Assembly (NCBI GenBank): GCA_944322615.1
Contig: CALUPH010000005.1
Coordinates: 62,001-126,000, forward strand
From: Candidatus Gastranaerophilales bacterium
GTDB taxonomy: Bacteria > Cyanobacteriota > Vampirovibrionia > Gastranaerophilales > Gastranaerophilaceae
Length of the DNA stretch: 64,000 bases
Reading direction: 5' to 3'
How positions within the stretch are numbered: the first letter of the stretch is position 1; the number at the start of each line of letters is the position of its first letter. The notes beneath the pieces were generated by a model that had not been told where the DNA came from, ran no database searches, and saw nothing but the letters and a program-made list of their open reading frames with translations. The translations under genes were made by a program, and so were the position numbers. This document shows, in pieces, positions 1 to 64,000 of this stretch.

Positions 1-2
1 AA

Positions 3-1751
3 GCAATTAAAATATATAAACAAGCATTATCGTATGAAGAAAATGATGACATATATTATTCAATAGCTTTAGCTTATAAAAAATTAAATGATTATGAGAA
101 TATAATACTGAATTATAAAAAAGCTATTGAAATAAATCCTAAGAATTATTCTGCATTATATAATTTATCTCTTGCATATAACGATATTAAGGATATTAAT
201 AATGCAATATTTTATGCAGAAAAATGTATAGAGATAAGAAATGATGATGACGATATTTTTGCACTTTTGTCCGGATACTATGAAGATAAAAAAGATTATG
301 AGTTATCCATAGAGGCATTGAGGCGAGCTATATTTATAAATAATAAAAAGTATATATATTTCTATAACCTTGGTGTTTTATTATCAAAGAAAGAACATTT
401 TAATGAAGCTGAAGCTGCATATATGAAATCAATCGAATTAAATAATACTCATATTGAGTCATATATAAACTTGGCATCATTATATAAGGATAAAGACAAT
501 AATAAAGCATTAGAATATTTACAAAAAGCTTATGATATTAATCAAACGGATGAAAATTTGTTATTAAGTCTAGCGCAAACATTTAGATTGCTTTATAGGA
601 ATAGAGAAAGTATTGAAATTTTAGAGAAACTTACTCAAAATAATAAAAATTGTGCTGAAGCATATTCGCAAATTGCAATAAATTATATGGATTTATGCGA
701 TTATAATAGAGCCCTTGAAAATTATAACCTTGCATTGTCTTTAAATAATGAAAACTTGAATTATAAACATGGCAAAGCTGTTGCACTTAAATATTTAGGT
801 TGTATTGAAGAATCTAAAGAGATTTTAGAACAAATTATAACAAATCCGGATTCATCAATTCAAAGTACAATTACGCTTGGAATGTTATATTTGGCAGACA
901 GACAATTTGAAAAAGGGATGAAATTATACACTCAAAGAAGTAAAGAAAGTAAATTTATTGAAGTTTTTAAAGAAAAAATATGGAATAAAGAAGTAGATTT
1001 AAAAGATAAAAATGTATTAATATATTCAGATTGCGGATTTGGCGATACATTAATGTATTCAAGATTTTTACCCATATTGAATAAACAGGTTAAAAGTTTA
1101 ACACTTCAGACTGATAAAGAGCTTTTATCTTTATTAAAAGAATCATTACAAGGAATAAATATAATAAAAAAGAGTATAACCCCGCCGCAATATGACATTG
1201 TAATGTCATTAATGGATATACAGTATGCTTTAAATATGGACTTTTCTCAAGTTAAGAATACTCAGCCATATTTGACTGCTGATATAAATCTTATAAAAAA
1301 ATATTTTTCATTGGACATTTTTAAAACAAAAAATAAAAAAATAGGTTTATGTTGGCAAGGAAATAAAAGAATATTTAAGAACAGGTCAATTAATTTTGAA
1401 TATATAAAAAAACTTATTACAAAAGGAAACTGTACTTTCTATTCATTCCAATTGCAAAGTGATATTCAAGACTTTGATAATTTCTATAATTTAAAGGATT
1501 ATATTAATGATTTTTCAGATACAGCCGCTTTGTTAATGAATATGGATTTAATTATAACAATAGATTCATCAGTTGCACATTTAGCTGGAGCATTAGGTGT
1601 AAAAACATATTTACTTCTGCCTAAAACAGCAGAATGGCGTTGGTTTTATGATGAAGAAAAAACAATTTGGTATAATAGTGTAAGAATTTTTAGACAAAAC
1701 GAGTCAAATAATTGGGAAGAAGTTATTGAAAGAGTATACAAAGAAATATGA
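3..1751 (+). CDS. TPR protein with C-terminal family-9 glycosyltransferase domain, 5' end outside window
   Basis: The reading frame is open to the left edge, so this is the C-terminal part of a longer protein; the first in-frame start codon inside the window (TTG at 267) is not the real start. The N-terminal two thirds are degenerate 34-residue TPR units (repeated A-Y-x-x-A-I and L-x-L-N patterns, with Asn-rich loops). The last 170 residues resemble the ADP-heptose/LPS heptosyltransferase fold (GT9): G-L-C-W-Q-G-N before a strand, then T-I-D-S-S-V-A-H-L-A-G-A-L-G near the end, the usual nucleotide-sugar site. This TPR-plus-GT9 arrangement is a known class of cytoplasmic glycosyltransferases, some acting on proteins; the acceptor cannot be read from sequence. 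It overlaps the next gene by 4 bases (ATGA), so they are translationally coupled. Confidence 0.8.
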   Translation, partial: AIKIYKQALSYEENDDIYYSIALAYKKLNDYENIILNYKKAIEINPKNYSALYNLSLAYNDIKDINNAIFYAEKCIEIRNDDDDIFALLSGYYEDKKDYELSIEALRRAIFINNKKYIYFYNLGVLLSKKEHFNEAEAAYMKSIELNNTHIESYINLASLYKDKDNNKALEYLQKAYDINQTDENLLLSLAQTFRLLYRNRESIEILEKLTQNNKNCAEAYSQIAINYMDLCDYNRALENYNLALSLNNENLNYKHGKAVALKYLGCIEESKEILEQIITNPDSSIQSTITLGMLYLADRQFEKGMKLYTQRSKESKFIEVFKEKIWNKEVDLKDKNVLIYSDCGFGDTLMYSRFLPILNKQVKSLTLQTDKELLSLLKESLQGINIIKKSITPPQYDIVMSLMDIQYALNMDFSQVKNTQPYLTADINLIKKYFSLDIFKTKNKKIGLCWQGNKRIFKNRSINFEYIKKLITKGNCTFYSFQLQSDIQDFDNFYNLKDYINDFSDTAALLMNMDLIITIDSSVAHLAGALGVKTYLLLPKTAEWRWFYDEEKTIWYNSVRIFRQNESNNWEEVIERVYKEI

Positions 1752-3109
1752 TTATCGGTGAAGAATATATTGTAGAAATTGAGAAAATGTTAAATCAAGG
1801 TTTAGCTCTTGCTCGAATAAATAATATTCCTGTATTTGTATCAGGTGCTTGCCCTAAAGATAAATTACAAATAAAAATTACACATATAAATAAAAATTAT
1901 TTGACAGCAGAAATCGTTAAAATAATAGAACCTTCACCATATAGAATTAAGCCTGAGTGCGTTTTTCATAATATATGCGGAAGTTGTGATTGGCTGCATA
2001 TTTCTTATGATGAACAAATAAATCAAAAAAGAATTATTGTTGAAGAAACATTAAAAAAAATTGCAGGAAATGATGTTCAAGTTCAAAATGTAATACAGTC
2101 TCCAAAAATAAAAGAATATAGATGTAAAATTCAATTGCCTGTATCACAAACAAAGGTATCAGGGAGAATTTTAAGCGGATATTATAAAAAGAATACACAC
2201 GAGCTTATAAACATTAAATATTGTCCTATGCAGCCACAAATTACAAATGAAATCAATGAATATATAAAAACAGAAGCACAAAAATTAGAAATAACTGCAT
2301 ACTCTGAAAAAACTCATAAAGGACTATTAAGACATATTGTATATAGAATTTCATCTGATTTAAATCAAATTCTAATAATATTTGTTATAAATTCTAATAA
2401 TATTGATAAAAAATTAACTGCATTGTCAAAATCTATAATAGAGAAGTTTCCTATAGTAAGTGGAGTATGTGCTAATTTAAATGTACAAAAAACAAATGTA
2501 ATAATGAGTAATAACACTAAAAATATTATAGGAACCGATTATTATATAGAGAAACTGTCAGAAGTTAATTATAAAATAAGTGCAAACAGTTTCTTTCAAG
2601 TAAATCCATTATGTGCTGAACTTATATTTAATAAAGTTAAAGAACTAATACTTTCAAAAATTACTAACCCAACGATATTAGATGCATATTCAGGTGTTTC
2701 CAGTTTTGGTATATGGTTATCTTCAATTGCATCGAAAGTAGTTTGTATAGAAGAAGTTAAATCCGCCTCAGAAGATGCAAGAGCAAATGTAAAATTAAAT
2801 AAGATTGATAATATTGAAATTATTAATGGTGATGCAGAAGTTGAGTTTGATAAGCTTATAAAAAAGGGTATTAAATTTGATATTTCAATTACAGATCCGC
2901 CTCGAAAAGGTTGCAGTTTAAATTCAATAAATAATTTGATTAAAATTACTGAGAAATTTATTATTTATGTAAGTTGTAATGTCTCGACTTTAGCAAGAGA
3001 TATGAAAATACTCAATGAAAACGGTTTTAAAACAATTTATATACAACCTGTAGATATGTTTCCAAATACATATCATGTAGAAACAATTGTTATGTTTGAA
3101 AGAATATAA
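1748..3109 (+). CDS. rlmD: 23S rRNA (uracil-C5)-methyltransferase, RlmD/RumA type with [4Fe-4S] cluster
   Basis: 453 aa, normal for the TrmA/RlmD family. An N-terminal TRAM domain (about 5-60) is followed by an iron-sulfur set C71, C77, C80, C159; the spacing is the same as in E. coli RlmD (RumA). The Rossmann domain carries D-A-Y-S-G-V (about 312-317), D-P-P-R-K-G-C (383-389) and V-S-C-N with nucleophile C410. The terminal H-V-E supplies the general base. It makes m5U in 23S rRNA using SAM. The family also contains RlmC/RlmCD enzymes, so the modified position is not certain. It starts inside the stop codon of the TPR-GT9 gene, and a strong hairpin terminator follows. Confidence 0.88.
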   Translation: MIIGEEYIVEIEKMLNQGLALARINNIPVFVSGACPKDKLQIKITHINKNYLTAEIVKIIEPSPYRIKPECVFHNICGSCDWLHISYDEQINQKRIIVEETLKKIAGNDVQVQNVIQSPKIKEYRCKIQLPVSQTKVSGRILSGYYKKNTHELINIKYCPMQPQITNEINEYIKTEAQKLEITAYSEKTHKGLLRHIVYRISSDLNQILIIFVINSNNIDKKLTALSKSIIEKFPIVSGVCANLNVQKTNVIMSNNTKNIIGTDYYIEKLSEVNYKISANSFFQVNPLCAELIFNKVKELILSKITNPTILDAYSGVSSFGIWLSSIASKVVCIEEVKSASEDARANVKLNKIDNIEIINGDAEVEFDKLIKKGIKFDISITDPPRKGCSLNSINNLIKITEKFIIYVSCNVSTLARDMKILNENGFKTIYIQPVDMFPNTYHVETIVMFERI

Positions 3110-3138
3110 AAAGAAGCCTTTTTATAGGCTTCTTTTTT
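3109..3138. terminator. Bidirectional intrinsic terminator
   Basis: A 9-bp stem AAGAAGCCT / AGGCTTCTT with a short loop has a T-run on the plus strand and an A-run on its left side. It can end rlmD from the left and the minus-strand RHH gene from the right. Confidence 0.8.
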
Positions 3139-3168
3139 CCCCATTCCCAATCTAAAGCTGTAGTCGTA

Positions 3169-3357
3169 TTAGTCAAGCAATGATTCTAAAATACTTGCAT
3201 TTCTCATTGCTATAGCATTTTCTTTGACTCTTTGTTTATGAATATAAGTTCTTAAAGCTTCACGTATCAATTCACTTCTTGTACGGTTTTCGCCTTCAGC
3301 AACTTCGTCAATCTTGCTTAAAAATTCTTCGGGCATTGAAATTAAAACTCTAGCCAT
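3169..3357 (-). CDS. Ribbon-helix-helix (CopG/MetJ type) DNA-binding protein, orphan
   Basis: 62 aa. The N-terminal strand M-A-R-V-L-I-S-M-P followed by two helices with R-T-R-S-E-L-I-R-E-A-L is the classic RHH_1 fold found in CopG-type repressors and type II antitoxins. The start is supported by an AAAGAGG ribosome-binding site 7-8 bases upstream. No toxin-like reading frame lies next to it: downstream is the rlmD terminator, upstream the 3' end of a glycosyltransferase gene. It is therefore more likely a free-standing regulator or the remains of a toxin-antitoxin pair. Two identical 8-bp boxes upstream could be its operator. Confidence 0.8.
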   Translation of the reverse strand: MARVLISMPEEFLSKIDEVAEGENRTRSELIREALRTYIHKQRVKENAIAMRNASILESLLD

Positions 3358-3379
3358 TATATAACCTCTTTCAAAATTA

Positions 3380-3411
3380 TGCTCTTATATATATAAAAAC
3401 ATTTGCTCTTA
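3380..3411 (-). promoter_or_regulatory. Direct repeat, possible RHH operator
   Basis: The octamer TAAGAGCA (minus strand) occurs at 3404-3411 and 3380-3387, start to start 24 bp, just upstream of the RHH gene. RHH proteins commonly bind tandem short boxes in their own promoter; binding here is inference. Confidence 0.35.
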
Positions 3412-3443
3412 AAAAAGTGCTATATTTTTTATATATTTTTTAT

Positions 3444-4412
3444 TTATTTTCGCAATTTTATTTTTTTATATATTTCTATATTAAGTAGTTTTATTACTAT
3501 TGTTTTAATAGAAGGGATTTTATATATTAAAATTTCAAATAAATTTTTGATTCCTATTGTTTTGTTTAATAAACCTATTTCATTTATCTCGTTTATATTA
3601 GATACAAGGATTGAATAATCATTATTCTTAACTAATTGTCTTTCATAATTACAAGTCATTACTGATACATTGTGAATTTTAACAGTATTTTTAATGGTAT
3701 TAGAAACGTGCCAGCGATATGAAAATAGTATTTTATTAATAAACTTAAATTTACCGTATTTAGAAAGTTGCAGCATTAAAAACCAATCTTCAAGGGGTGC
3801 TTCTTTTGTAAAAGGCATAATTTTATCATATATTGATTTTCTTATTAAATATCCGTTAGGAACATAATTATATGGTCTTATAGATTTATATGTGCCAAAA
3901 TTTTTATTTTCAAAATTATTATTATCTTTTGAAAGAAACTCTACGAAGGTTTTATATTTTGCTTTGTTTTCATAGTATGTAATATTTCTTTCATTATCTA
4001 GCCAAAAACATCTTTTGTTTTCAGAATCAATTATTTGATTATCTCCTACAACAAGAGCATAGTCATTATTTTCATCTAAAAATTCAGCTTGGATTTTTAA
4101 TGCATCGACATCAGCTATCATATCATCTGAAGCTATGAGATAAACATATTCACCTTTTGCTAAGCTAAATAATTTATTTAAAGTTGCAATAGTACCTTCA
4201 TTTTGCTTTGTTTCGAAATAAAAGCGATGAAATCTTTTTTCGCATTCGTCTTTCATTTCTGCAATTTTTTGAAAAGTAGAATCAGTAGACCCATCATCAA
4301 TAATTATAAGTTCAATATTTTTATATGTTTGATTAATAATTGACTTTATTGTGTTTTGAACATATTTTTCGTGATTGTACGATGGGATAATAACTGAAAC
4401 CAAATTATTCAT
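3444..4412 (-). CDS. Family 2 glycosyltransferase
   Basis: 322 aa. The N-terminal V-S-V-I-I-P-S-Y-N, D-D-G-S (39-42) and the S-D-D motif (95-97) are the nucleotide-binding and DxD-like signatures of a GT-A fold GT2 enzyme. It would transfer a sugar from a nucleotide donor to a glycan at the inner face of the membrane. It has no transmembrane segment. It is the last gene of the minus operon carrying the dTDP-aminosugar enzymes, 7 bases after the DUF1796 gene, so it may transfer the 3-acetamido sugar or a neighbour. The acceptor is unknown. Confidence 0.87.
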   Translation of the reverse strand: MNNLVSVIIPSYNHEKYVQNTIKSIINQTYKNIELIIIDDGSTDSTFQKIAEMKDECEKRFHRFYFETKQNEGTIATLNKLFSLAKGEYVYLIASDDMIADVDALKIQAEFLDENNDYALVVGDNQIIDSENKRCFWLDNERNITYYENKAKYKTFVEFLSKDNNNFENKNFGTYKSIRPYNYVPNGYLIRKSIYDKIMPFTKEAPLEDWFLMLQLSKYGKFKFINKILFSYRWHVSNTIKNTVKIHNVSVMTCNYERQLVKNNDYSILVSNINEINEIGLLNKTIGIKNLFEILIYKIPSIKTIVIKLLNIEIYKKIKLRK

Positions 4413-4419
4413 TTTATAC

Positions 4420-5235
4420 TTATACCTCGTTATTTATCTTTAATTTTCCGAGAGAAATTATAAATCTAATTCCCAAAAAGTACATTTTAAAAGTTATTAA
4501 AGAGCTTAAATAAGGAAGAAATACTATACTTAAACCTTTTTTTATTTTGTAAATAGATACAAAATTGTTATTTCTGAGTTTTCTAAAATCACATTTTATG
4601 TTGTCAAGAAATTCCCATTCTATATTTGTTTTTATAAAATCATATAAATTATCTTTTCGTTTATATCTATTGATTTCAATTTTATTGTTTTCACTTATAA
4701 AAGAATGTTCTTCTGTATTAAATTGAATGACTTTAATAAAAAATTGTTTATCCGGATATAACTGTTCTAAAGTATTATATATTTCAATATATGGTTGATT
4801 AGAAACATAGAATGAATGACTTAGTAAAAATAATATTTTCTTTGATTTATTTATGCAACTAAAAAAACGATTAATTCTTTTTGTCATTTTTTTTCTAACA
4901 ATATCATATTCAGAAGATTCATCAATCTTTCTGTTGAAATGATTTAAAAAATAATATTTTGTTTTCATATCTTGATACAAAATACGATCAGTATGTGTAG
5001 TTTGGGGAATTTCTGATAAGGGAACATATCTCATATTTTCCTTTTGCATGAAATCAGAAAATTTATTTTTAAAACAATCTGGTAGATTGTACAGTACTTT
5101 ATCATCTATCATATAAAGCCAATCAAAAGGAAGCGAGAACATTCTTAAATTGCGCTGTTTTAATTGAGAAGAAATCATACAATTGCCACCAAGTGAACAT
5201 ATAAAATCAAACTTTTCTTTTTTGCTACCAAACAT
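4420..5235 (-). CDS. DUF1796 family putative papain-like cysteine peptidase
   Basis: 271 aa. The start has the family hallmark S-L-G-G-N-C (14-19), then R-x-x-S-L-P-F-D-W (31-39). DUF1796 proteins are predicted papain-like enzymes and are common in polysaccharide clusters, but no activity is established to my knowledge. C19 would be the candidate nucleophile. The C-terminus has a hydrophobic stretch (about 232-258) that may associate with membrane. It overlaps the upstream aminotransferase gene by 11 bases and is followed 7 bases later by a glycosyltransferase, so a role in modifying or assembling the same glycan is likely. Confidence 0.7.
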
Positions 5236-6310
5236 TTAAGACCTCAACTACTTGATTAATTTCATTATTGGTCATAACCGGTGACATTGGTATTGAAATT
5301 ATTTCATTATGTATTTTTTCTGTTATTGGAAAACACAAGCTATTCCATTCTTTATAAGCCCCTTGTTTATGGGGAGGAGTTGGATAGTGAATGTTAGTTT
5401 GAACTCCGTTCTGTTCTAAATACTTCTGAAACTTATCCCTATCTTGAACCCTTATGGCAAATATATGCCAAACATGTGAAGTTTCAGCGTATGTTTTGGG
5501 TAAAATTATTTTAGGATTAACAATATTTTCTCTATAAAATTTTGCAATCTCTTTTCTTCTATTGTTATCTTCATCTAAATATTTCAGTTTAACATCTAAA
5601 ATTGCAGCTTGAATTTCATCAAGTCTTGAATTAACACCTTTATAAATATGATGATACTTATAGTCTGAGCCATAATTTGCAATAGCACGTATTTTCTCTG
5701 CTAATTCATCATCATTTGTAGTAATGCAACCAGCATCGCCTAAAGCTCCAAGATTTTTCCCCGGATAAAAAGAAAAACCTGCTGCATCAGCTAAATTACC
5801 TGTTCTTTTATTTTCATAATATGCTCCATGAGCTTGCGCTGAATCTTCAATAATTTTTAAATTATATTTTTTTGCAATTTCCCATATTTTTTTCATTTGA
5901 ACAGCTTGTCCATATAAATGAACTACCATTATCGCCTTTGTTCTTTTTGTTATTTTTTCTTCGATTAAATCAGGATTAATATTATAAGTGTTTATATCTG
6001 GTTCAACAAGAATAGGTGTGCAGCCATTTTCGGAAATAGCAAGAATTGATGCAATATAAGTATTTGCAGGTACAATTATTTCATCTCCTTGCTTAAATCC
6101 ATACCCTTTTATTATCAGATTAAGTGCGTCAAGTCCATTTGCGCAACCAATGCAGTATTTTACACCTATATATTTTGCAAAATTTTTTTCAAAAGTCTTA
6201 CATTCATTACCTAAAATATACCAGCCCGAATTAAGAACCTTTTTTATTCTATCTTCAATTTCTTGTCTAGATCTCTCATTAATTTTGTATAAATCTAAAA
6301 AACTTATCAT
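5225..6310 (-). CDS. fdtB: dTDP-3-keto-6-deoxyhexose 3-aminotransferase (DegT/DnrJ/EryC1/StrS family)
   Basis: 361 aa, full length for sugar aminotransferases. The PLP lysine is K185 in [11 protein letters not shown], and E-D-S-A-Q-A-H-G (155-162) holds the aspartate that contacts the PLP nitrogen. It transaminates the 3-keto group of a dTDP-6-deoxyhexose using glutamate. Assignment to the FdtB/QdtB branch rests mainly on context: the adjacent FdtA/QdtA-type ketoisomerase and hexapeptide acetyltransferase complete a pathway to dTDP-Fuc3NAc or dTDP-Qui3NAc. The sequence cannot separate the two products. RmlA and RmlB, needed upstream, are not in the window. Confidence 0.85.
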
Positions 6311-6341
6311 ACCACCCTAATCTCTATTAATATTGATTATC

Positions 6342-6764
6342 TTATTTAAAAATAGTGTTTGATTCAACATTTTTAGTTACAACCGCACCTGCCGCAATGA
6401 GAGCATTTTCTCCAATAGTAACACCTGGAAGAATAGTGGCATTCGCTCCAATTGAAGCACCTTTTTTTATAACAATTTTTTCTAATTTAAAATTTTTATT
6501 TTTTGATTTTGGATATCTATCATTACAAAATGCAGCATTAGGTCCAATAAAAACATTATCTTCTATAGTAATCCCGTCATACAATGAAACACCATTTTTT
6601 ATTGTAACGTTATTTCCTATATTAACTTCATTTTCTATGAAACAGTGTGAACAAATATTACAGCTTTTCCCAATGGAAGCTCCTTTTAATATCACACAAA
6701 ACTGCCAAATATTTGTATCTTCGCCAATATTTGTAGTTTTAACATCTGATAATGGATGAATCAT
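6342..6764 (-). CDS. Hexapeptide-repeat sugar N-acetyltransferase (FdtC/QdtC-like), short C-terminus
   Basis: 140 aa made of left-handed beta-helix turns ([LIV]-G-x-x-x-x motifs such as I-G-K-S-C-N and I-G-N-N-V-T) with I-H-P before the helix. It would acetylate the 3-amino group of the dTDP-sugar with acetyl-CoA. It overlaps the ketoisomerase gene by 4 bases. Family members usually continue past V-T-K-[DN]-V with a closing G-N-P-A-K segment; here the stop comes a few residues after V-T-K-N-V, and the DNA behind it does not encode that segment in the same frame. The core helix is intact, so it is probably functional. Confidence 0.78.
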
Positions 6765-7159
6765 TTTAATACCTCTTTTAGAAAATCGTCATAATTTCTT
6801 ATATATTCTTTTTCATCATAATAATCAGAGGCTAAAACCATTAATTTACATCCATAACTAAAATGTCTCATTTCACGCCACATATTTTTTCCGATATATA
6901 ACCCTTTATCTGGTCTGTTTAACCAAACTTCTTCTCTTTTTTTACCATCATCAAGTACGAACTGACAAGCACCATCCATTGCAATAATAATTTGTTCCAT
7001 GTTTTTATGAGCATGAAGACCTCTTGCCTGTTCTGGGAGAGTATCAAATATATAATAGACACGTTTTATTTCAAACGGTACATTTCTATTTCCTTCCAGA
7101 GAAACCAGTTTTCCTCTTTCATCTCCAAAAACTTTCATATCAATTAATTTATAATTCAT
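6761..7159 (-). CDS. fdtA: dTDP-4-keto-6-deoxyhexose 3,4-ketoisomerase (FdtA/QdtA, WxcM-like cupin)
   Basis: 132 aa, the normal size of single-domain FdtA/QdtA enzymes. The cupin core has R-G-x-H-A-H (46-51) with the paired histidines used in proton shuffling, then F-V-L-D-D-G and a conserved M-W-R-E-M. It moves the keto group from C4 to C3 of dTDP-4-keto-6-deoxyglucose, setting up transamination by the downstream aminotransferase. FdtA (galacto product) and QdtA (gluco product) are too similar to tell apart by eye, so the symbol is a family label. It is first of the sugar genes, 33 bases behind pcrA on the same strand. Confidence 0.8.
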
Positions 7160-7192
7160 TAAAATTCCTTTTCTAATGATAAAATAATTGTA

Positions 7193-9688
7193 TCAAAACT
7201 TTTTTAGTTGAGCAAATGTTGCGTCCAAAGCTTTTGTTCCTTGGTTTCCAAAGTCTACAATAATCATAGAAGAAGAACCAATTTCTTTTATTTCAACAAC
7301 TTTGCCAACTCCGAATTTAGAGTGGAAAACTCTATCACCATTGGAAAATTCAGCTTTTGACTGAAATGTTTGTTTGGGTTCATTTACTTCAGGAACAGAA
7401 GAGGTAGAAATTTGTTCTGACTCTTTTCTTTTTTTCTCCAAAAGAAGTCGTTTTATAGGGTTATCTTCAAGAAGTTCTTTCATCTTTGCTTCTTCTTGTT
7501 TTTTTCTTTCTTCTGCATTTATTTGATTATTTTTGCTTTTTACAACAAAACTTGTATTGTGTTGAACTCTTTTTTGAGGCGCAATAAAACCTTTGCCAAA
7601 AGATGTTGTTGCTTTAATACTTCCATCAGAATTTTCTTCTAAGCGTCTTGATTTTATTGTTTCTACAGCCTTTTTGAAAGTTGTATTTTGATTATATGAA
7701 TTATTTGAATTTGAATATTCAGATTCAGAATAATCAATTAAATTTTGAGGGATTTCCGATAAAAATCTGCTTGGATTGTAATATTTATAATCACCCCACA
7801 TTTTACGTCTTTTTGCACAGCTTAAATAAAGGTTCTTTTTAGCTCTTGTAATACCTACATACATTAGTCTTCTTTCTTCTTCCATTTCATTAGGCGCATC
7901 TAATGAGCGGCTATGAGGGAAGATTCCTTCTTCAAGACCTGACAAAAATACGGTATCAAATTCAAGCCCTTTTGCACTATGAAGAGTCATAAGTGTTAGT
8001 GCTTTTGTGTCATCTACATAAGAATCAATATCACTTACAAGTGAAACTTGTGACAAAAACTCACCTAAAATATCATTGTCTTGGGGCACAAATTCTTTTG
8101 CAACGCTTAAAAATTCTTGTAAGTTGTCAATTCTGCTTTCAGTTGTTGTTTCATCTTCTGTTTCTTTTATTTCCTGAATATAACCGGATTTTTCAAGAAC
8201 ATAACCAATAAAGGCAGGCAAATCCATTTTTGTAAATTGGTTTTGAAAATCAATAATTAAATTATAGAATGCAGTTAATTTTGTTTTAACAGCAGAAGTA
8301 AATTCATCATATTCTTCAAGATCTTGAAGTACTTCCATAAACTTTAATCCTGATTTATCGGCAATTTCAAGTAATTTTTCAACAGTAGCAGGACCAATTG
8401 CACGTTTAGGAACATTTATTATTCTACGTAAGCTTTGTGAATCACTTGGATTATATATCAATTTTAAGTAAGCGATTATATCTTTAATTTCTTTTCTGTC
8501 GTAGAATTTTAAACCGCCAACAACTTTATATGGTATGTTATTAGCCATACAAGCTTCTTCAATAGCTCTTGATTGTGAGTTTGTTCTATATAAAACAGCC
8601 ATATCAGAAAGTGATTCAGTCAAAGATAAACGTCTGACTTCTCTAACAAGGTGAAGTGCTTCATCTGCTTCATCATTAGCTTGATACAAGCTTAGATTAT
8701 GGCCTTTCCCTAAATTAGAATATAAATTTTTACTAATACGTTGTTTATTATTACAAATTACAGCATTAGCGGCTTCTAAAATTGTTTCAGCCGAGCGATA
8801 ATTCTGTTCTAACTTAATTAAATGTGTTTTTCTAAAAGTTGATTGAAGATTTAAAATTATTCTATAGTCAGCTCCACGCCAGCTATATATAGATTGGTCG
8901 ACATCGCCTACAACGCAAAGACTTTTTTCTTCCGGAATATCTTCTTCTTCTTTGTCATTAGTATAAATAGATTTGATTAACTTATATTGACATAAGTTTG
9001 TATCTTGAAACTCGTCAACTAAAATATGTTTAAACCTGTTGAAATATTTTTCTCTTACTACTTGAGATTGTTCAAGCAGCTTAACCGCAAGAACAAGCAT
9101 GTCATCAAAATCAAGAGCATTATTTGCTTGAAGTTGCTTTTGGTATTCCATAAATATTTGTGCATATTTTTCAGTTCTGTAATCTCTTGCTTTTGTAGCA
9201 TAAGTATATGCATCATACATTTTGTTTTTTGCATTTGAAATGATTGTTTTCAACAATTTAGGCTGATAGATTTTTTCATCTAAACTGCAATTTTTTATTG
9301 CTGTTTTTAGAATGGAATTAGAATCAGTATCATCATAAATAACAAATTTATTATCGTATGATTTGCCGTTTTCATCTTTATATTCAGCAATATCAGTTCT
9401 TAAAATTCTTCCTGAAATAGAGTGAAAAGTGCCAATCCACATCTTTTTGGCTTTTTCTTCTCCAATCATTTTAGAAAGTCTTTCTACCATTTCTTTTGCA
9501 GCTTTGTTTGTAAAAGTTACGGCCAAAATTTCGTATGGTGAAACACCTGAGTTAACTAAATTTGCAATTCTTGTTGTTAAAACTTTTGTTTTTCCGCAAC
9601 CTGCACCAGCAAGAACAAGAATAGTTCCTTTATCTTGAAGTACGGCTTCTTGTTGTTCTCTATTTAATCCCGCTAATAAATCTGTCAT
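7193..9688 (-). CDS. pcrA: ATP-dependent 3'-5' DNA helicase PcrA/UvrD
   Basis: 831 aa superfamily 1A helicase. The Q-motif region L-N-x-x-Q-x-x-A-V is followed by Walker A G-A-G-C-G-K-T (28-34), then D-E-F-Q-D, G-D-x-D-Q-S-I-Y-x-W-R-G-A, Q-N-Y-R-S and the late V-G-I-T-R-A-K-K motif. The last 45 residues form the Tudor-like PcrA C-terminal domain (G-D-R-V-F-H-S-K-F-G-V-G-K-V) that contacts RNA polymerase. The linker before it is longer and more charged than usual. It acts in repair, replication-transcription conflict and plasmid replication. It precedes the glycan genes with only a 33-base gap. Confidence 0.95.
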   Translation of the reverse strand: MTDLLAGLNREQQEAVLQDKGTILVLAGAGCGKTKVLTTRIANLVNSGVSPYEILAVTFTNKAAKEMVERLSKMIGEEKAKKMWIGTFHSISGRILRTDIAEYKDENGKSYDNKFVIYDDTDSNSILKTAIKNCSLDEKIYQPKLLKTIISNAKNKMYDAYTYATKARDYRTEKYAQIFMEYQKQLQANNALDFDDMLVLAVKLLEQSQVVREKYFNRFKHILVDEFQDTNLCQYKLIKSIYTNDKEEEDIPEEKSLCVVGDVDQSIYSWRGADYRIILNLQSTFRKTHLIKLEQNYRSAETILEAANAVICNNKQRISKNLYSNLGKGHNLSLYQANDEADEALHLVREVRRLSLTESLSDMAVLYRTNSQSRAIEEACMANNIPYKVVGGLKFYDRKEIKDIIAYLKLIYNPSDSQSLRRIINVPKRAIGPATVEKLLEIADKSGLKFMEVLQDLEEYDEFTSAVKTKLTAFYNLIIDFQNQFTKMDLPAFIGYVLEKSGYIQEIKETEDETTTESRIDNLQEFLSVAKEFVPQDNDILGEFLSQVSLVSDIDSYVDDTKALTLMTLHSAKGLEFDTVFLSGLEEGIFPHSRSLDAPNEMEEERRLMYVGITRAKKNLYLSCAKRRKMWGDYKYYNPSRFLSEIPQNLIDYSESEYSNSNNSYNQNTTFKKAVETIKSRRLEENSDGSIKATTSFGKGFIAPQKRVQHNTSFVVKSKNNQINAEERKKQEEAKMKELLEDNPIKRLLLEKKRKESEQISTSSVPEVNEPKQTFQSKAEFSNGDRVFHSKFGVGKVVEIKEIGSSSMIIVDFGNQGTKALDATFAQLKKF

Positions 9689-9870
9689 AATTTTAGTTTA
9701 AAAATCTCTACCCAAAGAACATTATAAAATAAAAAATTTATATTAAACAATTCTTATATTATATAAAGTTGAAAACCTTAATATTGTAAAGATATCTTTT
9801 ATTTTTTGAAAAATGTGGTATTATATTTCTATACAAATATATAAATTTATATAGACAAATAGGAAAATAT

Positions 9871-10431
9871 ATGTCAGAAGAGAATAAGAATGAACAGCAG
9901 ATAATGGTTCCGCTTGATGATTTAGATAAGGTGGAAGCAAGTGATGCTCACACGTTAGATGCACTAGCAATGGAATTAGCAACAATACAACAGTCTGCAA
10001 AAAAAGTTGCTATTATCGGAAGTAGAAATCTTCCAATTACACATCAGCAAATTATTGAAATTTTAGCATATGCATTGGTTATTCAAGGTAATACAGTTAT
10101 AACCAGTGGTGGTTCAAGTGGTACAAATGCTGCTGCTATAAGGGGTGCAATGAAGGCAAACCCTGATAAATTAAGAGTAATTTTGCCTCAAACTATTGGT
10201 CAGCAACCTTCCGATGTTCAAGATCAATTAATTGGTGTTCCAAATATTATTGAACATCCTGATAGATCAATGATGACTTTAGCTGATGCAAGTAGAATCT
10301 GTAACCGTGAAATTATTGATGAATGTCAGCAATTAATTTGTTTCTTGTCTCATACATCAAATACTTTGCATAAAGCAATTCAACATGCGGAAGATTCTCA
10401 TAAAGTAGTTACTTCATTCTATTTAGATTAA
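9871..10431 (+). CDS. SLOG/DprA-like Rossmann-fold protein
   Basis: 186 aa. After an acidic N-terminus the core begins K-V-A-I-I-G-S-R (45-52) and has T-S-G-G-S-S-G-T-N (78-86), the nucleotide/ligand loop of the SLOG superfamily (DprA, LOG and related proteins). Cyanobacteria carry a similar stand-alone protein often labelled a DNA recombination-mediator protein A homologue; it lacks the rest of DprA, so a DNA-uptake role should not be assumed. It has its own promoter region divergent from pcrA and is closed by a bidirectional terminator. Confidence 0.65.
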   Translation: MSEENKNEQQIMVPLDDLDKVEASDAHTLDALAMELATIQQSAKKVAIIGSRNLPITHQQIIEILAYALVIQGNTVITSGGSSGTNAAAIRGAMKANPDKLRVILPQTIGQQPSDVQDQLIGVPNIIEHPDRSMMTLADASRICNREIIDECQQLICFLSHTSNTLHKAIQHAEDSHKVVTSFYLD

Positions 10432-10449
10432 TGATTGTTATTTAATAAA

Positions 10450-10480
10450 AAAAGAAAACTCTTTTGAGAGTTTTCTTTTT
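10450..10480. terminator. Bidirectional intrinsic terminator
   Basis: The stem AAAGAAAACTC / GAGTTTTCTTT with A- and T-runs sits between the convergent SLOG and FAD-oxidoreductase genes and can serve both. Confidence 0.85.
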
Positions 10481-11738
10481 AGTTGAATTTTTTTGCAATA
10501 TCTTTTGCTGCTGCTTCTCCCATTGAAAAACAACTTAGTTGAGTTCTCACAGCTGCTTGTGCCTCAAAATCCGCACTGATTATACGACCAATAGCGTATA
10601 CATTTTCATCTTTCTCTGCAATCAAGGTCTCAATAGGGATACTATAGGTATGATTTGTGTATTCAAGTTTATCGTTAGTTTTTGAGCTGGAATGTATGTC
10701 AATAGGGTAATTACAGGTAAATGCTATATTATCAAATTGTTTATTAGTTATAATATCTTCTTTTTTTAGAGTATATTTACCTTTAATTCTATAAGATTCT
10801 CTAACTCCAAGTGTGTCTGAAATATGTGATATAAAACAATTTTCAAAACCCGGGAAATATTTTTTACAGAAATTATAAATTCTATAAATTCTTTCTCTGC
10901 CTTGTTTTAAGGCTCTTGAATATACAAACGGATCTAAGAGATTTTCATAATTTTCCAATATAATCCTAGGACAATTAAATGCAAGTGAATTAGGCATTGA
11001 TTTGATGGAAAAAACCTGAAAATACGCAGTATCATTGAATGTTAGGTCGCCATTCTTGACGGCTTCCTTAAATATCGGTTCTAACGCCCACTTTCTGTTT
11101 TCATCCCAAGTATAGGCTGTAGAAAGATGTATTTCGTCGCCTGTATTATCAACTGTTGTAACATTTGTATCTTTATCAAGTTCTGTAATCCACTTTGAAA
11201 ATACTTTCAAATCAATATTTGACAATATAAATCTAAGTGTAGCTGCTTGTTGGTTTTCACTTTCATTTTGTAAATCTAATTTTAAAATTTTAAAAATCTC
11301 TGCGTTTGAAGTTGCGTCTACAATATAATCCGACTCGACATATATCGATAACATTTTATGCAATAAAGTAACATTATAGCAACTCTCCTTTGTTATATTT
11401 TGAACTTGAGTCGAGTAAAGAATATTACAATTAACAGAAGATAGCATATCATCCAGTACAATCTTCAATAGTTCCGGATTAAACCAGGCATCATTTGAAT
11501 CAATATAGGTGTAATTTGCATTATATTTGGCTGCAAAAGCTTTTAAATCCGTAAAAAATTCGCAGTTAATACCGTTGGTATCAACTTTCATCGAAGGAAC
11601 TACTAAACCCTGAGTTATTGCACCACCTAATACATCTGTTTTTTCTACTAAAAGTGTATGTAGTCCTTTTTTAGCAGCAATGTATGCACAAGCAACACCG
11701 GAAGTACCACCACCTACAATTATTAAATCAAATTTCAT
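10479..11738 (-). CDS. FAD-dependent oxidoreductase (FAD_oxidored type), substrate unknown
   Basis: 419 aa. A dinucleotide-binding fold starts at residue 3: I-I-V-G-G-G-T-S-G (6-14) with E32 at the end of the second strand, followed by V-L-G-G-A. The C-terminus has a second FAD contact (Y-A-I-G-R-I-I-S-A-D-F-E-A-Q-A-A-V-R). This matches the PF12831 group of soluble FAD enzymes found in anaerobes, whose substrates are mostly unknown. No partner gene lies beside it. Its upstream region carries a TATCG-rich element also found upstream of the response-regulator gene, so the two may be co-regulated. Confidence 0.8.
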   Translation of the reverse strand: MKFDLIIVGGGTSGVACAYIAAKKGLHTLLVEKTDVLGGAITQGLVVPSMKVDTNGINCEFFTDLKAFAAKYNANYTYIDSNDAWFNPELLKIVLDDMLSSVNCNILYSTQVQNITKESCYNVTLLHKMLSIYVESDYIVDATSNAEIFKILKLDLQNESENQQAATLRFILSNIDLKVFSKWITELDKDTNVTTVDNTGDEIHLSTAYTWDENRKWALEPIFKEAVKNGDLTFNDTAYFQVFSIKSMPNSLAFNCPRIILENYENLLDPFVYSRALKQGRERIYRIYNFCKKYFPGFENCFISHISDTLGVRESYRIKGKYTLKKEDIITNKQFDNIAFTCNYPIDIHSSSKTNDKLEYTNHTYSIPIETLIAEKDENVYAIGRIISADFEAQAAVRTQLSCFSMGEAAAKDIAKKFN

Positions 11739-11819
11739 AATTTTTACCTCTAAAAAAATTTTATTACATATTTTATTTAAAAAAAATTTTTTTATCTATC
11801 TTCACATTATATTACTAAT

Positions 11820-11886
11820 AGATACATAACGATAAAATATTTTTTAGGATGTATATATCGATAAAATATATAGCGATAAAAGTTGC
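11820..11886 (-). promoter_or_regulatory. TATCG-rich upstream element, copy A
   Basis: Read toward the FAD-oxidoreductase gene, this stretch holds TTATCGCT, ATCGATA and TTATCGTT boxes. It ends in ATTTTATCGTTATGTATCT (19 bp, minus strand 11838-11820), which is repeated exactly at 13011-13029 upstream of the response-regulator gene, in the same orientation relative to that gene. It is probably a shared operator; the binding protein is unknown. Confidence 0.5.
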
Positions 11887-11890
11887 AAAT

Positions 11891-12937
11891 TTACTGATTG
11901 AATAACTTTAAAAATTGAGTTCTGGAAATACGATTTGATGTTTTTGATTCTAAATCTCTATTTAACAAAATAGTAGAAGAATCGAAAGATAAAAGGGGAT
12001 CTTTGTAGGTTATTCCACTTCTTGTATTGATTAATTGAAAGTCATAATCTGAAAGAGGATTTATAATGAGATTTTTATTTTTTGATGCAATTGTTCCCAT
12101 ATCTGAATTATCAATAAATGTTTTACCAACAAAAAAGCCGAGTTCAACTAATGCACTTCTAAACGGTGTAGATTTTGAATAAGAAATTAAAATGGAATTA
12201 TCTTTCATTTTGTTTTTTATAAGTGACAAAAAGTCAATTGTCCAAAGCGTAGGATCTTTTTGAGATGAAAAAGCATCTAAAAAAACTATATCATATAGAT
12301 TATTTGTATTATTAATAGTTTTTCTAGCGTCCCCATAATAGTAGTTGATTTTAAATTCATTGTTATTAGTGGCTTCTTGACTGTAGATATTATTATCCGA
12401 TATATAATTATAATATATATTATGTAAGAACTCATTTATTTTCGATGAACCAATGTTTTTATAGGGGATATTTATCAATTTTTTAATAAATTCTATTATA
12501 TGAGGTGATAAAAATTGAATATAATCTGAATTTTCTAAATAACTTATCAGGCTTTTATAAGTTAAAATATCTTCTTTATTTTTTATTATTTGAAGAATAA
12601 TTTTAATCTTTAATAAATCATTATTAATATTATCCGCAATTAAAGGAGAAAGTAATACAAATTCCTTATCATATTCCAATGCATCTATTTGAATTGATAA
12701 ATTTTTTGTTTGATCTAAAAAAGTTTTTGTATTGTAGCCAATTCCATAACAAATATCCAACAAATTAATTTTAGAATTGCTTTCTTTTAATAAAACTAAT
12801 GTCGGTTGATAAAATTTATCATAAGCTTCTTTAAAGGCACCTGTTTGTGAATGAAAAATATCATTTACTTTTTTGCTGTATAAACCTACTGAATTATCAT
12901 CAGTAAATCTAAATTCTATTTTCTTAAACATATCCAT
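11891..12937 (-). CDS. MnmD-type tRNA wobble-uridine methyltransferase (MnmC N-terminal domain family)
   Basis: 348 aa. The SAM site is L-L-D-I-C-Y-G-I-G-Y-N (59-69), with an acidic E-Y-D after the second strand. The family signature is L-D-A-F-S-S-Q-K-D-P-x-L-W (220-232), then a strand with S-I-L-I-S-Y-S. This is the Methyltransf_30/MnmD module that methylates nm5(s2)U to mnm5(s2)U at tRNA position 34. The FAD domain of bifunctional MnmC is absent, as in many cyanobacteria and Firmicutes. An insert of about 85 residues (104-190) between the second and later strands makes it longer than simple MnmD proteins. TATCG-rich repeats flank it on both sides. Confidence 0.75.
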   Translation of the reverse strand: MDMFKKIEFRFTDDNSVGLYSKKVNDIFHSQTGAFKEAYDKFYQPTLVLLKESNSKINLLDICYGIGYNTKTFLDQTKNLSIQIDALEYDKEFVLLSPLIADNINNDLLKIKIILQIIKNKEDILTYKSLISYLENSDYIQFLSPHIIEFIKKLINIPYKNIGSSKINEFLHNIYYNYISDNNIYSQEATNNNEFKINYYYGDARKTINNTNNLYDIVFLDAFSSQKDPTLWTIDFLSLIKNKMKDNSILISYSKSTPFRSALVELGFFVGKTFIDNSDMGTIASKNKNLIINPLSDYDFQLINTRSGITYKDPLLSFDSSTILLNRDLESKTSNRISRTQFLKLFNQ

Positions 12938-12974
12938 AATTTTATTTTAATATAATTTAAATTTTTAAGCACAC

Positions 12975-13041
12975 GTTATCGATATATAGCTACGCGATAT
13001 AAGTAGTATAATTTTATCGTTATGTATCTCATCGATATTAT
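12975..13041 (+). promoter_or_regulatory. TATCG-rich upstream element, copy B
   Basis: It contains TTATCGATA, GCGATAT, TTATCGTT and ATCGATA boxes and the exact 19-mer shared with copy A (13011-13029). It lies about 150 bp upstream of the response-regulator start and also upstream of mnmD on the other strand, so it could act on either gene. Confidence 0.5.
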
Positions 13042-13185
13042 TTATAAATAAAAATTTTTTTAATTTAATTTTTTTTTTATTATAATTTTAATATTTTTTT
13101 TTAAATAAAAAAAAATGTCTACAAATATTTTAGAAGAGGGATAAAGAATATAAAATAAGCAAATAATATGTTTATGGAGGGAAAA

Positions 13186-13854
13186 ATGAAAGCTGAAAAC
13201 ATTAATATTATGTTAGTTGAAGACCATAAACTAATAAGAGTTGGAATTAGAACATTATTTGATGAAGCCGAGGGCTATACTGTAATAGGTGAGTCTTCAA
13301 GTGGCAAAGAGGCAATAGATAAAGCCTCAAAACTCTTGCCTGACATCATTTTGCTGGATTTAGGCTTGCCTGATATGAAAGGAACAAAAGTATTGAAAGA
13401 GCTTCAAGAGAAGGAATTAAACTCAAAAATTATTGTATTGTCTTCCCATATAGATGAAGATGAAATTATAAAATCGTTATCACTAGGCGCATACGCCTAC
13501 ATTATAAAAGATGTAAATACAGAGATGCTTCTATATATCGTCAAAAGTGTATACGAAGGTGCTATGTGGCTTGATCCTAAAATCGTACCGATTCTTAGAA
13601 ATAAACATGATTTCATTATTCCAATGAAACAAACTAACAGAGCTATGTTTAAAAATACACACGCTAATTTGACTCAAAGGGAATATGAAGTTTTAAAACT
13701 TGTTGTTGACGGTAAATCAAATAATGATATAGCAAAAGAACTTTGTATTAGTGAGCATACCGCGAAAGCCCATGTTTGTAATATTATTCAAAAACTTGTC
13801 GTTGATGATAGAACTCAAGCTGCAGTTAAGGCTTTAAAAGAAGGCATAGTATAA
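13186..13854 (+). CDS. NarL/FixJ family response regulator
   Basis: 222 aa. I chose the ATG at 13186 because GGAGGG lies directly before it; an in-frame ATG at 13168 has no such site. The receiver domain has E12-D13, phospho-acceptor D58 (I-L-L-D-L-G-L-P-D), S86/S87 and K108, all the residues needed for phosphorylation. The LuxR-type helix-turn-helix occupies 162-215 (L-T-Q-R-E-Y-E-V-L, D-I-A-K-E-L, H-T-A-K-A-H-V). No histidine kinase is adjacent, so its sensor is unlinked. Its long upstream region carries repeated TATCG boxes and could be autoregulated. The four-winged-helix GntR gene lies 101 bases downstream on the same strand. Confidence 0.88.
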   Translation: MKAENINIMLVEDHKLIRVGIRTLFDEAEGYTVIGESSSGKEAIDKASKLLPDIILLDLGLPDMKGTKVLKELQEKELNSKIIVLSSHIDEDEIIKSLSLGAYAYIIKDVNTEMLLYIVKSVYEGAMWLDPKIVPILRNKHDFIIPMKQTNRAMFKNTHANLTQREYEVLKLVVDGKSNNDIAKELCISEHTAKAHVCNIIQKLVVDDRTQAAVKALKEGIV

Positions 13855-13955
13855 TCTGATTATTTATTTAAAGTTACGAATTATTAAAATTGAATATCAA
13901 AATAGCAAAAAAATAATTAAAGTGACTTATAATAAATAAAAAATTCGGAGAAACT

Positions 13956-15095
13956 ATGTCTAATAAAATTGAAGAGCAGAGAAAAATAAGCATAAATGAA
14001 CTTCCTGTTGATATTCCTGACTTTAGTTCTACATACGAACCTAAAGATTCAATAATAAAGAAATGGATTATTAATTGGATTTTAAGTGCAATATCTAAAA
14101 ATCAAATTAAAGAAAATGACATTTTGCCACATAAAAAGGATATTTCTGATCATTTAGGCGTAAGTATTGGTACTGTTCAGAATGCAATAAGATATGTTGA
14201 AGATGAAGGCTATTTAAAATCAAAACAAAGGCTTGGTACTATGATTTCTAATTTTTCCAATCCTTTGAAACATAATATTAAATTAACTTCAAAGAGAGAA
14301 AAAGCCATTTTAGCAATAAAAAAAGCAATTATACAAAAAGAATATAAAATAGGTAAGCCAATACCATCCACAAGAAAAATGTCTGAATTTCTAGGTATTT
14401 CTCAAAATACAACAAGACTGGCATATGAATATTTGTGTTCGATTGGAATATTAGAATCTATGCAAATGAGAGGAAATGATTCTAATTGGTATTTAAAAAC
14501 AATACCAAATATTTCAGGCAAAGAAGTTAAACAGATAGAGAATATGTCTGCTGACACACTAGTATTCAAGCTAACAAGTGAGTTAAAGGTATTTCTTGCT
14601 GAAAATTTCACTATTGGAGAAAAAATACCTTCACATGAAGAATTAGCTTCGAAACTAAATGTAAGCATAAAAACCATACATGATTGCGTGAAACAATTAA
14701 ACAGAGAAGGTATTGTTATTTCAAGAAGAGGAAGATATGGTAGCGTTCTTGCTCAAAATCCATTATCTCCGGCATTTGAACCGTTAAAAGAAAGTTCAAT
14801 ATTTGCAAAGGCTGAAGATGCTGCATTCTATAGCTACCAAAAAATTGAAAGTCAGCTTGTTAATTTAATAAATAAAAATTACAAAGCAGGTGATAAATTG
14901 CCTTCTATAAAAGATTTGGCAATCAAGTATGATGTTAGTACAAATACGATAAGAAAAGCTCTTTTATCTCTAGAACAAGAAGGCTTTATAACATTCGGCA
15001 GAGGAAGATTTGGCGGTACATTTGTTATAGAAAAGCCTGAAACTACTGAAAAACAATCATATCAATGGCTTTCTATTAACCCAAATTATATTTAA
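13956..15095 (+). CDS. Regulator built of four tandem GntR-type winged helices
   Basis: 379 aa with no recognisable effector-binding or aminotransferase domain. Four copies of the GntR DNA-binding pattern can be laid over each other: about 31-100 (L-P-H-K-K-D-I-S-D-H-L-G-V-S, then E-D-E-G-Y-L), 113-182 (I-P-S-T-R-K-M-S-E-F-L-G-I-S), 202-268 (I-P-S-H-E-E-L-A-S-K-L-N-V-S, then R-E-G-I-V) and 290-360 (L-P-S-I-K-D-L-A-I-K-Y-D-V-S, then E-Q-E-G-F-I). Copies 3 and 4 keep the wing G-R-[YF]-G; copy 2 is most diverged. The usual GntR protein has one such domain plus a ligand domain. Ribosome-binding site CGGAG precedes the ATG. Possible functions are a multi-site DNA binder or a nucleoid-type regulator. 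Confidence 0.8.
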   Translation: MSNKIEEQRKISINELPVDIPDFSSTYEPKDSIIKKWIINWILSAISKNQIKENDILPHKKDISDHLGVSIGTVQNAIRYVEDEGYLKSKQRLGTMISNFSNPLKHNIKLTSKREKAILAIKKAIIQKEYKIGKPIPSTRKMSEFLGISQNTTRLAYEYLCSIGILESMQMRGNDSNWYLKTIPNISGKEVKQIENMSADTLVFKLTSELKVFLAENFTIGEKIPSHEELASKLNVSIKTIHDCVKQLNREGIVISRRGRYGSVLAQNPLSPAFEPLKESSIFAKAEDAAFYSYQKIESQLVNLINKNYKAGDKLPSIKDLAIKYDVSTNTIRKALLSLEQEGFITFGRGRFGGTFVIEKPETTEKQSYQWLSINPNYI

Positions 15096-15142
15096 TTTGT
15101 AACAATAAAAAAACAATTTAATTAATTATTTTTTACAGCTAA

Positions 15143-15180
15143 AACTCACTGATATATTGACTTTTAAAAATTAGTGAGTT
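15143..15180. repeat. Inverted repeat upstream of small gene
   Basis: AACTCACT (15143-15150) and AGTGAGTT (15173-15180) are perfect 8-bp arms separated by 22 bases, between the four-winged-helix regulator gene and the 55-codon gene. Either an operator half-site pair or an RNA hairpin is possible. Confidence 0.4.
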
Positions 15181-15281
15181 GGCTAGCATGAAAATATCTT
15201 GAAAGAATGATAAAATATAGATAAGATAAATGGATGTTTATGTCATGTGTATAAAAATCTAGATTTAAAAGGAGGCTCCCT

Positions 15282-15449
15282 ATGTCAACTACTGCAACAC
15301 AAATCTCGCAAACAACGAACAAAATTACTTCAAAGTTTACAGAAGAATTTGAAAAGTATTTAAAAATGCAGTCATTAAAAGCAACATTTAATGGTTGTGA
15401 TATTGAGACATTTAGTTGGTATAAAAAAATGTTAGGCATAGGTTGTTAA
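15282..15449 (+). CDS. Small 55-aa protein, unknown
   Basis: The reading frame is short, but it has a near-perfect ribosome-binding site (AAAAGGAGG, 8 bases before ATG), the strongest in this part of the window, and a good intrinsic terminator 24 bases after the stop. The product has a Ser/Thr/Gln-rich N-terminus (M-S-T-T-A-T-Q-I-S-Q), a charged helical centre and a C-terminal part with two cysteines, N-G-C at 37-39 and a terminal G-I-G-C. There is no signal peptide or membrane segment. The strong translation signals suggest an abundant protein. I do not recognise a family; a regulator, a structural small protein or a modified peptide precursor are all possible, with no modification genes nearby. 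Confidence 0.6.
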   Translation: MSTTATQISQTTNKITSKFTEEFEKYLKMQSLKATFNGCDIETFSWYKKMLGIGC

Positions 15450-15472
15450 ATATATATAAATTTATAAAAAGA

Positions 15473-15502
15473 AGAATCTGTATATTCCAGATTCTTTTTT
15501 TT
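15473..15502 (+). terminator. Intrinsic terminator of the 55-aa gene
   Basis: The 8-bp stem AGAATCTG / CAGATTCT with a short loop and eight T's lies just after the small gene and before the first VWA gene. Confidence 0.85.
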
Positions 15503-15535
15503 GTTAATATTACTGTTTTTTGTTAAAATGTAAGT

Positions 15536-16291
15536 ATGTTAAAAAAGACTATAAAACTAATTATATTAATCTTCTTATTTCTATTCGTACATTGTTACTC
15601 ATATTCTGTAGAAGAAGAGACATTAGTTATTTTTGATGCTTCTGTAAGTATGCTCGATGACTTTGGTGGTGCTCCAAAATATATAACAGCAGTAAACGAA
15701 ACAAAAAATGTTTTAAATATGATGCCAGAAACAAAGAAAATTGGTCTTCGAACTATAGGTGTTACGATTGATGAGGCTTTTTTCTCTCTAATTACAAACC
15801 CTTCAAATCTATGTAAATCTACAAAACTACTTGTTCCGATTAGAGGAAATAGCATTGAATACATAAAGAATAGTTTAGACTCTATTTTTCCGCTTGGAAC
15901 TACGCCATTAACATATACACTCGATTTAGCAATAAATTATGACTTTACAAATGCATATGTATTAAAACATATAATACTAATTACTGATGGGGCAGAGAGC
16001 TGTGACGGAGATCCTTGTAAGTATATTAGAGAGCTTATGGCTGTAAGAAAAGATATTAAGATTGATATCTTAGCAATAGGAGTTAATAAAGAAGATTTTT
16101 CACAGTTGAGATGTTTAACTGATTCAACAAATGGAACAATTGTTAATATAACAAAACCTGATGAGTTTAAGCGGGCTTTTTCTAATTTTTTTATGCCTAC
16201 ATCAAATATAGATGTTGAATCTGGTTTTAATAAAATAAAGAAAGCACCAAATATTATATATAAAAATTATCATATAGAAACTTATAATTAG
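15536..16291 (+). CDS. Exported VWA-domain protein, copy 1 of 3
   Basis: 251 aa. The N-terminus (K-K-T then about 15 hydrophobic residues) is a signal peptide or anchor. The von Willebrand A domain has a MIDAS-type motif D34-A-S36-V-S38 and the strand I-L-I-T-D-G-A-E-S-C with D151. Cysteines C156 and C161 (C-D-G-D-P-C) probably form a small disulfide loop, conserved in the two following paralogues. It should be periplasmic or surface exposed and bind a divalent metal and a protein partner. The start has no clear Shine-Dalgarno, and GTTAAAAT lies just upstream. It is the most diverged of the three tandem copies. Confidence 0.8.
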   Translation: MLKKTIKLIILIFLFLFVHCYSYSVEEETLVIFDASVSMLDDFGGAPKYITAVNETKNVLNMMPETKKIGLRTIGVTIDEAFFSLITNPSNLCKSTKLLVPIRGNSIEYIKNSLDSIFPLGTTPLTYTLDLAINYDFTNAYVLKHIILITDGAESCDGDPCKYIRELMAVRKDIKIDILAIGVNKEDFSQLRCLTDSTNGTIVNITKPDEFKRAFSNFFMPTSNIDVESGFNKIKKAPNIIYKNYHIETYN

Positions 16292-16328
16292 TGACTTATT
16301 ATTTAGTTTTTGGTAAACTTATATAGTA

Positions 16329-17186
16329 ATGAGTATTTGTGCATTTAGAATTATATTAATTTTATTATTTTTTTTGTTTTCTTTTTTTACTGAATCATAT
16401 TCGTATCAAGCTCTTGATGGGAAATATAATTATAATCAGTTTCACGAAAGTAATGAATATAATGTACCAATAAAAGAAGGTGAAGAGGAAGTTCTTTTTA
16501 TTGTTGATTTTTCAAATAGTATGAATAAAAAAATGGGGTATATATCCAAAGCATATCATGCCATTGATTCGATAAGAAGAATATTAAATAATTCAGGTGA
16601 TCGTACAAAAATAGGACTACGAATATTTGGCGTAACCGATAAACCAATAATTCAACGAGATAGGGATGGATATTCTTGGCATAAAGAAAATTTATGTACT
16701 GCCTCAACCTTAGTTATGCCAATAGCGAGATATAATGCTGAAAATATTTCAGATAAATTAGGACAATTAAATCCACAAGGGGTTTCTCCTATAGGTTATT
16801 CACTAAGGCAAGCTGTGCAAAATGATTTTTCTCCTTCTGCAAAATTAAAGCATATTATTTTGGTAACAGATGGTGCTGAAAACTGTGGTGATGACCCTTG
16901 CTTGTTTATAAAACGATTAGTAAAACTTAGAGATGATATAAAAATTGATGTAATAGGCATTACTGTGGATGAAAATGCTTATTCGCAATTGAATTGTCTT
17001 TCTGTACAAACAAAAGGAAATTATTATACTGTTAATACCCCGGAAGATTTTAAGATAAAGTTTGAACAAGCATTTTATTCTTCTCCTCAAAAGATTTCAA
17101 AAACTCAAAAAATAATTACTCAAACATATTCCCCATCTCAACAAGGAATAAAATACAAAAATTTTGTCATTGAATTTGATGATTAA
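16329..17186 (+). CDS. Exported VWA-domain protein, copy 2 of 3
   Basis: 285 aa, with a very hydrophobic N-terminus (about 5-22) acting as signal or anchor. The VWA domain starts at V-L-F-I-V-D60-F-S62-N-S64-M, the metal site, and continues to I-L-V-T-D-G-A-E-N-C-G-D-D-P-C. Compared with copy 1 it carries a short N-terminal spacer rich in Tyr/Asn and a longer tail. It is clearly a duplicate of copy 3 (shared V-D-F-S-N-S-M-N and A-E/G-E-N-C). It lies 37 bases after copy 1 with a TATATAG-like box in the gap, so it may have its own promoter. Partner and function are unknown. Confidence 0.82.
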   Translation: MSICAFRIILILLFFLFSFFTESYSYQALDGKYNYNQFHESNEYNVPIKEGEEEVLFIVDFSNSMNKKMGYISKAYHAIDSIRRILNNSGDRTKIGLRIFGVTDKPIIQRDRDGYSWHKENLCTASTLVMPIARYNAENISDKLGQLNPQGVSPIGYSLRQAVQNDFSPSAKLKHIILVTDGAENCGDDPCLFIKRLVKLRDDIKIDVIGITVDENAYSQLNCLSVQTKGNYYTVNTPEDFKIKFEQAFYSSPQKISKTQKIITQTYSPSQQGIKYKNFVIEFDD

Positions 17187-17281
17187 TTATAATGTCTTTA
17201 TTTCTATAAAATTCTAAACGAAAGTATAATGACATTAAATATAATTTTTGTTAGTATAATCAAAGAATATAAGAGTGTAAT

Positions 17282-18022
17282 ATGAAAAAGTTTTTTGTTT
17301 TTATATTTTTGTTTTTTATATTTGTAAATGCTACGAATGCGGAGCCAAATTTCACATATACAACTCCTGATAATTATAAATATACAAAACCGGATTTTTC
17401 AAATAGTAGTAATTCTCGTGAAAAAATTCTTTTTATAGTAGATTTTTCCAATAGTATGAATGAAAGGCTTGGTCATCGAACCAAATTGGATATTGCATTA
17501 TCAACTATGAAAGAAACATTACAGCAACTTCCACAAAATGTAGAAGTTGGATTAAGAGTTTATGGTCATAGAACAGGTTTTACACCAAGACAAAGTTGTA
17601 CTGCTTCTCAACTTGTATCACCAATACAGCCAAATAATGCATACAATATTTATTCCAGATTAAATTCAATAAACGCTGTTGGTTGGACACCTATAACTTA
17701 TTCTTTAAAACAAGCAGCCTTTTCTGATTTTAACGATACTACCTCAAAAAAAAGGATTATATTAATAAGTGATGGCGGTGAAAACTGCGATGAAAGTCCG
17801 TGTGATTTCATTATAGAATTAATGAAATATAGAGATGATATAAGAATAGATGTAATTGCACTGGCAATTGGTGATCAAGACGCTAATAATCAATTAAAAT
17901 GTGTAGCTCTTGTTACATCAGGTAAATTTTATAATGCAAATACAGCCGCTGAATTGAAAAATAGTTTGCAAGATTCTCTCAATTTAGAAAAAGAAGTCCA
18001 AGGTGTTATTTTAAATCAATAA
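17282..18022 (+). CDS. Exported VWA-domain protein, copy 3 of 3
   Basis: 246 aa. A typical Sec signal peptide (M-K-K, hydrophobic core, A-T-N-A cut site near residue 20) precedes a Tyr/Thr-rich spacer, then the VWA domain with D54-F-S56-N-S58-M and I-L-I-S-D-G-G-E-N-C-D-E-S-P-C. The region 82-90 reads L-R-V-Y-G-H-R, typical of bacterial VWA proteins of the CaCC-like group. TATAAT at 17255-17260, 22 bases before the start, looks like a promoter -10 box, so this copy is probably separately transcribed. A bidirectional terminator follows. Confidence 0.85.
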   Translation: MKKFFVFIFLFFIFVNATNAEPNFTYTTPDNYKYTKPDFSNSSNSREKILFIVDFSNSMNERLGHRTKLDIALSTMKETLQQLPQNVEVGLRVYGHRTGFTPRQSCTASQLVSPIQPNNAYNIYSRLNSINAVGWTPITYSLKQAAFSDFNDTTSKKRIILISDGGENCDESPCDFIIELMKYRDDIRIDVIALAIGDQDANNQLKCVALVTSGKFYNANTAAELKNSLQDSLNLEKEVQGVILNQ

Positions 18023-18049
18023 AAAAAGCGGTTTTTATAACCGCTTTTT
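18021..18049. terminator. Bidirectional intrinsic terminator
   Basis: AAAAAGCGGTT / AACCGCTTTTT with a five-base loop lies between the convergent third VWA gene and the GH57 gene. Confidence 0.88.
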
Positions 18050-18067
18050 CTAATTTATAAATATAGA

Positions 18068-19789
18068 CTATGTATATAAAGGTTTTAATTTTTTCTCTTG
18101 TTGAGGTATTACACCTTCTTCTATCGGAAGATAAACTCTATAATCGATTACCGGGAAGCAATTATCTATAGATTCTATTTTCTTTAATTCTTCCTCGTTA
18201 ATGTTGCCTGATTCAATCATATCAGCAATTAAAGTAAATCTTTCAACATGTTCATTGAATCTATCTGTTGCATAGTCTTTTGCTTGCCATGTTGTTATAA
18301 GGAAAGGCCAATCTGAACTTTGCAATAGTAAGTTTTCTCTTGCCAATTGATTTAAAGCTCTATGTAATAGTTTATCTTCAGGAATTTTTTCATACTTAGA
18401 AACAATATCTATGATTCTTTTTTCACAGGCATGAATTATAGGCCACATCCATTCTGTTAAGTGATTTAACCAAACATAGAAATGACCGCCTTGTCCCCAA
18501 GATGATTCAGGAATTTGAATAGTATCAACAGGTGGATGCTTTTCTAAATATTCACCTGCAGTACATCTTTCAATTTCAGGTACAAAATTATTTAGCTTTC
18601 TGATAACTTGTTTTATGAATTCAACACCTTCAAACCACCAGTGACCATATAATTCAGTATCAAATGAAACCATTAAAAGACCTTCTTTCCCTGTAGCTTT
18701 TTTGTGGTCATTTAAAAGATGGAATAAAAGTGTAGTGTAGTGGTCAGAATTAGAATTAACTTGATTCATAGCTAATACAGGATCGTATAACATTTTATCA
18801 CCTAAGTCAGTAGTTGGCGATGTAATTCTCCAGTAATTCATACCTGATTTATCATCTTTTTTATGGAATTCTCTATAAACACCATCGCCGGGGTATCCAT
18901 CTGCAGCAGACCAAACTTGGAAGCCTGCTCTGTCGTTTCTACCCATTACAGCAACTTGTGCATCAGGTAACCAATATGCAGAATAAGTATCATATCCTGT
19001 TGCTTCTCTTTGTGGTAGAGGAATATACTCAATATTTCCATAAATGCCTACAACTCTTCTGTTTCCAACAGAGTTACCACCTTCAATTACGTGAGATTCA
19101 GTAAAGAAATATTCAATATCATTATTCTGTAGAGTTACTTCTATAGCAGGTCTCCATTTCTTTTGACCATCTTTTCCGACAAATTCATATCCTTGTCTAT
19201 ATGCACACTCAGGAAGCCAAGCACCTTTTGCCTTTTTACCGAATAATCTTTTTGTTGTATCTGAACCTACTTTAAATTGTGCATTTAAGTTTGAATCAGT
19301 TGCCAATAATGGTGAAAAACCGTGTGTTGCACCTGATGTTGTAATTTCAATACAACCTAAATCTTGATATTTTTTAAATGCTGAAATTAAATCCATATTG
19401 TATTTATTTACAAAAGAATCTTTTATATGGTTAAACCAATCATAATAATATTTTGCTAAATATTTTAAATGTTGAGAATGTTCAACCTTTGGATCTGGAT
19501 ATCTGTCTAAATCTTTTGATACAGCTTCAATTCTTGAATCAAGATATTCAACAAATCCTTGTTTTAAATGTTCATCATTTAACTGTTCAGCTAAAATCGG
19601 AGTTATTCCGACTGTTAATTTTGCTTTGATACCTTCTTCTTCATATAATTCTGATATTGCATTTAATAGCGGAACATATGTTTCAGACATACATTCGTAC
19701 AAATTTTCTTCACCAAATGGCCACATACCAGCCATTCTGTAGTACGGAAGATGTGAATGCAACATAAATACAAATGATCCTACTGTCAT
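18068..19789 (-). CDS. GH57 1,4-alpha-glucan branching enzyme
   Basis: 573 aa, close to the size of GH57 branching enzymes of cyanobacteria and Thermus. It starts with the family strand G-S-F-V-F-M-L-H-S-H-L-P (H11, H13). The catalytic nucleophile is E194 in G-A-W-L-P-E-C-A-Y, and the acid is D377 in S-F-D-T-E-L-Y-G-H-W-W-F-E-G. The C-terminal part is the DUF1957 helical domain. It would form alpha-1,6 branches in glycogen. GH57 also includes 4-alpha-glucanotransferases and amylopullulanases, but DUF1957 and the motif set favour branching. No other glycogen genes are in the window. It converges with the VWA triplet. Confidence 0.82.
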   Translation of the reverse strand: MTVGSFVFMLHSHLPYYRMAGMWPFGEENLYECMSETYVPLLNAISELYEEEGIKAKLTVGITPILAEQLNDEHLKQGFVEYLDSRIEAVSKDLDRYPDPKVEHSQHLKYLAKYYYDWFNHIKDSFVNKYNMDLISAFKKYQDLGCIEITTSGATHGFSPLLATDSNLNAQFKVGSDTTKRLFGKKAKGAWLPECAYRQGYEFVGKDGQKKWRPAIEVTLQNNDIEYFFTESHVIEGGNSVGNRRVVGIYGNIEYIPLPQREATGYDTYSAYWLPDAQVAVMGRNDRAGFQVWSAADGYPGDGVYREFHKKDDKSGMNYWRITSPTTDLGDKMLYDPVLAMNQVNSNSDHYTTLLFHLLNDHKKATGKEGLLMVSFDTELYGHWWFEGVEFIKQVIRKLNNFVPEIERCTAGEYLEKHPPVDTIQIPESSWGQGGHFYVWLNHLTEWMWPIIHACEKRIIDIVSKYEKIPEDKLLHRALNQLARENLLLQSSDWPFLITTWQAKDYATDRFNEHVERFTLIADMIESGNINEEELKKIESIDNCFPVIDYRVYLPIEEGVIPQQEKKLKPLYT

Positions 19790-19950
19790 AAAAACCTCCG
19801 ATTTTCTAATTATATTAATTTATATCATAAATTAAATAAAAATATAACCCTAGAGAACTAATTCGCAAGTATTGTTTACAAAAGTTCTAACTTTTAAATT
19901 TTTTAGCAAATTTTTTATATTTTATCGTTAATAAAGAAAAGGATAATATT

Positions 19951-20934
19951 ATGAAAATTAATGCTATATCAAGTTTATATTCAATAAATGTGAATACTAA
20001 TAAAAAAAATATTGGCTGTAAGTATTCAATACCACATGACACATTCGTAAAAACTTGTAGTTTTAGTGGTAAAAGAAATGATGTTGATAAGCAATCATAT
20101 ACAGAACTCGAAAAATGGTCATCTGAAACCGGTTTTTTGGATAAAGTTAGAGAAATTGATGAAAAAACAGGACAAATTTTAGGTTCAGGTTTTGAAGGGA
20201 TTACATTTGGTATTCCAGGTACAGATAATTGGGTCCTAAAAAAATATAATAGAGGAAATTTTATAGCAATACCAAACGAAGCCCCAAAATTGGTGAGAGT
20301 TGAAGATTTTTCACCCGAATTAAATGTAGGACAAACAATAGCTAGAGTTGAAATACCTGGCGGGAGCAGATATTCTTATATTTATTATGTTTTAAAAAGA
20401 CAAACAGGTGAGTCAATTGGTGTTCCATTGTCTTATTCGGATGATATGTCAGATATAAATGTAAAAACACATATTAATACATTAAAAACTTTGGCAAATG
20501 CACCACAAGAAACTTTTAATAAATGTATTAAAGATATAGCATATGTTACACAACAAGGATATGAATTTGATTGTGGGAATCCATATAATTTTATGTTTGA
20601 TAAAGAAAAGAATCATATAAATTTTGTAGATATTAACGATAAAAAAAGAGATGAAAATACACAATTTGGTGAAGTTTTATATTCACTCTTAGATGGAAAT
20701 TTTGCGATTAATTTTAGTAAATCTGACTGTGATCAAACTATAAAAGATGAAGCAAATAAACTTTCAAATGAAATAATAAGAAAATTCTTTGCTGCAATGA
20801 TACAAAGTAATTCAAAATTTAGTTTAGGAACTTATTTCAACAATTTATTAGAATCGAGCTTGTTAGATGAAACATTAGGCTGTACAGATAAAGAAGATAA
20901 GATAAATAAATTGAGATTAATGAATTTAATATAA
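19951..20934 (+). CDS. Small protein-kinase-like protein with S-F-S-G N-terminal motif
   Basis: 327 aa, not a family I can name with certainty. Residues 1-45 are Asn/Ser-rich with C-S-F-S-G (36-40). Then come kinase-like landmarks: glycine loop L-G-S-G-F-E-G-I-T-F (77-86), lysine in W-V-L-K-K-Y (94-99), hinge-like V-L-K-R-Q-T-G-E-S-I (147-156), and a catalytic-loop-like D-C-G-N-P-Y-N (207-213) followed by I-N-F-V-D (223-227) in the DFG position. The strict D-x-x-x-x-N spacing is off by one, so activity is doubtful. There is almost no activation loop, as in compact effector kinases of the OspG/NleH type. Ribosome-binding site AAAAGG precedes the start. Transcribed alone ahead of ssrA. Confidence 0.55.
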   Translation: MKINAISSLYSINVNTNKKNIGCKYSIPHDTFVKTCSFSGKRNDVDKQSYTELEKWSSETGFLDKVREIDEKTGQILGSGFEGITFGIPGTDNWVLKKYNRGNFIAIPNEAPKLVRVEDFSPELNVGQTIARVEIPGGSRYSYIYYVLKRQTGESIGVPLSYSDDMSDINVKTHINTLKTLANAPQETFNKCIKDIAYVTQQGYEFDCGNPYNFMFDKEKNHINFVDINDKKRDENTQFGEVLYSLLDGNFAINFSKSDCDQTIKDEANKLSNEIIRKFFAAMIQSNSKFSLGTYFNNLLESSLLDETLGCTDKEDKINKLRLMNLI

Positions 20935-20943
20935 TCAGATAAG

Positions 20944-20972
20944 TTGAAAAAGAGCATAAAATCAAGTAAAAT
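20944..20972 (+). promoter_or_regulatory. Probable sigma-70-type promoter of ssrA
   Basis: TTGAAA (20944-20949), a 17-bp spacer and TAAAAT (20967-20972) lie about 26 bases before the mature tmRNA 5' end. Confidence 0.45.
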
Positions 20973-20998
20973 TAAAAAGTACTTTGACAATTAAATAT

Positions 20999-21388
20999 GG
21001 GGACGTTTTGGATTTGACGGGTGGATTGGTGTAATCAGGCTGCGGGTCTCAGCGCTGTTCTGAGTTATCAACGAGCAAATTAAAATAAACGCTACAAATA
21101 ACGTAGTAAAAGCTGATTTTTCTAGAGTAAGAGCTCTAGCTGCGTAAGCGCAGTTCAGCCGTTGTGTCAGACCATCTTGCCGTTTGGCATAGCGAAAACA
21201 TGCAAGATGCAGTTCGGTAATGAAAGTAGCCGAATTAAGACAAACTTTCAAGCTGCGTATCAGTCTAAACTGCTCTGATAAATAAAAGGAAAGGATCGTG
21301 CCGTAATTTATCGAGATTAACAGACCTACACTCGTAGACGCAGGTTTATATCCCATTCCGGACGAGAGTTCGAATCTCTCCGTCTCCA
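20999..21388 (+). ncRNA. ssrA: tmRNA (transfer-messenger RNA)
   Basis: The 5' end GGGGACG pairs with 3' CGTCTCC to make the acceptor stem, and GTTCGAATC near the 3' end is the T-loop. Discriminator A is at 21388; CCA is not encoded. The tag reading frame runs from GCT at 21091 to TAA at 21145-21147 and encodes A-T-N-N-V-V-K-A-D-F-S-R-V-R-A-L-A-A, ending in the usual A-L-A-A protease signal. The resume codon (GCT, Ala) is inferred. It is a one-piece tmRNA. It rescues stalled ribosomes with SmpB (not in the window). The long minus-strand reading frame across this gene is spurious. Confidence 0.95.
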
Positions 21389-21395
21389 AATTTAA

Positions 21396-21427
21396 AAAGA
21401 AGAGACCGACTGTGGACTCTTTTTTTG
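21396..21427 (+). terminator. Probable terminator of ssrA
   Basis: An AGAG-CC / GG-CTCT imperfect stem with a T7 run starts a few bases behind the tmRNA 3' end. Confidence 0.55.
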
Positions 21428-21577
21428 TACCAAAATCAAGGTCTTTATATACAAGAATGAAAAAAAATTGTAATATGGAGAATAACAAAAATTTTAAGAA
21501 TTAAGATGAAAAAGATTTTAATTTTTAAAATAAGAGAGGGAAGTTGAAGAGATATTTTACTTTCTAAAAAATAAGAT

Positions 21578-21611
21578 AAAGCTGATGTGGTAAAGACCAT
21601 ATCAGCTTTTT
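21578..21611 (+). terminator. Strong hairpin terminator before the TPR-like gene
   Basis: A 13-bp stem (AAGCTGATGTGGT / ACCATATCAGCTT, one G-T pair) with loop AAAG and a T-run, about 32 bases before the next start codon. It may end read-through from ssrA or act as an attenuator. Confidence 0.65.
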
Positions 21612-21642
21612 GCGTTTTAAGACATTTAATAAGGTTTATACG

Positions 21643-22683
21643 ATGAGTGACGAGAATAAGAATATAGAAAATGTTGGGCGAAAACCAAACCTACCAACTA
21701 AAATATTACGAAGTGTAATAGTATTTATATTGTTTCCATTTTTTTTAACAATCTTAGTTGATTATTTATATGAATATAACATATATAAGGGGAATTTTGA
21801 AACAGCATATAAATTGCAAAAAAAAATGTTTTACTTAACTAATATATCTTTATTAAAATATTCAACTTCTCATTTTCTGTATTGGACAAGAATGACAAAT
21901 ATAAAATTTATGTGTGGAAACTTAAAATATACTTTAAGTGAAAAAAAATTAATAGTTTCAGAATTAGAAAAATTAAAAAAAGAAAATTCTGAATTGTACT
22001 TTAATAATATCCTAGATATTGCATTTATTAGTTTTTTAATTGGAAATTACTCTGAAGCACACTTGTATTTAAATAAAGTTTTAAATGAGAACTCTAATAA
22101 TAATTATAATCTATATGGAAAGAGTATGAATTTATACCTTTTAATGGGGTATGAAGATATAGCCACAAAATATTATACTCATTATGTAGAATCAAATCCT
22201 AAAAATTCATATGATATTTATTCAAAACAAATTAATATACTTCAGTATAATCTTATAAAGAATAATATAAACAATTGTAATATAGATATAAATTTAATTG
22301 AAAATTTTCTTAAAACAGAGCCTATGCTAATAACAAAGATTCATATATATTTGAATCTTGCAGAGTATTATGCAAAAAAAGAGAAATTAACAGAAAGTCA
22401 GTATTATTTAAATTTAGTCCAAAAACATTTAAACGAAAGAATTTCTGAATTTGATTATACAAAATTACTTTTAACAATTTCGAGAATAAGAAATATCTAT
22501 GATAAGAATTATACTATATTCTTATTAGAAAAAAATTTAAAAGAATCTAGTAATATTTATTCAAAAAACAAAAGCAACCTTCTTCATTCCTGTTCCAAAT
22601 ATTATATCCAAAAATTGAAATCAGATGAAATACAAAAAAATATATTATGTGAAAATCTTTCTAAAATAGGAGGAAATTATTAA
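21643..22683 (+). CDS. Single-pass membrane protein with TPR-like helices, unknown
   Basis: 346 aa from the ATG at 21643 (AAGG ten bases upstream); an in-frame TTG at 21610 lies in the terminator hairpin and is unlikely. One transmembrane helix (about residues 22-42, I-V-F-I-L-F-P-F-F-L-T-I-L-V) follows a short cytoplasmic N-terminus. The rest is helical, with repeated A-Y/Y-L/L-N-K patterns like degenerate TPR units, probably outside the cytoplasm. I do not recognise a family. Composition is very Asn/Lys/Ile rich, even for this genome. It lies in the accessory pocket between ssrA and tRNA-Phe. Confidence 0.65.
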   Translation: MSDENKNIENVGRKPNLPTKILRSVIVFILFPFFLTILVDYLYEYNIYKGNFETAYKLQKKMFYLTNISLLKYSTSHFLYWTRMTNIKFMCGNLKYTLSEKKLIVSELEKLKKENSELYFNNILDIAFISFLIGNYSEAHLYLNKVLNENSNNNYNLYGKSMNLYLLMGYEDIATKYYTHYVESNPKNSYDIYSKQINILQYNLIKNNINNCNIDINLIENFLKTEPMLITKIHIYLNLAEYYAKKEKLTESQYYLNLVQKHLNERISEFDYTKLLLTISRIRNIYDKNYTIFLLEKNLKESSNIYSKNKSNLLHSCSKYYIQKLKSDEIQKNILCENLSKIGGNY

Positions 22684-22704
22684 TGAATACATTAGATAAA
22701 GTAA

Positions 22705-22745
22705 GTAGGTTGGGTTTTGGGGTACACTTCAAAAACCCAACCTAC
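22705..22745. repeat. Solo IS-end-like hairpin
   Basis: A perfect 14-bp stem GTAGGTTGGGTTTT / AAAACCCAACCTAC encloses a loop GGGGTACACTTCA. The complement contains TTGAAGTGTACCCCAAAA, which is also in the terminal repeat of the IS3 remnant at 23371. The preceding GTAAGTAGGTTGGG is also found in front of that element. It looks like a solo end, or a small non-autonomous relative. Confidence 0.6.
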
Positions 22746-22822
22746 AGCTGCCTATTGCAGGGTAAAGCCAACAAGTGGAAATCCAAATCCCGAACAGGTT
22801 AATAATTAAAGGAAGAAGCTTT

Positions 22823-23338
22823 ATGATTATTCTAGAAAATCCTATGAGTTTAGCAATAATAATTTCGATTATTCTATTTATGTATAGTTATTTAATTTGT
22901 TTTATAAATAACAAAATTATCGAAAGTAAATATGGTTCAATAATTGGTTATAAAAAACCAAGCGTATTAGTATCATTAGTGACACCATTTTTTATTATGT
23001 ATTATTACTTTGATAACATTTTTCCGAAAATTATGAAATATGGCCAAAATTTTGTTGAACTTAATGTATTGTTTATAATTCTTGCTATTTGGTGTTTACT
23101 AGCTATGTTTTTGCTTATTTTTATCTGTTCTAGTAACGTGATAGTTATAGAGGATAAAATTCTGTTTATAATATTTTTTAAAAAATTTAAGGAAATATCT
23201 ATGAATGATATTAAATATGTTACAAATGGTCAACAAGGCACAATTTTATTGATAATGAAAGACAATTCTTCTAAACCAATTCCTATTAAATATAATAATA
23301 AGAAAGTTGTGGAAAAAATTAATAGTTTACTTAAATAA
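22823..23338 (+). CDS. Small multi-pass membrane protein with C-terminal PH-like segment, unknown
   Basis: 171 aa from the ATG at 22823, which has AAAGGAAG eight bases upstream; an earlier in-frame start (22775) lacks such a site. Hydrophobic segments lie at about 6-26, 46-66 and 82-106. The C-terminal 65 residues (V-I-V-I-E-D-K-I-L-F, then K-E-I-S-M-N-D-I-K-Y-V, ending K-V-V-E-K-I-N-S-L-L) have the strand-strand-helix look of bacterial PH domains in small membrane proteins. I cannot assign a function. It is the gene just before the IS3 remnant. Confidence 0.6.
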   Translation: MIILENPMSLAIIISIILFMYSYLICFINNKIIESKYGSIIGYKKPSVLVSLVTPFFIMYYYFDNIFPKIMKYGQNFVELNVLFIILAIWCLLAMFLLIFICSSNVIVIEDKILFIIFFKKFKEISMNDIKYVTNGQQGTILLIMKDNSSKPIPIKYNNKKVVEKINSLLK

Positions 23339-23370
23339 GGAAATTTACTATGGTTAATCTTAGTAAGTAG

Positions 23371-23745
23371 GTTGGGCATATTTGAAGTGTACCCCAAAAA
23401 CTATAATCAATCAGTAGGATGATTGTAAATACTGTCTAAATCCATTAGGTGTCATTTTGTTTAACCCCCATTGGTACCTTCTTGTATTGTAATAATATAT
23501 GTATTTATCTATTTTGTCACGTATTTCTTCCAAAGTTTTACACTCCTTGTATTCTACTTCGTCTTTTAAATGTCCAAAGAAACTCTCTATTGGTGCATTA
23601 TCTAAACAATTACCACTTCTCGACATTGAACGGGCTAAATTTAATTGTTTTCTCATATTTTTTCTCCTTTATTTTTTATTATTATATGTGAAACTTGCCT
23701 ACTGATTGATTACGTTTTTGTGGGTACACTTCATATTTGCCCAAC
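23371..23745 (-). mobile_element. Internally deleted IS3-family element (375 bp) with long terminal inverted repeats
   Basis: The terminal repeats are about 48 bp: 23371-23418 and the complement of 23698-23745, both beginning GTTGGGCA, sharing GAAGTGTACCC and ending AATCAATCAGTAGG, with a few mismatches. Between them lies one short frame carrying only the end of an IS3 OrfB transposase. I see no clear target-site duplication. It cannot transpose by itself but may be mobilised by a full copy elsewhere. Confidence 0.75.
23411..23656 (-). pseudogene. IS3 transposase remnant: start fused to OrfB C-terminus
   Basis: 81 codons, ATG preceded by AAAGGAG (7-base spacing). The first few residues (M-R-K-Q-L-N) look like an IS3 OrfA start. 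From about residue 10 it reads S-M-S-R-S-G-N-C-L-D-N-A-P-I-E-S-F-F, the rve C-terminal block with the last catalytic Glu, and continues to Y-Y-N-T-R-R and the usual end. The D-D part of the DDE site and all of the middle are gone. The simplest reading is one internal deletion joining orfA to orfB in frame. The stop lies within the terminal repeat. Confidence 0.78.
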
Positions 23746-23893
23746 AAAATAAATATTGTGTTAATATCAAAATTTAAAAATGTTAGAAAATTAATTATGA
23801 ATAATCAATCTTAATGTTAAAAATATTCAAATTGCATGTTTATTTATAACATAACCCAAAGGTGAGATTTTTTCGTTAACGCATAAACGGGCA
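23746..23893. other. Non-coding stretch after IS remnant
   Basis: AT-rich sequence between the IS3 remnant and the duplicated tRNA end. I see no gene, promoter pair or terminator here. Confidence 0.5.
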
Positions 23894-23913
23894 GTTAAAT
23901 GGTGCCACGTCTC
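23894..23913 (-). repeat. Duplicate of tRNA-Phe 3' end (att-like repeat)
   Basis: GTTAAATGGTGCCACGTCTC is identical to 24024-24043, which is the 3' end of tRNA-Phe plus 6 bases behind it. A 3'-end duplication beside a tRNA is the usual scar of a tRNA-targeting integrase. The 110 bases between hold an AAAACGAT/ATCGTTTT hairpin but no gene. Confidence 0.65.
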
Positions 23914-24002
23914 ACTCTGCCGAACAAAACGATTAAGTATCGTTTTGTGAGAGGGGAGAACCCTAATTTACGAAGTAAATTTGCGTGAGATTTCGAGACA
24001 AT

Positions 24003-24026
24003 AAAAAAACAGGCATTTAGCCTGTT
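24003..24026 (-). terminator. Terminator of tRNA-Phe
   Basis: The 7-bp stem AACAGGC / GCCTGTT with T7 on the minus strand ends 4 bases from the tRNA 3' end. Confidence 0.8.
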
Positions 24027-24029
24027 AAA

Positions 24030-24105
24030 TGGTGCCACGTCTCGGAATCGAACCAAGGACACAGGGATTTTCAGTCCCTTGCTCTACCAACTGAGCTAAC
24101 GTGGC
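24030..24105 (-). tRNA. tRNA-Phe (anticodon GAA)
   Basis: 76 nt with CCA encoded. Acceptor GCCACGT pairs with ACGTGGC; the D-loop has AGCTCAGTTGGTAGAGC, the anticodon loop CTGAAAA gives GAA, and the T-loop is GGTTCGATTCC. It is a single gene with its own terminator. Its 3' end is duplicated 130 bp away. Confidence 0.96.
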
Positions 24106-24194
24106 TCAACCTTATGTAAATATAATATCAATTAAATGTTATTAGTCAACATATTTTTTTATAAAGCAAATAAAATACCAAAATAATGTTTACT

Positions 24195-25241
24195 TTAGTT
24201 GTAAAGATTGTCTTTTCTCATACTATCACTATAAATATATTCGGAATATGAATAAACTTTAGTATTTATTTTCATTTTTTTTATAAAATATTCAAGACCA
24301 AATTTTGATAACAAGCATGATGTAATTATTGTCTTGTTTTCAATATCTTGTTTTTTATAAAATACATCTTTAAAAAGCTTATCAGCAAGTTTTCTATGTT
24401 TTAAAAGGATAAAATTTTCCATCAAAGAACAATTGCCTTTTTTATTTAATGTTTTTATTTCTTTAGAAAGATAACATTCATCATTTCTTATTAAAGGTTT
24501 ATGATATACATAAGAGTTATTAGAAGTTAATTCAAAATTATTTAGTTTTAATAAATCATCAAATCTTATTAACTTTTCTTTTAGTTCAGGAATTCTTTTT
24601 AATGTTTCATAGCAAGAGTCACAAGAACAAACTATATATTTAATATCAGAAGAGACAGAATCAATGATTTTACTTGAATTCTGTTGAAACGACTTCAAGT
24701 CACCATCACTTAGATAGGGTAAGCCACAACATAATGATGAAGTTTTAACTACTCTATAACCTAATTTTTCTAAAATATTTAATGTTGCATTTTTATCAGA
24801 TGGATTAACATATTTATTTATACATCCTTGGAAATATAGAATATTTTCTTTATTTAAATTTTTACTTTGTTTTTTTTCTCTTTTCACCTGAATATTTTTT
24901 TTACGTATTTTATAAGTCAATAAAATAAAAAGAAAAATAATTGAAAAAGGTAAAAAACTATATTTATAATTATTTTGAGATTTTAATAAAGTAAAAATTT
25001 CTCTTGCATCAATATTACTTGGGCAAAAACTCTTACATAAGTTGCAATTTAGACATAAATCCAAGTCTTTAATAAATTTTGTGCTTAGTTTTTTATTGAA
25101 ATTATAAAAATTATTCAAGACAATATATCTTCCTCTTGATAGATACATCTCATTTTTTGTAGAAAGATATATTGGGCATACTGATTGACAAAGCCCACAT
25201 TTTGAACATTTATAAACTTCTTCTTTTATATCAATATCCAT
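24195..25241 (-). CDS. (Fe-S)-binding protein with two ferredoxin sites and CCG domain (GlcF/HdrD/GlpC-like)
   Basis: 348 aa from ATG at 25241; an in-frame TTG lies 6 codons earlier. Two [4Fe-4S] motifs open the protein (C-S-K-C-G-L-C-Q-S-V-C-P and C-L-N-C-N-L-C-K-S-F-C-P). A hydrophobic stretch of about 19 residues (near 95-113) follows, probably a membrane anchor. The first CCG motif is intact: F-Q-G-C, C-C-G-L-P, C-S-C-D-S-C. The second is degraded, with only scattered cysteines (D-E-C-Y, T-S-C-L). Family members pass electrons from a flavin dehydrogenase subunit to a quinone or heterodisulfide. No dehydrogenase partner is beside it, so the donor is unknown. It is divergent from lptC. Confidence 0.75.
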   Translation of the reverse strand: MDIDIKEEVYKCSKCGLCQSVCPIYLSTKNEMYLSRGRYIVLNNFYNFNKKLSTKFIKDLDLCLNCNLCKSFCPSNIDAREIFTLLKSQNNYKYSFLPFSIIFLFILLTYKIRKKNIQVKREKKQSKNLNKENILYFQGCINKYVNPSDKNATLNILEKLGYRVVKTSSLCCGLPYLSDGDLKSFQQNSSKIIDSVSSDIKYIVCSCDSCYETLKRIPELKEKLIRFDDLLKLNNFELTSNNSYVYHKPLIRNDECYLSKEIKTLNKKGNCSLMENFILLKHRKLADKLFKDVFYKKQDIENKTIITSCLLSKFGLEYFIKKMKINTKVYSYSEYIYSDSMRKDNLYN

Positions 25242-25314
25242 AATAAAATTATCTAACAAAATAAATTGGTATACAATTGCATTTTATTTCTAATTATATG
25301 ATAATTATTAAAAT

Positions 25315-25893
25315 ATGATGGGTAAAAGTATGTTTAAAAGTAAAAAGAATATAGCATATTTTTCATTGTTTGCAATTATTTTTATAGGTTGCTTATGGTC
25401 ATTTATTTATGCAGGAATGATTACAAAATCGTTTAAAAACAAGCTTGTTGATCAAACTTACAAAAATAAAGAAGCTAATATAGAAAATCTGCTTGTTACA
25501 GAAACAAAAGACGGACAAAAGTTGTGGGAATTATATGCTGATACTGGTATGTATACTGATTCCGATAATGTTGTGCTCTTAGAAAATTTGATAGGAAACT
25601 TTTATGATGAAGATAAAGTAAAAGCCAGTTTTAAAGCAGATAAAGGCACATATAACGCAACAAAAAAGCAAATTATTTTATATGATAATGTACTTTTAGT
25701 GTATAAAGATGGTACAAACATTGGTACTGAAAGACTAACTTATTCCGGTAAAGATGAAGATATCATTGCAGAAGGTAATGTTAGAATAGAAAAGCCGGGA
25801 GAAGCTGTTATTATTGGAAACAAAGCGGTTTTAGACGGTAATTATTCTGATTTTCATATAGTCGGAAGAACTCAAACTCAGTTTTATATGTAA
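25315..25893 (+). CDS. lptC: LPS export periplasmic protein LptC
   Basis: 192 aa. One N-terminal transmembrane helix (about 13-34) anchors a periplasmic beta-jellyroll of repeated strands (K-A-S-F-K-A-D-K-G-T-Y-N, I-I-L-Y-D-N-V, I-I-A-E-G-N-V-R-I-E), the LptC/OstA pattern. It would bridge the LptB2FG exporter in the inner membrane to LptA. A following LptA-like gene 13 bases downstream supports the assignment. Three in-frame ATGs lie at the start; I kept the first. The pair shows that the cell has an outer membrane with LPS-like lipid. LptBFG and LptD are not in the window. Confidence 0.82.
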   Translation: MMGKSMFKSKKNIAYFSLFAIIFIGCLWSFIYAGMITKSFKNKLVDQTYKNKEANIENLLVTETKDGQKLWELYADTGMYTDSDNVVLLENLIGNFYDEDKVKASFKADKGTYNATKKQIILYDNVLLVYKDGTNIGTERLTYSGKDEDIIAEGNVRIEKPGEAVIIGNKAVLDGNYSDFHIVGRTQTQFYM

Positions 25894-25906
25894 AGATAGG
25901 CAAGGT

Positions 25907-26857
25907 ATGAAAAGAAAAATTATAAATTCAATATTAGTTTTAATGTTAATAACTTCAGGAATAAGTTATGCAGCATCATTAACAGTTGAATCAGATAAGC
26001 AAGAATTTAAAGATAGTGATAAAAAAATTTATTTAGAAGGTAATGTAAAAGTTAAAACAGGCGATGTAAATGTTTTAAGTCCAAGAGCTGTTGTAGAAGT
26101 TGATCCTGCTAATAACAAAGTAAATAAAGTAGAGTTTAAGGAAAATGCCTATTCATATCAACTTAAAGACGGGAAAAAACATGAAATAAAAGCACAAATT
26201 TTAGAAATGTCTTTATTAAAAAAAGTTTTTTCAGCTAAAGGGAATACTATTTCGTCTATTACAGAAAAAGACAGACCAATTGTAATTGTTACTGCAGATA
26301 GACAGGAATATAATAAAGCTACTAATACAATGAAAGCATTTGGAAATGTTAACATATTATATAAAGATATTGAAACTTTTTCATCTGAGGCCTATGTAAA
26401 TCTTACTGATAAAAATGATGTAAAAAAAATAGATTTAATCGGTACTGCAATGCTAAAACAAGGTAAAAGTAAAATAAATGCAAATAAGCTTTCTTATGAC
26501 AATATATTAGAAGAAGCAGTCGCTAGAGGAAATGTTTATACTGATATTACAACTGAAGATAACAAAAGAATTGAAGTATGGTCAGATTATCAGTCATATG
26601 ATAAAAAGGCGAATATTGTAAGCGCTTCAGGATCTACAAAAATTAAATACGAAGATTACCTTGCAACAGGTCCAAAAGTAAATGTATTTGCTGATAAAGT
26701 AACAAAGAAGCTCAATGAAGCAGTATTTGTTGGACGCTCTAAAATAGAAACAAAGGGCAGAACAATTGAAGCAGATAGAATAACTATAACAATGAATCCA
26801 AAAGACTTTAAAGCTGAGGGAAATGTTAAATCAATAATTCCTAATATAGGAAATTAA
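25907..26857 (+). CDS. lptA: LptA/OstA-like periplasmic LPS bridge protein
   Basis: 316 aa, longer than E. coli LptA (185 aa). A signal peptide (M-K-R-K, hydrophobic core, S-Y-A-A near 22) is followed by two OstA-type jellyroll units, about 25-150 and 150-310. Both have the alternating pattern x-x-x-E-G-N-V and A-D-x-x-x-Y (for instance L-E-G-N-V-K-V, A-R-G-N-V-Y, E-A-D-R-I-T-I). A double-length LptA could form a longer bridge to LptD with fewer subunits; that is inference. It is translated just after lptC and closed by a bidirectional terminator. Confidence 0.8.
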   Translation: MKRKIINSILVLMLITSGISYAASLTVESDKQEFKDSDKKIYLEGNVKVKTGDVNVLSPRAVVEVDPANNKVNKVEFKENAYSYQLKDGKKHEIKAQILEMSLLKKVFSAKGNTISSITEKDRPIVIVTADRQEYNKATNTMKAFGNVNILYKDIETFSSEAYVNLTDKNDVKKIDLIGTAMLKQGKSKINANKLSYDNILEEAVARGNVYTDITTEDNKRIEVWSDYQSYDKKANIVSASGSTKIKYEDYLATGPKVNVFADKVTKKLNEAVFVGRSKIETKGRTIEADRITITMNPKDFKAEGNVKSIIPNIGN

Positions 26858-26875
26858 AATTATATTTTTATAAAA

Positions 26876-26912
26876 AAAAAAGAAGCAGCTATAAAACTGC
26901 TTCTTCTTTTTT
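26876..26912. terminator. Bidirectional intrinsic terminator
   Basis: AGAAGCAG / CTGCTTCT stem flanked by A10 and a T-rich run, between lptA and the convergent permease gene. Confidence 0.88.
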
Positions 26913-26924
26913 ATTTTATTTTTA

Positions 26925-28250
26925 TTATATAAAATGTCTTACCCAAATATATGCTGAAGATAATGCTAAAGATATAAATACAACAATAACACCATATTTC
27001 ATAAATTCTAAGAATTTAATTACGTGTCCGTGTTTAGCAGAGTTTTCAGATACAATAACATTTGCAGCAGCACCTATGATTGTTAAATTTCCACCTAAAC
27101 AAGCACCTAAAGAAAGACACCACCACATAGGTAAAACAAATTCTCTTCCTTTTTCTAGTTCGATTTCATGAATCATTGGTGCCATTGTTGCTGTATAAGG
27201 AATATTATCAATAATACCTGATAAAATACCCGACGCCCATAAAATTACGTATGAGGCAATTTGTTGTGAGCCTGCAGTTACTTTTAACAACCAATCTGCC
27301 ATTAATTTAATTCCGCCTGCAGCTTCAAAACCACCGATAATTATGAACAATCCTATAAAGAAGAAAATTGTATTCCATTCAACTTCTTTAAATGTTTCTT
27401 CAGGATTTTCAAACAGAAGTAATATGCTTGCACCAATAAATGCTATTATACAAGTTGCAATGTGTGTTATATCGTGTGTTAAAAATCCTAAAATAACAAG
27501 ACCTAAAACAAGCATACTTCTTTTTAAAAGAGGATAATCTGTTATAGTTTTAGAGTTATCAATTTCTTGAATACTTGCCATTTTTTCTTCAGTAGTAACT
27601 AATTGTTTTCTAAAGCATAAGTACAAAAAGGCAACAACAGCAGCCATAATTATAAGACAAATTAAGGTTAATTCTTTAATAAAATCCATGAAAGAAAAAC
27701 CTGCGGCACTACCAATAATAATATTTGGTGGATCACCAATTAATGTTGCAGTTCCTCCAATATTTGATGCAAAAATTTCTGTTATTAATAAAGGAACAGG
27801 GTTGATATCCAATTGTTTAGCAACAACAAATGTTATAGGCATAATTAAAATAACTGTTGTTACATTATCAAGAAACGCAGATAATAACGCCGTCAAGAAC
27901 GCCAATGTAATTAAAACCATTAATGGCTTTCCTTTTGTCATCTTTAAAAGTTCAATAGCTATCCACTTAAATACACCACATCTTGTTGTAATATTAACTA
28001 TAATCATCATTGAAACAAGTAAAAAGATTACGTTAAAATCAACAAAATTAATAAAATAAAATTCATTTAAGCCTGTTTCAGCTATTTTTTCTTGACTTAC
28101 TAATCCTGAAAAAACCACAACTGCTGCACCAAGAAGTGCAATTGTAACTTTGGGTATTTTTTCAAGAGCAATAAATACGTATGCAAGAACTAAAACCACA
28201 GCTGATATAACGACTGCGTGGCTTTGAACTAAAGCATAAAATTGTTCCAT
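26925..28250 (-). CDS. ArsB/NhaD/P-protein family ion transporter
   Basis: 441 aa, about 11-12 transmembrane helices through the whole length. The signature of the IT superfamily is present twice: F-L-D-N-V-T-T-V (about 127-134) with G-D-P-P-N-I-I-I-G-S-A (172-182), and I-D-N-I-P-Y-T-A-T-M in the second half. Members include NhaD Na+/H+ antiporters, ArsB arsenite pumps and eukaryotic P-protein-like carriers; the ion cannot be told from sequence. With no ars genes nearby, a cation/proton or anion role is more likely than arsenite. Single gene, about 90 bases downstream of prfB on the same strand. Confidence 0.82.
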   Translation of the reverse strand: MEQFYALVQSHAVVISAVVLVLAYVFIALEKIPKVTIALLGAAVVVFSGLVSQEKIAETGLNEFYFINFVDFNVIFLLVSMMIIVNITTRCGVFKWIAIELLKMTKGKPLMVLITLAFLTALLSAFLDNVTTVILIMPITFVVAKQLDINPVPLLITEIFASNIGGTATLIGDPPNIIIGSAAGFSFMDFIKELTLICLIIMAAVVAFLYLCFRKQLVTTEEKMASIQEIDNSKTITDYPLLKRSMLVLGLVILGFLTHDITHIATCIIAFIGASILLLFENPEETFKEVEWNTIFFFIGLFIIIGGFEAAGGIKLMADWLLKVTAGSQQIASYVILWASGILSGIIDNIPYTATMAPMIHEIELEKGREFVLPMWWCLSLGACLGGNLTIIGAAANVIVSENSAKHGHVIKFLEFMKYGVIVVFISLALSSAYIWVRHFI

Positions 28251-28340
28251 ACGCTACCTCTCTATTTAATCTAGTGTTTAATAATATAAAAAATAAATGT
28301 TTTATTACATTATGACCATGATAACAAAAACATAAAAATT

Positions 28341-29450
28341 TTATTCTATTTTTATACCTTGTTTTAAAAATGCTTCAATAAAACCATCAATAGCACCATC
28401 CATAACTGCGTCTACATTACCAACTTCATAGTTGGTTCTGTGGTCTTTAACCATTTTGTATGGATGAAAAACATATGAACGAATTTGCGAGCCAAAGTTT
28501 ATATCAACATTCTGACCTTTTAATTTCATTAGTTTTTCTTCATGCTCAGCTTGCTTTATAGCTAGCAATTTTGAAGCAAGTATTTGCATTGCCGTCTCTT
28601 TATTTTGAAGTTGTGAGCGTTGCTGCTGGCATCTTACAACAATACCTGTAGGCTTGTGCAAAATTCTTACAGCCGTTTCAACTTTATTTACATTTTGTCC
28701 GCCTGCACCGCCTGAACGCATTGTATCCACAATAATATCTTCCTGTGGAATAACAATTTTTTTACTGAAATCTTCAATTACTGGTGATACTTCTAAACTT
28801 GCAAAGCTTGTTTGTCTTTTTCCGTTTGCATTAAATGGTGAAATCCTTACTAATCTATGTACACCCTTTTCAGCCTTTGCAAGACCATAAGCATATTTAC
28901 CTATAACTTTAATAGTAGCAGATTTTATTCCCGCTTCTTCACCATCAGAATGTTCAATCAATTCAACTTTCCAATGTTTATTTTCTGCCCAACGCATATA
29001 CATTCTCAAAAGCATTTGAGCCCAGTCTTGAGCATCCGTTCCACCTGCACCTGCATTGATAGTTATGATTGCATCTGATTTATCATATTCTCCACTTAAA
29101 GTTGACTCTATTTCCCAAGTTTCTAATTCCGATTTTAAAATTTTTATTGTCTTATCAACTTCTACAAGAACAGAATCTTCTTTAGTCTCTTCATACAATT
29201 CAAAAAGAGTGTCAATATCACTAACCAAAGTCTTCCAACGTTCAATTTTATCTAAATTATCTTTATCTTCTTTTATTTCTTGAGATATTTTGGACGAAAT
29301 TTCGGGATTTGACCAAACATCACTCTGTTGTAATTTAGTCTCATTTTGAATTATTGAATTTTTAAGCGACTCTATATTAAATACTTTCAACGCTTTTTCA
29401 AACATTGATTTTACGGGTGTATAGGCTTGTTTTATTTCAACATAAATCAA
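28341..29450 (-). CDS. prfB: Peptide chain release factor 2
   Basis: 369 aa. The catalytic G-G-Q sits in [14 protein letters not shown], and the RF2-specific S-P-F tripeptide that reads UGA and UAA is in R-I-S-P-F-N-A-N-G. The frame is continuous from a TTG at 29450; the next in-frame ATG is at 29405. No C-T-T-T-G-A slippery site is seen in the first 30 codons, so the autoregulatory +1 frameshift found in most bacterial prfB genes is absent. It starts 3 bases after the metG stop, so both are likely cotranscribed and translationally coupled. Confidence 0.94.
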
Positions 29451-29453
29451 TGC

Positions 29454-31025
29454 TTATTTCCCTTTTTTCTTATCTGTAGCAAACTCTGAATCTAAACGTA
29501 AAAATACAGGTTTAATCATTTCTTTTTCAGTAATTTTTGCTGGTTTTAAACCGACCCATATAAGATTATCATACTTAAAATCAACTTTTTCGTTTAGTTG
29601 AATCAATATATCTTGTGCAATATTAGGGCAATATGGATACAACAAAATTGCAATATGACGCATTGCTTCAAGCACATTATATAAAACCTTACCGCACTCA
29701 AGCATTTTACCATCTTTCGCAAGTGTCCAAGGTGCATTTTCGGTTACATACTTGTTTACGCTATCTGCAAACGAAACAATCAAATTTGCTGCTTCTGCCA
29801 CTTCAAATTTATTAAAACATTCTATAATTTGACATTTTGTATTTGAAGCTAAAACAGCAATTTTATCGTTTTTATCTGATACAAATTCTGGTTTTATTTC
29901 ACCATCGAAATATTTTACAAGCATATTTAGCGATCTGTTTAAAAGATTTCCAATATTATTAGCTAAATCTGCATTAACTTTTTCTTTAAAATCTTCGTCA
30001 GAGTAATTACCATCTTTACCTGTTAAAGCAGCAGATGCCATATAATATCTGAAAGCATCAGGCTTTTCTAAATTAAATGAAACTAAAACATCATGAGGAG
30101 CTATAACATTTCCTAATGATTTACTCATTTTTGATTGATCGATAGTAATCCAGCCATGTGCAAATATTGATTTCGGTAAAGGTAAATCAAGTGCCATTAA
30201 AATAGCAATCCAATATATTGAATGGAATTTTATAATGTCTTTACCAATAACGTGGACGTCTGCTGGCCATAATGTTTTAAATTTATCTGAAGGATTTTCA
30301 ACGTCATAGCCTATAGCCGTAATGTAATTAGATAGAGCATCTATCCAAACATATATTGTCTGTGTTTCATCACCAGGGACTCCGATTCCCCATTGAACAG
30401 AAGATTTTGTTCTTGAAACTGATATATCTTCGATATTTTCTAATTGATTTAATATTTCATTAACTCTAATTGCAGGTTGGATAAAATCAGGGTGAGATTT
30501 AATATATTCTGCAATTTTATCTTTATATTTTGTTAATTTAAAGAAGTAATTTTCTTCTGTAACTTCTTCCGGTTTTTTTAAGTGATCAGGGCATAATCCG
30601 TCTTCTGTTAAATCTTTAGGATTTAGAAAAGCTTCACAACCACTGCAATATAAACCTGTATATGAATGTTTATATATGTCTCCATTTTCTAAAAGTTTTT
30701 TAAATATTTGTCCAACTACTTTTCTGTGCTGTTCATCAGTTGTTCTGATAATTTGATCATAACTTATTTCCAATTCTTTCCAAGCTTGATCAAACTTTGA
30801 AAAGTTTTCGTCACATAATTCTTTTGGTGTTATACCTTTTGCCGCTGCAGTTTTTTGAATTTTAACACCATGTTCATCTGTACCTGTAAGCATATAGGCA
30901 TTATCAACAATTTGTCTTTTATGTCTGATTATTACATCAGATAATATTTTTTCATAAGCGTGTCCTATGTGTGGAGCACCATTAACATAATCAATAGCTG
31001 TTGTTAAATAAAATTTTTCTTGCAT
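29454..31025 (-). CDS. metG: Methionyl-tRNA synthetase
   Basis: 523 aa from ATG at 31025, supported by AAAGGTG nine bases before; an in-frame TTG 7 codons earlier is less likely. The class I signature is H-I-G-H (P-H-I-G-H-A-Y) and the second is K-M-S-K-S (Q-S-K-M-S-K-S-L-G-N). The connective peptide has one zinc knuckle (C-S-G-C ... C-P-D-H). The C-terminal tRNA-binding EMAP domain is missing, as in many short MetRS. It charges tRNA-Met and is essential. Operon with prfB. Confidence 0.96.
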   Translation of the reverse strand: MQEKFYLTTAIDYVNGAPHIGHAYEKILSDVIIRHKRQIVDNAYMLTGTDEHGVKIQKTAAAKGITPKELCDENFSKFDQAWKELEISYDQIIRTTDEQHRKVVGQIFKKLLENGDIYKHSYTGLYCSGCEAFLNPKDLTEDGLCPDHLKKPEEVTEENYFFKLTKYKDKIAEYIKSHPDFIQPAIRVNEILNQLENIEDISVSRTKSSVQWGIGVPGDETQTIYVWIDALSNYITAIGYDVENPSDKFKTLWPADVHVIGKDIIKFHSIYWIAILMALDLPLPKSIFAHGWITIDQSKMSKSLGNVIAPHDVLVSFNLEKPDAFRYYMASAALTGKDGNYSDEDFKEKVNADLANNIGNLLNRSLNMLVKYFDGEIKPEFVSDKNDKIAVLASNTKCQIIECFNKFEVAEAANLIVSFADSVNKYVTENAPWTLAKDGKMLECGKVLYNVLEAMRHIAILLYPYCPNIAQDILIQLNEKVDFKYDNLIWVGLKPAKITEKEMIKPVFLRLDSEFATDKKKGK

Positions 31026-31097
31026 AATAAATACACCTTTGAACAAATATGATAAAATAAATTTAACACAAAGGTATTTTATAAAAAAGGGCTATAT

Positions 31098-31799
31098 ATG
31101 AGTGAAAGATTAAATAATAGAAAAAATAATGAACTAAGAACAATTAAAATATCAAAAGATTATACGAAACATGCTTTAGGCTCTGTATTAATTGAGTTTG
31201 ATGATACCAAAGTTATTGTTACGGCTTCTGTTGAAGAAGGTAAACCCAGATGGATGGATAAAACAGATCCAAGAGGCTGGGTAACAGCTGAATATTCATT
31301 ATTACCATCTGCAACACATACTAGATGTCAAAGAGAAAGAAGCAAAATTTCAGGTAGAACACAAGAAATACAAAGACTAATCGGAAGAAGCCTTCGTTCT
31401 TGTGTTGATTTAGAAAAATTAGGTGATAGAACAATTACAATTGACGCAGACGTAATTCAAGCTGATGGCGGAACTAGGTGTGCATCTATATGTGGTGGTT
31501 TTGTTGCAATGAATATCGCTATAAATAAACTTATAGAACAAGGTATATTAACAGAAAATCCAATTATTGAACCAATAGGTGCTGTTTCTGTAGGAATAAT
31601 TGATGGAGAGATAAAGCTTGATTTAGATTATTCAGAAGATTCACACGCCCAGGTTGACAGTAATGTTGTAATGACTAAATCAGGTAAAATTATTGAATTT
31701 CAAACTACCGCTGAAGGTGCCCCGTTTGAAAAATCACAACTTGATGAAATATATAACCTTGCTAATAATGCAATACAGAAAATAATTCAATTATACTAA
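31098..31799 (+). CDS. rph: Ribonuclease PH
   Basis: 233 aa, full length. It has the PH-domain start R-x-x-x-x-L-R-x-I-K-I, the phosphate-binding R-E-R-x-x-x-x-G-R-T-Q-E-I-Q-R-L-I-G-R-S-L block, and the catalytic D-A-D-V-I-Q-A-D-G-G-T-R (about 115-126). It trims the 3' end of tRNA precursors with phosphate. It is divergent from metG with a gap of about 70 bases. In many bacteria rph is next to a dITP pyrophosphatase gene; that partner is not here. Confidence 0.95.
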   Translation: MSERLNNRKNNELRTIKISKDYTKHALGSVLIEFDDTKVIVTASVEEGKPRWMDKTDPRGWVTAEYSLLPSATHTRCQRERSKISGRTQEIQRLIGRSLRSCVDLEKLGDRTITIDADVIQADGGTRCASICGGFVAMNIAINKLIEQGILTENPIIEPIGAVSVGIIDGEIKLDLDYSEDSHAQVDSNVVMTKSGKIIEFQTTAEGAPFEKSQLDEIYNLANNAIQKIIQLY

Positions 31800-31877
31800 A
31801 TTGAAATTTTTCATTTATGATGGCAAAAAAATACAAATTTGTTTTTTATGCAAATGTAAGGATATAGGAGAGAAAGC

Positions 31878-32369
31878 ATGCCTGTTAACTCAATCAATAA
31901 TATTTCATTTTCAGGAAGAAATATTGAAAAAAAAGAAGCCAAAAGAGCAAGAAAAGAAGAGTATTACAAGTGGGTTAGTCAAAACCAAGCAAATGATGCT
32001 CTAAAGTTATCTTTAGGTAGAGAAGTTGAAGATGGTAAATACAAGGCAGCAGAAGCAGCTTTTTCAGCAGCAGCTTTAATAGGCACATTTGCTTCATTTA
32101 TAGCAAAAACTTTGGTTGTTGGTAAAGTATCAAGTGGTGCACCTATTACACCAAAGCTTATCAGACAAAATAAAGCAGCAAATATTGGTGTTCTTGCATC
32201 AGCAGGAGCTATTATTGTTGGAAATATGATTAGAAACCATAATATAAAAGAGGCAGATAAAACTGCAAATGAAAGAGGTTTTCTTTCTACCAAAGACCGA
32301 ATGAAAATAAAAAATGCTGATTTAAATTATTATGTAACAAATGAAATATATAATTCACACGTAAATTAG
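31878..32369 (+). CDS. Small membrane protein with N-terminal I-S-F-S-G motif, unknown
   Basis: 163 aa, started at ATG 31878 with GGAGAG 6 bases upstream. The N-terminus is M-P-V-N-S-I-N-N-I-S-F-S-G-R, followed by a charged helix (about 15-55) and two hydrophobic segments (about 58-82 and 100-122) with small residues, then a basic tail. The same kind of N-terminal stretch (Asn/Ser-rich, then S-F-[SK]-G) is on three other unknown proteins of this window. No known domain is visible. Its 3' end overlaps the convergent dehydrogenase gene by 4 bases. Confidence 0.65.
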   Translation: MPVNSINNISFSGRNIEKKEAKRARKEEYYKWVSQNQANDALKLSLGREVEDGKYKAAEAAFSAAALIGTFASFIAKTLVVGKVSSGAPITPKLIRQNKAANIGVLASAGAIIVGNMIRNHNIKEADKTANERGFLSTKDRMKIKNADLNYYVTNEIYNSHVN

Positions 32370-33406
32370 TGGTGAATCATAATTTTCAAACATTCATCTT
32401 GATGGAATTGAAACAGCGAATATGCTGTTTCAATTTCTTTTAAATCAAACTCATGTGTAATAAGAAAATCAGTAGATATTTTTTGTTCAGAAATAAGTTT
32501 AAGTAGATCCTTACAATGAATTGCATCAACCCCGCCTGTTTTAAATGTAAGATTTTTTCCATACATATCAGGTAAAGGTAAAATCATATTTCTATCATAC
32601 ATTGCAACAATACCGACGATTGCATTTGGACGTGCAATTTTCCAAGCCATTTCAAAAGTATCTTTTGTCCCAGCCGCTTCAATAACTGAATCTACTCCAA
32701 TATTATTAGTTAATTTTTTTATTTCTTCTTCAATATTATTTTTTTTAGGATTCAGGGTAATATCAGCCAAACCTTCTTTTTCTGCAACCTTTAACCTATT
32801 TTCATTTATATCAATTGCAATAACAGATAAAGCCCCCATTAATTTTGCTGAAAGCATTGAACATAAACCTACAGGACCTGAACCAATAACAGCTACAATA
32901 TCACCATCTTTTATCTGACACATTTCTGCACCAAAATAACCGCTGGATAATATATCTCCGACAAATAATGCATTTTTAAATGTAACGTTATCAGGAATTT
33001 TGGTTAAACCTGTATCAGCAAACGGAACTCTAACATATTCAGCCTGACAACCATCAATTCTACATCCAAGCTCCCATCCGCCAATCTTACAATTATTAAT
33101 AAACCCGTGCTTACAAAAATAACATTCACCGCAAAAAGTTATACAATTAGCACTAACTCTATCACCTTTTTTTATATTTTTTACTTCAGAGCCAATATCT
33201 ACGACTTCGCCGACAAATTCATGTCCTAAAACAATGTCGTTATTTGCTCTTGGAACAAAACCATGCATTATATGAAGGTCACTTGTACATATAGATGACA
33301 AAGTTACTCTTACAATTGCATCTTTTGAATTTTCAATTTTGGGCAGATTTCTTTCAGTTAATGCAATTCTATTTTTGTATAAAGTATTATAAACTAATGC
33401 TTTCAT
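32366..33406 (-). CDS. Zinc-dependent medium-chain alcohol dehydrogenase
   Basis: 346 aa MDR enzyme. The catalytic zinc ligands are C40 in S-S-I-C-T-S-D-L-H and H in G-H-E-F-V-G. The structural zinc site is four cysteines in C-G-E-C-Y-F-C-K-H-G-F-I-N-N-C. The Rossmann loop G-S-G-P-V-G-L (about 173-179) is followed by a D at the end of the next strand (A-I-D), favouring NAD. Members include isopropanol/threonine/sorbitol-type dehydrogenases of anaerobes; the substrate is not certain. It lies 14 bases downstream of the membrane-protein gene on the same strand. Confidence 0.85.
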   Translation of the reverse strand: MKALVYNTLYKNRIALTERNLPKIENSKDAIVRVTLSSICTSDLHIMHGFVPRANNDIVLGHEFVGEVVDIGSEVKNIKKGDRVSANCITFCGECYFCKHGFINNCKIGGWELGCRIDGCQAEYVRVPFADTGLTKIPDNVTFKNALFVGDILSSGYFGAEMCQIKDGDIVAVIGSGPVGLCSMLSAKLMGALSVIAIDINENRLKVAEKEGLADITLNPKKNNIEEEIKKLTNNIGVDSVIEAAGTKDTFEMAWKIARPNAIVGIVAMYDRNMILPLPDMYGKNLTFKTGGVDAIHCKDLLKLISEQKISTDFLITHEFDLKEIETAYSLFQFHQDECLKIMIHH

Positions 33407-33420
33407 ATTTTTATTATAAA

Positions 33421-34803
33421 CTAAGTTTGATTATTTAGTTCAATATCTTTGAATATTTCAGGAGCTTGCTGTTTAGCATATATAATAAAATTCATTTTAT
33501 CTTTTGCTTCATCTTTTTGTTGATGATTATATCTGTATTGAGTCCATAATCTTGTAATTGCAGAAAGTGTTAGCCCCATAAAAAGCAGACTAAAAGCATA
33601 TGGTACTGCACTTACAAAAGCTGTTTCTTTTGTTAATCTTGAAAGTTCTTTAGCAGGATTTGTATTTCTTGCTTTAGCTATCTTTTCGGCTAATTTTGGC
33701 AGTTCTGCTCTTGTTGGAAGATTCAATCCGTTTTCCGTCGTTTTCGATAAGATATCTGAAAATTTATTATTCTTCTTTAATATTTTTGTAAAAGCTTTTT
33801 CAAATAATTCACCGCCAAAAATTGTATAGAAAACAACCAAAGGTACTCTTGTCCAAACTTCAGCAACGTCAAGCTTTCCTCTATCTTCAGCCGCCTTAGA
33901 ATATCCAAATAAACCTAATATTGCTGTAAGAGCCAATTGCCCTTTACTAAGTGCCAGTTTACCGTTATTATTTGCAAAATCCAAACTGAACTTGCTTAAT
34001 ACATTTGAAACTTTTTCTGATTTTATTCCGGCCTTACTTACCATTTTTGCAGCTGTTTTACCAGGTTCAAGTATAGTCTTACTTACATTCTGCAACAGAT
34101 CTGATTTATGTCCGTTTAATGCTAAAGCAACCCCTGAAGCAACTCCTACTCCTGATAATATTAAAGCTTTTTTTAGCTGTCTTTTAGAATTTTTTTCAAC
34201 TCTTTCTTGTTGTTCTTTATCTTCTGTCTCTTTATGTGTTTTATCTAAATTAGCAATATTATTAAAATTACTTTTTTTGAATGTCTTTAAGGTGAAAAGA
34301 TTTTTTGCAAAACTCAATGTATATTCAGCAATAGGAATTGCAGCACAAGCTAAAACAATACCTGCTTTTGTTGAAATTGCACGTTTTTTTACTTCGTCAC
34401 TAATTGCTGTATTTGATGTAATTTGTTCAACTGTCTTTGGAATTTGTTCATTTACTTTATCTTTTAAGGATGTTGGCAGTATATTTTTAAATATTTTATT
34501 TCTAAATAATTTTTCTCCTAAAATAGGTGATGCAAAATAAAATATTCCGGATTCAAGAAATTCTAAAAAAGACATTTCAGCAAAATCAGCTTTACTTCTG
34601 GCAAAGATAGCTTTAGGTGCCCAATTTGTTGCTGTATCTTGAATAAATCTGGTTGAAGATAAATTTTCTTGAGATTTTAGAAAAATATCTGCAATCTTAG
34701 CTGCACCACTTAATGTTGCTGAACTTTTAAAAGATATATTTTTTTGTCTTTTATTTGAGTTATTGTTATTTTTTAAATTATTATAGTTATTTACCTTAAT
34801 CAT
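33421..34803 (-). CDS. Large membrane-associated protein with N-terminal I-S-F-K-S motif, unknown
   Basis: 460 aa. The first 30 residues are almost all Asn, Lys and Ser, then N-I-S-F-K-S-S. Hydrophobic segments lie near 148-168, 213-230, 290-303, 320-340 and 395-420; between them are Lys-rich helices, including a stretch of charged K-E-T-E-D-K-E-Q-Q-E type. This build resembles the unknown protein at 51923-52930 (same mix of Ala-rich membrane helices and basic linkers). I do not recognise a named family and infer a lineage-specific one. No catalytic motif is seen. It is the first gene of a two-gene unit with the dehydrogenase. Confidence 0.65.
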   Translation of the reverse strand: MIKVNNYNNLKNNNNSNKRQKNISFKSSATLSGAAKIADIFLKSQENLSSTRFIQDTATNWAPKAIFARSKADFAEMSFLEFLESGIFYFASPILGEKLFRNKIFKNILPTSLKDKVNEQIPKTVEQITSNTAISDEVKKRAISTKAGIVLACAAIPIAEYTLSFAKNLFTLKTFKKSNFNNIANLDKTHKETEDKEQQERVEKNSKRQLKKALILSGVGVASGVALALNGHKSDLLQNVSKTILEPGKTAAKMVSKAGIKSEKVSNVLSKFSLDFANNNGKLALSKGQLALTAILGLFGYSKAAEDRGKLDVAEVWTRVPLVVFYTIFGGELFEKAFTKILKKNNKFSDILSKTTENGLNLPTRAELPKLAEKIAKARNTNPAKELSRLTKETAFVSAVPYAFSLLFMGLTLSAITRLWTQYRYNHQQKDEAKDKMNFIIYAKQQAPEIFKDIELNNQT

Positions 34804-34833
34804 TGTGACCTCTATATTTATTTACACTAAACT

Positions 34834-34862
34834 AAAAAAGCTGCCTATTTATAAGGCAGCTT
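34834..34862 (-). terminator. Intrinsic terminator, minus strand
   Basis: The 9-bp stem AAGCTGCCT / AGGCAGCTT with a T6 run on the minus strand only. It ends a transcript coming from the FlhA-like gene, or a short unit starting near 34965. Confidence 0.85.
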
Positions 34863-34882
34863 CTAAATTATTTTAACGAGGT

Positions 34883-34951
34883 TCACATTCGCAACAAATA
34901 ATGACTGCCTGACTCTAAGCCTTGCATTTGCATAATCATATTCATCATCAT
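34883..34951 (-). other. Possible 22-codon Met-rich small frame or 3' UTR / small RNA
   Basis: ATG at 34951, stop at 34883. It reads M-M-M-N-M-I-M-Q-M-Q-G-L-E and ends L-L-R-M, with 9 Met in 22. A weak promoter-like TTGAGA (34988-34993) with TTATAT (34964-34969) lies upstream and a strong terminator downstream. No ribosome-binding site is seen, so coding is doubtful; it may be the 3' UTR of the FlhA-like gene. Confidence 0.25.
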
Positions 34952-35026
34952 TTGTTTGTTAAAATATAACATAGTATCCCTTGTTTTTCTCAAGGTTAAC
35001 TCAATAGATTTTCTTTGTCAATATAT

Positions 35027-36310
35027 TTATATAATATCTATAGTCTTTATTTCTATATTTTTTAGTATTTCATTATATGCTATCAATTCTGTATTTATAA
35101 AAACTTCGTTTATTATTTTATATAATTTCAATCTGACTTCTTTATTGCAGATAATCAAGTTATTAGCTCTTTTATCAATTTTGTTTAATAGTTTATTTAT
35201 TATTGTTTTTTCTTGATTATATGATTTACACTCTATAATATCTTTATATGTTTCATTTGATAATTCATAACCTAATATATAATTTTCTTTTGCATATCTA
35301 TTAGTGATTTGTGTTCTATAACTAATATCTAACCTGATTTTCTCACTTATTTTATCTGCTTCTTGCTCTAAATAATATTCATTATAAAGAAGAACAAATT
35401 TTATAAAATCTTTAACAGAGATATTTTCCTTTATAAGATTAGACATAGTCATTATAAATTTTCTATTGATACTCTTTTTATCAATAAATTTAAAATCATT
35501 TTTATATACTTTTTCAGATTTTTGCAATAATTTATATAAATCTGATATTCGCAAAATTTCATCAGCATTTTTTATACATATAGACTTTAATACATCATAT
35601 ATTATTCTTATTGAGTTAAATTTATTTCCTTCAAAATTATAAGGAATGTCTGCTTCTTTTACCCAATATACAGGTTTATCAAAAATAATATAATTTTCTG
35701 TAATACATTCTTTACTAAAATCAGAAGGAATTTGGTCAATACAAATTAAATTTGGGTATACATTAAAAGCTACTTTAATATTATTCCTTACTAATATTTG
35801 GCATTCATTCTTATTTGCAATAGATATATCAACAAGTCTAATGTAGGGAATAATATATCCCAATTTTTGAATTAATTCATTTCTTAATAGCTGTATAAAA
35901 AAAAGTAAAGTTCCATCTTGCTTGTTATAATCACTATCTGAATACTTTGTATCCACAAGTCTTATAAGATTTTTACCAAGTATTATTTTTATAATATCTA
36001 CTCCAATACCGTCTGAAATTGAATCATATTCAAGATTAGGAGTATCATTAATTGCCGGTAATAATGATTTGCTTGTTAAAATAATTATTATACGTATTAC
36101 AAAAAATAAAATATAAACAATTACAGTAAAAAATATAACTAGTTTTAGAATATAAGATGGTAAAAGATTAAACAAATAAACTAGATATAAAAGTAAAATA
36201 TTTATAATGATATATAAAAGAATTGGTCCAGAAAATATTCTGGATTTTCCATACTCAAGCACTTGACAAAGCTTAACATTATTAAGATACTCATTCTTTA
36301 AATTTAGCAT
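35027..36310 (-). CDS. Orphan FlhA-like (FHIPEP) cytoplasmic-domain protein with only two membrane helices
   Basis: 427 aa. Residues about 28-50 and 54-80 are two membrane helices. From residue 100 it follows the cytoplasmic half of FlhA/SctV: I-G-V-D-I-I-K-I-I-L-G-K-N-L-I-R-L-V-D (102-120), L-L-R-N-E-L-I-Q-K-L-G-Y-I-I-P-Y-I-R-L-V-D (141-161), P-V-Y-W-V-K-E (213-219), S-I-R-I-I-Y-D-V-L and A-D-E-I-L-R-I-S-D-L-Y-K-L-L (249-262), N-L-I-K-E-N-I-S-V-K-D-F-I (291-303). These match the family order (LGygLipLVD, LRxxLgxxlPxIRIxD, aWI, hLxevixxxaxELLgRqevxxLL, LLxExVxIRDl). The eight-helix channel domain and its FHIPEP loop are missing. No other secretion or flagellar gene is in the window. It is either a derived export-gate component or a repurposed docking domain. 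Start without a Shine-Dalgarno. Confidence 0.65.
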   Translation of the reverse strand: MLNLKNEYLNNVKLCQVLEYGKSRIFSGPILLYIIINILLLYLVYLFNLLPSYILKLVIFFTVIVYILFFVIRIIIILTSKSLLPAINDTPNLEYDSISDGIGVDIIKIILGKNLIRLVDTKYSDSDYNKQDGTLLFFIQLLRNELIQKLGYIIPYIRLVDISIANKNECQILVRNNIKVAFNVYPNLICIDQIPSDFSKECITENYIIFDKPVYWVKEADIPYNFEGNKFNSIRIIYDVLKSICIKNADEILRISDLYKLLQKSEKVYKNDFKFIDKKSINRKFIMTMSNLIKENISVKDFIKFVLLYNEYYLEQEADKISEKIRLDISYRTQITNRYAKENYILGYELSNETYKDIIECKSYNQEKTIINKLLNKIDKRANNLIICNKEVRLKLYKIINEVFINTELIAYNEILKNIEIKTIDII

Positions 36311-36327
36311 ATTTATATACTACCCAA

Positions 36328-36368
36328 ATAAAAGAAATCATTAACTAAAATGTTAATGACTTCTTTTA
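36328..36368 (-). terminator. Terminator of the hydCBA operon
   Basis: AAAAGAAATCATTAAC / GTTAATGACTTCTTTT, an almost perfect 16-bp stem with loop TAAAAT and a T-rich end on the minus strand, just after hydA. Confidence 0.8.
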
Positions 36369-36387
36369 ATCTAAGTAATATCTATAC

Positions 36388-38139
36388 TTAAATATCCTTA
36401 TAAGAACCTTTGAATTTATCAGAGTATGTAGTATGCAACAGATGATGTGCAATTTCACTACCTGGTTTACCTCCTAAACATTCATTATAAAGTTTTATAA
36501 TGTCAGGATTTTGATGTGAACGTCTGAATTCCAAGTTTCTATCTTCTTCATATAAGCCTTCTGCTCTTTTTTCTTTAATAGAAGAATCAGAACAGCTGAT
36601 TGGTTGACCGCCTCCGTTTACACAGCCTCCCGGGCAAGCCATTACTTCTAAAATATGAAAATCTGATGTTCCCGCTTTAATTTCTTTTAAAGATTTTTCA
36701 GCTTCTTTTAATGTAGATACAACTCTAACTTTAACAGATGTACCTTTTATATCAACAACTAAATCTTTTGTTCTTGATTTAGCATCGACACCTCTTAAGG
36801 TTTTAATATCTACATTTGAAAGTTCTTCACCTGTTACCATGTTGTATGCTGTCCTTACTGCAGCTTCAGCAACACCGCCTGACGCACCAAAAATAGTTGC
36901 AGCACCGGTATATTGTCCAAATGGAGAATTTGCTTCTTCTTCTTTTAACTTTCTAAAGTCAATACCTGCAGCTTTTATCATTTTTGCAAATTCTTTTGTT
37001 GTAAGAACAAAATCTGTTTCGTTTATTAGTTGTTCTCTTATTGCTTCATATTTTTTCGCAGTACAAGGCATAATTGAAACTACAACAATATCTTCTTTTT
37101 TATAACCTTCATAATATTTTGGCAAAAATTCCTTTAATACAGGAGACAACATGCCTTGTGGAGACTTACAAGTTGATAAATGAGAAAGTAATTCAGGATG
37201 TTGAGTTTCCAAATATCTTACCCAAGCAGGACAGCAGGATGTAAATAAAGGCAACTTTTCACCTTTTGTTAATCTTTGAACAAATTCGTTAGCTTCTTCC
37301 ATTATTGTTAAATCAGCAGAAAAATTAGTATCAAAAATCAAATCAAAACCTAATCTTCTAGCCGCTGCGTATATTTTGCCAATTGTATTTTCACCGGGTT
37401 CTAAGTTAAATTCTTCACCTAATGCAACTCTAACTGATGGTGCTATTTGGACTACAACTTTTTTTGTTGAATCATTTATTTTTTCCCAAACGGCATCTAT
37501 ACTTGACTTTATTGTTAAAGCACCTGTAGGACAAACTGCTTGACATTGTCCGCAGAATACACAATCAACCTGACTTAAAAATCTACCGTTCATTGGTTCT
37601 ATTCTTGTATTAGAGCCTCTGTTTACAAATCCGAGTACACTGTGACCTTGAAATTCAGAACAAGCTCTTACGCAAGCACCGCACAATATACATTTTGAAG
37701 GATCTCTAACAATAGAAGGATTATAATCATCAACAGGCAAATAATCTTCTTTTTCAAGTTTCGGAAACCTAATATCTGTAATACCATATTCCATTGCATA
37801 CTTTTGAAGTTCACAATTACCTGATTTATCACAAGTCAAGCATTCACATTTATGATTTGCCAATAATAATTCTAAAACTGTTTTTCTAATTTTCCTTACG
37901 CGATCGGTATTTAAATGAACTTTTAAACCTGCTTCAGGGGGCATTGTACAAGATGATTGAATACCGCGTCCTTCAATTTCAACAACACACATACGGCAAG
38001 CACCAAACGAAGTTAAATCAGGACGGTAACAAAATGTTGGAACATTTAAGCCTGCTTTTCTTATTACTTCTAACAAATTAGGTTCATCAGAAAATTCAAC
38101 TTCCATTCCGTCTATAAATAATGTTTTATTATCTGTCAT
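36388..38139 (-). CDS. hydA: [FeFe]-hydrogenase catalytic subunit HydA (NAD-linked, multimeric)
   Basis: 583 aa. The N-terminal [2Fe-2S] domain uses C37, C48, C51, C64. The His-Cys3 cluster is H96, C100, C103, C109. Two [4Fe-4S] sites are C150/153/156/160 and C193/196/199/203. The H-cluster signatures are L1 T-S-C-C-P-A-W (300-306), L2 M-P-C-T-A-K-K (357-363) and L3 M-A-C-P-G-G-C. It makes or takes up H2. With HydB and HydC upstream it is the group A3 type that couples NADH and reduced ferredoxin (electron-confurcating or bifurcating). Maturases HydE, HydF, HydG are not in the window. Oxygen-sensitive, so it implies an anaerobe. Confidence 0.95.
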   Translation of the reverse strand: MTDNKTLFIDGMEVEFSDEPNLLEVIRKAGLNVPTFCYRPDLTSFGACRMCVVEIEGRGIQSSCTMPPEAGLKVHLNTDRVRKIRKTVLELLLANHKCECLTCDKSGNCELQKYAMEYGITDIRFPKLEKEDYLPVDDYNPSIVRDPSKCILCGACVRACSEFQGHSVLGFVNRGSNTRIEPMNGRFLSQVDCVFCGQCQAVCPTGALTIKSSIDAVWEKINDSTKKVVVQIAPSVRVALGEEFNLEPGENTIGKIYAAARRLGFDLIFDTNFSADLTIMEEANEFVQRLTKGEKLPLFTSCCPAWVRYLETQHPELLSHLSTCKSPQGMLSPVLKEFLPKYYEGYKKEDIVVVSIMPCTAKKYEAIREQLINETDFVLTTKEFAKMIKAAGIDFRKLKEEEANSPFGQYTGAATIFGASGGVAEAAVRTAYNMVTGEELSNVDIKTLRGVDAKSRTKDLVVDIKGTSVKVRVVSTLKEAEKSLKEIKAGTSDFHILEVMACPGGCVNGGGQPISCSDSSIKEKRAEGLYEEDRNLEFRRSHQNPDIIKLYNECLGGKPGSEIAHHLLHTTYSDKFKGSYKDI

Positions 38140-38157
38140 AATTCTATCCTTATTCTA

Positions 38158-40020
38158 TTACTCTAAGACTATTGCTCTAAACGGACAATTCGTCAAACAA
38201 GCTTCACACTTAATACATTTTTCCTGATTTATATGGTGCGGATTTTTTACAGTTCCTTCAATAGCACCAACAGGACAAACTCTTGCACATTTTGTACAAC
38301 CACGACATAAGTCTTCATTTATTACAACTTTCTTCATTGCTGTACAAACTCCGGCAGGACATTTTTTGTCTTTTATGTGAGCAATATATTCATCTTTAAA
38401 ATATTTTAATGTTGAAAGTACAGGATTTGGAGCTGTTTTACCAAGTCCGCATAATGAACCGTCTTTTACTACATGAGCCAATTCTTCTAACTCATCCAAA
38501 TCTTTCATTTCACCTTTACCGGCAACAATCTTTTCAAGTATTTTCAATAGATTTTTTGTACCTTCTCTGCAAGGTACACATTTTCCGCAACTTTCATGTT
38601 GAGTAAAATTCATAAAGAATCTTGCAACTTCAACAATACAAGTTTTATCACTCATTACAACAAGTCCGCCTGAACCAACCATTGCACCTGCTCTGATTAA
38701 GTTATCATAGTCCATTGGAATATCAAGATGTTCTTCTGTTAAGCAGCCTCCTGATGGACCACCGATTTGAACAGCTTTAAATTTTTTACCATCTCTCATA
38801 CCACCACCGATATCAAAAATGATTTCTCTTAAAGTTGTACCCATTGGAACTTCTATCAAACCTGTATTATTTACATCACCTGTTAATGCAAATGTTTTTG
38901 TTCCTTTTGAAGTTGCTGTTCCCATTTGTGAAAACCAATCAGCACCTTTTAATATAATAACAGGTACATTTGCAAGTGTTTCTACGTTGTTTATCAAAGT
39001 TGGTCTGCCAAATAAACCCTTATTTGCCGGGAATGGCGGTTTTGGTCTTGGCATTCCTCTTTCACCTTCAATAGAAGCAATTAATGCTGTTTCTTCACCG
39101 CAAACAAAAGCACCTGCCCCTTCTTTAATATGAATATCTAAAGAGAAGTTGCTTCCCATAATATTTTTGCCTAAGAAGTTTCTTTCTTCCGCATCTTTTA
39201 TTGCTTTTCTTAAACGTTTAATTGCTAAAGGATATTCAGCTCTTACATAGATATAACCTTCATCAGCACCAATAGCAAATGCTGCTATAGCCATACCTTC
39301 AAGAAGTTTATGAGGGTCACCTTCCATAACGCTTCTATCCATAAATGCGCCCGGGTCACCTTCATCTCCGTTACAAACAATATATGATTTACCGCCTCTG
39401 TTTGCCGCCGTAAATTTCCATTTTCTTCCGGTAGGGAAACCTCCGCCGCCTCTACCTCGTAAACCTGATTTTTCTATAGTTTCAATTACATTATCAGGAT
39501 TATTTTCTTCAATAACTTTTGCTAATGCTTCATACCCTCTAACAGCAATTGCTTCATCTATGCTTTCAGCATTTATATTACCGCAATTTGCAAGTGCTGT
39601 TCTTGTTTGTTTTGCATAAAAATTAATATGTTCATCATCTGGAACATGTTGATGTGTTTTAGGATCAACATACATTAGCCTTTCAACAGGCTTATTATTT
39701 TTAATATGACTTTCAAAAATTTCTTCTACATCACTTTCTTTTACTTTTACATAAGTGATTTTCATATCAGGTATTACAACTAAAACACCTTGTTCACAAA
39801 ACCCGTGACAACCTGTCGGAACAACTGTCATTTTGTCATATTGAGTTAAAATTGATACATTTGCACCTAATTCTTTGAATTTTTCAATTACCTTTAAAGA
39901 ACCATTAGCAACACAACCTGTGCCGGCACAAACTAACACTCTTAATCCTTGAGATTTTATTAAATCTTTTGCTTTATCTTGTTCATTTTGCATATTAATG
40001 TTCAATTTTGTTTTTTCCAT
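38158..40020 (-). CDS. hydB: NADH-binding hydrogenase subunit HydB (NuoF-like)
   Basis: 620 aa. An N-terminal thioredoxin-like [2Fe-2S] domain (C-A-G-T-G-C-V, then G-C-H-G-F-C) precedes the NuoF core. The core has the FMN/NADH glycine loops G-L-R-G-R-G-G-G-G-F-P-T-G-x-K-W and N-G-D-E-G-D-P-G-A, and the C-terminal S-C-G-K-C-V-P-C-R-E-G [4Fe-4S] site. Two extra ferredoxin motifs end the chain (C-R-G-C-T-K-C-A-R-V-C-P, C-I-K-C-E-A-C-L-T-N-C-P). This is the flavin subunit where NADH and ferredoxin electrons meet. It overlaps hydC by one base. Confidence 0.94.
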   Translation of the reverse strand: MEKTKLNINMQNEQDKAKDLIKSQGLRVLVCAGTGCVANGSLKVIEKFKELGANVSILTQYDKMTVVPTGCHGFCEQGVLVVIPDMKITYVKVKESDVEEIFESHIKNNKPVERLMYVDPKTHQHVPDDEHINFYAKQTRTALANCGNINAESIDEAIAVRGYEALAKVIEENNPDNVIETIEKSGLRGRGGGGFPTGRKWKFTAANRGGKSYIVCNGDEGDPGAFMDRSVMEGDPHKLLEGMAIAAFAIGADEGYIYVRAEYPLAIKRLRKAIKDAEERNFLGKNIMGSNFSLDIHIKEGAGAFVCGEETALIASIEGERGMPRPKPPFPANKGLFGRPTLINNVETLANVPVIILKGADWFSQMGTATSKGTKTFALTGDVNNTGLIEVPMGTTLREIIFDIGGGMRDGKKFKAVQIGGPSGGCLTEEHLDIPMDYDNLIRAGAMVGSGGLVVMSDKTCIVEVARFFMNFTQHESCGKCVPCREGTKNLLKILEKIVAGKGEMKDLDELEELAHVVKDGSLCGLGKTAPNPVLSTLKYFKDEYIAHIKDKKCPAGVCTAMKKVVINEDLCRGCTKCARVCPVGAIEGTVKNPHHINQEKCIKCEACLTNCPFRAIVLE

Positions 40021-40511
40021 TATTTATCTTCCTTTATTAAGGTATCTAATATTATAGTGATAGCATCTGAAGTCATTTGAGGATATACTTTATCATTGAT
40101 AACAACTACAGGAGCTAACCCACAAGCACCTAAACAACTTACTGTTTCTAGAGAGAATAAACCATTTTCACTTGTAAGTTGTTTGTCTTTCATATTAAGT
40201 TTCGCTCTAATAGCATTTAAAACTGGCATTGAACCTCTAACGTGGCATGCTGTTCCATCACAAACTTTAATTTCATATTTACCTTTTGGCTCCAATGAAA
40301 ATTGTGCATAAAAAGTTGCCACCCCAAAAACTGTTGCGGGTGACAATCCTTCTATCTTTTCACCTATATAAATCATTGCATCTTCAGGTAAATAACGATA
40401 TATTTCCTGTACTTTTTGCAAAATTGCAATTAAATTAGATTTTTTACCACCGAACGATTGGATAATTTCATCCAACTTTGCTGTGCTGATTACAGAAGAT
40501 CCTGCACTCAT
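40020..40511 (-). CDS. hydC: Hydrogenase [2Fe-2S] subunit HydC (NuoE-like)
   Basis: 163 aa. A helical N-terminus (Y-R-Y-L-P-E-D-A) leads to the thioredoxin-like [2Fe-2S] fold with cysteines in C-D-G-T-A-C-H-V-R-G and C-L-G-A-C-G-L-A-P. It passes electrons in the HydABC complex. It is first in the operon hydC-hydB-hydA, the usual order. TATAAT-like sequence (minus strand 40553-40558) lies about 45 bases upstream and may be its -10 box; the -35 is unclear. Confidence 0.93.
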   Translation of the reverse strand: MSAGSSVISTAKLDEIIQSFGGKKSNLIAILQKVQEIYRYLPEDAMIYIGEKIEGLSPATVFGVATFYAQFSLEPKGKYEIKVCDGTACHVRGSMPVLNAIRAKLNMKDKQLTSENGLFSLETVSCLGACGLAPVVVINDKVYPQMTSDAITIILDTLIKEDK

Positions 40512-40740
40512 CCTTTACTCCTATTCTATATCTATTAATTTCCTTTTCTCAAATTATAACATTTTTTTTAGATTTTTTTTATTACTTCATATTTCTTACC
40601 ATTTATATTTCTAATATTAATTTTTTCTTTTTATTAATCATTAAATTTCATTTTTTGCATAAAATAATTATTCACTTTTACTATATCAATATTCTTATTG
40701 TTGTTATAAAATATATGTAACATTAAGGAGACTAGTCGAT

Positions 40741-42852
40741 ATGAAGAAAGTTTTGTGGATATTAGTTTGTTTTTTGATAGTACAACATTCACTTTTTGCT
40801 CAAACTGTTTATGACGACAATTATCAAGAAAATCCTAATTATATTCAAGGTTTGAAATATTTAGATAATTCGCAGTATTCTAGTGCAATTAATGAATTTA
40901 AAAAAGCTATAAGAACAAATCCTATGGATTCTTCTTCTATTATTGGATTATCAAATGCTTACAACATGAGAGCAGAATATTACAATAACACTGTAAAGGC
41001 TACAGATAAGGCTATATCTGACTTAAAGTCTGCTTTATTTTTTACAAAATATTTTTCTGACAGCTCTTTTGCTTCTGCACAAGTAATTGCAGGAACCGAA
41101 AAAAATCTGTCTATAATTGAAAAAAAGCAAATATCTGATAGTGAAAGACTAAACTTAGCAAAAACACAAAGGACAAAAGGCGAATTTGCAGCAGCTGCTT
41201 ATGACTATTATCAATTATTAAACAGTCCTAATTACAAAGTAGAAGCCAATTGTGCAATTGGTGATATATATAAAATATTTAACAGACCGGAAAAAGCACT
41301 TATATTCTATAAAAATGCTTTAGCTTCTGATCCTAAAAATACAGACGTACATTTGAAACTGGCAAGAACATATGAACAATTAAATAATTTTTCAGAATCT
41401 TTAAAAGAATATAGTTATGTACTTGATACATCTGCAGAAAGAGATGATATTCTTATTTCATTAGAAAGAATATGGCAAAAGAAAGTTGATGAATCACCGA
41501 AAGATGCTGAAGCTCACGCAAATCTTGGTGTTGTGTATCAAAAACAAAAAAGATATGCTGAAGCTTTAACAGAATATCAAAAAGCAGAGGCTCTAAATCC
41601 TTCAAATATTAATACTAAAATAAATATAGGAACTTTATATCAAGAACAAAAGAAGTATGATTTAGCATTAAATACATATAATTCAATTCTTCAAGCTCAA
41701 CCGCATAATACAAATGTAATGCTTTATAAAGCTGAATGTTTAAAAGAACTAAGAAGAAATGATGATGCAATAGCACAGTATAAAAATGTATTAAATATGG
41801 ATCCAAAAAATTCAGCCGCTAAAGCTGCATTATTTGATTTATTAAAAGATACAATGCCAGTTGAAGATGTTCTTGCATTTTTATATAAAAATGTTCAAAA
41901 TAGCCCTATGGACGCAAATTCGTACTATGAGTTTGCCTATGAACTTCATAAAGCCAATAAAATTGATGATGCTATAGTATATTACTTGCAGACAATAAAA
42001 CTTGATAATACAAAAATAGATGCCTACATAAATTTGTCACAAGCATACAGACAAAAGAAAAATTATGCTGATGCATACTCAATTATTCAAAAAGCAAAAG
42101 CTCTTGCACCTGATAATGAACTTGTAAAAAAACAATTTGATATTGTTGCAAAAGAATTTGCATCAAATAAATACACAATAGCATCATCTGCATTTCAAAG
42201 CGGTGATTATCAAAGAGCAATATCTGAATATATGAAAATTACACCAGCCACAGTTGATTCCTTAATAGGAATAGCAGCATCATATCAATCGCTAAAAAAT
42301 AATGATAAAGCTATTGAATTTTATAAAAAAGCAATGGATTTAGATTCTAATAATAGTGATTTGCCATTCTACATCGCTTCAATATATGCAAATCAAAATA
42401 ATTTTGAACAAGCAAGCCATTATGCACAAATTGCACTGACAAAAAATCCTTCAAATACAAAAGCTAAAGAACTTTCAGATTATATATCATCAAAACAGAC
42501 TGAAGGTATATTAACCCAAGCTATTCAAATGTATGATGAAAAAAAATATAACGAAGCTATAAGTTTATTTGATAAAGTTTTAAGAATAACACCAACTAAT
42601 GCTACAGTATATTATTATAGAGCAATGTCCTTTGATGCTTTGAATAATTATCAAAAAGCAATTGCAGATTATAAATCAACGTTAAAATATGCACCGGAAA
42701 TGACTATTGCATATTATTCATTAGGTGTTGATTATGATGCATTGAACAATTATCAATCAGCAAAAGAAAATTATCAAAAATATATTGATTTAACTGATGA
42801 AGACAACGATTATAAAAACTATGCACAAACAAGAATAAAAGAGATTCAATAA
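40741..42852 (+). CDS. Exported TPR protein
   Basis: 703 aa. The signal peptide (M-K-K, then about 15 hydrophobic residues, S-L-F-A cut near 20) places it in the periplasm. At least a dozen TPR units cover the rest (for instance Y-S-S-A-I-N-E-F-K-K-A-I-R-T-N-P, Y-A-E-A-L-T-E-Y-Q-K-A, Y-Q-K-A-I-A-D-Y-K-S-T-L). There is no other domain, so it acts as a protein-binding scaffold; the partner is unknown. AAGGAG lies 10 bases before ATG. Its stop overlaps the dusB start (TAATG), so the two are coupled although functionally distinct. Confidence 0.85.
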   Translation: MKKVLWILVCFLIVQHSLFAQTVYDDNYQENPNYIQGLKYLDNSQYSSAINEFKKAIRTNPMDSSSIIGLSNAYNMRAEYYNNTVKATDKAISDLKSALFFTKYFSDSSFASAQVIAGTEKNLSIIEKKQISDSERLNLAKTQRTKGEFAAAAYDYYQLLNSPNYKVEANCAIGDIYKIFNRPEKALIFYKNALASDPKNTDVHLKLARTYEQLNNFSESLKEYSYVLDTSAERDDILISLERIWQKKVDESPKDAEAHANLGVVYQKQKRYAEALTEYQKAEALNPSNINTKINIGTLYQEQKKYDLALNTYNSILQAQPHNTNVMLYKAECLKELRRNDDAIAQYKNVLNMDPKNSAAKAALFDLLKDTMPVEDVLAFLYKNVQNSPMDANSYYEFAYELHKANKIDDAIVYYLQTIKLDNTKIDAYINLSQAYRQKKNYADAYSIIQKAKALAPDNELVKKQFDIVAKEFASNKYTIASSAFQSGDYQRAISEYMKITPATVDSLIGIAASYQSLKNNDKAIEFYKKAMDLDSNNSDLPFYIASIYANQNNFEQASHYAQIALTKNPSNTKAKELSDYISSKQTEGILTQAIQMYDEKKYNEAISLFDKVLRITPTNATVYYYRAMSFDALNNYQKAIADYKSTLKYAPEMTIAYYSLGVDYDALNNYQSAKENYQKYIDLTDEDNDYKNYAQTRIKEIQ

Positions 42853-43835
42853 TGGGAATTACTGCCGTTTCAAAAAAAATAAGAATAGGAAATGTTGAAA
42901 TAAACAGCTGTGTTTCACTTTCTCCATTGGCAGGAATCACAGATTTTGTACTTAGGCAATTAATAAGAGAATATTCTAATAATTGCCTTTTAACAACAGA
43001 AATGATTAGTTCTGAAGCATTAGTACAAAGACCTGATTGTAATATATCTTTTACAAATGAGAAAGAAGCACCAGTTGCTTTTCAAATAGAAGGACATAAG
43101 CCTGATTTGATGGCAAAATCAGCGAAAATACTGGAAAATAAAGCAACAATAATAGATATAAATATGGGATGTCCTATAAAAAAAATAGTAAACGGGAATG
43201 ATGGTTGTTCTTTAATGAAAAATCCACAGTTAGCAAAGGATATTGTTATAGCAGTAAAAGAATCTGTTAATGTTCCGGTTACTTGTAAATTTAGATTGGG
43301 TTGGAGCCAAGATAGTAAAAATTTTATTGAGTTTGCCCAATTAATGCAAGAGGCTGGTGCAAGTGCTGTTACAGTTCATGCAAGAACTCGCGCGCAAATG
43401 TATTCAGGAACAGCTGATTGGAATGAATTAGCGAAATTAAAAGGTGAGATTGATATTCCTTATTTTGCAAACGGAGATATTATTAGCCCTGAAACTGCAA
43501 AAAAATGCCTTGAAATATCAAAGGCTGATGGCATTGCAATTGGAAGAGCAGCAATGGGTGACTTATCTCTCATATACAGAATTGAAAAATACTTAAATGA
43601 TGGCATATTAATACCTGAACCAGACCTTAAAGAAAGAATAAAAATGCTCAAAAAACATTTGGATTTTCAAATTTCTTTCAGAGGAGAAGAAACAGGTATA
43701 AAGTTTTTTAGAAAATTCTATCCTGCTTATATCAGAAATATTAGAAAAGGTGCTGAATATAGACACAGTCTTATAACAGAACTAAACTATAATAAGATAT
43801 TAAATATATTGGATGAAATTTCGTTAAATGCCTGA
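42852..43835 (+). CDS. dusB: tRNA-dihydrouridine synthase (DusB type)
   Basis: 327 aa TIM-barrel flavoenzyme. Near the start it has S-P-L-A-G-I-T-D (FMN contact), then I-N-M-G-C-P with the catalytic Cys, T-C-K-F-R-L-G-W, V-H-A-R-T-R-A-Q-M-Y-S-G-T-A-D-W and A-N-G-D-I, all DusB-type motifs. It reduces uridine in the tRNA D-loop using NADPH and FMN. It starts inside the stop codon of the TPR gene and its end overlaps the GIY-YIG gene by 8 bases. Confidence 0.93.
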   Translation: MGITAVSKKIRIGNVEINSCVSLSPLAGITDFVLRQLIREYSNNCLLTTEMISSEALVQRPDCNISFTNEKEAPVAFQIEGHKPDLMAKSAKILENKATIIDINMGCPIKKIVNGNDGCSLMKNPQLAKDIVIAVKESVNVPVTCKFRLGWSQDSKNFIEFAQLMQEAGASAVTVHARTRAQMYSGTADWNELAKLKGEIDIPYFANGDIISPETAKKCLEISKADGIAIGRAAMGDLSLIYRIEKYLNDGILIPEPDLKERIKMLKKHLDFQISFRGEETGIKFFRKFYPAYIRNIRKGAEYRHSLITELNYNKILNILDEISLNA

Positions 43836-44085
43836 TAAAGCAAAGAAATACTATGTTTATATTATTTTAACAGTTAATAACAAACTATACTGTGGGTATA
43901 CAACTAATCTGGAAAGAAGATATAAACTTCATTGTGAAGGTAAAGGTGCTAAGTTTACAAGAGCAAATAAGCCGTTAAAACTTGTATATTATGTAGAATA
44001 TACAACAAAGGAAGATGCGCTTAAAGAAGAGTGCAGAATAAAAAAGCTCAAACGAACAGAAAAAGAAAAACTCATCAATTCCTAA
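43828..44085 (+). CDS. GIY-YIG nuclease superfamily protein (YhbQ/UPF0213 type)
   Basis: 85 aa. The fold begins Y-Y-V-Y-I-I-L (GIY-like) and L-Y-C-G-Y-T-T-N-L-E-R-R (YIG-like, catalytic Arg), continues with H-C-E-G-K-G-A-K-F-T-R and ends with a Lys-rich tail E-C-R-I-K-K-L-K-R. This is the size and motif set of the small UPF0213/YhbQ proteins, which can cleave branched or abasic DNA in vitro. Third gene of the TPR-dusB operon. Confidence 0.87.
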   Translation: MPDKAKKYYVYIILTVNNKLYCGYTTNLERRYKLHCEGKGAKFTRANKPLKLVYYVEYTTKEDALKEECRIKKLKRTEKEKLINS

Positions 44086-44095
44086 AATATAATTT

Positions 44096-44545
44096 TTATT
44101 TACCTGATACGAAACTTTGAATATTTTTACCTATTTTTTCTTCTATAGTATCTTTGAATAATCTTAAAGATGAATTTTTTAAAGCGGCTTCATCTAGAGT
44201 TTTAGCTGTATCAATACCTAAAGTTAGCTGTACGAACTTCTTCGTATCACTTGCATTATAGTCTTTTATTGTTGAAATATATGGATCTAATAACTTCTTT
44301 AAAAGATTACAACCTTTTTGTCCATCCTCAGGTAAAGAACAATTAACCCAATCATTAAATGGTTCAATTATTATCTTACGGAATGATCTTGCACAATCAA
44401 CAACACTTTCAGCCCCTTGTGTCTTTTTTACAAAAATATCTTTAGGAGACCCCTTAAATGACTGACAAAATATATTTTTGTGTCCTGATTTTGAAGGTTC
44501 TGTGTTGTATGTGTTTAAATTTAAACTTAAATTACATTTTTCCAT
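44096..44545 (-). CDS. Unknown protein with N-terminal S-F-K-G motif
   Basis: 149 aa from ATG at 44545; an in-frame TTG is 6 codons earlier. No signal peptide or membrane helix. The N-terminus is rich in Asn, Ser and Leu (S-L-N-L-N-T-Y-N-T), then C-Q-S-F-K-G-S-P at about 28-35. The remainder is a soluble alpha-helical domain with four further cysteines and a P-F-N-D-W block. I do not recognise the domain. It is the last gene of the korA-korB-vkor-queH unit, but a functional link is not evident. Confidence 0.6.
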   Translation of the reverse strand: MEKCNLSLNLNTYNTEPSKSGHKNIFCQSFKGSPKDIFVKKTQGAESVVDCARSFRKIIIEPFNDWVNCSLPEDGQKGCNLLKKLLDPYISTIKDYNASDTKKFVQLTLGIDTAKTLDEAALKNSSLRLFKDTIEEKIGKNIQSFVSGK

Positions 44546-44609
44546 AGCATAGTTATAAAACAAAAGTAAAATTTTTTATTGATAAAAAAGAAAAAATAAT
44601 TAATTTTTG

Positions 44610-45149
44610 TTAATGAAACATACTAAACTCACAACCACAATATGTCTGACGGTAAAAATTTTCTTGTTTTGCAATTTGCATTGTCTTCAGAAAACCGTTT
44701 TCTTTTTTAAAATCAATATCTAAAAAAGTAAGTTCATATTTTTTAGCAAGTTCTTTTGCTATTTCAAAAATTACTTTTGAATTTTTATGAGGACTAACTG
44801 TCAAAGTAGTTGTAAAATATTCATATTCGAGTTTAAATGCCTTTAACACAGTATACAAGAGTCTATACTCAAAACATCTTGAACATCTTTTGCCTTTTTC
44901 AGGTTCATTTTCAAGACCTGCTATTGCATTGTACCAGTCTTCTGAATTTTGTTTTTCAATGATTAACTCAACATTTTTCTTTTTTGAATATTTCACCAAT
45001 TCATTAAGTCGTCTGTCAAACTCTTCTTGCGGAAAAATATTTGGATTAAAAAAATACAAAACAGGATTATAGCCCAATTCTCTTAATTTTTCTATTGGAT
45101 ATGCACTACAAACAGCACAACACGAATGAACTAAAACATTTTTAGTCAT
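44610..45149 (-). CDS. queH: Epoxyqueuosine reductase QueH
   Basis: 179 aa. It carries the QueH (formerly DUF208) cysteine set: H-S-C-C-A-V-C near the start, K-R-C-S-R-C-F-E-Y-R-L in the middle and Y-C-G-C-E-F-S at the end, binding a [4Fe-4S] cluster and a second iron. It performs the last step of queuosine synthesis in tRNA, replacing the cobalamin-dependent QueG. A cobalamin-free enzyme fits an anaerobe. Overlaps the VKOR-DsbA gene by 8 bases. Confidence 0.93.
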   Translation of the reverse strand: MTKNVLVHSCCAVCSAYPIEKLRELGYNPVLYFFNPNIFPQEEFDRRLNELVKYSKKKNVELIIEKQNSEDWYNAIAGLENEPEKGKRCSRCFEYRLLYTVLKAFKLEYEYFTTTLTVSPHKNSKVIFEIAKELAKKYELTFLDIDFKKENGFLKTMQIAKQENFYRQTYCGCEFSMFH

Positions 45150-46335
45150 GATACAACTTTTCTTTACCGCCTTGCTCTATAATGTATTTTTTAAATTCTC
45201 CATAAGAATCAATACCAATTTTCTTATTTACACCAATTATAAAAGTAGGTGTTCCTGTAATAGCCTGTGAATCAGCATATTTTATCATTTCTTGAATTTC
45301 ATTTTTGACTTGTTCACTGTTTGCATCTTCTTTAAGTTTTTTAATATCTAAATCCAGAAGTCTGGCTTCTTCTATAATTTCTTTTTCTGATTCAGGTGCT
45401 TCATTAAATAAAACATCGGCCATCTGCCAATATTTATTTTGTTTTGCAGCTGCAAGAGCATATTTGGCTTTTATACAAGATGTCTTATGACCATCAAATT
45501 TCATATTATGATTACACTCTTTTTCCAGAGGTATAATATGCTGAACAACTTTAACATTTTCAAATTCAGACACAATTCTATGCAAATATAATTGAGAGAA
45601 AAAGCAGCCTCCACAATTAAAATCCATATACTCATTAATTACAACATTTGCATCTTTTGGTCCCATTATATTTTTATCTACCTGGGAATCATATAATTTA
45701 AAATATTGTTCTAATTCATTTTTTTTCGCAATTTGCGGTGCAAAAATATTTGATACACTTGTATAAACCAAACAAGATAAGAATAATAAAAGAACTAAGA
45801 CAAACCAAAATACATTTCGTGGCTCTTTTAATGCAGAAATAAAGTCTGAAAAACTTGTCTTAATTTCATCAACTATTGATATCCCCTTATTTTTAGCTGC
45901 AATTGCAATTAATAAATTAACAAAATATGTCATAAAACAAAATATACAAATTGAATCAATTTTAAATACAGAAATAGATCCTAATACCATAGATACAGCG
46001 AAAGAAAAAATACCAATACAAAAAATATAAGAAGTCGGGTTCTTAAATACCTTTAGAAGTCCAAATCCCTTAATATTTTGCAATTTATCAACATATGTCA
46101 TAAACAAGAAAAATAAATATAATAAAACACCCCATAAAGACAATGGTACACCAAAAAACTGCGAATATGATGTTTTGGCTACACCATCACAATCCATTTT
46201 ATCACTTATTGCACAAATACTGGGAGTCGCATCTATTGCAAAATTTGCATTATAGTATACTACACAAAGTTCTATAGATAATGCTAATCCTATTAATGCT
46301 AATATTGTTATAATTATTCTTTTTGTCTTTGTCAT
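45142..46335 (-). CDS. VKOR-thioredoxin (DsbA-like) fusion, disulfide-forming enzyme
   Basis: 397 aa. Residues about 1-145 form a four-to-five-helix VKOR domain with C41, C49 and the active-site C130-I-F-C133. A further membrane helix (about 176-192) leads to a DsbA-type thioredoxin domain with C241-G-G-C244 and a T-G-T-P-T-F cis-proline loop; extra cysteines C-N-H ... T-S-C are in between. This fusion makes disulfides in exported proteins and passes the electrons to quinone; it is known in cyanobacteria and some other phyla. It would serve the cysteine-bearing exported VWA proteins here. Located between korB and queH. Confidence 0.88.
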   Translation of the reverse strand: MTKTKRIIITILALIGLALSIELCVVYYNANFAIDATPSICAISDKMDCDGVAKTSYSQFFGVPLSLWGVLLYLFFLFMTYVDKLQNIKGFGLLKVFKNPTSYIFCIGIFSFAVSMVLGSISVFKIDSICIFCFMTYFVNLLIAIAAKNKGISIVDEIKTSFSDFISALKEPRNVFWFVLVLLLFLSCLVYTSVSNIFAPQIAKKNELEQYFKLYDSQVDKNIMGPKDANVVINEYMDFNCGGCFFSQLYLHRIVSEFENVKVVQHIIPLEKECNHNMKFDGHKTSCIKAKYALAAAKQNKYWQMADVLFNEAPESEKEIIEEARLLDLDIKKLKEDANSEQVKNEIQEMIKYADSQAITGTPTFIIGVNKKIGIDSYGEFKKYIIEQGGKEKLYHD

Positions 46336-46344
46336 ATTACGTTC

Positions 46345-47190
46345 CTACTGAAATTGTTTCATTACATCTTTTACTGTATAGTTTTCAGAAATTTTCTCTT
46401 TTGCTATTTTTATAACTTCTTGGTATCTTTCTTCATAAGTTGGTCTTTCTGTCTTATAAAAGACTCCTGTATAAAGACCTTCAGGTGCAAATGCATATTT
46501 CATAGCATTTGCTCTGTCTTCAACATTATGATCAGATGGTAAATCTCTTACCAATTCTTTAATTTTCTCAAAAGAAGAAACTTTATTGTATTGAACACAA
46601 GGCGAAACTATATGTATGAATGAAAATCCTTTATGCTTTAATCCGCCAAGAATAAGTTCTTCTACCTGTTTTATATTTCCTGAATGACTTCTCGCTACAT
46701 AAGAAGCATTAAATGATAAAGCCATTAAAACAGGATTTAATCTATCTGCTGTCCAAGCATATGGATTACATTTTGTAATTGTACCTTGTCTTGATGTTGG
46801 AGAACATTGTCCTTTTGTTAATGCATATATTTCATTATCCATCATAATATATGTAATATTCGGATTTTTTCTTCCGGCATGAATTAAATGATTACCACCT
46901 ATACTTAAGCCATCACCATCACCACCAACAGCAATTACATTAATTTCAGGCTTTGCTTGTTTAAGTCCTATTGCAACCGGTAATGCTCTACCATGTATCG
47001 TATGAAAACCATATGTTGACATAAAGAAAGGAAATCTACTCGAACAACCAATACCGGAAACAATTGCCGTTTCATGTGTTTGATAGTTTAATTCTGCCAT
47101 TGCTTTCTTCAATGCCATTAATACTGCGTGGTTTCCACACCCGGGACACCAAGATGGTTTTACTCTACCTTTATAATCATTTGCTTCCAT
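46345..47190 (-). CDS. korB: 2-oxoacid:ferredoxin oxidoreductase beta subunit
   Basis: 281 aa. The TPP site is G-G-D-G-D-G-L-S-I-G-G-N-H-L-I-H-A-G-R, and iron-sulfur ligands lie in W-C-P-G-C-G-N-H near the start, with further cysteines G-I-G-C-S-S and P-C-V-Q-Y. It pairs with the next gene, KorA. Substrate is probably 2-oxoglutarate (KorAB type); pyruvate-acting or other 2-oxoacid types are less likely but cannot be excluded. Confidence 0.87.
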   Translation of the reverse strand: MEANDYKGRVKPSWCPGCGNHAVLMALKKAMAELNYQTHETAIVSGIGCSSRFPFFMSTYGFHTIHGRALPVAIGLKQAKPEINVIAVGGDGDGLSIGGNHLIHAGRKNPNITYIMMDNEIYALTKGQCSPTSRQGTITKCNPYAWTADRLNPVLMALSFNASYVARSHSGNIKQVEELILGGLKHKGFSFIHIVSPCVQYNKVSSFEKIKELVRDLPSDHNVEDRANAMKYAFAPEGLYTGVFYKTERPTYEERYQEVIKIAKEKISENYTVKDVMKQFQ

Positions 47191-47205
47191 ATTTTTTTCC
47201 TCTTA

Positions 47206-48996
47206 TTAAAAATGAGTATGTTTATTTGTAGAAAGTTGATTTTTTTCTTCTTGAAGTTTTGCAACTTTTTCTATTTCTTCAAAAATTTCTTCAGGAGTAA
47301 AAGGAGTTCCATCATACTTAAGGAATTCTAATACTTCCATTCCTTTGTTTATATGTGCACACCTTTCTACAATAGTAGATTTAAACTGGGCATTATAATT
47401 AGCCTCAACAACGATAACAACTTCTTTATTTTTTATAAAGCCTTTTATCCAGTCTGTTGGCAGAGGATACAAAGTTCTCGGATATAAAGCCTGAACTTTT
47501 ATACCCTTTTCAGCGGCCTTATCTATTGCTTCAAAGACAGGACCTGATGTTGAGCCCCAACTTATAATACCAATTGTAGCTTCATCATCACCATATGTTT
47601 TTGCCTTTGAAAATTGACCGGCTGCTGTTTCTAATTTTCTGAATCTTTTTTCTGTCATTTGTCTATGAACATTTGGATCAGGAGTCGGTGCATTAGCTTC
47701 TGTGTGCTCAAGACCTGTTATAACGTGTTCTCCAAATTTATCACCAGGACAAGTTATTGGAGATATACCGGTTTTGGTATCTTGATATCTATTATATACG
47801 TCACCTTCTTTTAAATCAGGTTTTTGTCTGTTAACAATTTTTATATTTTCTATATCAATTAAATCAACACATTCTCTTCTAGGACCAAGAGAAGCATCAG
47901 AAAGAATTATAACCGGAACCTGATATTGTTCTGCAAAATTAAATGCATTAATTGTCTGATAAAAGCAATCTGCAACGTCCATTGGTGCAAGAACAATTTT
48001 TGGACAATCACCGTGAGTACCATACATTGCAGCAAATAAATCACTCTGTTCTGTTTTTGTTGGAACCCCAGTACTTGGACCACATCTTTGAACATCTGCT
48101 ATTACAACAGGAAGTTCTGCCATTGATGCTAAACCTAAAGCCTCTTGCATCAAAGAAAATCCGGGACCTGAAGTTGCAGTCATCGATTTTACTCCGGCAT
48201 ATGAAGCTCCAAGAGCATAATTTATAGCTGCAATTTCATCTTCACATTGTATCATCTTACCGCCAAATTTGGGTAATTCTTTTGCGAGCCACTCCATTAT
48301 TTCAGTTGCAGGAGTGATAGGATATCCTGAAAAGAATCTGCAACCGGCTGTTAAAGCAGCTAAACCGATAGCTTCGTTACCGGACATTATTAATTTAGCA
48401 CCTGTTGATTTCATTTCTGCTTTATCATATGCATCTTTTCTTACAAGATTTTCTTCTACATACTTTAAACCTGCATTTAATGCTTTTTTATTTAAGTCAA
48501 TTATTTCTTGAGATTTTAATCTGTAACGTAATTCAATATCTTTTAAAATTTGCTCTTCTAAATGTAAATTATTCAATATTGCAACAACAACTCCCAATGC
48601 AACCATATTTCTTGAACGTTCACTGTTGATTGACTTTGCAATTGATGCCAAAGGAATAGAATAAGCAATTATATCTTTTCTTTCAATCTTTAAATCTTGA
48701 ACTAAATCACTGTCATATATTAAGATTCCGTTTGGGGTCATTGTTTTTATACATTCATATATTGTATCTTCATCAAGACTAACGAGAATATCAGTACTAC
48801 CTGTTGCAGTTAAAGCTTTATGTTCACTTATTCTTAAAGTATAGTAGCATTTCCCGTCACCTCTTATTTCAGATGGAAAAGCTCTATATGTTGTAACATA
48901 ATAACCTTTTCTTGCTGTCGCATATGATAAAATATCGCCTGAACTAATAATACCTTGCCCAGAAGTACCAGTTATTTTGATTTTTAAATCTTTCAT
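47206..48996 (-). CDS. korA: 2-oxoacid:ferredoxin oxidoreductase, fused gamma-alpha subunit
   Basis: 596 aa. The N-terminal 170 residues are the gamma domain (I-T-G-T-S-G-Q-G-I-I-S-S-G), followed by the alpha domain from about 195 (G-N-E-A-I-G-L-A-A-L-T-A-G-C-R-F-F-S-G-Y-P-I-T-P-A-T-E). The latter ends with the domain II segment. A gamma-alpha fusion is usual in the KorA type of bacteria such as Magnetococcus and Clostridia-like anaerobes. With KorB it oxidises 2-oxoglutarate (or related 2-oxoacid) with CoA and reduces ferredoxin, supplying the hydrogenase. Confidence 0.88.
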   Translation of the reverse strand: MKDLKIKITGTSGQGIISSGDILSYATARKGYYVTTYRAFPSEIRGDGKCYYTLRISEHKALTATGSTDILVSLDEDTIYECIKTMTPNGILIYDSDLVQDLKIERKDIIAYSIPLASIAKSINSERSRNMVALGVVVAILNNLHLEEQILKDIELRYRLKSQEIIDLNKKALNAGLKYVEENLVRKDAYDKAEMKSTGAKLIMSGNEAIGLAALTAGCRFFSGYPITPATEIMEWLAKELPKFGGKMIQCEDEIAAINYALGASYAGVKSMTATSGPGFSLMQEALGLASMAELPVVIADVQRCGPSTGVPTKTEQSDLFAAMYGTHGDCPKIVLAPMDVADCFYQTINAFNFAEQYQVPVIILSDASLGPRRECVDLIDIENIKIVNRQKPDLKEGDVYNRYQDTKTGISPITCPGDKFGEHVITGLEHTEANAPTPDPNVHRQMTEKRFRKLETAAGQFSKAKTYGDDEATIGIISWGSTSGPVFEAIDKAAEKGIKVQALYPRTLYPLPTDWIKGFIKNKEVVIVVEANYNAQFKSTIVERCAHINKGMEVLEFLKYDGTPFTPEEIFEEIEKVAKLQEEKNQLSTNKHTHF

Positions 48997-49081
48997 GATA
49001 CTTATATCCTCCCAGAATCATTTTATTACTAAATTACGAAAAATAAATTAAAAAGCCTTTTAAAATTAGCATTTTTTAATT

Positions 49082-50263
49082 TTATATTTCTTTTAGAGCT
49101 TCAGATAAACGCATTATACCTTCTTTTATAGTCTCAGAATCAGCATTTGTGTAATTTAGTCTTAAAGTATTTACTTTGTCAGGATTTACATAGAAAGGAT
49201 GTCCCGGAACAAATGCAACTTTTTTATTAATTGCTTTATCAAATAGAGTAAGAACATCTTTTCCTTCTTCTAAAGTTACCCAAGTAAACATACCGCCTTT
49301 AGGATAAGTAAATTTAACTGTTTTTGGGAAATATTCTTCCATTGCACCTGTCATTGCTTTTGCTTGAGATTTGTACAAAGCTTTAATTTTTTCAATGTGT
49401 TTATCTAAATCATTGTTATAAAGATAATCAGAAATCAAATACTGTCCAAATATATTTGAGTGTAAATCAGATGCTTGTTTCGCTGTTTCTAATTCTTTTA
49501 TAATTTCTTTATGTGCGATAATATAACCTAACCTCATGCCTGGAGTTACAATTTTAGAAAATGAACCCAAATAAATATTTTTATCAGATTGATTCATACC
49601 TATATAAGGTATTCTTTCATTATCTTCAAATCTCAATTCTCCATATGGGTCATCCTGAATCAAAATCATATCTTCATCTTTGATACATTCAAAAACTTTT
49701 TCTCTGTTTTCCTTTGTATAAGTCAAACCAGTAGGATTCTGAAAATTAGGAATTAAATAAGCTACTTTGGGTTTATGTAATTTAAGAGTATTTTTTAAGT
49801 CTTCAATGTCTAAGCCATCTTCATTTAATTTTGTTGTGACAAAATTTGCTTTAAATAAGCAAAATGATTGTAATAATCCAAGATAAGAAGGTTTTTCAAC
49901 CATAACATTGTCACCTTCATTAACAAAAACTTTTCCTATTAAATCAAGAGCTTGCTGTGATCCTGTGGTAATAATTACATTATCAATTGTAATATTCATT
50001 CCCCAAAGTTTTTTATATCTATCTACTATATATTGCCTTAAACTGTCTAATCCTAGTGTAGTTGAATATTGATATATCTTAGAACCATATTTATCTGCAA
50101 TTCTGTTCATTGATATTTTTAATTCTTCCTGCGGAAAAGAAATAGGATTTGGAAGCCCTCCTGCAAATGATATAATATCAGGACTCTGTGTGACTTTTAA
50201 AATTTCTCTGATGAAAGATGAAGGAGTATTTTTAATTCTTTCAGAATAAAATTTTTCAAACAT
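49082..50263 (-). CDS. PLP-dependent aminotransferase, class I/II (LysN/2-aminoadipate type)
   Basis: 393 aa. It begins with the subgroup hallmark I-I-S-F-A-G-G-L-P-N-P and has P-N-F-Q-N-P-T-G, Q-D-D-P-Y-G-E-L-R-F and the PLP lysine in L-G-S-F-S-K-I-V-T-P-G-M-R-L-G-Y. The C-terminal arginine is in L-R-L-N-Y. Relatives include 2-aminoadipate, valine-pyruvate and aromatic aminotransferases; the substrate is not certain. No DNA-binding domain is attached, so it is not a MocR regulator. Next to the EamA exporter gene, which could export an amino acid. Confidence 0.85.
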   Translation of the reverse strand: MFEKFYSERIKNTPSSFIREILKVTQSPDIISFAGGLPNPISFPQEELKISMNRIADKYGSKIYQYSTTLGLDSLRQYIVDRYKKLWGMNITIDNVIITTGSQQALDLIGKVFVNEGDNVMVEKPSYLGLLQSFCLFKANFVTTKLNEDGLDIEDLKNTLKLHKPKVAYLIPNFQNPTGLTYTKENREKVFECIKDEDMILIQDDPYGELRFEDNERIPYIGMNQSDKNIYLGSFSKIVTPGMRLGYIIAHKEIIKELETAKQASDLHSNIFGQYLISDYLYNNDLDKHIEKIKALYKSQAKAMTGAMEEYFPKTVKFTYPKGGMFTWVTLEEGKDVLTLFDKAINKKVAFVPGHPFYVNPDKVNTLRLNYTNADSETIKEGIMRLSEALKEI

Positions 50264-50329
50264 TGGCTATTCCTTATTCACAGTGTAATATTTAGTTTTA
50301 TATTATACCAAATTTCTAATGTTGTAAAA

Positions 50330-51208
50330 TTATTTTTTCTTTCTGAGAATAATTAAAATAACACCTGTTAAAATTAATACTATACCAATAATTATTCTTG
50401 TTGTAAGAACTTCATGAAATAAAAGTACTCCAAAAAATATCGCGGTTAAAGGCTCTAACGCCCCAAGTATTGCTGTATATGTAGAACCAATCAATTTTAT
50501 TGCAACATTAGTTGCTTCTATTGAAATGATTGTAGGAAATATTGCTAATCCTATTACGTTTAGCCACAACATAGGGGAATTTATAACTTGCAATTGTGTA
50601 CAGAAATTCAAATTATATATAAAAATCGGAAGACTAAACAAAATAACAAAAAATGTCATTTTCTCTGATGGAATTGTTCTTACTCCTTTTATTTTCTTTA
50701 CAGAAACTATATAGAGCGCATAAAATAACGCTGAAGTTAATATATACATAATTCCGGTAGTATTTAATTTTTGGTCTAATTTTCCGTTATATAAAAGAAT
50801 AATACCTATAGAAGTTAGAAACAGGGCAGAAATAGTTGTTTTCGTTACTTTTTCCTTGAAAAATAAAGACATAATTAATGCTACAAAAATCGGATAAATA
50901 AACAATATTGTACAAGCAACACCTGAATCAATATATTTAAACGCATTAAATAATGTTATTGATGAACCCGCAAATAATATAGAAAGTACTATTAACGGTA
51001 TAATGTCCTTAAATGATATTTTTAATGAAACTTTTTTTATAAATTTCAATAAAATATAGTAAATAATCAACGCGAGAGAATATCTATAAAACAACACTGA
51101 ATTGACACTGATTCCTGCAGAATACAAAGGAAGTGCAAACAATGGGTTTGTTCCATAGCTTGTAGATGCAACTATTCCAAATATTGTTCCTATAAATTTT
51201 CGGCTCAT
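50330..51208 (-). CDS. EamA/DMT family transporter
   Basis: 292 aa, ten transmembrane helices in two EamA repeats (about 1-140 and 150-290). The N-terminal half has the S-Y-G-T-N-P-L-F and Y-R-Y-S-L pattern, the second half G-A-L-E-P-L-T-A-I-F-F-G and the closing G-I-V-L-I-L-T-G-V. Such proteins export amino acids and other metabolites (RhaT/YdcZ/YddG-like). Substrate is unknown. Ends with a basic R-K-K-K tail. Confidence 0.87.
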   Translation of the reverse strand: MSRKFIGTIFGIVASTSYGTNPLFALPLYSAGISVNSVLFYRYSLALIIYYILLKFIKKVSLKISFKDIIPLIVLSILFAGSSITLFNAFKYIDSGVACTILFIYPIFVALIMSLFFKEKVTKTTISALFLTSIGIILLYNGKLDQKLNTTGIMYILTSALFYALYIVSVKKIKGVRTIPSEKMTFFVILFSLPIFIYNLNFCTQLQVINSPMLWLNVIGLAIFPTIISIEATNVAIKLIGSTYTAILGALEPLTAIFFGVLLFHEVLTTRIIIGIVLILTGVILIILRKKK

Positions 51209-51283
51209 TTAAAATATATCTCCCTAAAGCAAAAGTTAACTTAAAAGAATGTATAAATCAATATCTTTTGGTAAAATAAATTT

Positions 51284-51922
51284 ATGATTAGAAATTTCAA
51301 AGAAATAATTAAAAATATAAAAGAAATGAATCTGCCATACACTCAATTTGTGCAGTTTATGGAAGATATTCACGATCCTTTTATTGTTTTAATTGCGTGT
51401 ATATTATCTTTAAGAACTAATGACAGAACAACATATCCTGCAACAATGAGGATGCTTGAATTAGGGAAAACACCAAAAGACTTTCTAAGTGTAAAACTGG
51501 AAGACTTAGAAAAAGCAATATATCCTGTTGGTTTTTATAAAAATAAAGCAAAACAAATTTTAGATATTGCCAGTGAACTTTATTATAACTATAATTCGAC
51601 AGTACCTACAGACATAGAAGAGCTCATAAAATTTAAAGGTGTTGGAAGAAAAACTGCAAATCTGGTTCAGTCCAAAGGCTATAATTTGCCAAGCATATGT
51701 GTTGATGTTCACGTACACAGAATTTCAAATAGACTTGGAATTGTTTCTACTAAAGAACCTGAAGATACAGAGTTTGCTTTAAAAGAAAATTTACCCAAAG
51801 AACTTTGGTCAGATATTAATACACTATTTGTAACACTTGGTCAAAATGTATGTAAACCTACAAAACCTAACTGTGGTATTTGTAAATTACAAAAATATTG
51901 TAATTTCTATAAAAACAAATAA
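51284..51922 (+). CDS. nth: Endonuclease III (DNA glycosylase/AP lyase)
   Basis: 212 aa. The helix-hairpin-helix is L-I-K-F-K-G-V-G-R-K-T-A with catalytic K123; the catalytic aspartate is D141 in V-D-V-H-V-H-R. The [4Fe-4S] loop is C-x6-C-x2-C-x5-C at the end (C-K-P-T-K-P-N-C-G-I-C, then C). In the DNA-contact loop the usual S-A-Q-A-T-D is replaced by S-L-R-T-N-D, seen in a minority of Nth proteins. It removes oxidised pyrimidines. It converges directly (no gap) with the next gene. Confidence 0.93.
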   Translation: MIRNFKEIIKNIKEMNLPYTQFVQFMEDIHDPFIVLIACILSLRTNDRTTYPATMRMLELGKTPKDFLSVKLEDLEKAIYPVGFYKNKAKQILDIASELYYNYNSTVPTDIEELIKFKGVGRKTANLVQSKGYNLPSICVDVHVHRISNRLGIVSTKEPEDTEFALKENLPKELWSDINTLFVTLGQNVCKPTKPNCGICKLQKYCNFYKNK

Positions 51923-52930
51923 TTATTCTTTATTTAAACTTTTTGAGAAATAATCAAGCCCAGGTTCTACAGTCTTTTTAATGACAATATGCTCAACAAA
52001 ATTATCAATTGGTTTTAGAAGAAGTGCTAATGCTATAAAACCACCAACTGTTTTAATCATCTTGTTCTTAAATATTTGAGTATGATGATATTCTTTTAAT
52101 ATACTTTTTGCAGCCTTACCTAAATATCTATCCTGAGGATATATTTTTTTATATTCATTTTGTATATCTAAAAATTTTTTAAACAGTTTATTTGACAATT
52201 GTTTAGGCTTTTCATTGTTCATTAACTTTTCTCGCATTTCCAAAACACTCAATGCTTGTTTTTCAGAAAATTCACTCAACTTTTGAGGATTTGCAAATGC
52301 AATAGAATCAAAATTTTTTAATGGATTAACAACTTTTAATATTTTCTTAGCTCTTGGCAATGCCCTGAAATCACCATGCAAGTCACTTGCCATTGTTGAT
52401 ATTGCGTCTTTAAAACCATCAACATATGGTGTAGGATTATTTTCAAAAGTATGCAAACTTTTGGATTGCATATATGATAATGATTTTTCTATAACAGTTT
52501 GTTTATTCTTTATAGAAAGACCGGATTTAGAAGCAAGACCCAATGAAGAAAAAATCTTTTGACCGGTTTTTACAGCGGCAGTAGGAAGAACAACACTTGC
52601 CATTGCTTGGAAAATTGCTTCTTTTAATCCTCTTCTTTTACTCGGAGCATATTGTGTTTCGTCGTTCTTATATTTGTCATAAATGTCGGCACCAAAATAC
52701 ATTAAAGCAGGAACCCACAATGCAGTACCTAATTTAGGAGAAATACCACTAACTACTGCACCTAATTCATTTGAATATGCAAGACCTTTCAACGGCCATT
52801 TTCTTAATGGATCATTATATTCTCTTTTATCATTTTCTTTAAAAGAATTTCTTATATTCTTTTCTGATGAATTAATAATCGGCTTTGTATATATATCAAC
52901 TAAATTCATTAAAAACTCTCTACTCGACAA
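51923..52930 (-). CDS. Unknown membrane-associated protein, lineage-type
   Basis: 335 aa. A soluble Asn/Ser/Lys-rich N-terminus lacks an S-F-x-G motif, although R-N-S-F-K-E-N is similar. Hydrophobic segments are near 58-80, 108-124 and 288-308. The charged part between includes D-L-H-G-D-F-R and several K-K-x-L helices. It resembles the 460-aa protein at 33421-34803 in build (Ala/Leu-rich membrane helices, K-rich linkers, P-x-x-T-A-V-K). I know no named family. It is the last gene of the long lgt operon; a role in the envelope is a guess. Confidence 0.55.
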   Translation of the reverse strand: MSSREFLMNLVDIYTKPIINSSEKNIRNSFKENDKREYNDPLRKWPLKGLAYSNELGAVVSGISPKLGTALWVPALMYFGADIYDKYKNDETQYAPSKRRGLKEAIFQAMASVVLPTAAVKTGQKIFSSLGLASKSGLSIKNKQTVIEKSLSYMQSKSLHTFENNPTPYVDGFKDAISTMASDLHGDFRALPRAKKILKVVNPLKNFDSIAFANPQKLSEFSEKQALSVLEMREKLMNNEKPKQLSNKLFKKFLDIQNEYKKIYPQDRYLGKAAKSILKEYHHTQIFKNKMIKTVGGFIALALLLKPIDNFVEHIVIKKTVEPGLDYFSKSLNKE

Positions 52931-52995
52931 CTATAAACATGCTAGTGTATGTTTATACAAACATTAAACAAAAATTTATTTGTCATACAAAAATA

Positions 52996-54300
52996 CTATT
53001 TTTGCATACAACAATTTTTATATTTTTTACCGCTTCCGCAAGGGCATTTATCATTTCTACCCACGTTTGAATAATCAATACCTTCTTTTGGTTTTATTTC
53101 TTCTTTGTGAGATACAACATTCATCATTTGTTCAAATATCTTTGAAGCGTATAAAACACTTGCTGAAGAATATATTTTTTTATCAATTGAATCAGGTTTA
53201 TAATAACTCAGTAAAGAATCAATTGTATAAGAAGTTTCTAAAATTTGGTTTATTCTATCTAAAAAATTTCCATATTTAGCAGCAACTCTTCTAATAATGT
53301 TTGCAGGCACTTTATCATTTTCCATAAAGTTTTTTATACAATCTTTATATCCTTGAACTGATTTATAATCATCTGCCTCAAAAATTTTACAAAATGTTTG
53401 ATAAAAAGGTATAACAAATAATGCAAGTTCTTTGTCATAAATAATACCAATATCATATGTAGAAGAATGAGATGAAAAACCTTCTAACGACTTTTCCATA
53501 AAATCAGAATATGAGTTTTTAAAATCTGATACTGTAAAGTATCTGTTATTTTCAACTTGTTTTATATTTTCTGAAATTTGCTCTTTTGAAGGTAATTCAT
53601 CAGTATCACAGTATAAATTAAACATATTTATCAAATTATCAGCATAAAGATTTGTAGTAATAATTTCATCTGTTTCAAAACAATTTATAAATTTTTGCCC
53701 AAAACTTTTAACCAAAGATTCAATTTGCTCTTGTTTTTTGGGATTTTGCTCATAAGCATCTTCAGGTTTTTCGATTATTTTGGCAATTGCATATTTATAT
53801 ACTTCTTCCTTATTTATGCTTGAAATTACATTAGATATTTCTAAAAGATAAAATTCTTGATTCATAGGAAAAATTCTGCAAAGTGCAAATTGTCCAGGAG
53901 TAATTCCTCTAAAATTATTCATTTTTACCAAGGACAATACTTTGTACATTTTTTCATTTACCAAATTATATAATTCAAAACCATTGCTTAGCACTCTTCT
54001 GATTTCAAATACAGATGCAAAGGAATGTGAAAGATTTTCTAAAATTTCTTTTTCTGTACTTGTTAAATCTGTATTTTTTTCTTCAAATAATTCAATTATT
54101 GTTTTTCTTGCTTCCGTTAATCGTCTTTCAAATATATAAGGAATAAGAAGAACTTGAATTCTGCTTGCATCTGCATTTTTAGCAGATAAAGTTGCAAGAT
54201 ATTCATCAAAATCAGGTTTTACTATTTCATCTGACAATACAAAGTTCATTACTTTTGTTATTGTATCTGATATTATTGCTAATTTTTCTATTACTGACAT
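52996..54300 (-). CDS. SEC-C motif protein, unknown
   Basis: 434 aa with a helical body and a C-terminal SEC-C zinc motif (N-D-K-C-P-C-G-S-G-K-K-Y-K-N-C-C). SEC-C, first seen at the end of SecA, binds zinc and interacts with SecB or ribosomes. In proteins like this it is usually attached to unknown helical domains. The body has no motif I recognise. It may be a ribosome- or client-binding factor. It begins 1 base after the pgeF stop, in the lgt-upp operon. Confidence 0.75.
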   Translation of the reverse strand: MSVIEKLAIISDTITKVMNFVLSDEIVKPDFDEYLATLSAKNADASRIQVLLIPYIFERRLTEARKTIIELFEEKNTDLTSTEKEILENLSHSFASVFEIRRVLSNGFELYNLVNEKMYKVLSLVKMNNFRGITPGQFALCRIFPMNQEFYLLEISNVISSINKEEVYKYAIAKIIEKPEDAYEQNPKKQEQIESLVKSFGQKFINCFETDEIITTNLYADNLINMFNLYCDTDELPSKEQISENIKQVENNRYFTVSDFKNSYSDFMEKSLEGFSSHSSTYDIGIIYDKELALFVIPFYQTFCKIFEADDYKSVQGYKDCIKNFMENDKVPANIIRRVAAKYGNFLDRINQILETSYTIDSLLSYYKPDSIDKKIYSSASVLYASKIFEQMMNVVSHKEEIKPKEGIDYSNVGRNDKCPCGSGKKYKNCCMQK

Positions 54301-54301
54301 T

Positions 54302-55039
54302 TTATATCCCCTTTATCCTTAAAACAGCAGAATGCCTTGCTGTAATTCCATTTTCTTTTCTATATGAAAAAAATATATCAGACATACAGCATGTGCAATA
54401 GCTACAAATGTCTATATTTTTTATACCAATTTCTTCCAGCTGGCTATAATTCAATAATTTTAAATCAATGTGATATTTGTTAGCTTTTTTTTCATAAAAT
54501 TTTTTTTGACTTTTATCTTCTACAATTTTGTTAAAAACATCTTCATCAGTTTCAAAACAACATTTTCCAATCGATGGACCAATTAAAGCAGTAATATTAT
54601 CTAATTTTACATTAAGTTCAGTGCTCATTTTTAATGCCGTCTTTTTTAATATTTTTAAGGCAGTTCCTCGCCATCCTGCATGAACAACAGCTCCAATATT
54701 ATCTTTTTTTGAATATAAAATGATTGGAACACAATCTGCAAAATTGAGTATTAATAATGAATTATTGACATCTGAAATTAAAGCATCAGTATCATCATAA
54801 AAATATTTTTCTGATTTTATAATCTGAACATTTGCACTATGTGTCTGTTTAGCTGTATATATACCTTTTAAACCAAATTTTTCTGTTAAAAACTTTCTAT
54901 TTTGATTTGCTTCAAACTCCAAATCAGTCCTTGAAGCAGAAGTTAATACAAAATCACGAGTTGTAAAAAAACAATCTATATCAGCTAATAAGGAGGATTT
55001 TAATACTTTTTTTCCATAGAAATCATCAAAATAAAACAT
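54302..55039 (-). CDS. pgeF: Multicopper-oxidase-like laccase domain protein PgeF/YfiH
   Basis: 245 aa. The DUF152 motifs are all present: Q-T-H-S-A-N, A-D-C-V-P-I-I-L, V-H-A-G-W-R-G-T, G-P-S-I-G-K-C-C-F-E and the closing C-S-Y-C-T-C-C ... S-Y-R-K-E. The His and Cys residues bind zinc. This family acts as a purine nucleoside phosphorylase/adenosine deaminase and as a peptidoglycan precursor editing factor in different bacteria. Overlaps upp by 1 base, and the pair makes a nucleoside salvage context plausible. Confidence 0.87.
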   Translation of the reverse strand: MFYFDDFYGKKVLKSSLLADIDCFFTTRDFVLTSASRTDLEFEANQNRKFLTEKFGLKGIYTAKQTHSANVQIIKSEKYFYDDTDALISDVNNSLLILNFADCVPIILYSKKDNIGAVVHAGWRGTALKILKKTALKMSTELNVKLDNITALIGPSIGKCCFETDEDVFNKIVEDKSQKKFYEKKANKYHIDLKLLNYSQLEEIGIKNIDICSYCTCCMSDIFFSYRKENGITARHSAVLRIKGI

Positions 55040-55701
55040 TAATTTTCTACCGTATTAAATATTCTATCACCAGCATCTCCAAGACCTGGACGGATATATC
55101 CATGTTCATTTAAACAATCATCAATACTCGCAGTAATAATTTTGACATCAGGATATGCACTTTGAACTTTACTTAAACCTTCAGGCGCACTAATCAAACT
55201 AACAAAACGAATATTATTGTGAGGTACTTTTTTATTAGCAAAAAGTTTAATCGCATCTATAGCTGAGTTTCCGGTTGCAAGCATCGGATCAAGTATTAAA
55301 ATAATTTTGTCTTCAGGATGTTCAAACTCAACAGGAATTTTATTATAATACCAGACCGGAGTTAATGTATCTTCATCTCTATACATACCAATATGACGAA
55401 CTGTTGCATATGGCATAATTTCATTTGCAATATCAGAAAAAATCAAACCTGCTCTAAGTATTGGAGCTATTATAATTTCCTTTTTCTTACTTAAAATTTT
55501 TGATTTACAAGCTTCTAAAGGAGTTTCAACAATAATATCTTCAAGCTCTAAATCCTCAGTTGCTTTATAAAATAAAAGATAAGTTATTCTTCTTATTGCA
55601 TTTCTAAATACTTCAGCATTAGTATCTTTATTTCTAATTATACTAAGGTTATGACAACATAAAGGATGATTTACAACATAGACATTAGAAAACTTATTCA
55701 T
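55039..55701 (-). CDS. upp: Uracil phosphoribosyltransferase
   Basis: 220 aa. The PRPP loop is I-L-D-P-M-L-A-T-G-N-S-A (about 140-151), with A-P-I-L-R-A-G-L earlier and the uracil loop Y-I-R-P-G-L-G-D-A-G-D-R near the end, all typical of Upp. It makes UMP from uracil and PRPP. It overlaps the upstream MCE gene by 8 bases. Confidence 0.94.
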   Translation of the reverse strand: MNKFSNVYVVNHPLCCHNLSIIRNKDTNAEVFRNAIRRITYLLFYKATEDLELEDIIVETPLEACKSKILSKKKEIIIAPILRAGLIFSDIANEIMPYATVRHIGMYRDEDTLTPVWYYNKIPVEFEHPEDKIILILDPMLATGNSAIDAIKLFANKKVPHNNIRFVSLISAPEGLSKVQSAYPDVKIITASIDDCLNEHGYIRPGLGDAGDRIFNTVEN

Positions 55702-56392
55702 TATTTATTTCCTTCATACTTTCTTCATTTAAATTACTTTGATTATTATCAATTTCATCGTTATTTTGACTGCTTTTATTATTAATATAATCAAATGTTC
55801 TTTTTGTTAATTTATAAATAATAACAGATTGAGCAGTATTAATTTCGCTTGTTTGACGAGAAATATTTCCAACTAAAGAACTCTGCTTTAGAAATTCTTT
55901 GTTATTCAATAAACCGGATGCTTGAATTGTTCGACCAATACCACCGTATATATCAATCATTACATTTGATGCAAGCTTTTGTCCGTCCCAAAAATCTTGA
56001 ACTCTATACGATGCAGAAGGTATGATTTCTTCTTTACAATCAACTTCAGATGATGTAGAAGGATTAAGTTCTAATGAAGTAGAACCACCCAACCCGTAAA
56101 ATTGAATTGATGCAGTTGCACATTTTGGTATTTGAACATCTTTTTTCGTGACAAGAAGAGATACAAATACTTTATTATCAAAGATCTTTACATCTTTAAC
56201 ATAACCAATATTTATCCCCATTAAACGAACAGGAGAACCCTCTACCAAACCATCTACATCATCAAAGAAAATATAATACGAGTTTTGAACATTATCTTTT
56301 ACAGCTGTTTTATATATAAACAAAAACAATCCGCCTGAAATAATTAAAAGCCAAACTATAATTTCTATTAGCCAAATATATTTTCTTTTCAT
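55694..56392 (-). CDS. MCE/MlaD-type lipid transport protein
   Basis: 232 aa from ATG at 56392; an in-frame TTG is 6 codons earlier. One N-terminal membrane helix (about 7-27) anchors an MCE domain: Y-Y-I-F-F-D-D-V-D-G-L-V-E-G-S-P-V-R-L-M-G-I-N-I-G-Y-V, then V-F-V-S-L-L-V and G-L-G-G-S-T-S-L-E-L, where MlaD has its pore loop. A helical, Asn-rich tail ends it. MlaD forms hexameric rings in the periplasm that move phospholipids between membranes. MlaE and MlaF are not in the window. Supports a diderm envelope. Confidence 0.87.
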   Translation of the reverse strand: MKRKYIWLIEIIVWLLIISGGLFLFIYKTAVKDNVQNSYYIFFDDVDGLVEGSPVRLMGINIGYVKDVKIFDNKVFVSLLVTKKDVQIPKCATASIQFYGLGGSTSLELNPSTSSEVDCKEEIIPSASYRVQDFWDGQKLASNVMIDIYGGIGRTIQASGLLNNKEFLKQSSLVGNISRQTSEINTAQSVIIYKLTKRTFDYINNKSSQNNDEIDNNQSNLNEESMKEINNE

Positions 56393-56429
56393 ACGAATAT
56401 TATAAATCAAATCAAATTTATTACAAAAT

Positions 56430-57218
56430 TTATGACTTTTTATTTTTATACAAAATTATAAGCGATATGACAGAAGCAAATACAAATAATAATGCAACTA
56501 TCTGAGCAATATGAATATTATTAAAAGATAAAACACTATCTACTCTAACAGATTCAACTAATATTCTTGCTAACGAATACAAAATTATATAAACAAAAAA
56601 GATTAAACCATCTTTTCTATTTTTTACTTTTGAAAGAATTAAATATAAAACAATAAAAATTAAAATGCTTAATAAAGATTCATACAAAAAAGCAGGATGA
56701 AAATATTCATAGGATTTATATTCTATAGGTCTGGCACTATAAGGAATATAAAGTTTCCAAGGCAAATCTGTTGGTAACCCAAAAGCTTCAGAATTAAAAA
56801 AATTGCCCCAACGACCGAATATTTGACCTGTAACTATACCGAAAGAAAATAAATCAGCATATCTGAGAAAATTTATATTATTCTGTTTAGCATAGATCAA
56901 CCCAATCAAAATACCGCCAATAACAGCACCTTGAATAGATATACCACCATTCCAAATAGCTAGTATTTCAGCAGGATGTTTTACAAAATATTTGTAATCT
57001 AACAAGACGTAATATAATCTTGCACTTAAAATTCCACTTATTATTAAAACAAAAGACAAATCACAAATAGTATCAGTAAGTATTTCTTTGTAATAATGTT
57101 TTTTTATAAAAATAATAACAAACAAACCCAAAAGTATAGAAATTGACATAACAACACCATACCAATGAATATCAATTAGTCCTATAGTTAAAGCGATATC
57201 ACCGGGAGACTGAAACAT
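56430..57218 (-). CDS. lgt: Prolipoprotein diacylglyceryl transferase
   Basis: 262 aa, seven transmembrane helices. The Lgt signature is G-R-W-G-N-F-F-N-S-E-A-F-G (about 136-148), preceded by W-N-G-G-I-S-I-Q-G-A-V-I-G-G and followed by H-P-A-F-L-Y-E. It adds diacylglyceryl to the lipobox cysteine of lipoproteins. It begins just behind (2 bases) a TPR gene that itself encodes a lipoprotein. Confidence 0.95.
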   Translation of the reverse strand: MFQSPGDIALTIGLIDIHWYGVVMSISILLGLFVIIFIKKHYYKEILTDTICDLSFVLIISGILSARLYYVLLDYKYFVKHPAEILAIWNGGISIQGAVIGGILIGLIYAKQNNINFLRYADLFSFGIVTGQIFGRWGNFFNSEAFGLPTDLPWKLYIPYSARPIEYKSYEYFHPAFLYESLLSILIFIVLYLILSKVKNRKDGLIFFVYIILYSLARILVESVRVDSVLSFNNIHIAQIVALLFVFASVISLIILYKNKKS

Positions 57219-57220
57219 CT

Positions 57221-57838
57221 TTATTCTGTTACTTCATCTTTTTTTTCATCAATAGGAGTAACTTCATCTTGAAGTTTTTTTACATTTTCAAGATTTTTAC
57301 TATCATAAATCGCTGTATATTCCTTTATTTTAGAATTTAATTCAGCGATTTTAGCATTTATTTGTTCTGTTTCAGGAGCATCCGGTTTTTTAACCAAATA
57401 CAAATTATAAGTTTCTACCGTATCAGAAGCTTTATCATTAAATTTTGCAATATCATCTAGAGACAATTCAGGTATTACACCATTTTCATCAGCCTCTTTT
57501 TCAATAATTTTATAAGCCAAAGCTTCTTTGGCAACAGCTAAAGTATAGTATGTATCAGCAAATTCAGGTTTTAATTCAATTACTTTTTTTAGTTCTTCAA
57601 CAGCACCTTCATAATTGCCTACGCTATTATATGCAACAGCCAAATTATAATGTGTTTGATAAATCTCATTATCTAAATCAAGACTAGATTTCAAACGACA
57701 AATAGCCGTTTCTGTATCACCTTTATCCATATATGATTCGGCTTTATTATTTAACTCTTGTATTGCAAGATTATTTATACACGCTGTGGTCATCACAGAT
57801 ACGAATAATATTGTAAATAACAATAATATCTTTTTCAT
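57221..57838 (-). CDS. TPR lipoprotein
   Basis: 205 aa. A lipoprotein signal peptide (M-K-K-I-L-L-L-F, then M-T-T-A-C with the lipobox cysteine at 20) precedes three TPR-like units (D-T-E-T-A-I-C-R-L-K-S-S-L, Y-E-G-A-V-E-E-L-K-K-V-I-E-L-K-P). The tail is acidic and coiled. It would be membrane-anchored in the periplasm and bind a protein partner. First gene of the operon, only 2 bases before lgt, which modifies it. Confidence 0.83.
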   Translation of the reverse strand: MKKILLLFTILFVSVMTTACINNLAIQELNNKAESYMDKGDTETAICRLKSSLDLDNEIYQTHYNLAVAYNSVGNYEGAVEELKKVIELKPEFADTYYTLAVAKEALAYKIIEKEADENGVIPELSLDDIAKFNDKASDTVETYNLYLVKKPDAPETEQINAKIAELNSKIKEYTAIYDSKNLENVKKLQDEVTPIDEKKDEVTE

Positions 57839-57885
57839 AAAAATCCCCTATAGACTTATTACACTATAAACGTAAAATGAAAATT

Positions 57886-57913
57886 TTGCAATATTTTCAA
57901 AATAGTATACAAT
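57886..57913 (+). promoter_or_regulatory. Probable promoter of the zinc-finger operon
   Basis: TTGCAA, 16-bp spacer and TACAAT, followed 31 bases on by the ATG. A GGAGGAG about 20 bases upstream of the ATG is too far for ribosome binding; AAGAGA nearer may serve. Confidence 0.4.
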
Positions 57914-57944
57914 ATTTGGAGGAGTAGTTTATTAAGAGATAATC

Positions 57945-58217
57945 ATGAGCGATTCAGAAAAAATAGTTTCATTAAAAAATGCCAGACATAAAACAAAAGA
58001 GACAAAAAAAGAAGATGTTCAAAAGACACAAGAACCTGTTATATGCAGTTTCTGTGGTCGTCCTAATACACAAGTGGCAAAAATGGTTCAAGGTCCGGGA
58101 GTTAATATATGCTCAGAATGCACTATGATTGCTGTTCAATATCTTATATTAGAGGATAAGTTACCTTCAGGTGAAGCACAAAAGATACTTGATATTTTTT
58201 GGAGCAAAATAAAATAA
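57945..58217 (+). CDS. Stand-alone ClpX-type zinc-finger protein
   Basis: 90 aa. A charged tail (1-30) precedes a C4 zinc site C34-S-F-C37 ... C56-S-E-C59, with G-P-G-V-N-I-C between; the rest is a helix. This is the ZBD of ClpX, which there dimerises and binds substrates and the adaptor SspB. Here there is no AAA+ domain behind it (the stop is real and the next gene starts immediately). It could be an adaptor, or a competitor of ClpX dimerisation. The stop TAA overlaps the next ATG. Confidence 0.75.
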   Translation: MSDSEKIVSLKNARHKTKETKKEDVQKTQEPVICSFCGRPNTQVAKMVQGPGVNICSECTMIAVQYLILEDKLPSGEAQKILDIFWSKIK

Positions 58218-59854
58218 TGTCTCAACTTTCAAAACTACAAATACGTGCAAAGGTTCTTTCTGTTATTTCAGAAATAAAATCCTCTGCTACTTATAACGAA
58301 GACTCTCTTTCAAATTTCATAGATGAATTAAATAATATTGATGACAAAGAAACTCTATTTGATATCTTTATTAAAGAATATATTAAAATGGATGAAAATG
58401 AATATGTGTTTTCCGGCTGTATATTAAAAAATGTTGTGCCAAAAAAATACATAAACGACAAAGTTCTTGAACAATTAAAATCTAATATACTTTCAGATGA
58501 ATCAAAATATAAACTTGTTCAATTATTGAGACTCGTCGGAAGCGAATGCAATTATAATGAAATACCATCTTACTTTGAAAATCCGGAAGAAGTTTTAGAT
58601 AAAGAAACAAAAAAACTATTAGAAAATGCCGTTTTTAACCCGGAAGCAATGCTTGATTTTCTGGATTTTGTTTCAGCAGTTTCAGCTAAAGACAGAAATC
58701 TTTTACTTGACTCTTTAAAACTTGACTATGAAGGTGATGTACTTGCTAATATAATATATCCTGTTCTATATTCCAATTATGATGATAGTTTTATTTTGGA
58801 AGTAATTAATATATTATCTGATTCTAAATCTTCACTAGCTATAAAACCTTTTAATTATTTGATAGAAACATCATCTAATCAAGAGATTATAAATGCTTGT
58901 AAAACAGGATTAAAGAAATTAAAATTAGCTGGAGCAACAGAAGAAAAAGCGAATAATTATTTTCAAAATATTGTAAAAGACACGACACCTTCAGAATTTT
59001 TCACAACAATTCCTGATGGAAACGGCAATCAGGCACTACTTATTTCAAGACAAAATCAAAAAGGGAAATATATTCTTGTTGCTGTTGTAACAAATGATAA
59101 AGCAGGTATAATTGACTGTTTTGGTTTTTTTAATATTTCACAAGAAGAATTAATAAAAGTTATTGGTAAATTTTATAAATCTGAAGGGAAATACAAAGTA
59201 AAACCTGAATATATAAAAACAAAAATTGAAGAAGCTATCGATATAACAATCAAAGCTAAACACAAATTTCCATATGAATTTATCTGTTGGAATACATTTA
59301 CAAGTGATTTAGATATACTAGACACAGATTTAAAAACATATATAGAAACAAATTGTAAGCAACAACTTATTTCTAAAAATGATATGCTAAATTTACTAAC
59401 AAAAGAATATACTTTAAGATGGTTTATTACTCCAAGTGAAAATGAAATAATAAAAATATTTGTAGAAGATATATATAATGAAAATGAACCTAATATCGAA
59501 AATATAAATGAAAAAATAAAAGATAGTATAGATAAAATTTTTGATGAAAAAGAAGTAAGTATTTGGCAAAATAGATTTTATAATCTCATATATCTATTAA
59601 GAAATAATTCACTTTTAAAAGAAGCAGATAACTTTTATACAATATTAAAAAATAATGAATTATTTACGCTGTTTAAATTAGTAATAATACAAAGAAGCAT
59701 ATTCAACTATTATGTAGGGCTAAAAGAAAATATAAAGGAATCTTTTTTTACAACTAACATATTCAGTAAAAAGAACGCAACAAGTAAAAGCTATGATATA
59801 AAAAAAATAGAAAAAATAATCAATATACTAAAAAGACAGTGGATAGATGAATAA
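58217..59854 (+). CDS. Unknown helical repeat protein
   Basis: 545 aa from ATG at 58217, overlapping the previous stop (TAATG); an in-frame TTG is 6 codons earlier. The N-terminal half is a series of helices of HEAT-like look (L-L-D-S-L-K-L-D-Y-E, I-L-S-D-S-K-S-S-L-A-I-K-P-F-N-Y-L-I-E), then a G-K-Y-I-L-V-A-V-V strand segment at about 285-300 and another helical part. There is no membrane helix and no catalytic motif I recognise. Its position between a ClpX-type zinc finger and ruvX is a conserved-looking operon, but the function is unknown. Confidence 0.65.
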   Translation: MSQLSKLQIRAKVLSVISEIKSSATYNEDSLSNFIDELNNIDDKETLFDIFIKEYIKMDENEYVFSGCILKNVVPKKYINDKVLEQLKSNILSDESKYKLVQLLRLVGSECNYNEIPSYFENPEEVLDKETKKLLENAVFNPEAMLDFLDFVSAVSAKDRNLLLDSLKLDYEGDVLANIIYPVLYSNYDDSFILEVINILSDSKSSLAIKPFNYLIETSSNQEIINACKTGLKKLKLAGATEEKANNYFQNIVKDTTPSEFFTTIPDGNGNQALLISRQNQKGKYILVAVVTNDKAGIIDCFGFFNISQEELIKVIGKFYKSEGKYKVKPEYIKTKIEEAIDITIKAKHKFPYEFICWNTFTSDLDILDTDLKTYIETNCKQQLISKNDMLNLLTKEYTLRWFITPSENEIIKIFVEDIYNENEPNIENINEKIKDSIDKIFDEKEVSIWQNRFYNLIYLLRNNSLLKEADNFYTILKNNELFTLFKLVIIQRSIFNYYVGLKENIKESFFTTNIFSKKNATSKSYDIKKIEKIINILKRQWIDE

Positions 59855-60263
59855 AATTATAGGATTAGATATAGGAAAGAAAAGAATAGGAATTTCAATA
59901 AGCGATATTATGGGACTTATTGCACATCCTGTTGAAACAATACAAAGAGAACCGGAAAATCTTGCAATAGAGAAAATAAAAAAAATATGCAAAGAAAATA
60001 ATGTAAAAAAAATAGTAGCCGGTCTACCAAAAAATATGAACAATACAATAGGCGAACAAGCTCAAGACTGCATTGACTTTGCAAATAATTTTAAAGATGA
60101 ATACGAAATAATATTTGAAGACGAAAGGCTTACAAGTAAACAAGCAGAATATATTCTTGCACAAACAGGAAGAAAATATACAAAAGATAAGAAACTTGTC
60201 GATTTAAAAAGTGCTTGTATTATATTACAACAATACTTAGACAGCCCAAGAAAAAATTTATAA
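59847..60263 (+). CDS. ruvX: RuvX/YqgF RNase H-fold Holliday-junction resolvase-like, 16S rRNA processing
   Basis: 138 aa, family size. The fold begins I-I-G-L-D-I-G-K-K-R-I-G-I-S-I-S-D, then I-V-A-G-L-P and E-D-E-R-L-T-S-K-Q-A-E, with D-L-K-S-A-C-I-I-L-Q at the end. Known as the pre-16S rRNA 5' nuclease and a RuvC-like resolvase. Overlaps the previous gene by 8 bases and is followed by a DUF1292 gene, an arrangement known from Firmicutes (ruvX-yrzB). Confidence 0.93.
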   Translation: MNKIIGLDIGKKRIGISISDIMGLIAHPVETIQREPENLAIEKIKKICKENNVKKIVAGLPKNMNNTIGEQAQDCIDFANNFKDEYEIIFEDERLTSKQAEYILAQTGRKYTKDKKLVDLKSACIILQQYLDSPRKNL

Positions 60264-60291
60264 ATAATCTAAAATAGAAAGAGAGAAAATA

Positions 60292-60564
60292 ATGACAAAC
60301 AAAGAAGAACAATTTATTGAAACATTTGATGAAGATGGAAACAAAGTAACTTTTGAATTATTAGATATTGTTACTGTTGATGATATAGAATATGCTCTTC
60401 TTCTTCCCAAAGATGCAGAAACGGAAGATGAAGAAAGTGAAGTTTTAGTTATGCGCCTAAAAAAAGACGGTGAAGAATATACTTTCGAAACAATCGAAGA
60501 TGATGAAGAATTTGATAAAGTTGCTCAATATATAGAGGAAATTGAAGACGAAATTGAAGACTAA
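60292..60564 (+). CDS. DUF1292 (YrzB-like) acidic protein
   Basis: 90 aa, very acidic. It has F-D-E-D-G-N-K-V-T-F-E-L-L-D, E-Y-A-L-L-L-P and the C-terminal D-E-E-F-D-K-V-A-Q-Y of DUF1292. Function is unknown; it follows ruvX in many bacteria. Its start has AAAGAGAG about 6 bases upstream. A terminator follows. Confidence 0.88.
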   Translation: MTNKEEQFIETFDEDGNKVTFELLDIVTVDDIEYALLLPKDAETEDEESEVLVMRLKKDGEEYTFETIEDDEEFDKVAQYIEEIEDEIED

Positions 60565-60570
60565 AGAATA

Positions 60571-60601
60571 AAAAAAACTCCCCATAATGGGGAGTTTTTT
60601 T
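60571..60601. terminator. Bidirectional intrinsic terminator
   Basis: AAAAAACTCCCC / GGGGAGTTTTTT, a perfect 12-bp stem, between the convergent DUF1292 and gdhA genes. Confidence 0.92.
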
Positions 60602-60608
60602 ATCTTTT

Positions 60609-63444
<2,836 letters not shown>

Positions 63445-63556
63445 AATTACATGTTAAATTACTAATTTATAATTATCAAATTATTTTACAATATACTTTA
63501 TAGTTTGCTACAAGCTCAAAATTAATTGTATAATACATTATATATATAGGAAACAT

Positions 63557-64000
63557 ATGGTAGATAATAACAAAGTAGAAGTTATAATAGTAGGAGCAGG
63601 TCCTGCTGGAGTAAGTGCGGCGATAACACTTGCAAGAGCGGGGAAAAAAGTTCTGATTGTTGACAGAGCAAACAATACTGGTGAAAAAAATATGTTTGGC
63701 GGATGCATATACGCAAAACAAACCGCCGAAATATTTCCTAAATTTTGGGAAACAGCCCCTATAGAAAGATCAATTACAGAACATAAAATTTTTATGTTAA
63801 CGGATTATAACTCAACAGAGTTTAACTATCGCTATTCTTCAAAAGGGTCATATAAGGCATTTACTGTATTACGTTCTAAATGGGATAAATGGTGCATTGA
63901 ACAAGCACAAAAAGAAGGAGCTTATTATGCACCAAAAACACTTGTAAAAGAGTTATTAATAGAAAACGGAAAAATTGTAGGCATTCAAACTCCATACGAA
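63557..64000 (+). CDS. ETF-quinone-oxidoreductase / FixC-like FAD protein, 3' end outside window
   Basis: 148 codons to the window edge, still open. The FAD fold is V-I-I-V-G-A-G-P-A-G-V-S-A-A (9-22) with the ribose-binding D at V-D-R. Then G-E-K-N-M-F-G-G-C-I-Y at 43-53 matches the FixC/ETF-QO group, where a conserved G-G is followed by the flavin loop. The family passes electrons from electron-transfer flavoprotein to quinone; FixABCX members bifurcate. The FeS and C-terminal part are not seen, so a geranylgeranyl-reductase-type relative is possible. The start has only AGG 6 bases upstream. Confidence 0.75.
   Translation, partial: MVDNNKVEVIIVGAGPAGVSAAITLARAGKKVLIVDRANNTGEKNMFGGCIYAKQTAEIFPKFWETAPIERSITEHKIFMLTDYNSTEFNYRYSSKGSYKAFTVLRSKWDKWCIEQAQKEGAYYAPKTLVKELLIENGKIVGIQTPYE

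Follow-up and report, generated by a model that had tools for sequence, protein, structure and literature searches.

In the window, that is, the whole 64,000-nt stretch of DNA that was analysed, an element of about 33 bp, TTATCR-4-ATATCK-3-MGATAT, was found in five copies, all at one locus: two before the gene of an FAD-dependent oxidoreductase (designated FAD), two before that of a response regulator (RR), and one inside FAD. The same element was observed in the promoter region and the coding sequence of FAD and MnmD genes, and the sites probably constitute a multi-operator array for a single dedicated regulator, a sequence-specific DNA-binding protein that would putatively control FAD and usually also mnmD.

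Organization of the locus

FAD (PF12831; nt 10479-11738, minus strand) was the most constant companion of the array. Beside it lie mnmD (nt 11891-12937, minus strand), encoding an MnmC2-like methyltransferase (PF05430), which is the usual partner of FAD and whose strand is clade-dependent, and the gene of the NarL/FixJ-type RR (nt 13186-13854, plus strand), a weak candidate for the binder of the sites. RR is adjoined by a gene (nt 13956-15095) for a GntR-type protein of 379 residues with four tandem winged helices (wHTH) and no Pfam effector domain; this protein had a match, nearly always single, in 143 of the 146 family genomes and also in Vampirovibrio, and a literature search on tandem GntR gave no papers. 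Downstream of it, nt 15536-18022 contain a series of related VWA-type, exported-looking proteins. Within the genus, the order UvrD, DprA-like, FAD, MnmD, RR, GntR-type, VWA was kept in most loci where the contig reaches, with exceptions including L112, in which RR had none of the other genes beside it, and L113, in which FAD was further off. The named relatives of the locus were MAGs of Candidatus Gastranaerophilales and Candidatus Avigastranaerophilus. Promoter-like matches in the region were no more numerous than expected by chance.

FAD and an MnmC2-like methyltransferase were both present in 48 of the 60 fetched family stretches, some of the remaining stretches being contig ends. The pair is possibly an unfused counterpart of MnmC, involved in tRNA wobble-uridine modification, with a different oxidase family. 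A fold model of the FAD protein (mean pLDDT 90.8; residues 130-141 forming a strand) retrieved halogenases, monooxygenases, and reductases at 8-13% identity and no MnmC among the best 50 matches, and its identification as a structural MnmC oxidase was rejected. Searched against a defence-system library, FAD and MnmD had no match, while RR and the GntR-type protein gave matches up to E 2.6e-11 that covered helix-turn-helix or receiver segments.

The element and its five sites

The earlier note had described a 19-mer, AGATACATAACGATAAAAT, occurring exactly at nt 11820-11838 and inverted at nt 13011-13029, each copy preceding FAD or RR in an identical orientation relative to the gene, with mnmD between them. 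Both the repeat and its arrangement were confirmed; the description was partial, however, since the 19-mer is the core of the longer element and the site inside FAD (nt 11323-11355) had been missed. The FAD-proximal site (nt 11807-11839, minus strand; 26.7 bits with the own clade left out of the profile, whole-genome E 1.1e-4) holds the first 19-mer copy, and the FAD-distal site (nt 11851-11883, minus strand; 23.7 bits, E 2.1e-4) lies 44 bp further upstream. In the divergent gap between mnmD and RR, a distal site (nt 12972-13004, plus strand; 20.7 bits, E 0.063) is followed by the RR-proximal site (nt 13010-13042, plus strand; 30.0 bits, E 3.3e-7), which holds the inverted copy. The intragenic site, on the minus strand, spans about codons 128-139 of FAD and scored 22.8 bits, again with its own clade left out.

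The profile was built from the region of the RR orthologue in 38 further genus genomes and the window, two of the 41 genomes (G004 and G012) being without an orthologue. These gave 70 gap sequences, 39 RR-side and 31 FAD-side (eight FAD-side gaps were missing), on which a profile seeded by a consensus read by eye was iterated, yielding 113 matches in 64 of the gaps. Of the six gaps without a match, three were RR-side and came from fragmented or rearranged contigs; the other three were long FAD-side gaps represented only by their last 260 bases, and in these three loci sites were found further out. The consensus was ATATTATCGTTATATATCTAATAGATATA in the genus and ATATTATCGGTATATATCGAATCGATATA in other genera. 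We read the element as three putative half-sites (T/A)TATC(G/T): TTATCR is followed one helical turn on by ATATCK, so that two direct half-sites stand at a 10-bp pitch, and the third, MGATAT, is inverted after 3 bp. Dyad symmetry was weak, with correlations of 0.33 and 0.22 at the ATATCK/MGATAT centre and equal or better values at other centres.

To guard against circularity, the window and its nearest relatives were withheld and a profile was trained on the 97 of the 113 sites that remained; it still placed all five window sites at the top (30.0, 26.7, 23.7, 22.8, and 20.7 bits), followed by a sixth match of 13.7 bits in mnmD and a seventh of 9.4 bits; none of 40 shuffled windows contained a site of at least 14 bits. 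Paired promoter sites, as read off the profile matches, were mostly 31-60 bp apart without a single helical phase, and the spacing between site clusters varied from about 400 to 3300 bp among the 20 high-ranking family loci. A regular periodicity of about 500 bp seen in the genus was not kept in other genera and was discarded.

A bare 19-mer is unimpressive at the scale of the window, because about 1.3 repeated 19-mers are expected per dinucleotide-shuffled 64-kb window; other exact repeats in the window include one of 19 bp (nt 22715-22733 and 23381-23399) and one of 20 bp (nt 23894-23913 and 24024-24043). A shared word of at least 19 letters between the two gaps, on the other hand, was obtained in none of 2000 shuffles of the gaps. 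Scanned with up to three mismatches, the inner 17-mer had only two perfect copies in the 1.96-Mb genome (96% complete), the next-best matches having two mismatches; many copies in unrelated genes, which the earlier note had named as the outcome that would speak against a regulatory role, were looked for genome-wide and did not occur. Of the TATCG boxes stressed in that note, the longer shared element held up, whereas single TTATCG words were not clearly enriched in the window (30 versus 23.4 expected; 30 was reached in 10 of 100 shuffles). Likewise, a 13-bp box with up to one mismatch was not enriched genome-wide (61 matches versus 82 for the reversed control), while five of the eight exact matches of the genome were at this locus. 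The significant unit is the full element of about 33 bp rather than the single boxes.

Distribution in the genus and family

Whole genomes were scored with a model of the sequence only, applied to the top candidates from a permissive preliminary scan, namely 150 per genome for the own genome and the genus and 48 per genome for the family. Among the best 150 of 4329 candidates in the own genome, the five best matches were all at this locus (E 3.3e-7, 1.1e-4, 2.1e-4, 0.055, and 0.063) and the next had an E of 0.14. Matches at E of 0.1 or below were obtained in 40 of 41 genus genomes (best 150 candidates each), and matches at E of 0.02 or below in 108 of 146 genomes of the family, which belongs to Gastranaerophilales, representing 36 of its 41 genera (best 48 candidates each). 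All 20 high-ranking family loci were at FAD and/or MnmD, 19 of them with FAD. A further 40 stretches, comprising 34 other family matches and six genus matches on contigs other than the RR contig, included 39 at FAD and/or MnmD (36 with FAD), the exception being L460 (G037, E 0.0057). In total, 59 of the 60 fetched stretches were thus at FAD and/or MnmD, and neighbours other than these two genes changed between genera while the array stayed with them. The element accompanies FAD, usually together with mnmD, and not RR. That this shared cis-element is confined to the one locus is strongly supported by the genome-wide scores.

Twenty-two genomes were picked for having no model match (or E 0.09). 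No FAD match was obtained in eight of them (G004, G012, G044, G071, G079, G081, G093, and G108, of which only G012 and G081 were more than 90% complete), and FAD was present in 14; because of this selection, the joint loss of array and FAD is only weakly tested. Some genomes without model matches carry diverged arrays: among the 20 FAD genes L416-L435, which comprised these 14 and six others and had mostly been selected because matches were weak or missing, 14 possessed an intragenic site of at least 14 bits, in 13 near the usual place and in L421 elsewhere in the gene. Such a site was absent in the other six, as well as in L352, L363, and L443.

The site inside FAD

Most FAD genes of the family have a site at the corresponding position. 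Within the genus, 29 FAD genes were examined, and in every one the best match in the gene began at codon 128 or 131, although the profile had been trained on gaps only; in 28 of these genes it beat all 60 synonymous shuffles. Among 138 copies of five control genes, only one did so (UvrD 1/18, DprA-like 0/27, RR 0/39, GntR-type 0/36, and VWA 0/18). In a wider set, in which the genus genes were included again, 60 of 66 FAD genes beat all 100 synonymous shuffles; since the genes share ancestry, these counts are not independent trials. The best site was on the sense strand in one frame in 57 of the 66, antisense near the same place in six (one of them, L429, weak), where the peptide is different, and elsewhere in the gene in three (L363, L418, and L421).

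Codon choice told the same story at single positions. The LSxY motif occurred once in 49 of the 66 genes and was absent or multiple in the other 17; in the 49, the Ser131 codon was TCG in 28 and TCA in 21, and none of the other four serine codons was used, which elsewhere make up 57.5% of serine codons; TCG elsewhere accounts for 7.2%. The Ser/Thr codon that follows ended in G in 33 of 36 cases. The intragenic FAD site is under DNA-level selection and is not kept merely as a peptide. These findings suggest that putative protein-binding sites are maintained within the protein-coding sequence itself.

Sites in mnmD and inversion of the gene

The evidence was more mixed in mnmD. The best site in 59 MnmD genes was mid-gene on the sense strand in 48, of which 10 beat all synonymous shuffles, and antisense, nearer the N-terminus and mostly within an insertion, in 11, of which eight did so. 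The mid-gene site falls on the nearly invariant peptide HNIYYNYIS, which may largely account for it; the possible weak copy in the window (nt 12385-12417, minus strand; 13.7 bits) may likewise be only the codons of this peptide. Compared with Aquifex MnmC2 (3vyw), MnmD has an insertion of about 70 residues; several other genera have MnmD proteins that are longer in the N-terminal half, and antisense-strand copies of the element lie in that part.

Between unchanged neighbours, mnmD was flipped in nine of the 36 genus loci having the gene (L094, L105, L109, L110, L115, L117, L119, L121, and L122). Orientation followed the tree (midpoint root, no outgroup; one of 39 rows, L112, dropped for having fewer than 400 residues), eight of the nine plus-strand loci falling in one clade. 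Phase variation was accordingly rejected, and the inversion is, as judged from this tree, old and clade-fixed. Where mnmD is inverted, the element stays with FAD and RR, and the array also persists in loci without mnmD (L216, L354, L363, L365, L449, L450, and L455).

Proposed function

The sites would be operators, both promoter-proximal and intragenic, for a single dedicated regulator of FAD (and MnmD). The bound protein is envisaged to occupy the two kinds of site together and to bridge or loop a region of 1.7 kb here, and of up to several kb elsewhere, thereby setting FAD/MnmD transcription; where RR is a neighbour, its promoter would fall within the array. Control by auxiliary operators predicts what was observed, namely upstream and intragenic sites that are locus-specific and under DNA-level selection, and is the best reading. 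The variable spacing of clusters and the lack of a single helical phase argue against one rigid loop. Outward strand polarity was found in 59 of 80 loci with at least three sites, versus about 20 expected for random strands. Strict polarity was rejected, as it held for 18 of 19 high-ranking loci with at least three sites but not consistently among further loci (19 of 29) or those of the genus (22 of 32), and a mere tendency fits a partly symmetric protein site better than a directional signal.

A bolder form of this proposal, which we advance as a speculation with the balance against it, is one-locus gene-body control, in which a putative binding protein would be devoted to one enzyme locus and its sites, including antisense ones in in-frame MnmD insertions, would have become embedded in the coding regions of the two enzymes and held across many genera, bending protein evolution. 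Independently of this bolder form, if the sites are operators as proposed, the coding sequence of a conserved enzyme would be held to a DNA site family-wide at the cost of codon choice, and such a case would offer a well-defined system for studying the constraints that regulation places on protein genes. The FAD/MnmD pair would also be marked as controlled in Gastranaerophilales, a group for which no paper on gene regulation was found in the literature searched (titles and abstract starts).

Alternative explanations

The earlier note had proposed that the NarL-type RR binds the sites and regulates its own gene and FAD as a local regulon, which we consider possible though doubtful. An RR orthologue, with at least 51% identity and above the paralogues, was present in every array-bearing genome tested, RR adjoins FAD in ten genera (g1, g13, g34, g27, g20, g6, g3, g38, g22, and g37), and the two genus genomes without FAD and array (G004 and G012) were also without the orthologue. 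Furthermore, ATATCK-3-MGATAT, within the element, forms an inverted repeat, an arrangement common for LuxR-type dimers. Against this, none of 20 RR orthologues that were distant from FAD/MnmD, or whose genomes had no FAD, possessed a site of at least 9 bits in loci of 3.3-3.7 kb, while six of nine RR genes with FAD within about 2-3 kb had one no more than 320 bp upstream, so autoregulation, also suggested in the note, is not a conserved property; of the local regulon, the shared element confined to the locus stands, but it tracks FAD and not RR. Orthologues persist, moreover, in genomes without FAD or sites (G081, G044, and G079), and RR therefore serves some other function and may not be the protein that binds the sites; it would be the best named candidate, if a weak one. 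The neighbouring GntR-type protein is a very unlikely binder. Its four DNA-binding domains could cover a long element with several half-sites, and its gene is linked to the array in g1 and g13, but it was unlinked in the 19 other family loci fetched outside these genera, a match was absent in the array-bearing genomes G095 and G153, and the protein is present where FAD and array are missing.

Silencers that nucleate within gene bodies and bridge DNA, like H-NS on E. coli proU, offer another model. The sequence TTATCGATATATA is present in two of the five sites; it includes TCGATATAT, which is close to the published H-NS site TCGATATATT, and for proU bridged regulatory elements are described on both sides of the start. 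In GC content, mnmD (0.235) is AT-rich relative to the window (0.286), as fits a silencer target, but FAD (0.315) is not. Silencers act at many loci, in contrast to the one locus per genome found here, and about 30 bp of specificity far exceeds the needs of a minor-groove protein; the model is thus improbable. We give equally little credence to a chromosome-structural array, centromere-like or a terminus or fork trap, with no role in FAD/MnmD regulation. A single locus with sites in coding and non-coding DNA would fit it, and the own genome had neither an HTH_ParB match nor a parS with 0-1 mismatches; degenerate parS elsewhere is possible, as parS-like palindromes with 2-3 mismatches occurred at 42 places in this genome versus 14 for the reversed control. 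Yet the array follows FAD/MnmD while other neighbours vary between genera, and its outward polarity is only the tendency described above. A ParB-parS centromere was rejected on these data from the own genome, and so was a replication terminus or origin: GC skew did not change at the array (own contig C5 less 2 kb; 320 kb of G029), no dif-like site was found in the window, and the sites were not strictly polar. Least probable of all is that the element is a dispersed mobile repeat or acts as an RNA-level signal in transcripts. Inversion of the copies around mnmD, from which the earlier note had drawn a possible mobile origin, would fit the former, but the best 150 of 4329 candidates in the own genome included no further significant copy, and site positions are conserved across genera. 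The many sense-strand sites would fit the latter, but sites antisense to the gene that carries them occur in FAD and MnmD of several genera; these, together with a C at model position 23 that in the profile, inspected by eye, frequently occurs with no complementary base at position 19, disfavour an RNA hairpin, which was rejected. The mobile-repeat, replication-terminus, and RNA readings of the element fit poorly.

Comparison with known systems

No description of the array was found in the literature searched (titles and abstract starts, most subscription journals being outside its scope). To our knowledge, intragenic operators are known singly; lac O2, for example, lies inside lacZ. With the lac operon of E. 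coli, for which the operators O1, O2, and O3 are described (PMC3922697), the array proposed here would share primary and auxiliary operators and one dedicated regulator, here a presumed one, at one locus. It differs in that there are often two sites per promoter side, that the intragenic site is kept across many genera of a family, and that sites in coding sequence may be on either strand.

ParB-parS centromeres are clusters of sites at one chromosomal place that also lie inside genes, and the array resembles them as a cluster of sequence-specific sites at one place, some intragenic. Unlike in that system, the motif is not that of parS, no gene of the own genome matches HTH_ParB, and the array goes with two metabolic-type genes. 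H-NS, in turn, is a global protein of loose specificity, while the sites of about 33 bp described here are significant at one locus only. In E. coli proU (proVWX), URE and DRE elements around the start are bridged under H-NS control (PMC3219716, PMC10656529). The likeness to proU lies in paired elements around the start with a core similar to TCGATATATT, and in bridging, which is reported there and proposed here.

Follow-up and report, generated by a model that had tools for sequence, protein, structure and literature searches.

A separately encoded cytoplasmic domain of an export-gate protein has a precedent in Helicobacter FlhX, a paralogue of the FlhB C-domain; FlhX derives from FlhB, unlike the protein described here, which derives from FlhA. 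In FlhA, the pocket in which FliT, FliS, and FlgN dock includes Asp456, Phe459, and Thr490 (PMC5932034, PMC8166844), and Gly368 is the hinge glycine of FlhA (PMC9431611). In the intact Salmonella apparatus, TM7–TM8 of FlhA pack on the TM2–TM6 core of the adjacent subunit (2026 preprint, PMC13308203). Incomplete or filament-less flagellar gene sets have been described in gut members of the lineage (Di Rienzi et al., 2013, PMC3787301; Soo et al., 2014, PMC4040986).

The window (the whole 64-kb stretch of DNA that was analysed) encodes a 427-aa paralogue of the non-flagellin FlhA of its own order, Gastranaerophilales; the protein is truncated at its N-terminus, with the four cytoplasmic subdomains D1–D4 all kept (Table 1).

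Table 1. Features of the 427-aa gene, its product, and its surroundings, in window coordinates.
Feature	Position	Strand	Basis or remark
Truncated FlhA paralogue (two-helix hairpin and FlhA-C), 427 aa, ATG start	35027..36310	-	Profiles and AlphaFold model
Membrane hairpin, residues 24–88, at the position of FlhA TM7–TM8	36047..36241	-	Hydropathy and AlphaFold
FlhA cytoplasmic domain (FlhA-C), residues 103–427, subdomains D1–D4	35030..36004	-	Alignment and model
Approximate subdomain borders: D1 103–186 and 233–252, D2 187–232, D3 253–333, D4 334–427			
Tyr207 codon (equivalent of FlhA Asp456, chaperone pocket)	35690..35692	-	Alignment
Presumed [FeFe]-hydrogenase hydABC-like genes, upstream	36388..40511	-	Named from sequence; left neighbour also in G018, G011, G013
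460-aa protein without Pfam family, right neighbour of the insertion site	33421..34803	-	
77-bp spacer with AT-rich inverted repeat, between hydA and the 427-aa gene	36311..36387	-	Read from sequence
Tract with zero differences between the source genome and G018 (CALUSI010000002), 1.63 kb	34935..36564		DNA comparison

A truncated FlhA paralogue

The preliminary description of this gene had recognized an FlhA cytoplasmic domain by eye, and profile and fold comparisons bear this out. In hmmscan, residues 91–419 matched positions 317–656 of Pfam PF00771 (FHIPEP), the C-terminal half of the model, at 77 bits (E 1.6e-21; cut-off 29.1 bits), and the Pfam match of the orthologue in genome G030 extends back to model position 263. 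Searching PDB sequences with phmmer retrieved Bacillus subtilis FlhA-C (3mix) at E 4.7e-11 and EscV-C at ~7e-7, while profile–profile comparison with Gastranaerophilales FlhA gave E 6.6e-37 across residues 84–426. The NCBIfam FlhA model (TIGR01398) scored 65 bits (E 3.6e-18), far under its equivalog cut-off of 772 bits, and the SctV model (hrcV, TIGR01399) reached 49.7 bits against an equivalog cut-off of 692. An injectisome SctV identity was rejected because its score lies below that of FlhA (50 vs. 65 bits). The C-domain of SctV (MxiA, CdsV, YscV, InvA) does have the same fold as our protein, and CdsV and MxiA are among the best structural matches, but the export operon of this genome is of the flagellar type (FliE, FliF, rod proteins).

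An AlphaFold model built on a 25-row alignment reached pLDDT values of ~80–93 for most of residues 105–427, with a few weaker blocks at 61–70. It superposes on FlhA-C over all four subdomains (VIA-align Z 28.1, 2.5–2.9 Å, ~310 residues), which is the structural match to SD1–SD4 on which the reading by eye had been made to depend. Top matches in Foldseek and VIA-align were FlhA-C and SctV-C structures only, with the next fold at Z < 6. A model computed from the three truncated orthologues without FlhA rows had a mean pLDDT of 46, and SctV/FlhA-C still came first (E ~1e-8). Chance similarity to FlhA is ruled out by the independent profile libraries together with the fold search.

At ~25% identity to FlhA, the protein retains the four subdomains in the same order and the D1 core motifs GYIIPxIR, NExxIxVR, and G368. 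Alignment with FlhA shows that TM1–TM6, the FHIPEP loop, Asp208, and Asp249 are all missing. Hydropathy and the model agree on only two membrane helices, within residues 23–88 (model helices 2–47 and 52–88), as had been read from the sequence, and since the protein alone can thus provide no proton channel, the earlier view that it could not work on its own as a normal export gate stands. By position, the hairpin plausibly descends from FlhA TM7–TM8; hhalign of residues 1–100 against TM7–8 detected no profile similarity, and the anchor may thus have been replaced. Truncation through a sequencing error, or a nearby 5′ remnant of flhA, was considered and rejected, as no remnant lies between hydA and the 427-aa gene and orthologues of about equal size occur in two other species.

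In phylogenetic trees, the truncated proteins (T427) form one clade (100/100) that lies among the order's non-flagellin FlhA, apart from flagellar FlhA. The full tree groups T427 with the other two FlhA-C-only families at a place where long branches meet, so that its branching point inside the FlhA lineage is only loosely placed; in an AU test, a position of T427 as sister to the genus's own FlhA was not rejected (p 0.38), nor was it established. The copy in genome G013 still resembles FlhA in places (GMLLPKLAALRQRICDETGY), which fits a derivation from the non-flagellin FlhA lineage.

Distribution, locus, and selection

A survey of relatives, which the preliminary description had proposed, found orthologues in 5 of the 41 genomes of the genus and none in the other 49 genera (241 genomes sampled from the order). 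The hydrogenase operon precedes the gene in four genomes. The G013 orthologue (37% identity) occupies the same place, between hydA and the 460-aa gene; the G030 orthologue (45–46% protein identity) lies at a different locus. The site is empty in G001, G006, and G036, whose HydA is ~99% identical: there, hydA is followed by ~266 bp and then the 460-aa gene. A functional tie to the hydrogenase operon was rejected because the G030 copy is located elsewhere and close relatives possess the operon but not the 427-aa gene, which makes the linkage probably not functional. The inverted repeat in the spacer upstream of the gene went unscored in a terminator scan.

Two further observations concern the surroundings. 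A conserved ORF of ~29 codons that ends in ...ESGSHYLLRM lies between the 427-aa and 460-aa genes (window ~34885–34972, minus strand), with its own terminator (34836–34864) and a TTGACA-like box; it is conserved in the empty-site relatives, and its region has no Rfam match. Proteins of unknown family at 31878–32369 and 33421–34803 carry a short N-terminal “ISFSG/ISFK” motif, and motifs resembling it begin other proteins of the same genome, in L042 and L040.

Comparison of the source genome with G018 revealed no difference in the 1.63-kb tract where ~40 or more were expected, whereas the adjoining DNA is about 2.5–4.4% different, neighbouring genes have a dS of 0.08–0.68, and identity at the flhA locus is 95.4%. 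The G011 copy, in pieces on two contigs, has one difference in the 513 bp compared. A tract that is identical between species while its flanks diverge points to recent spread of the 427-aa gene between species, to judge from the DNA by homologous recombination through its flanks. Carriage by phages or plasmids was rejected: viral contigs and phage records held no relative, and plasmids only Bacillus-type flhA genes.

Estimates of dN/dS for the gene are ~0.38 against G030 and ~0.65 against G013, with dS near saturation in both comparisons, vs. 0.04–0.11 for neighbour genes shared with G013. The reading frame is intact despite 40% nucleotide divergence from G030, and the G030 and G013 frames are open over their full length with zero stop codons; simulated unconstrained change gave ~10 stops at as little as 0.1 per site, and unconstrained drift would give ~10–28 in those frames. 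The missing stops argue that constraint is weak but real, and from these codon comparisons the gene evolves fast yet under purifying selection. Should the gene instead be a nearly neutral duplicate heading for loss, a truncated flhA copy under weak constraint that spread by hitch-hiking recombination, its elevated dN/dS beside that of its neighbours, its G+C of 21% (28.6% for the window), and its presence in just five genomes would all be accommodated. The open frames, the pocket changes common to three divergent orthologues (see below), and the recent spread of one intact allele run counter to such a fate, which we consider unlikely.

The export apparatus and other FlhA-C paralogues

The domain had originally been called an orphan with no type III secretion gene nearby. 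This is correct for the locus, as matches to the families checked (FlhA, FlhB, FliP, FliM/N) all lie outside the window. It does not extend to the genome, which holds a full-length FlhA with an export apparatus and two further FlhA-C-only paralogues; a genome search of the kind initially proposed therefore leaves “orphan” valid only locally. There are five FHIPEP matches at four loci, encoding proteins of 700, 488, 427, and 265 aa, the last with two matches. The 700-aa, full-length FlhA belongs to a rod/basal-body operon (L039, G000:C6:98001-118000) together with FlgF/G-, FlgB-, and FlgC-like rod proteins, a transglycosylase, FliE, FliF, FliH, FliI, and a weakly FliG-like protein, and FlhB, FliP, and FliM/N-like proteins are encoded elsewhere, away from this operon. 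Flagellin had no match in the source genome, nor in 33 of the 35 genomes of the genus. That the rod/basal-body/export operon is kept across a flagellin-less genus suggests a secretion system of the flagellar type that has no filament. Flagellin does occur in other families of the order, usually alongside an additional FlhB and FliP set; these families hold two FlhA/FlhB/FliP sets.

The 488-aa protein (L040:8901-10367, G000:C2:156401-157864; Pfam FHIPEP E 3.8e-50), in which an N-terminal coil region precedes a C-terminal FlhA-C, is present once per genome nearly throughout the order and is probably a second, constant FlhA-C paralogue. Like the 427-aa protein, it is an FlhA-C without the channel, occurs in the same genome, and falls into the same group of the full tree. 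Unlike it, the 488-aa protein is soluble, with a coiled N-terminus and no membrane helix, is found order-wide, keeps the D456 equivalent, and evolves more slowly. The 265-aa paralogue (L041:9605-10402, G000:C8:66605-67402) consists of D1 and D3 of FlhA-C only, with D2 excised and D4 missing; it occurs in 2 of 40 genomes of the genus (the source genome and G011), with 100% protein identity and nearly identical DNA. No discussion of FlhA-C-only paralogues was found in the literature searched.

Cargo pocket and candidate role at the export gate

At the positions of the pocket residues Asp456, Phe/Tyr459, and Thr490, the 427-aa protein has Tyr, Phe, and Asp, respectively, and so departs from the FlhA pocket at two of the three. 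The D456 equivalent is Tyr in all three truncated orthologues compared (Y/Y/Y), and the equivalents of T490, L461, and K548 are D/E/Q, K/K/K, and N/N/E. Full-length non-flagellin FlhAs of the order keep Asp456 and mostly keep Thr490 and Lys548. Taking as invariant those residues that are identical in six FlhAs of the order, the 427-aa protein retains 22/55 in D1, 1/13 in D2, 12/65 in D3, and 6/75 in D4; D1, with the hinge Gly368, is thus the best-kept part. The linker residues that stabilize the Salmonella FlhA-C ring are not conserved, and the full-length FlhAs of the order differ there too.

The preliminary description had suggested a possible docking ring for a derived export system; the genus indeed has a filament-less export system. 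The explanation that we tentatively favour over the others is that the 427-aa protein serves the filament-less export gate as an additional docking arm or a competing one, a reading to which we give somewhat less than an even chance and in which we infer both assembly with the gate and an effect on cargo choice. The hairpin and D1 would place its FlhA-C at or beside a filament-less flagellar-type gate, built by the cell's full-length FlhA, FlhB, and FliP, and its rewritten cargo pocket would there alter which substrates the gate accepts. Since TM7–8 decorate the core of an adjacent subunit, an arm made of TM7–8 and FlhA-C is a physically sensible module that might, in principle, attach to a different subunit. 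Searches did not find the gene in 36 of the 41 genus genomes, most of which have an export system, and it is thus dispensable; D2–D4 are also highly divergent, so that gate binding may have been lost.

The same architecture might make the protein a dominant-negative regulator, which would bind FliH–FliI–FliJ or FlhB-C, or displace the TM7–8/FlhA-C arm, and would dampen export, not redirect it. A gate position taken by a protein with no proton-channel core would be inactive, and D1 makes ring contacts together with D3 (PMC8166844); the residues for FliJ/linker contacts are not conserved, however, and we think this role improbable. It is somewhat less likely still that the FlhA-C fold has been repurposed outside export as a membrane scaffold, acting as a ring or adaptor of another inner-membrane complex. 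Most family-invariant residues are gone from D2–D4, the chaperone-pocket residues are replaced, and a hydrogenase operon, not export genes, precedes the gene in four genomes, all of which would suit a scaffold; yet FlhB and FliP are still present in all carriers, and the differing G030 locus and the relatives with hydrogenase but no 427-aa gene make the linkage to hydrogenase probably not functional.

The docking-arm reading may be widened to the whole order, whose secretion machine would then have a docking ring re-equipped by separate FlhA-C arms (427, 488, and 265 aa), with substrate choice modular and partly horizontally acquired. We hold this to be rather unlikely and extend the same reserve to its corollary, that the membrane-anchored 427-aa arm, with its rewritten cargo pocket, would be the one traded between species.

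FlhA is usually viewed as a single indivisible polypeptide, channel and docking domain in one, that forms a homo-nonamer. A docking domain that is separately encoded, under selection, and altered in its pocket would permit testing cargo recognition uncoupled from proton-driven export. The finding is, moreover, a pointer to a secretion system of flagellar origin that a whole genus of gut bacteria has retained although the filament is missing.
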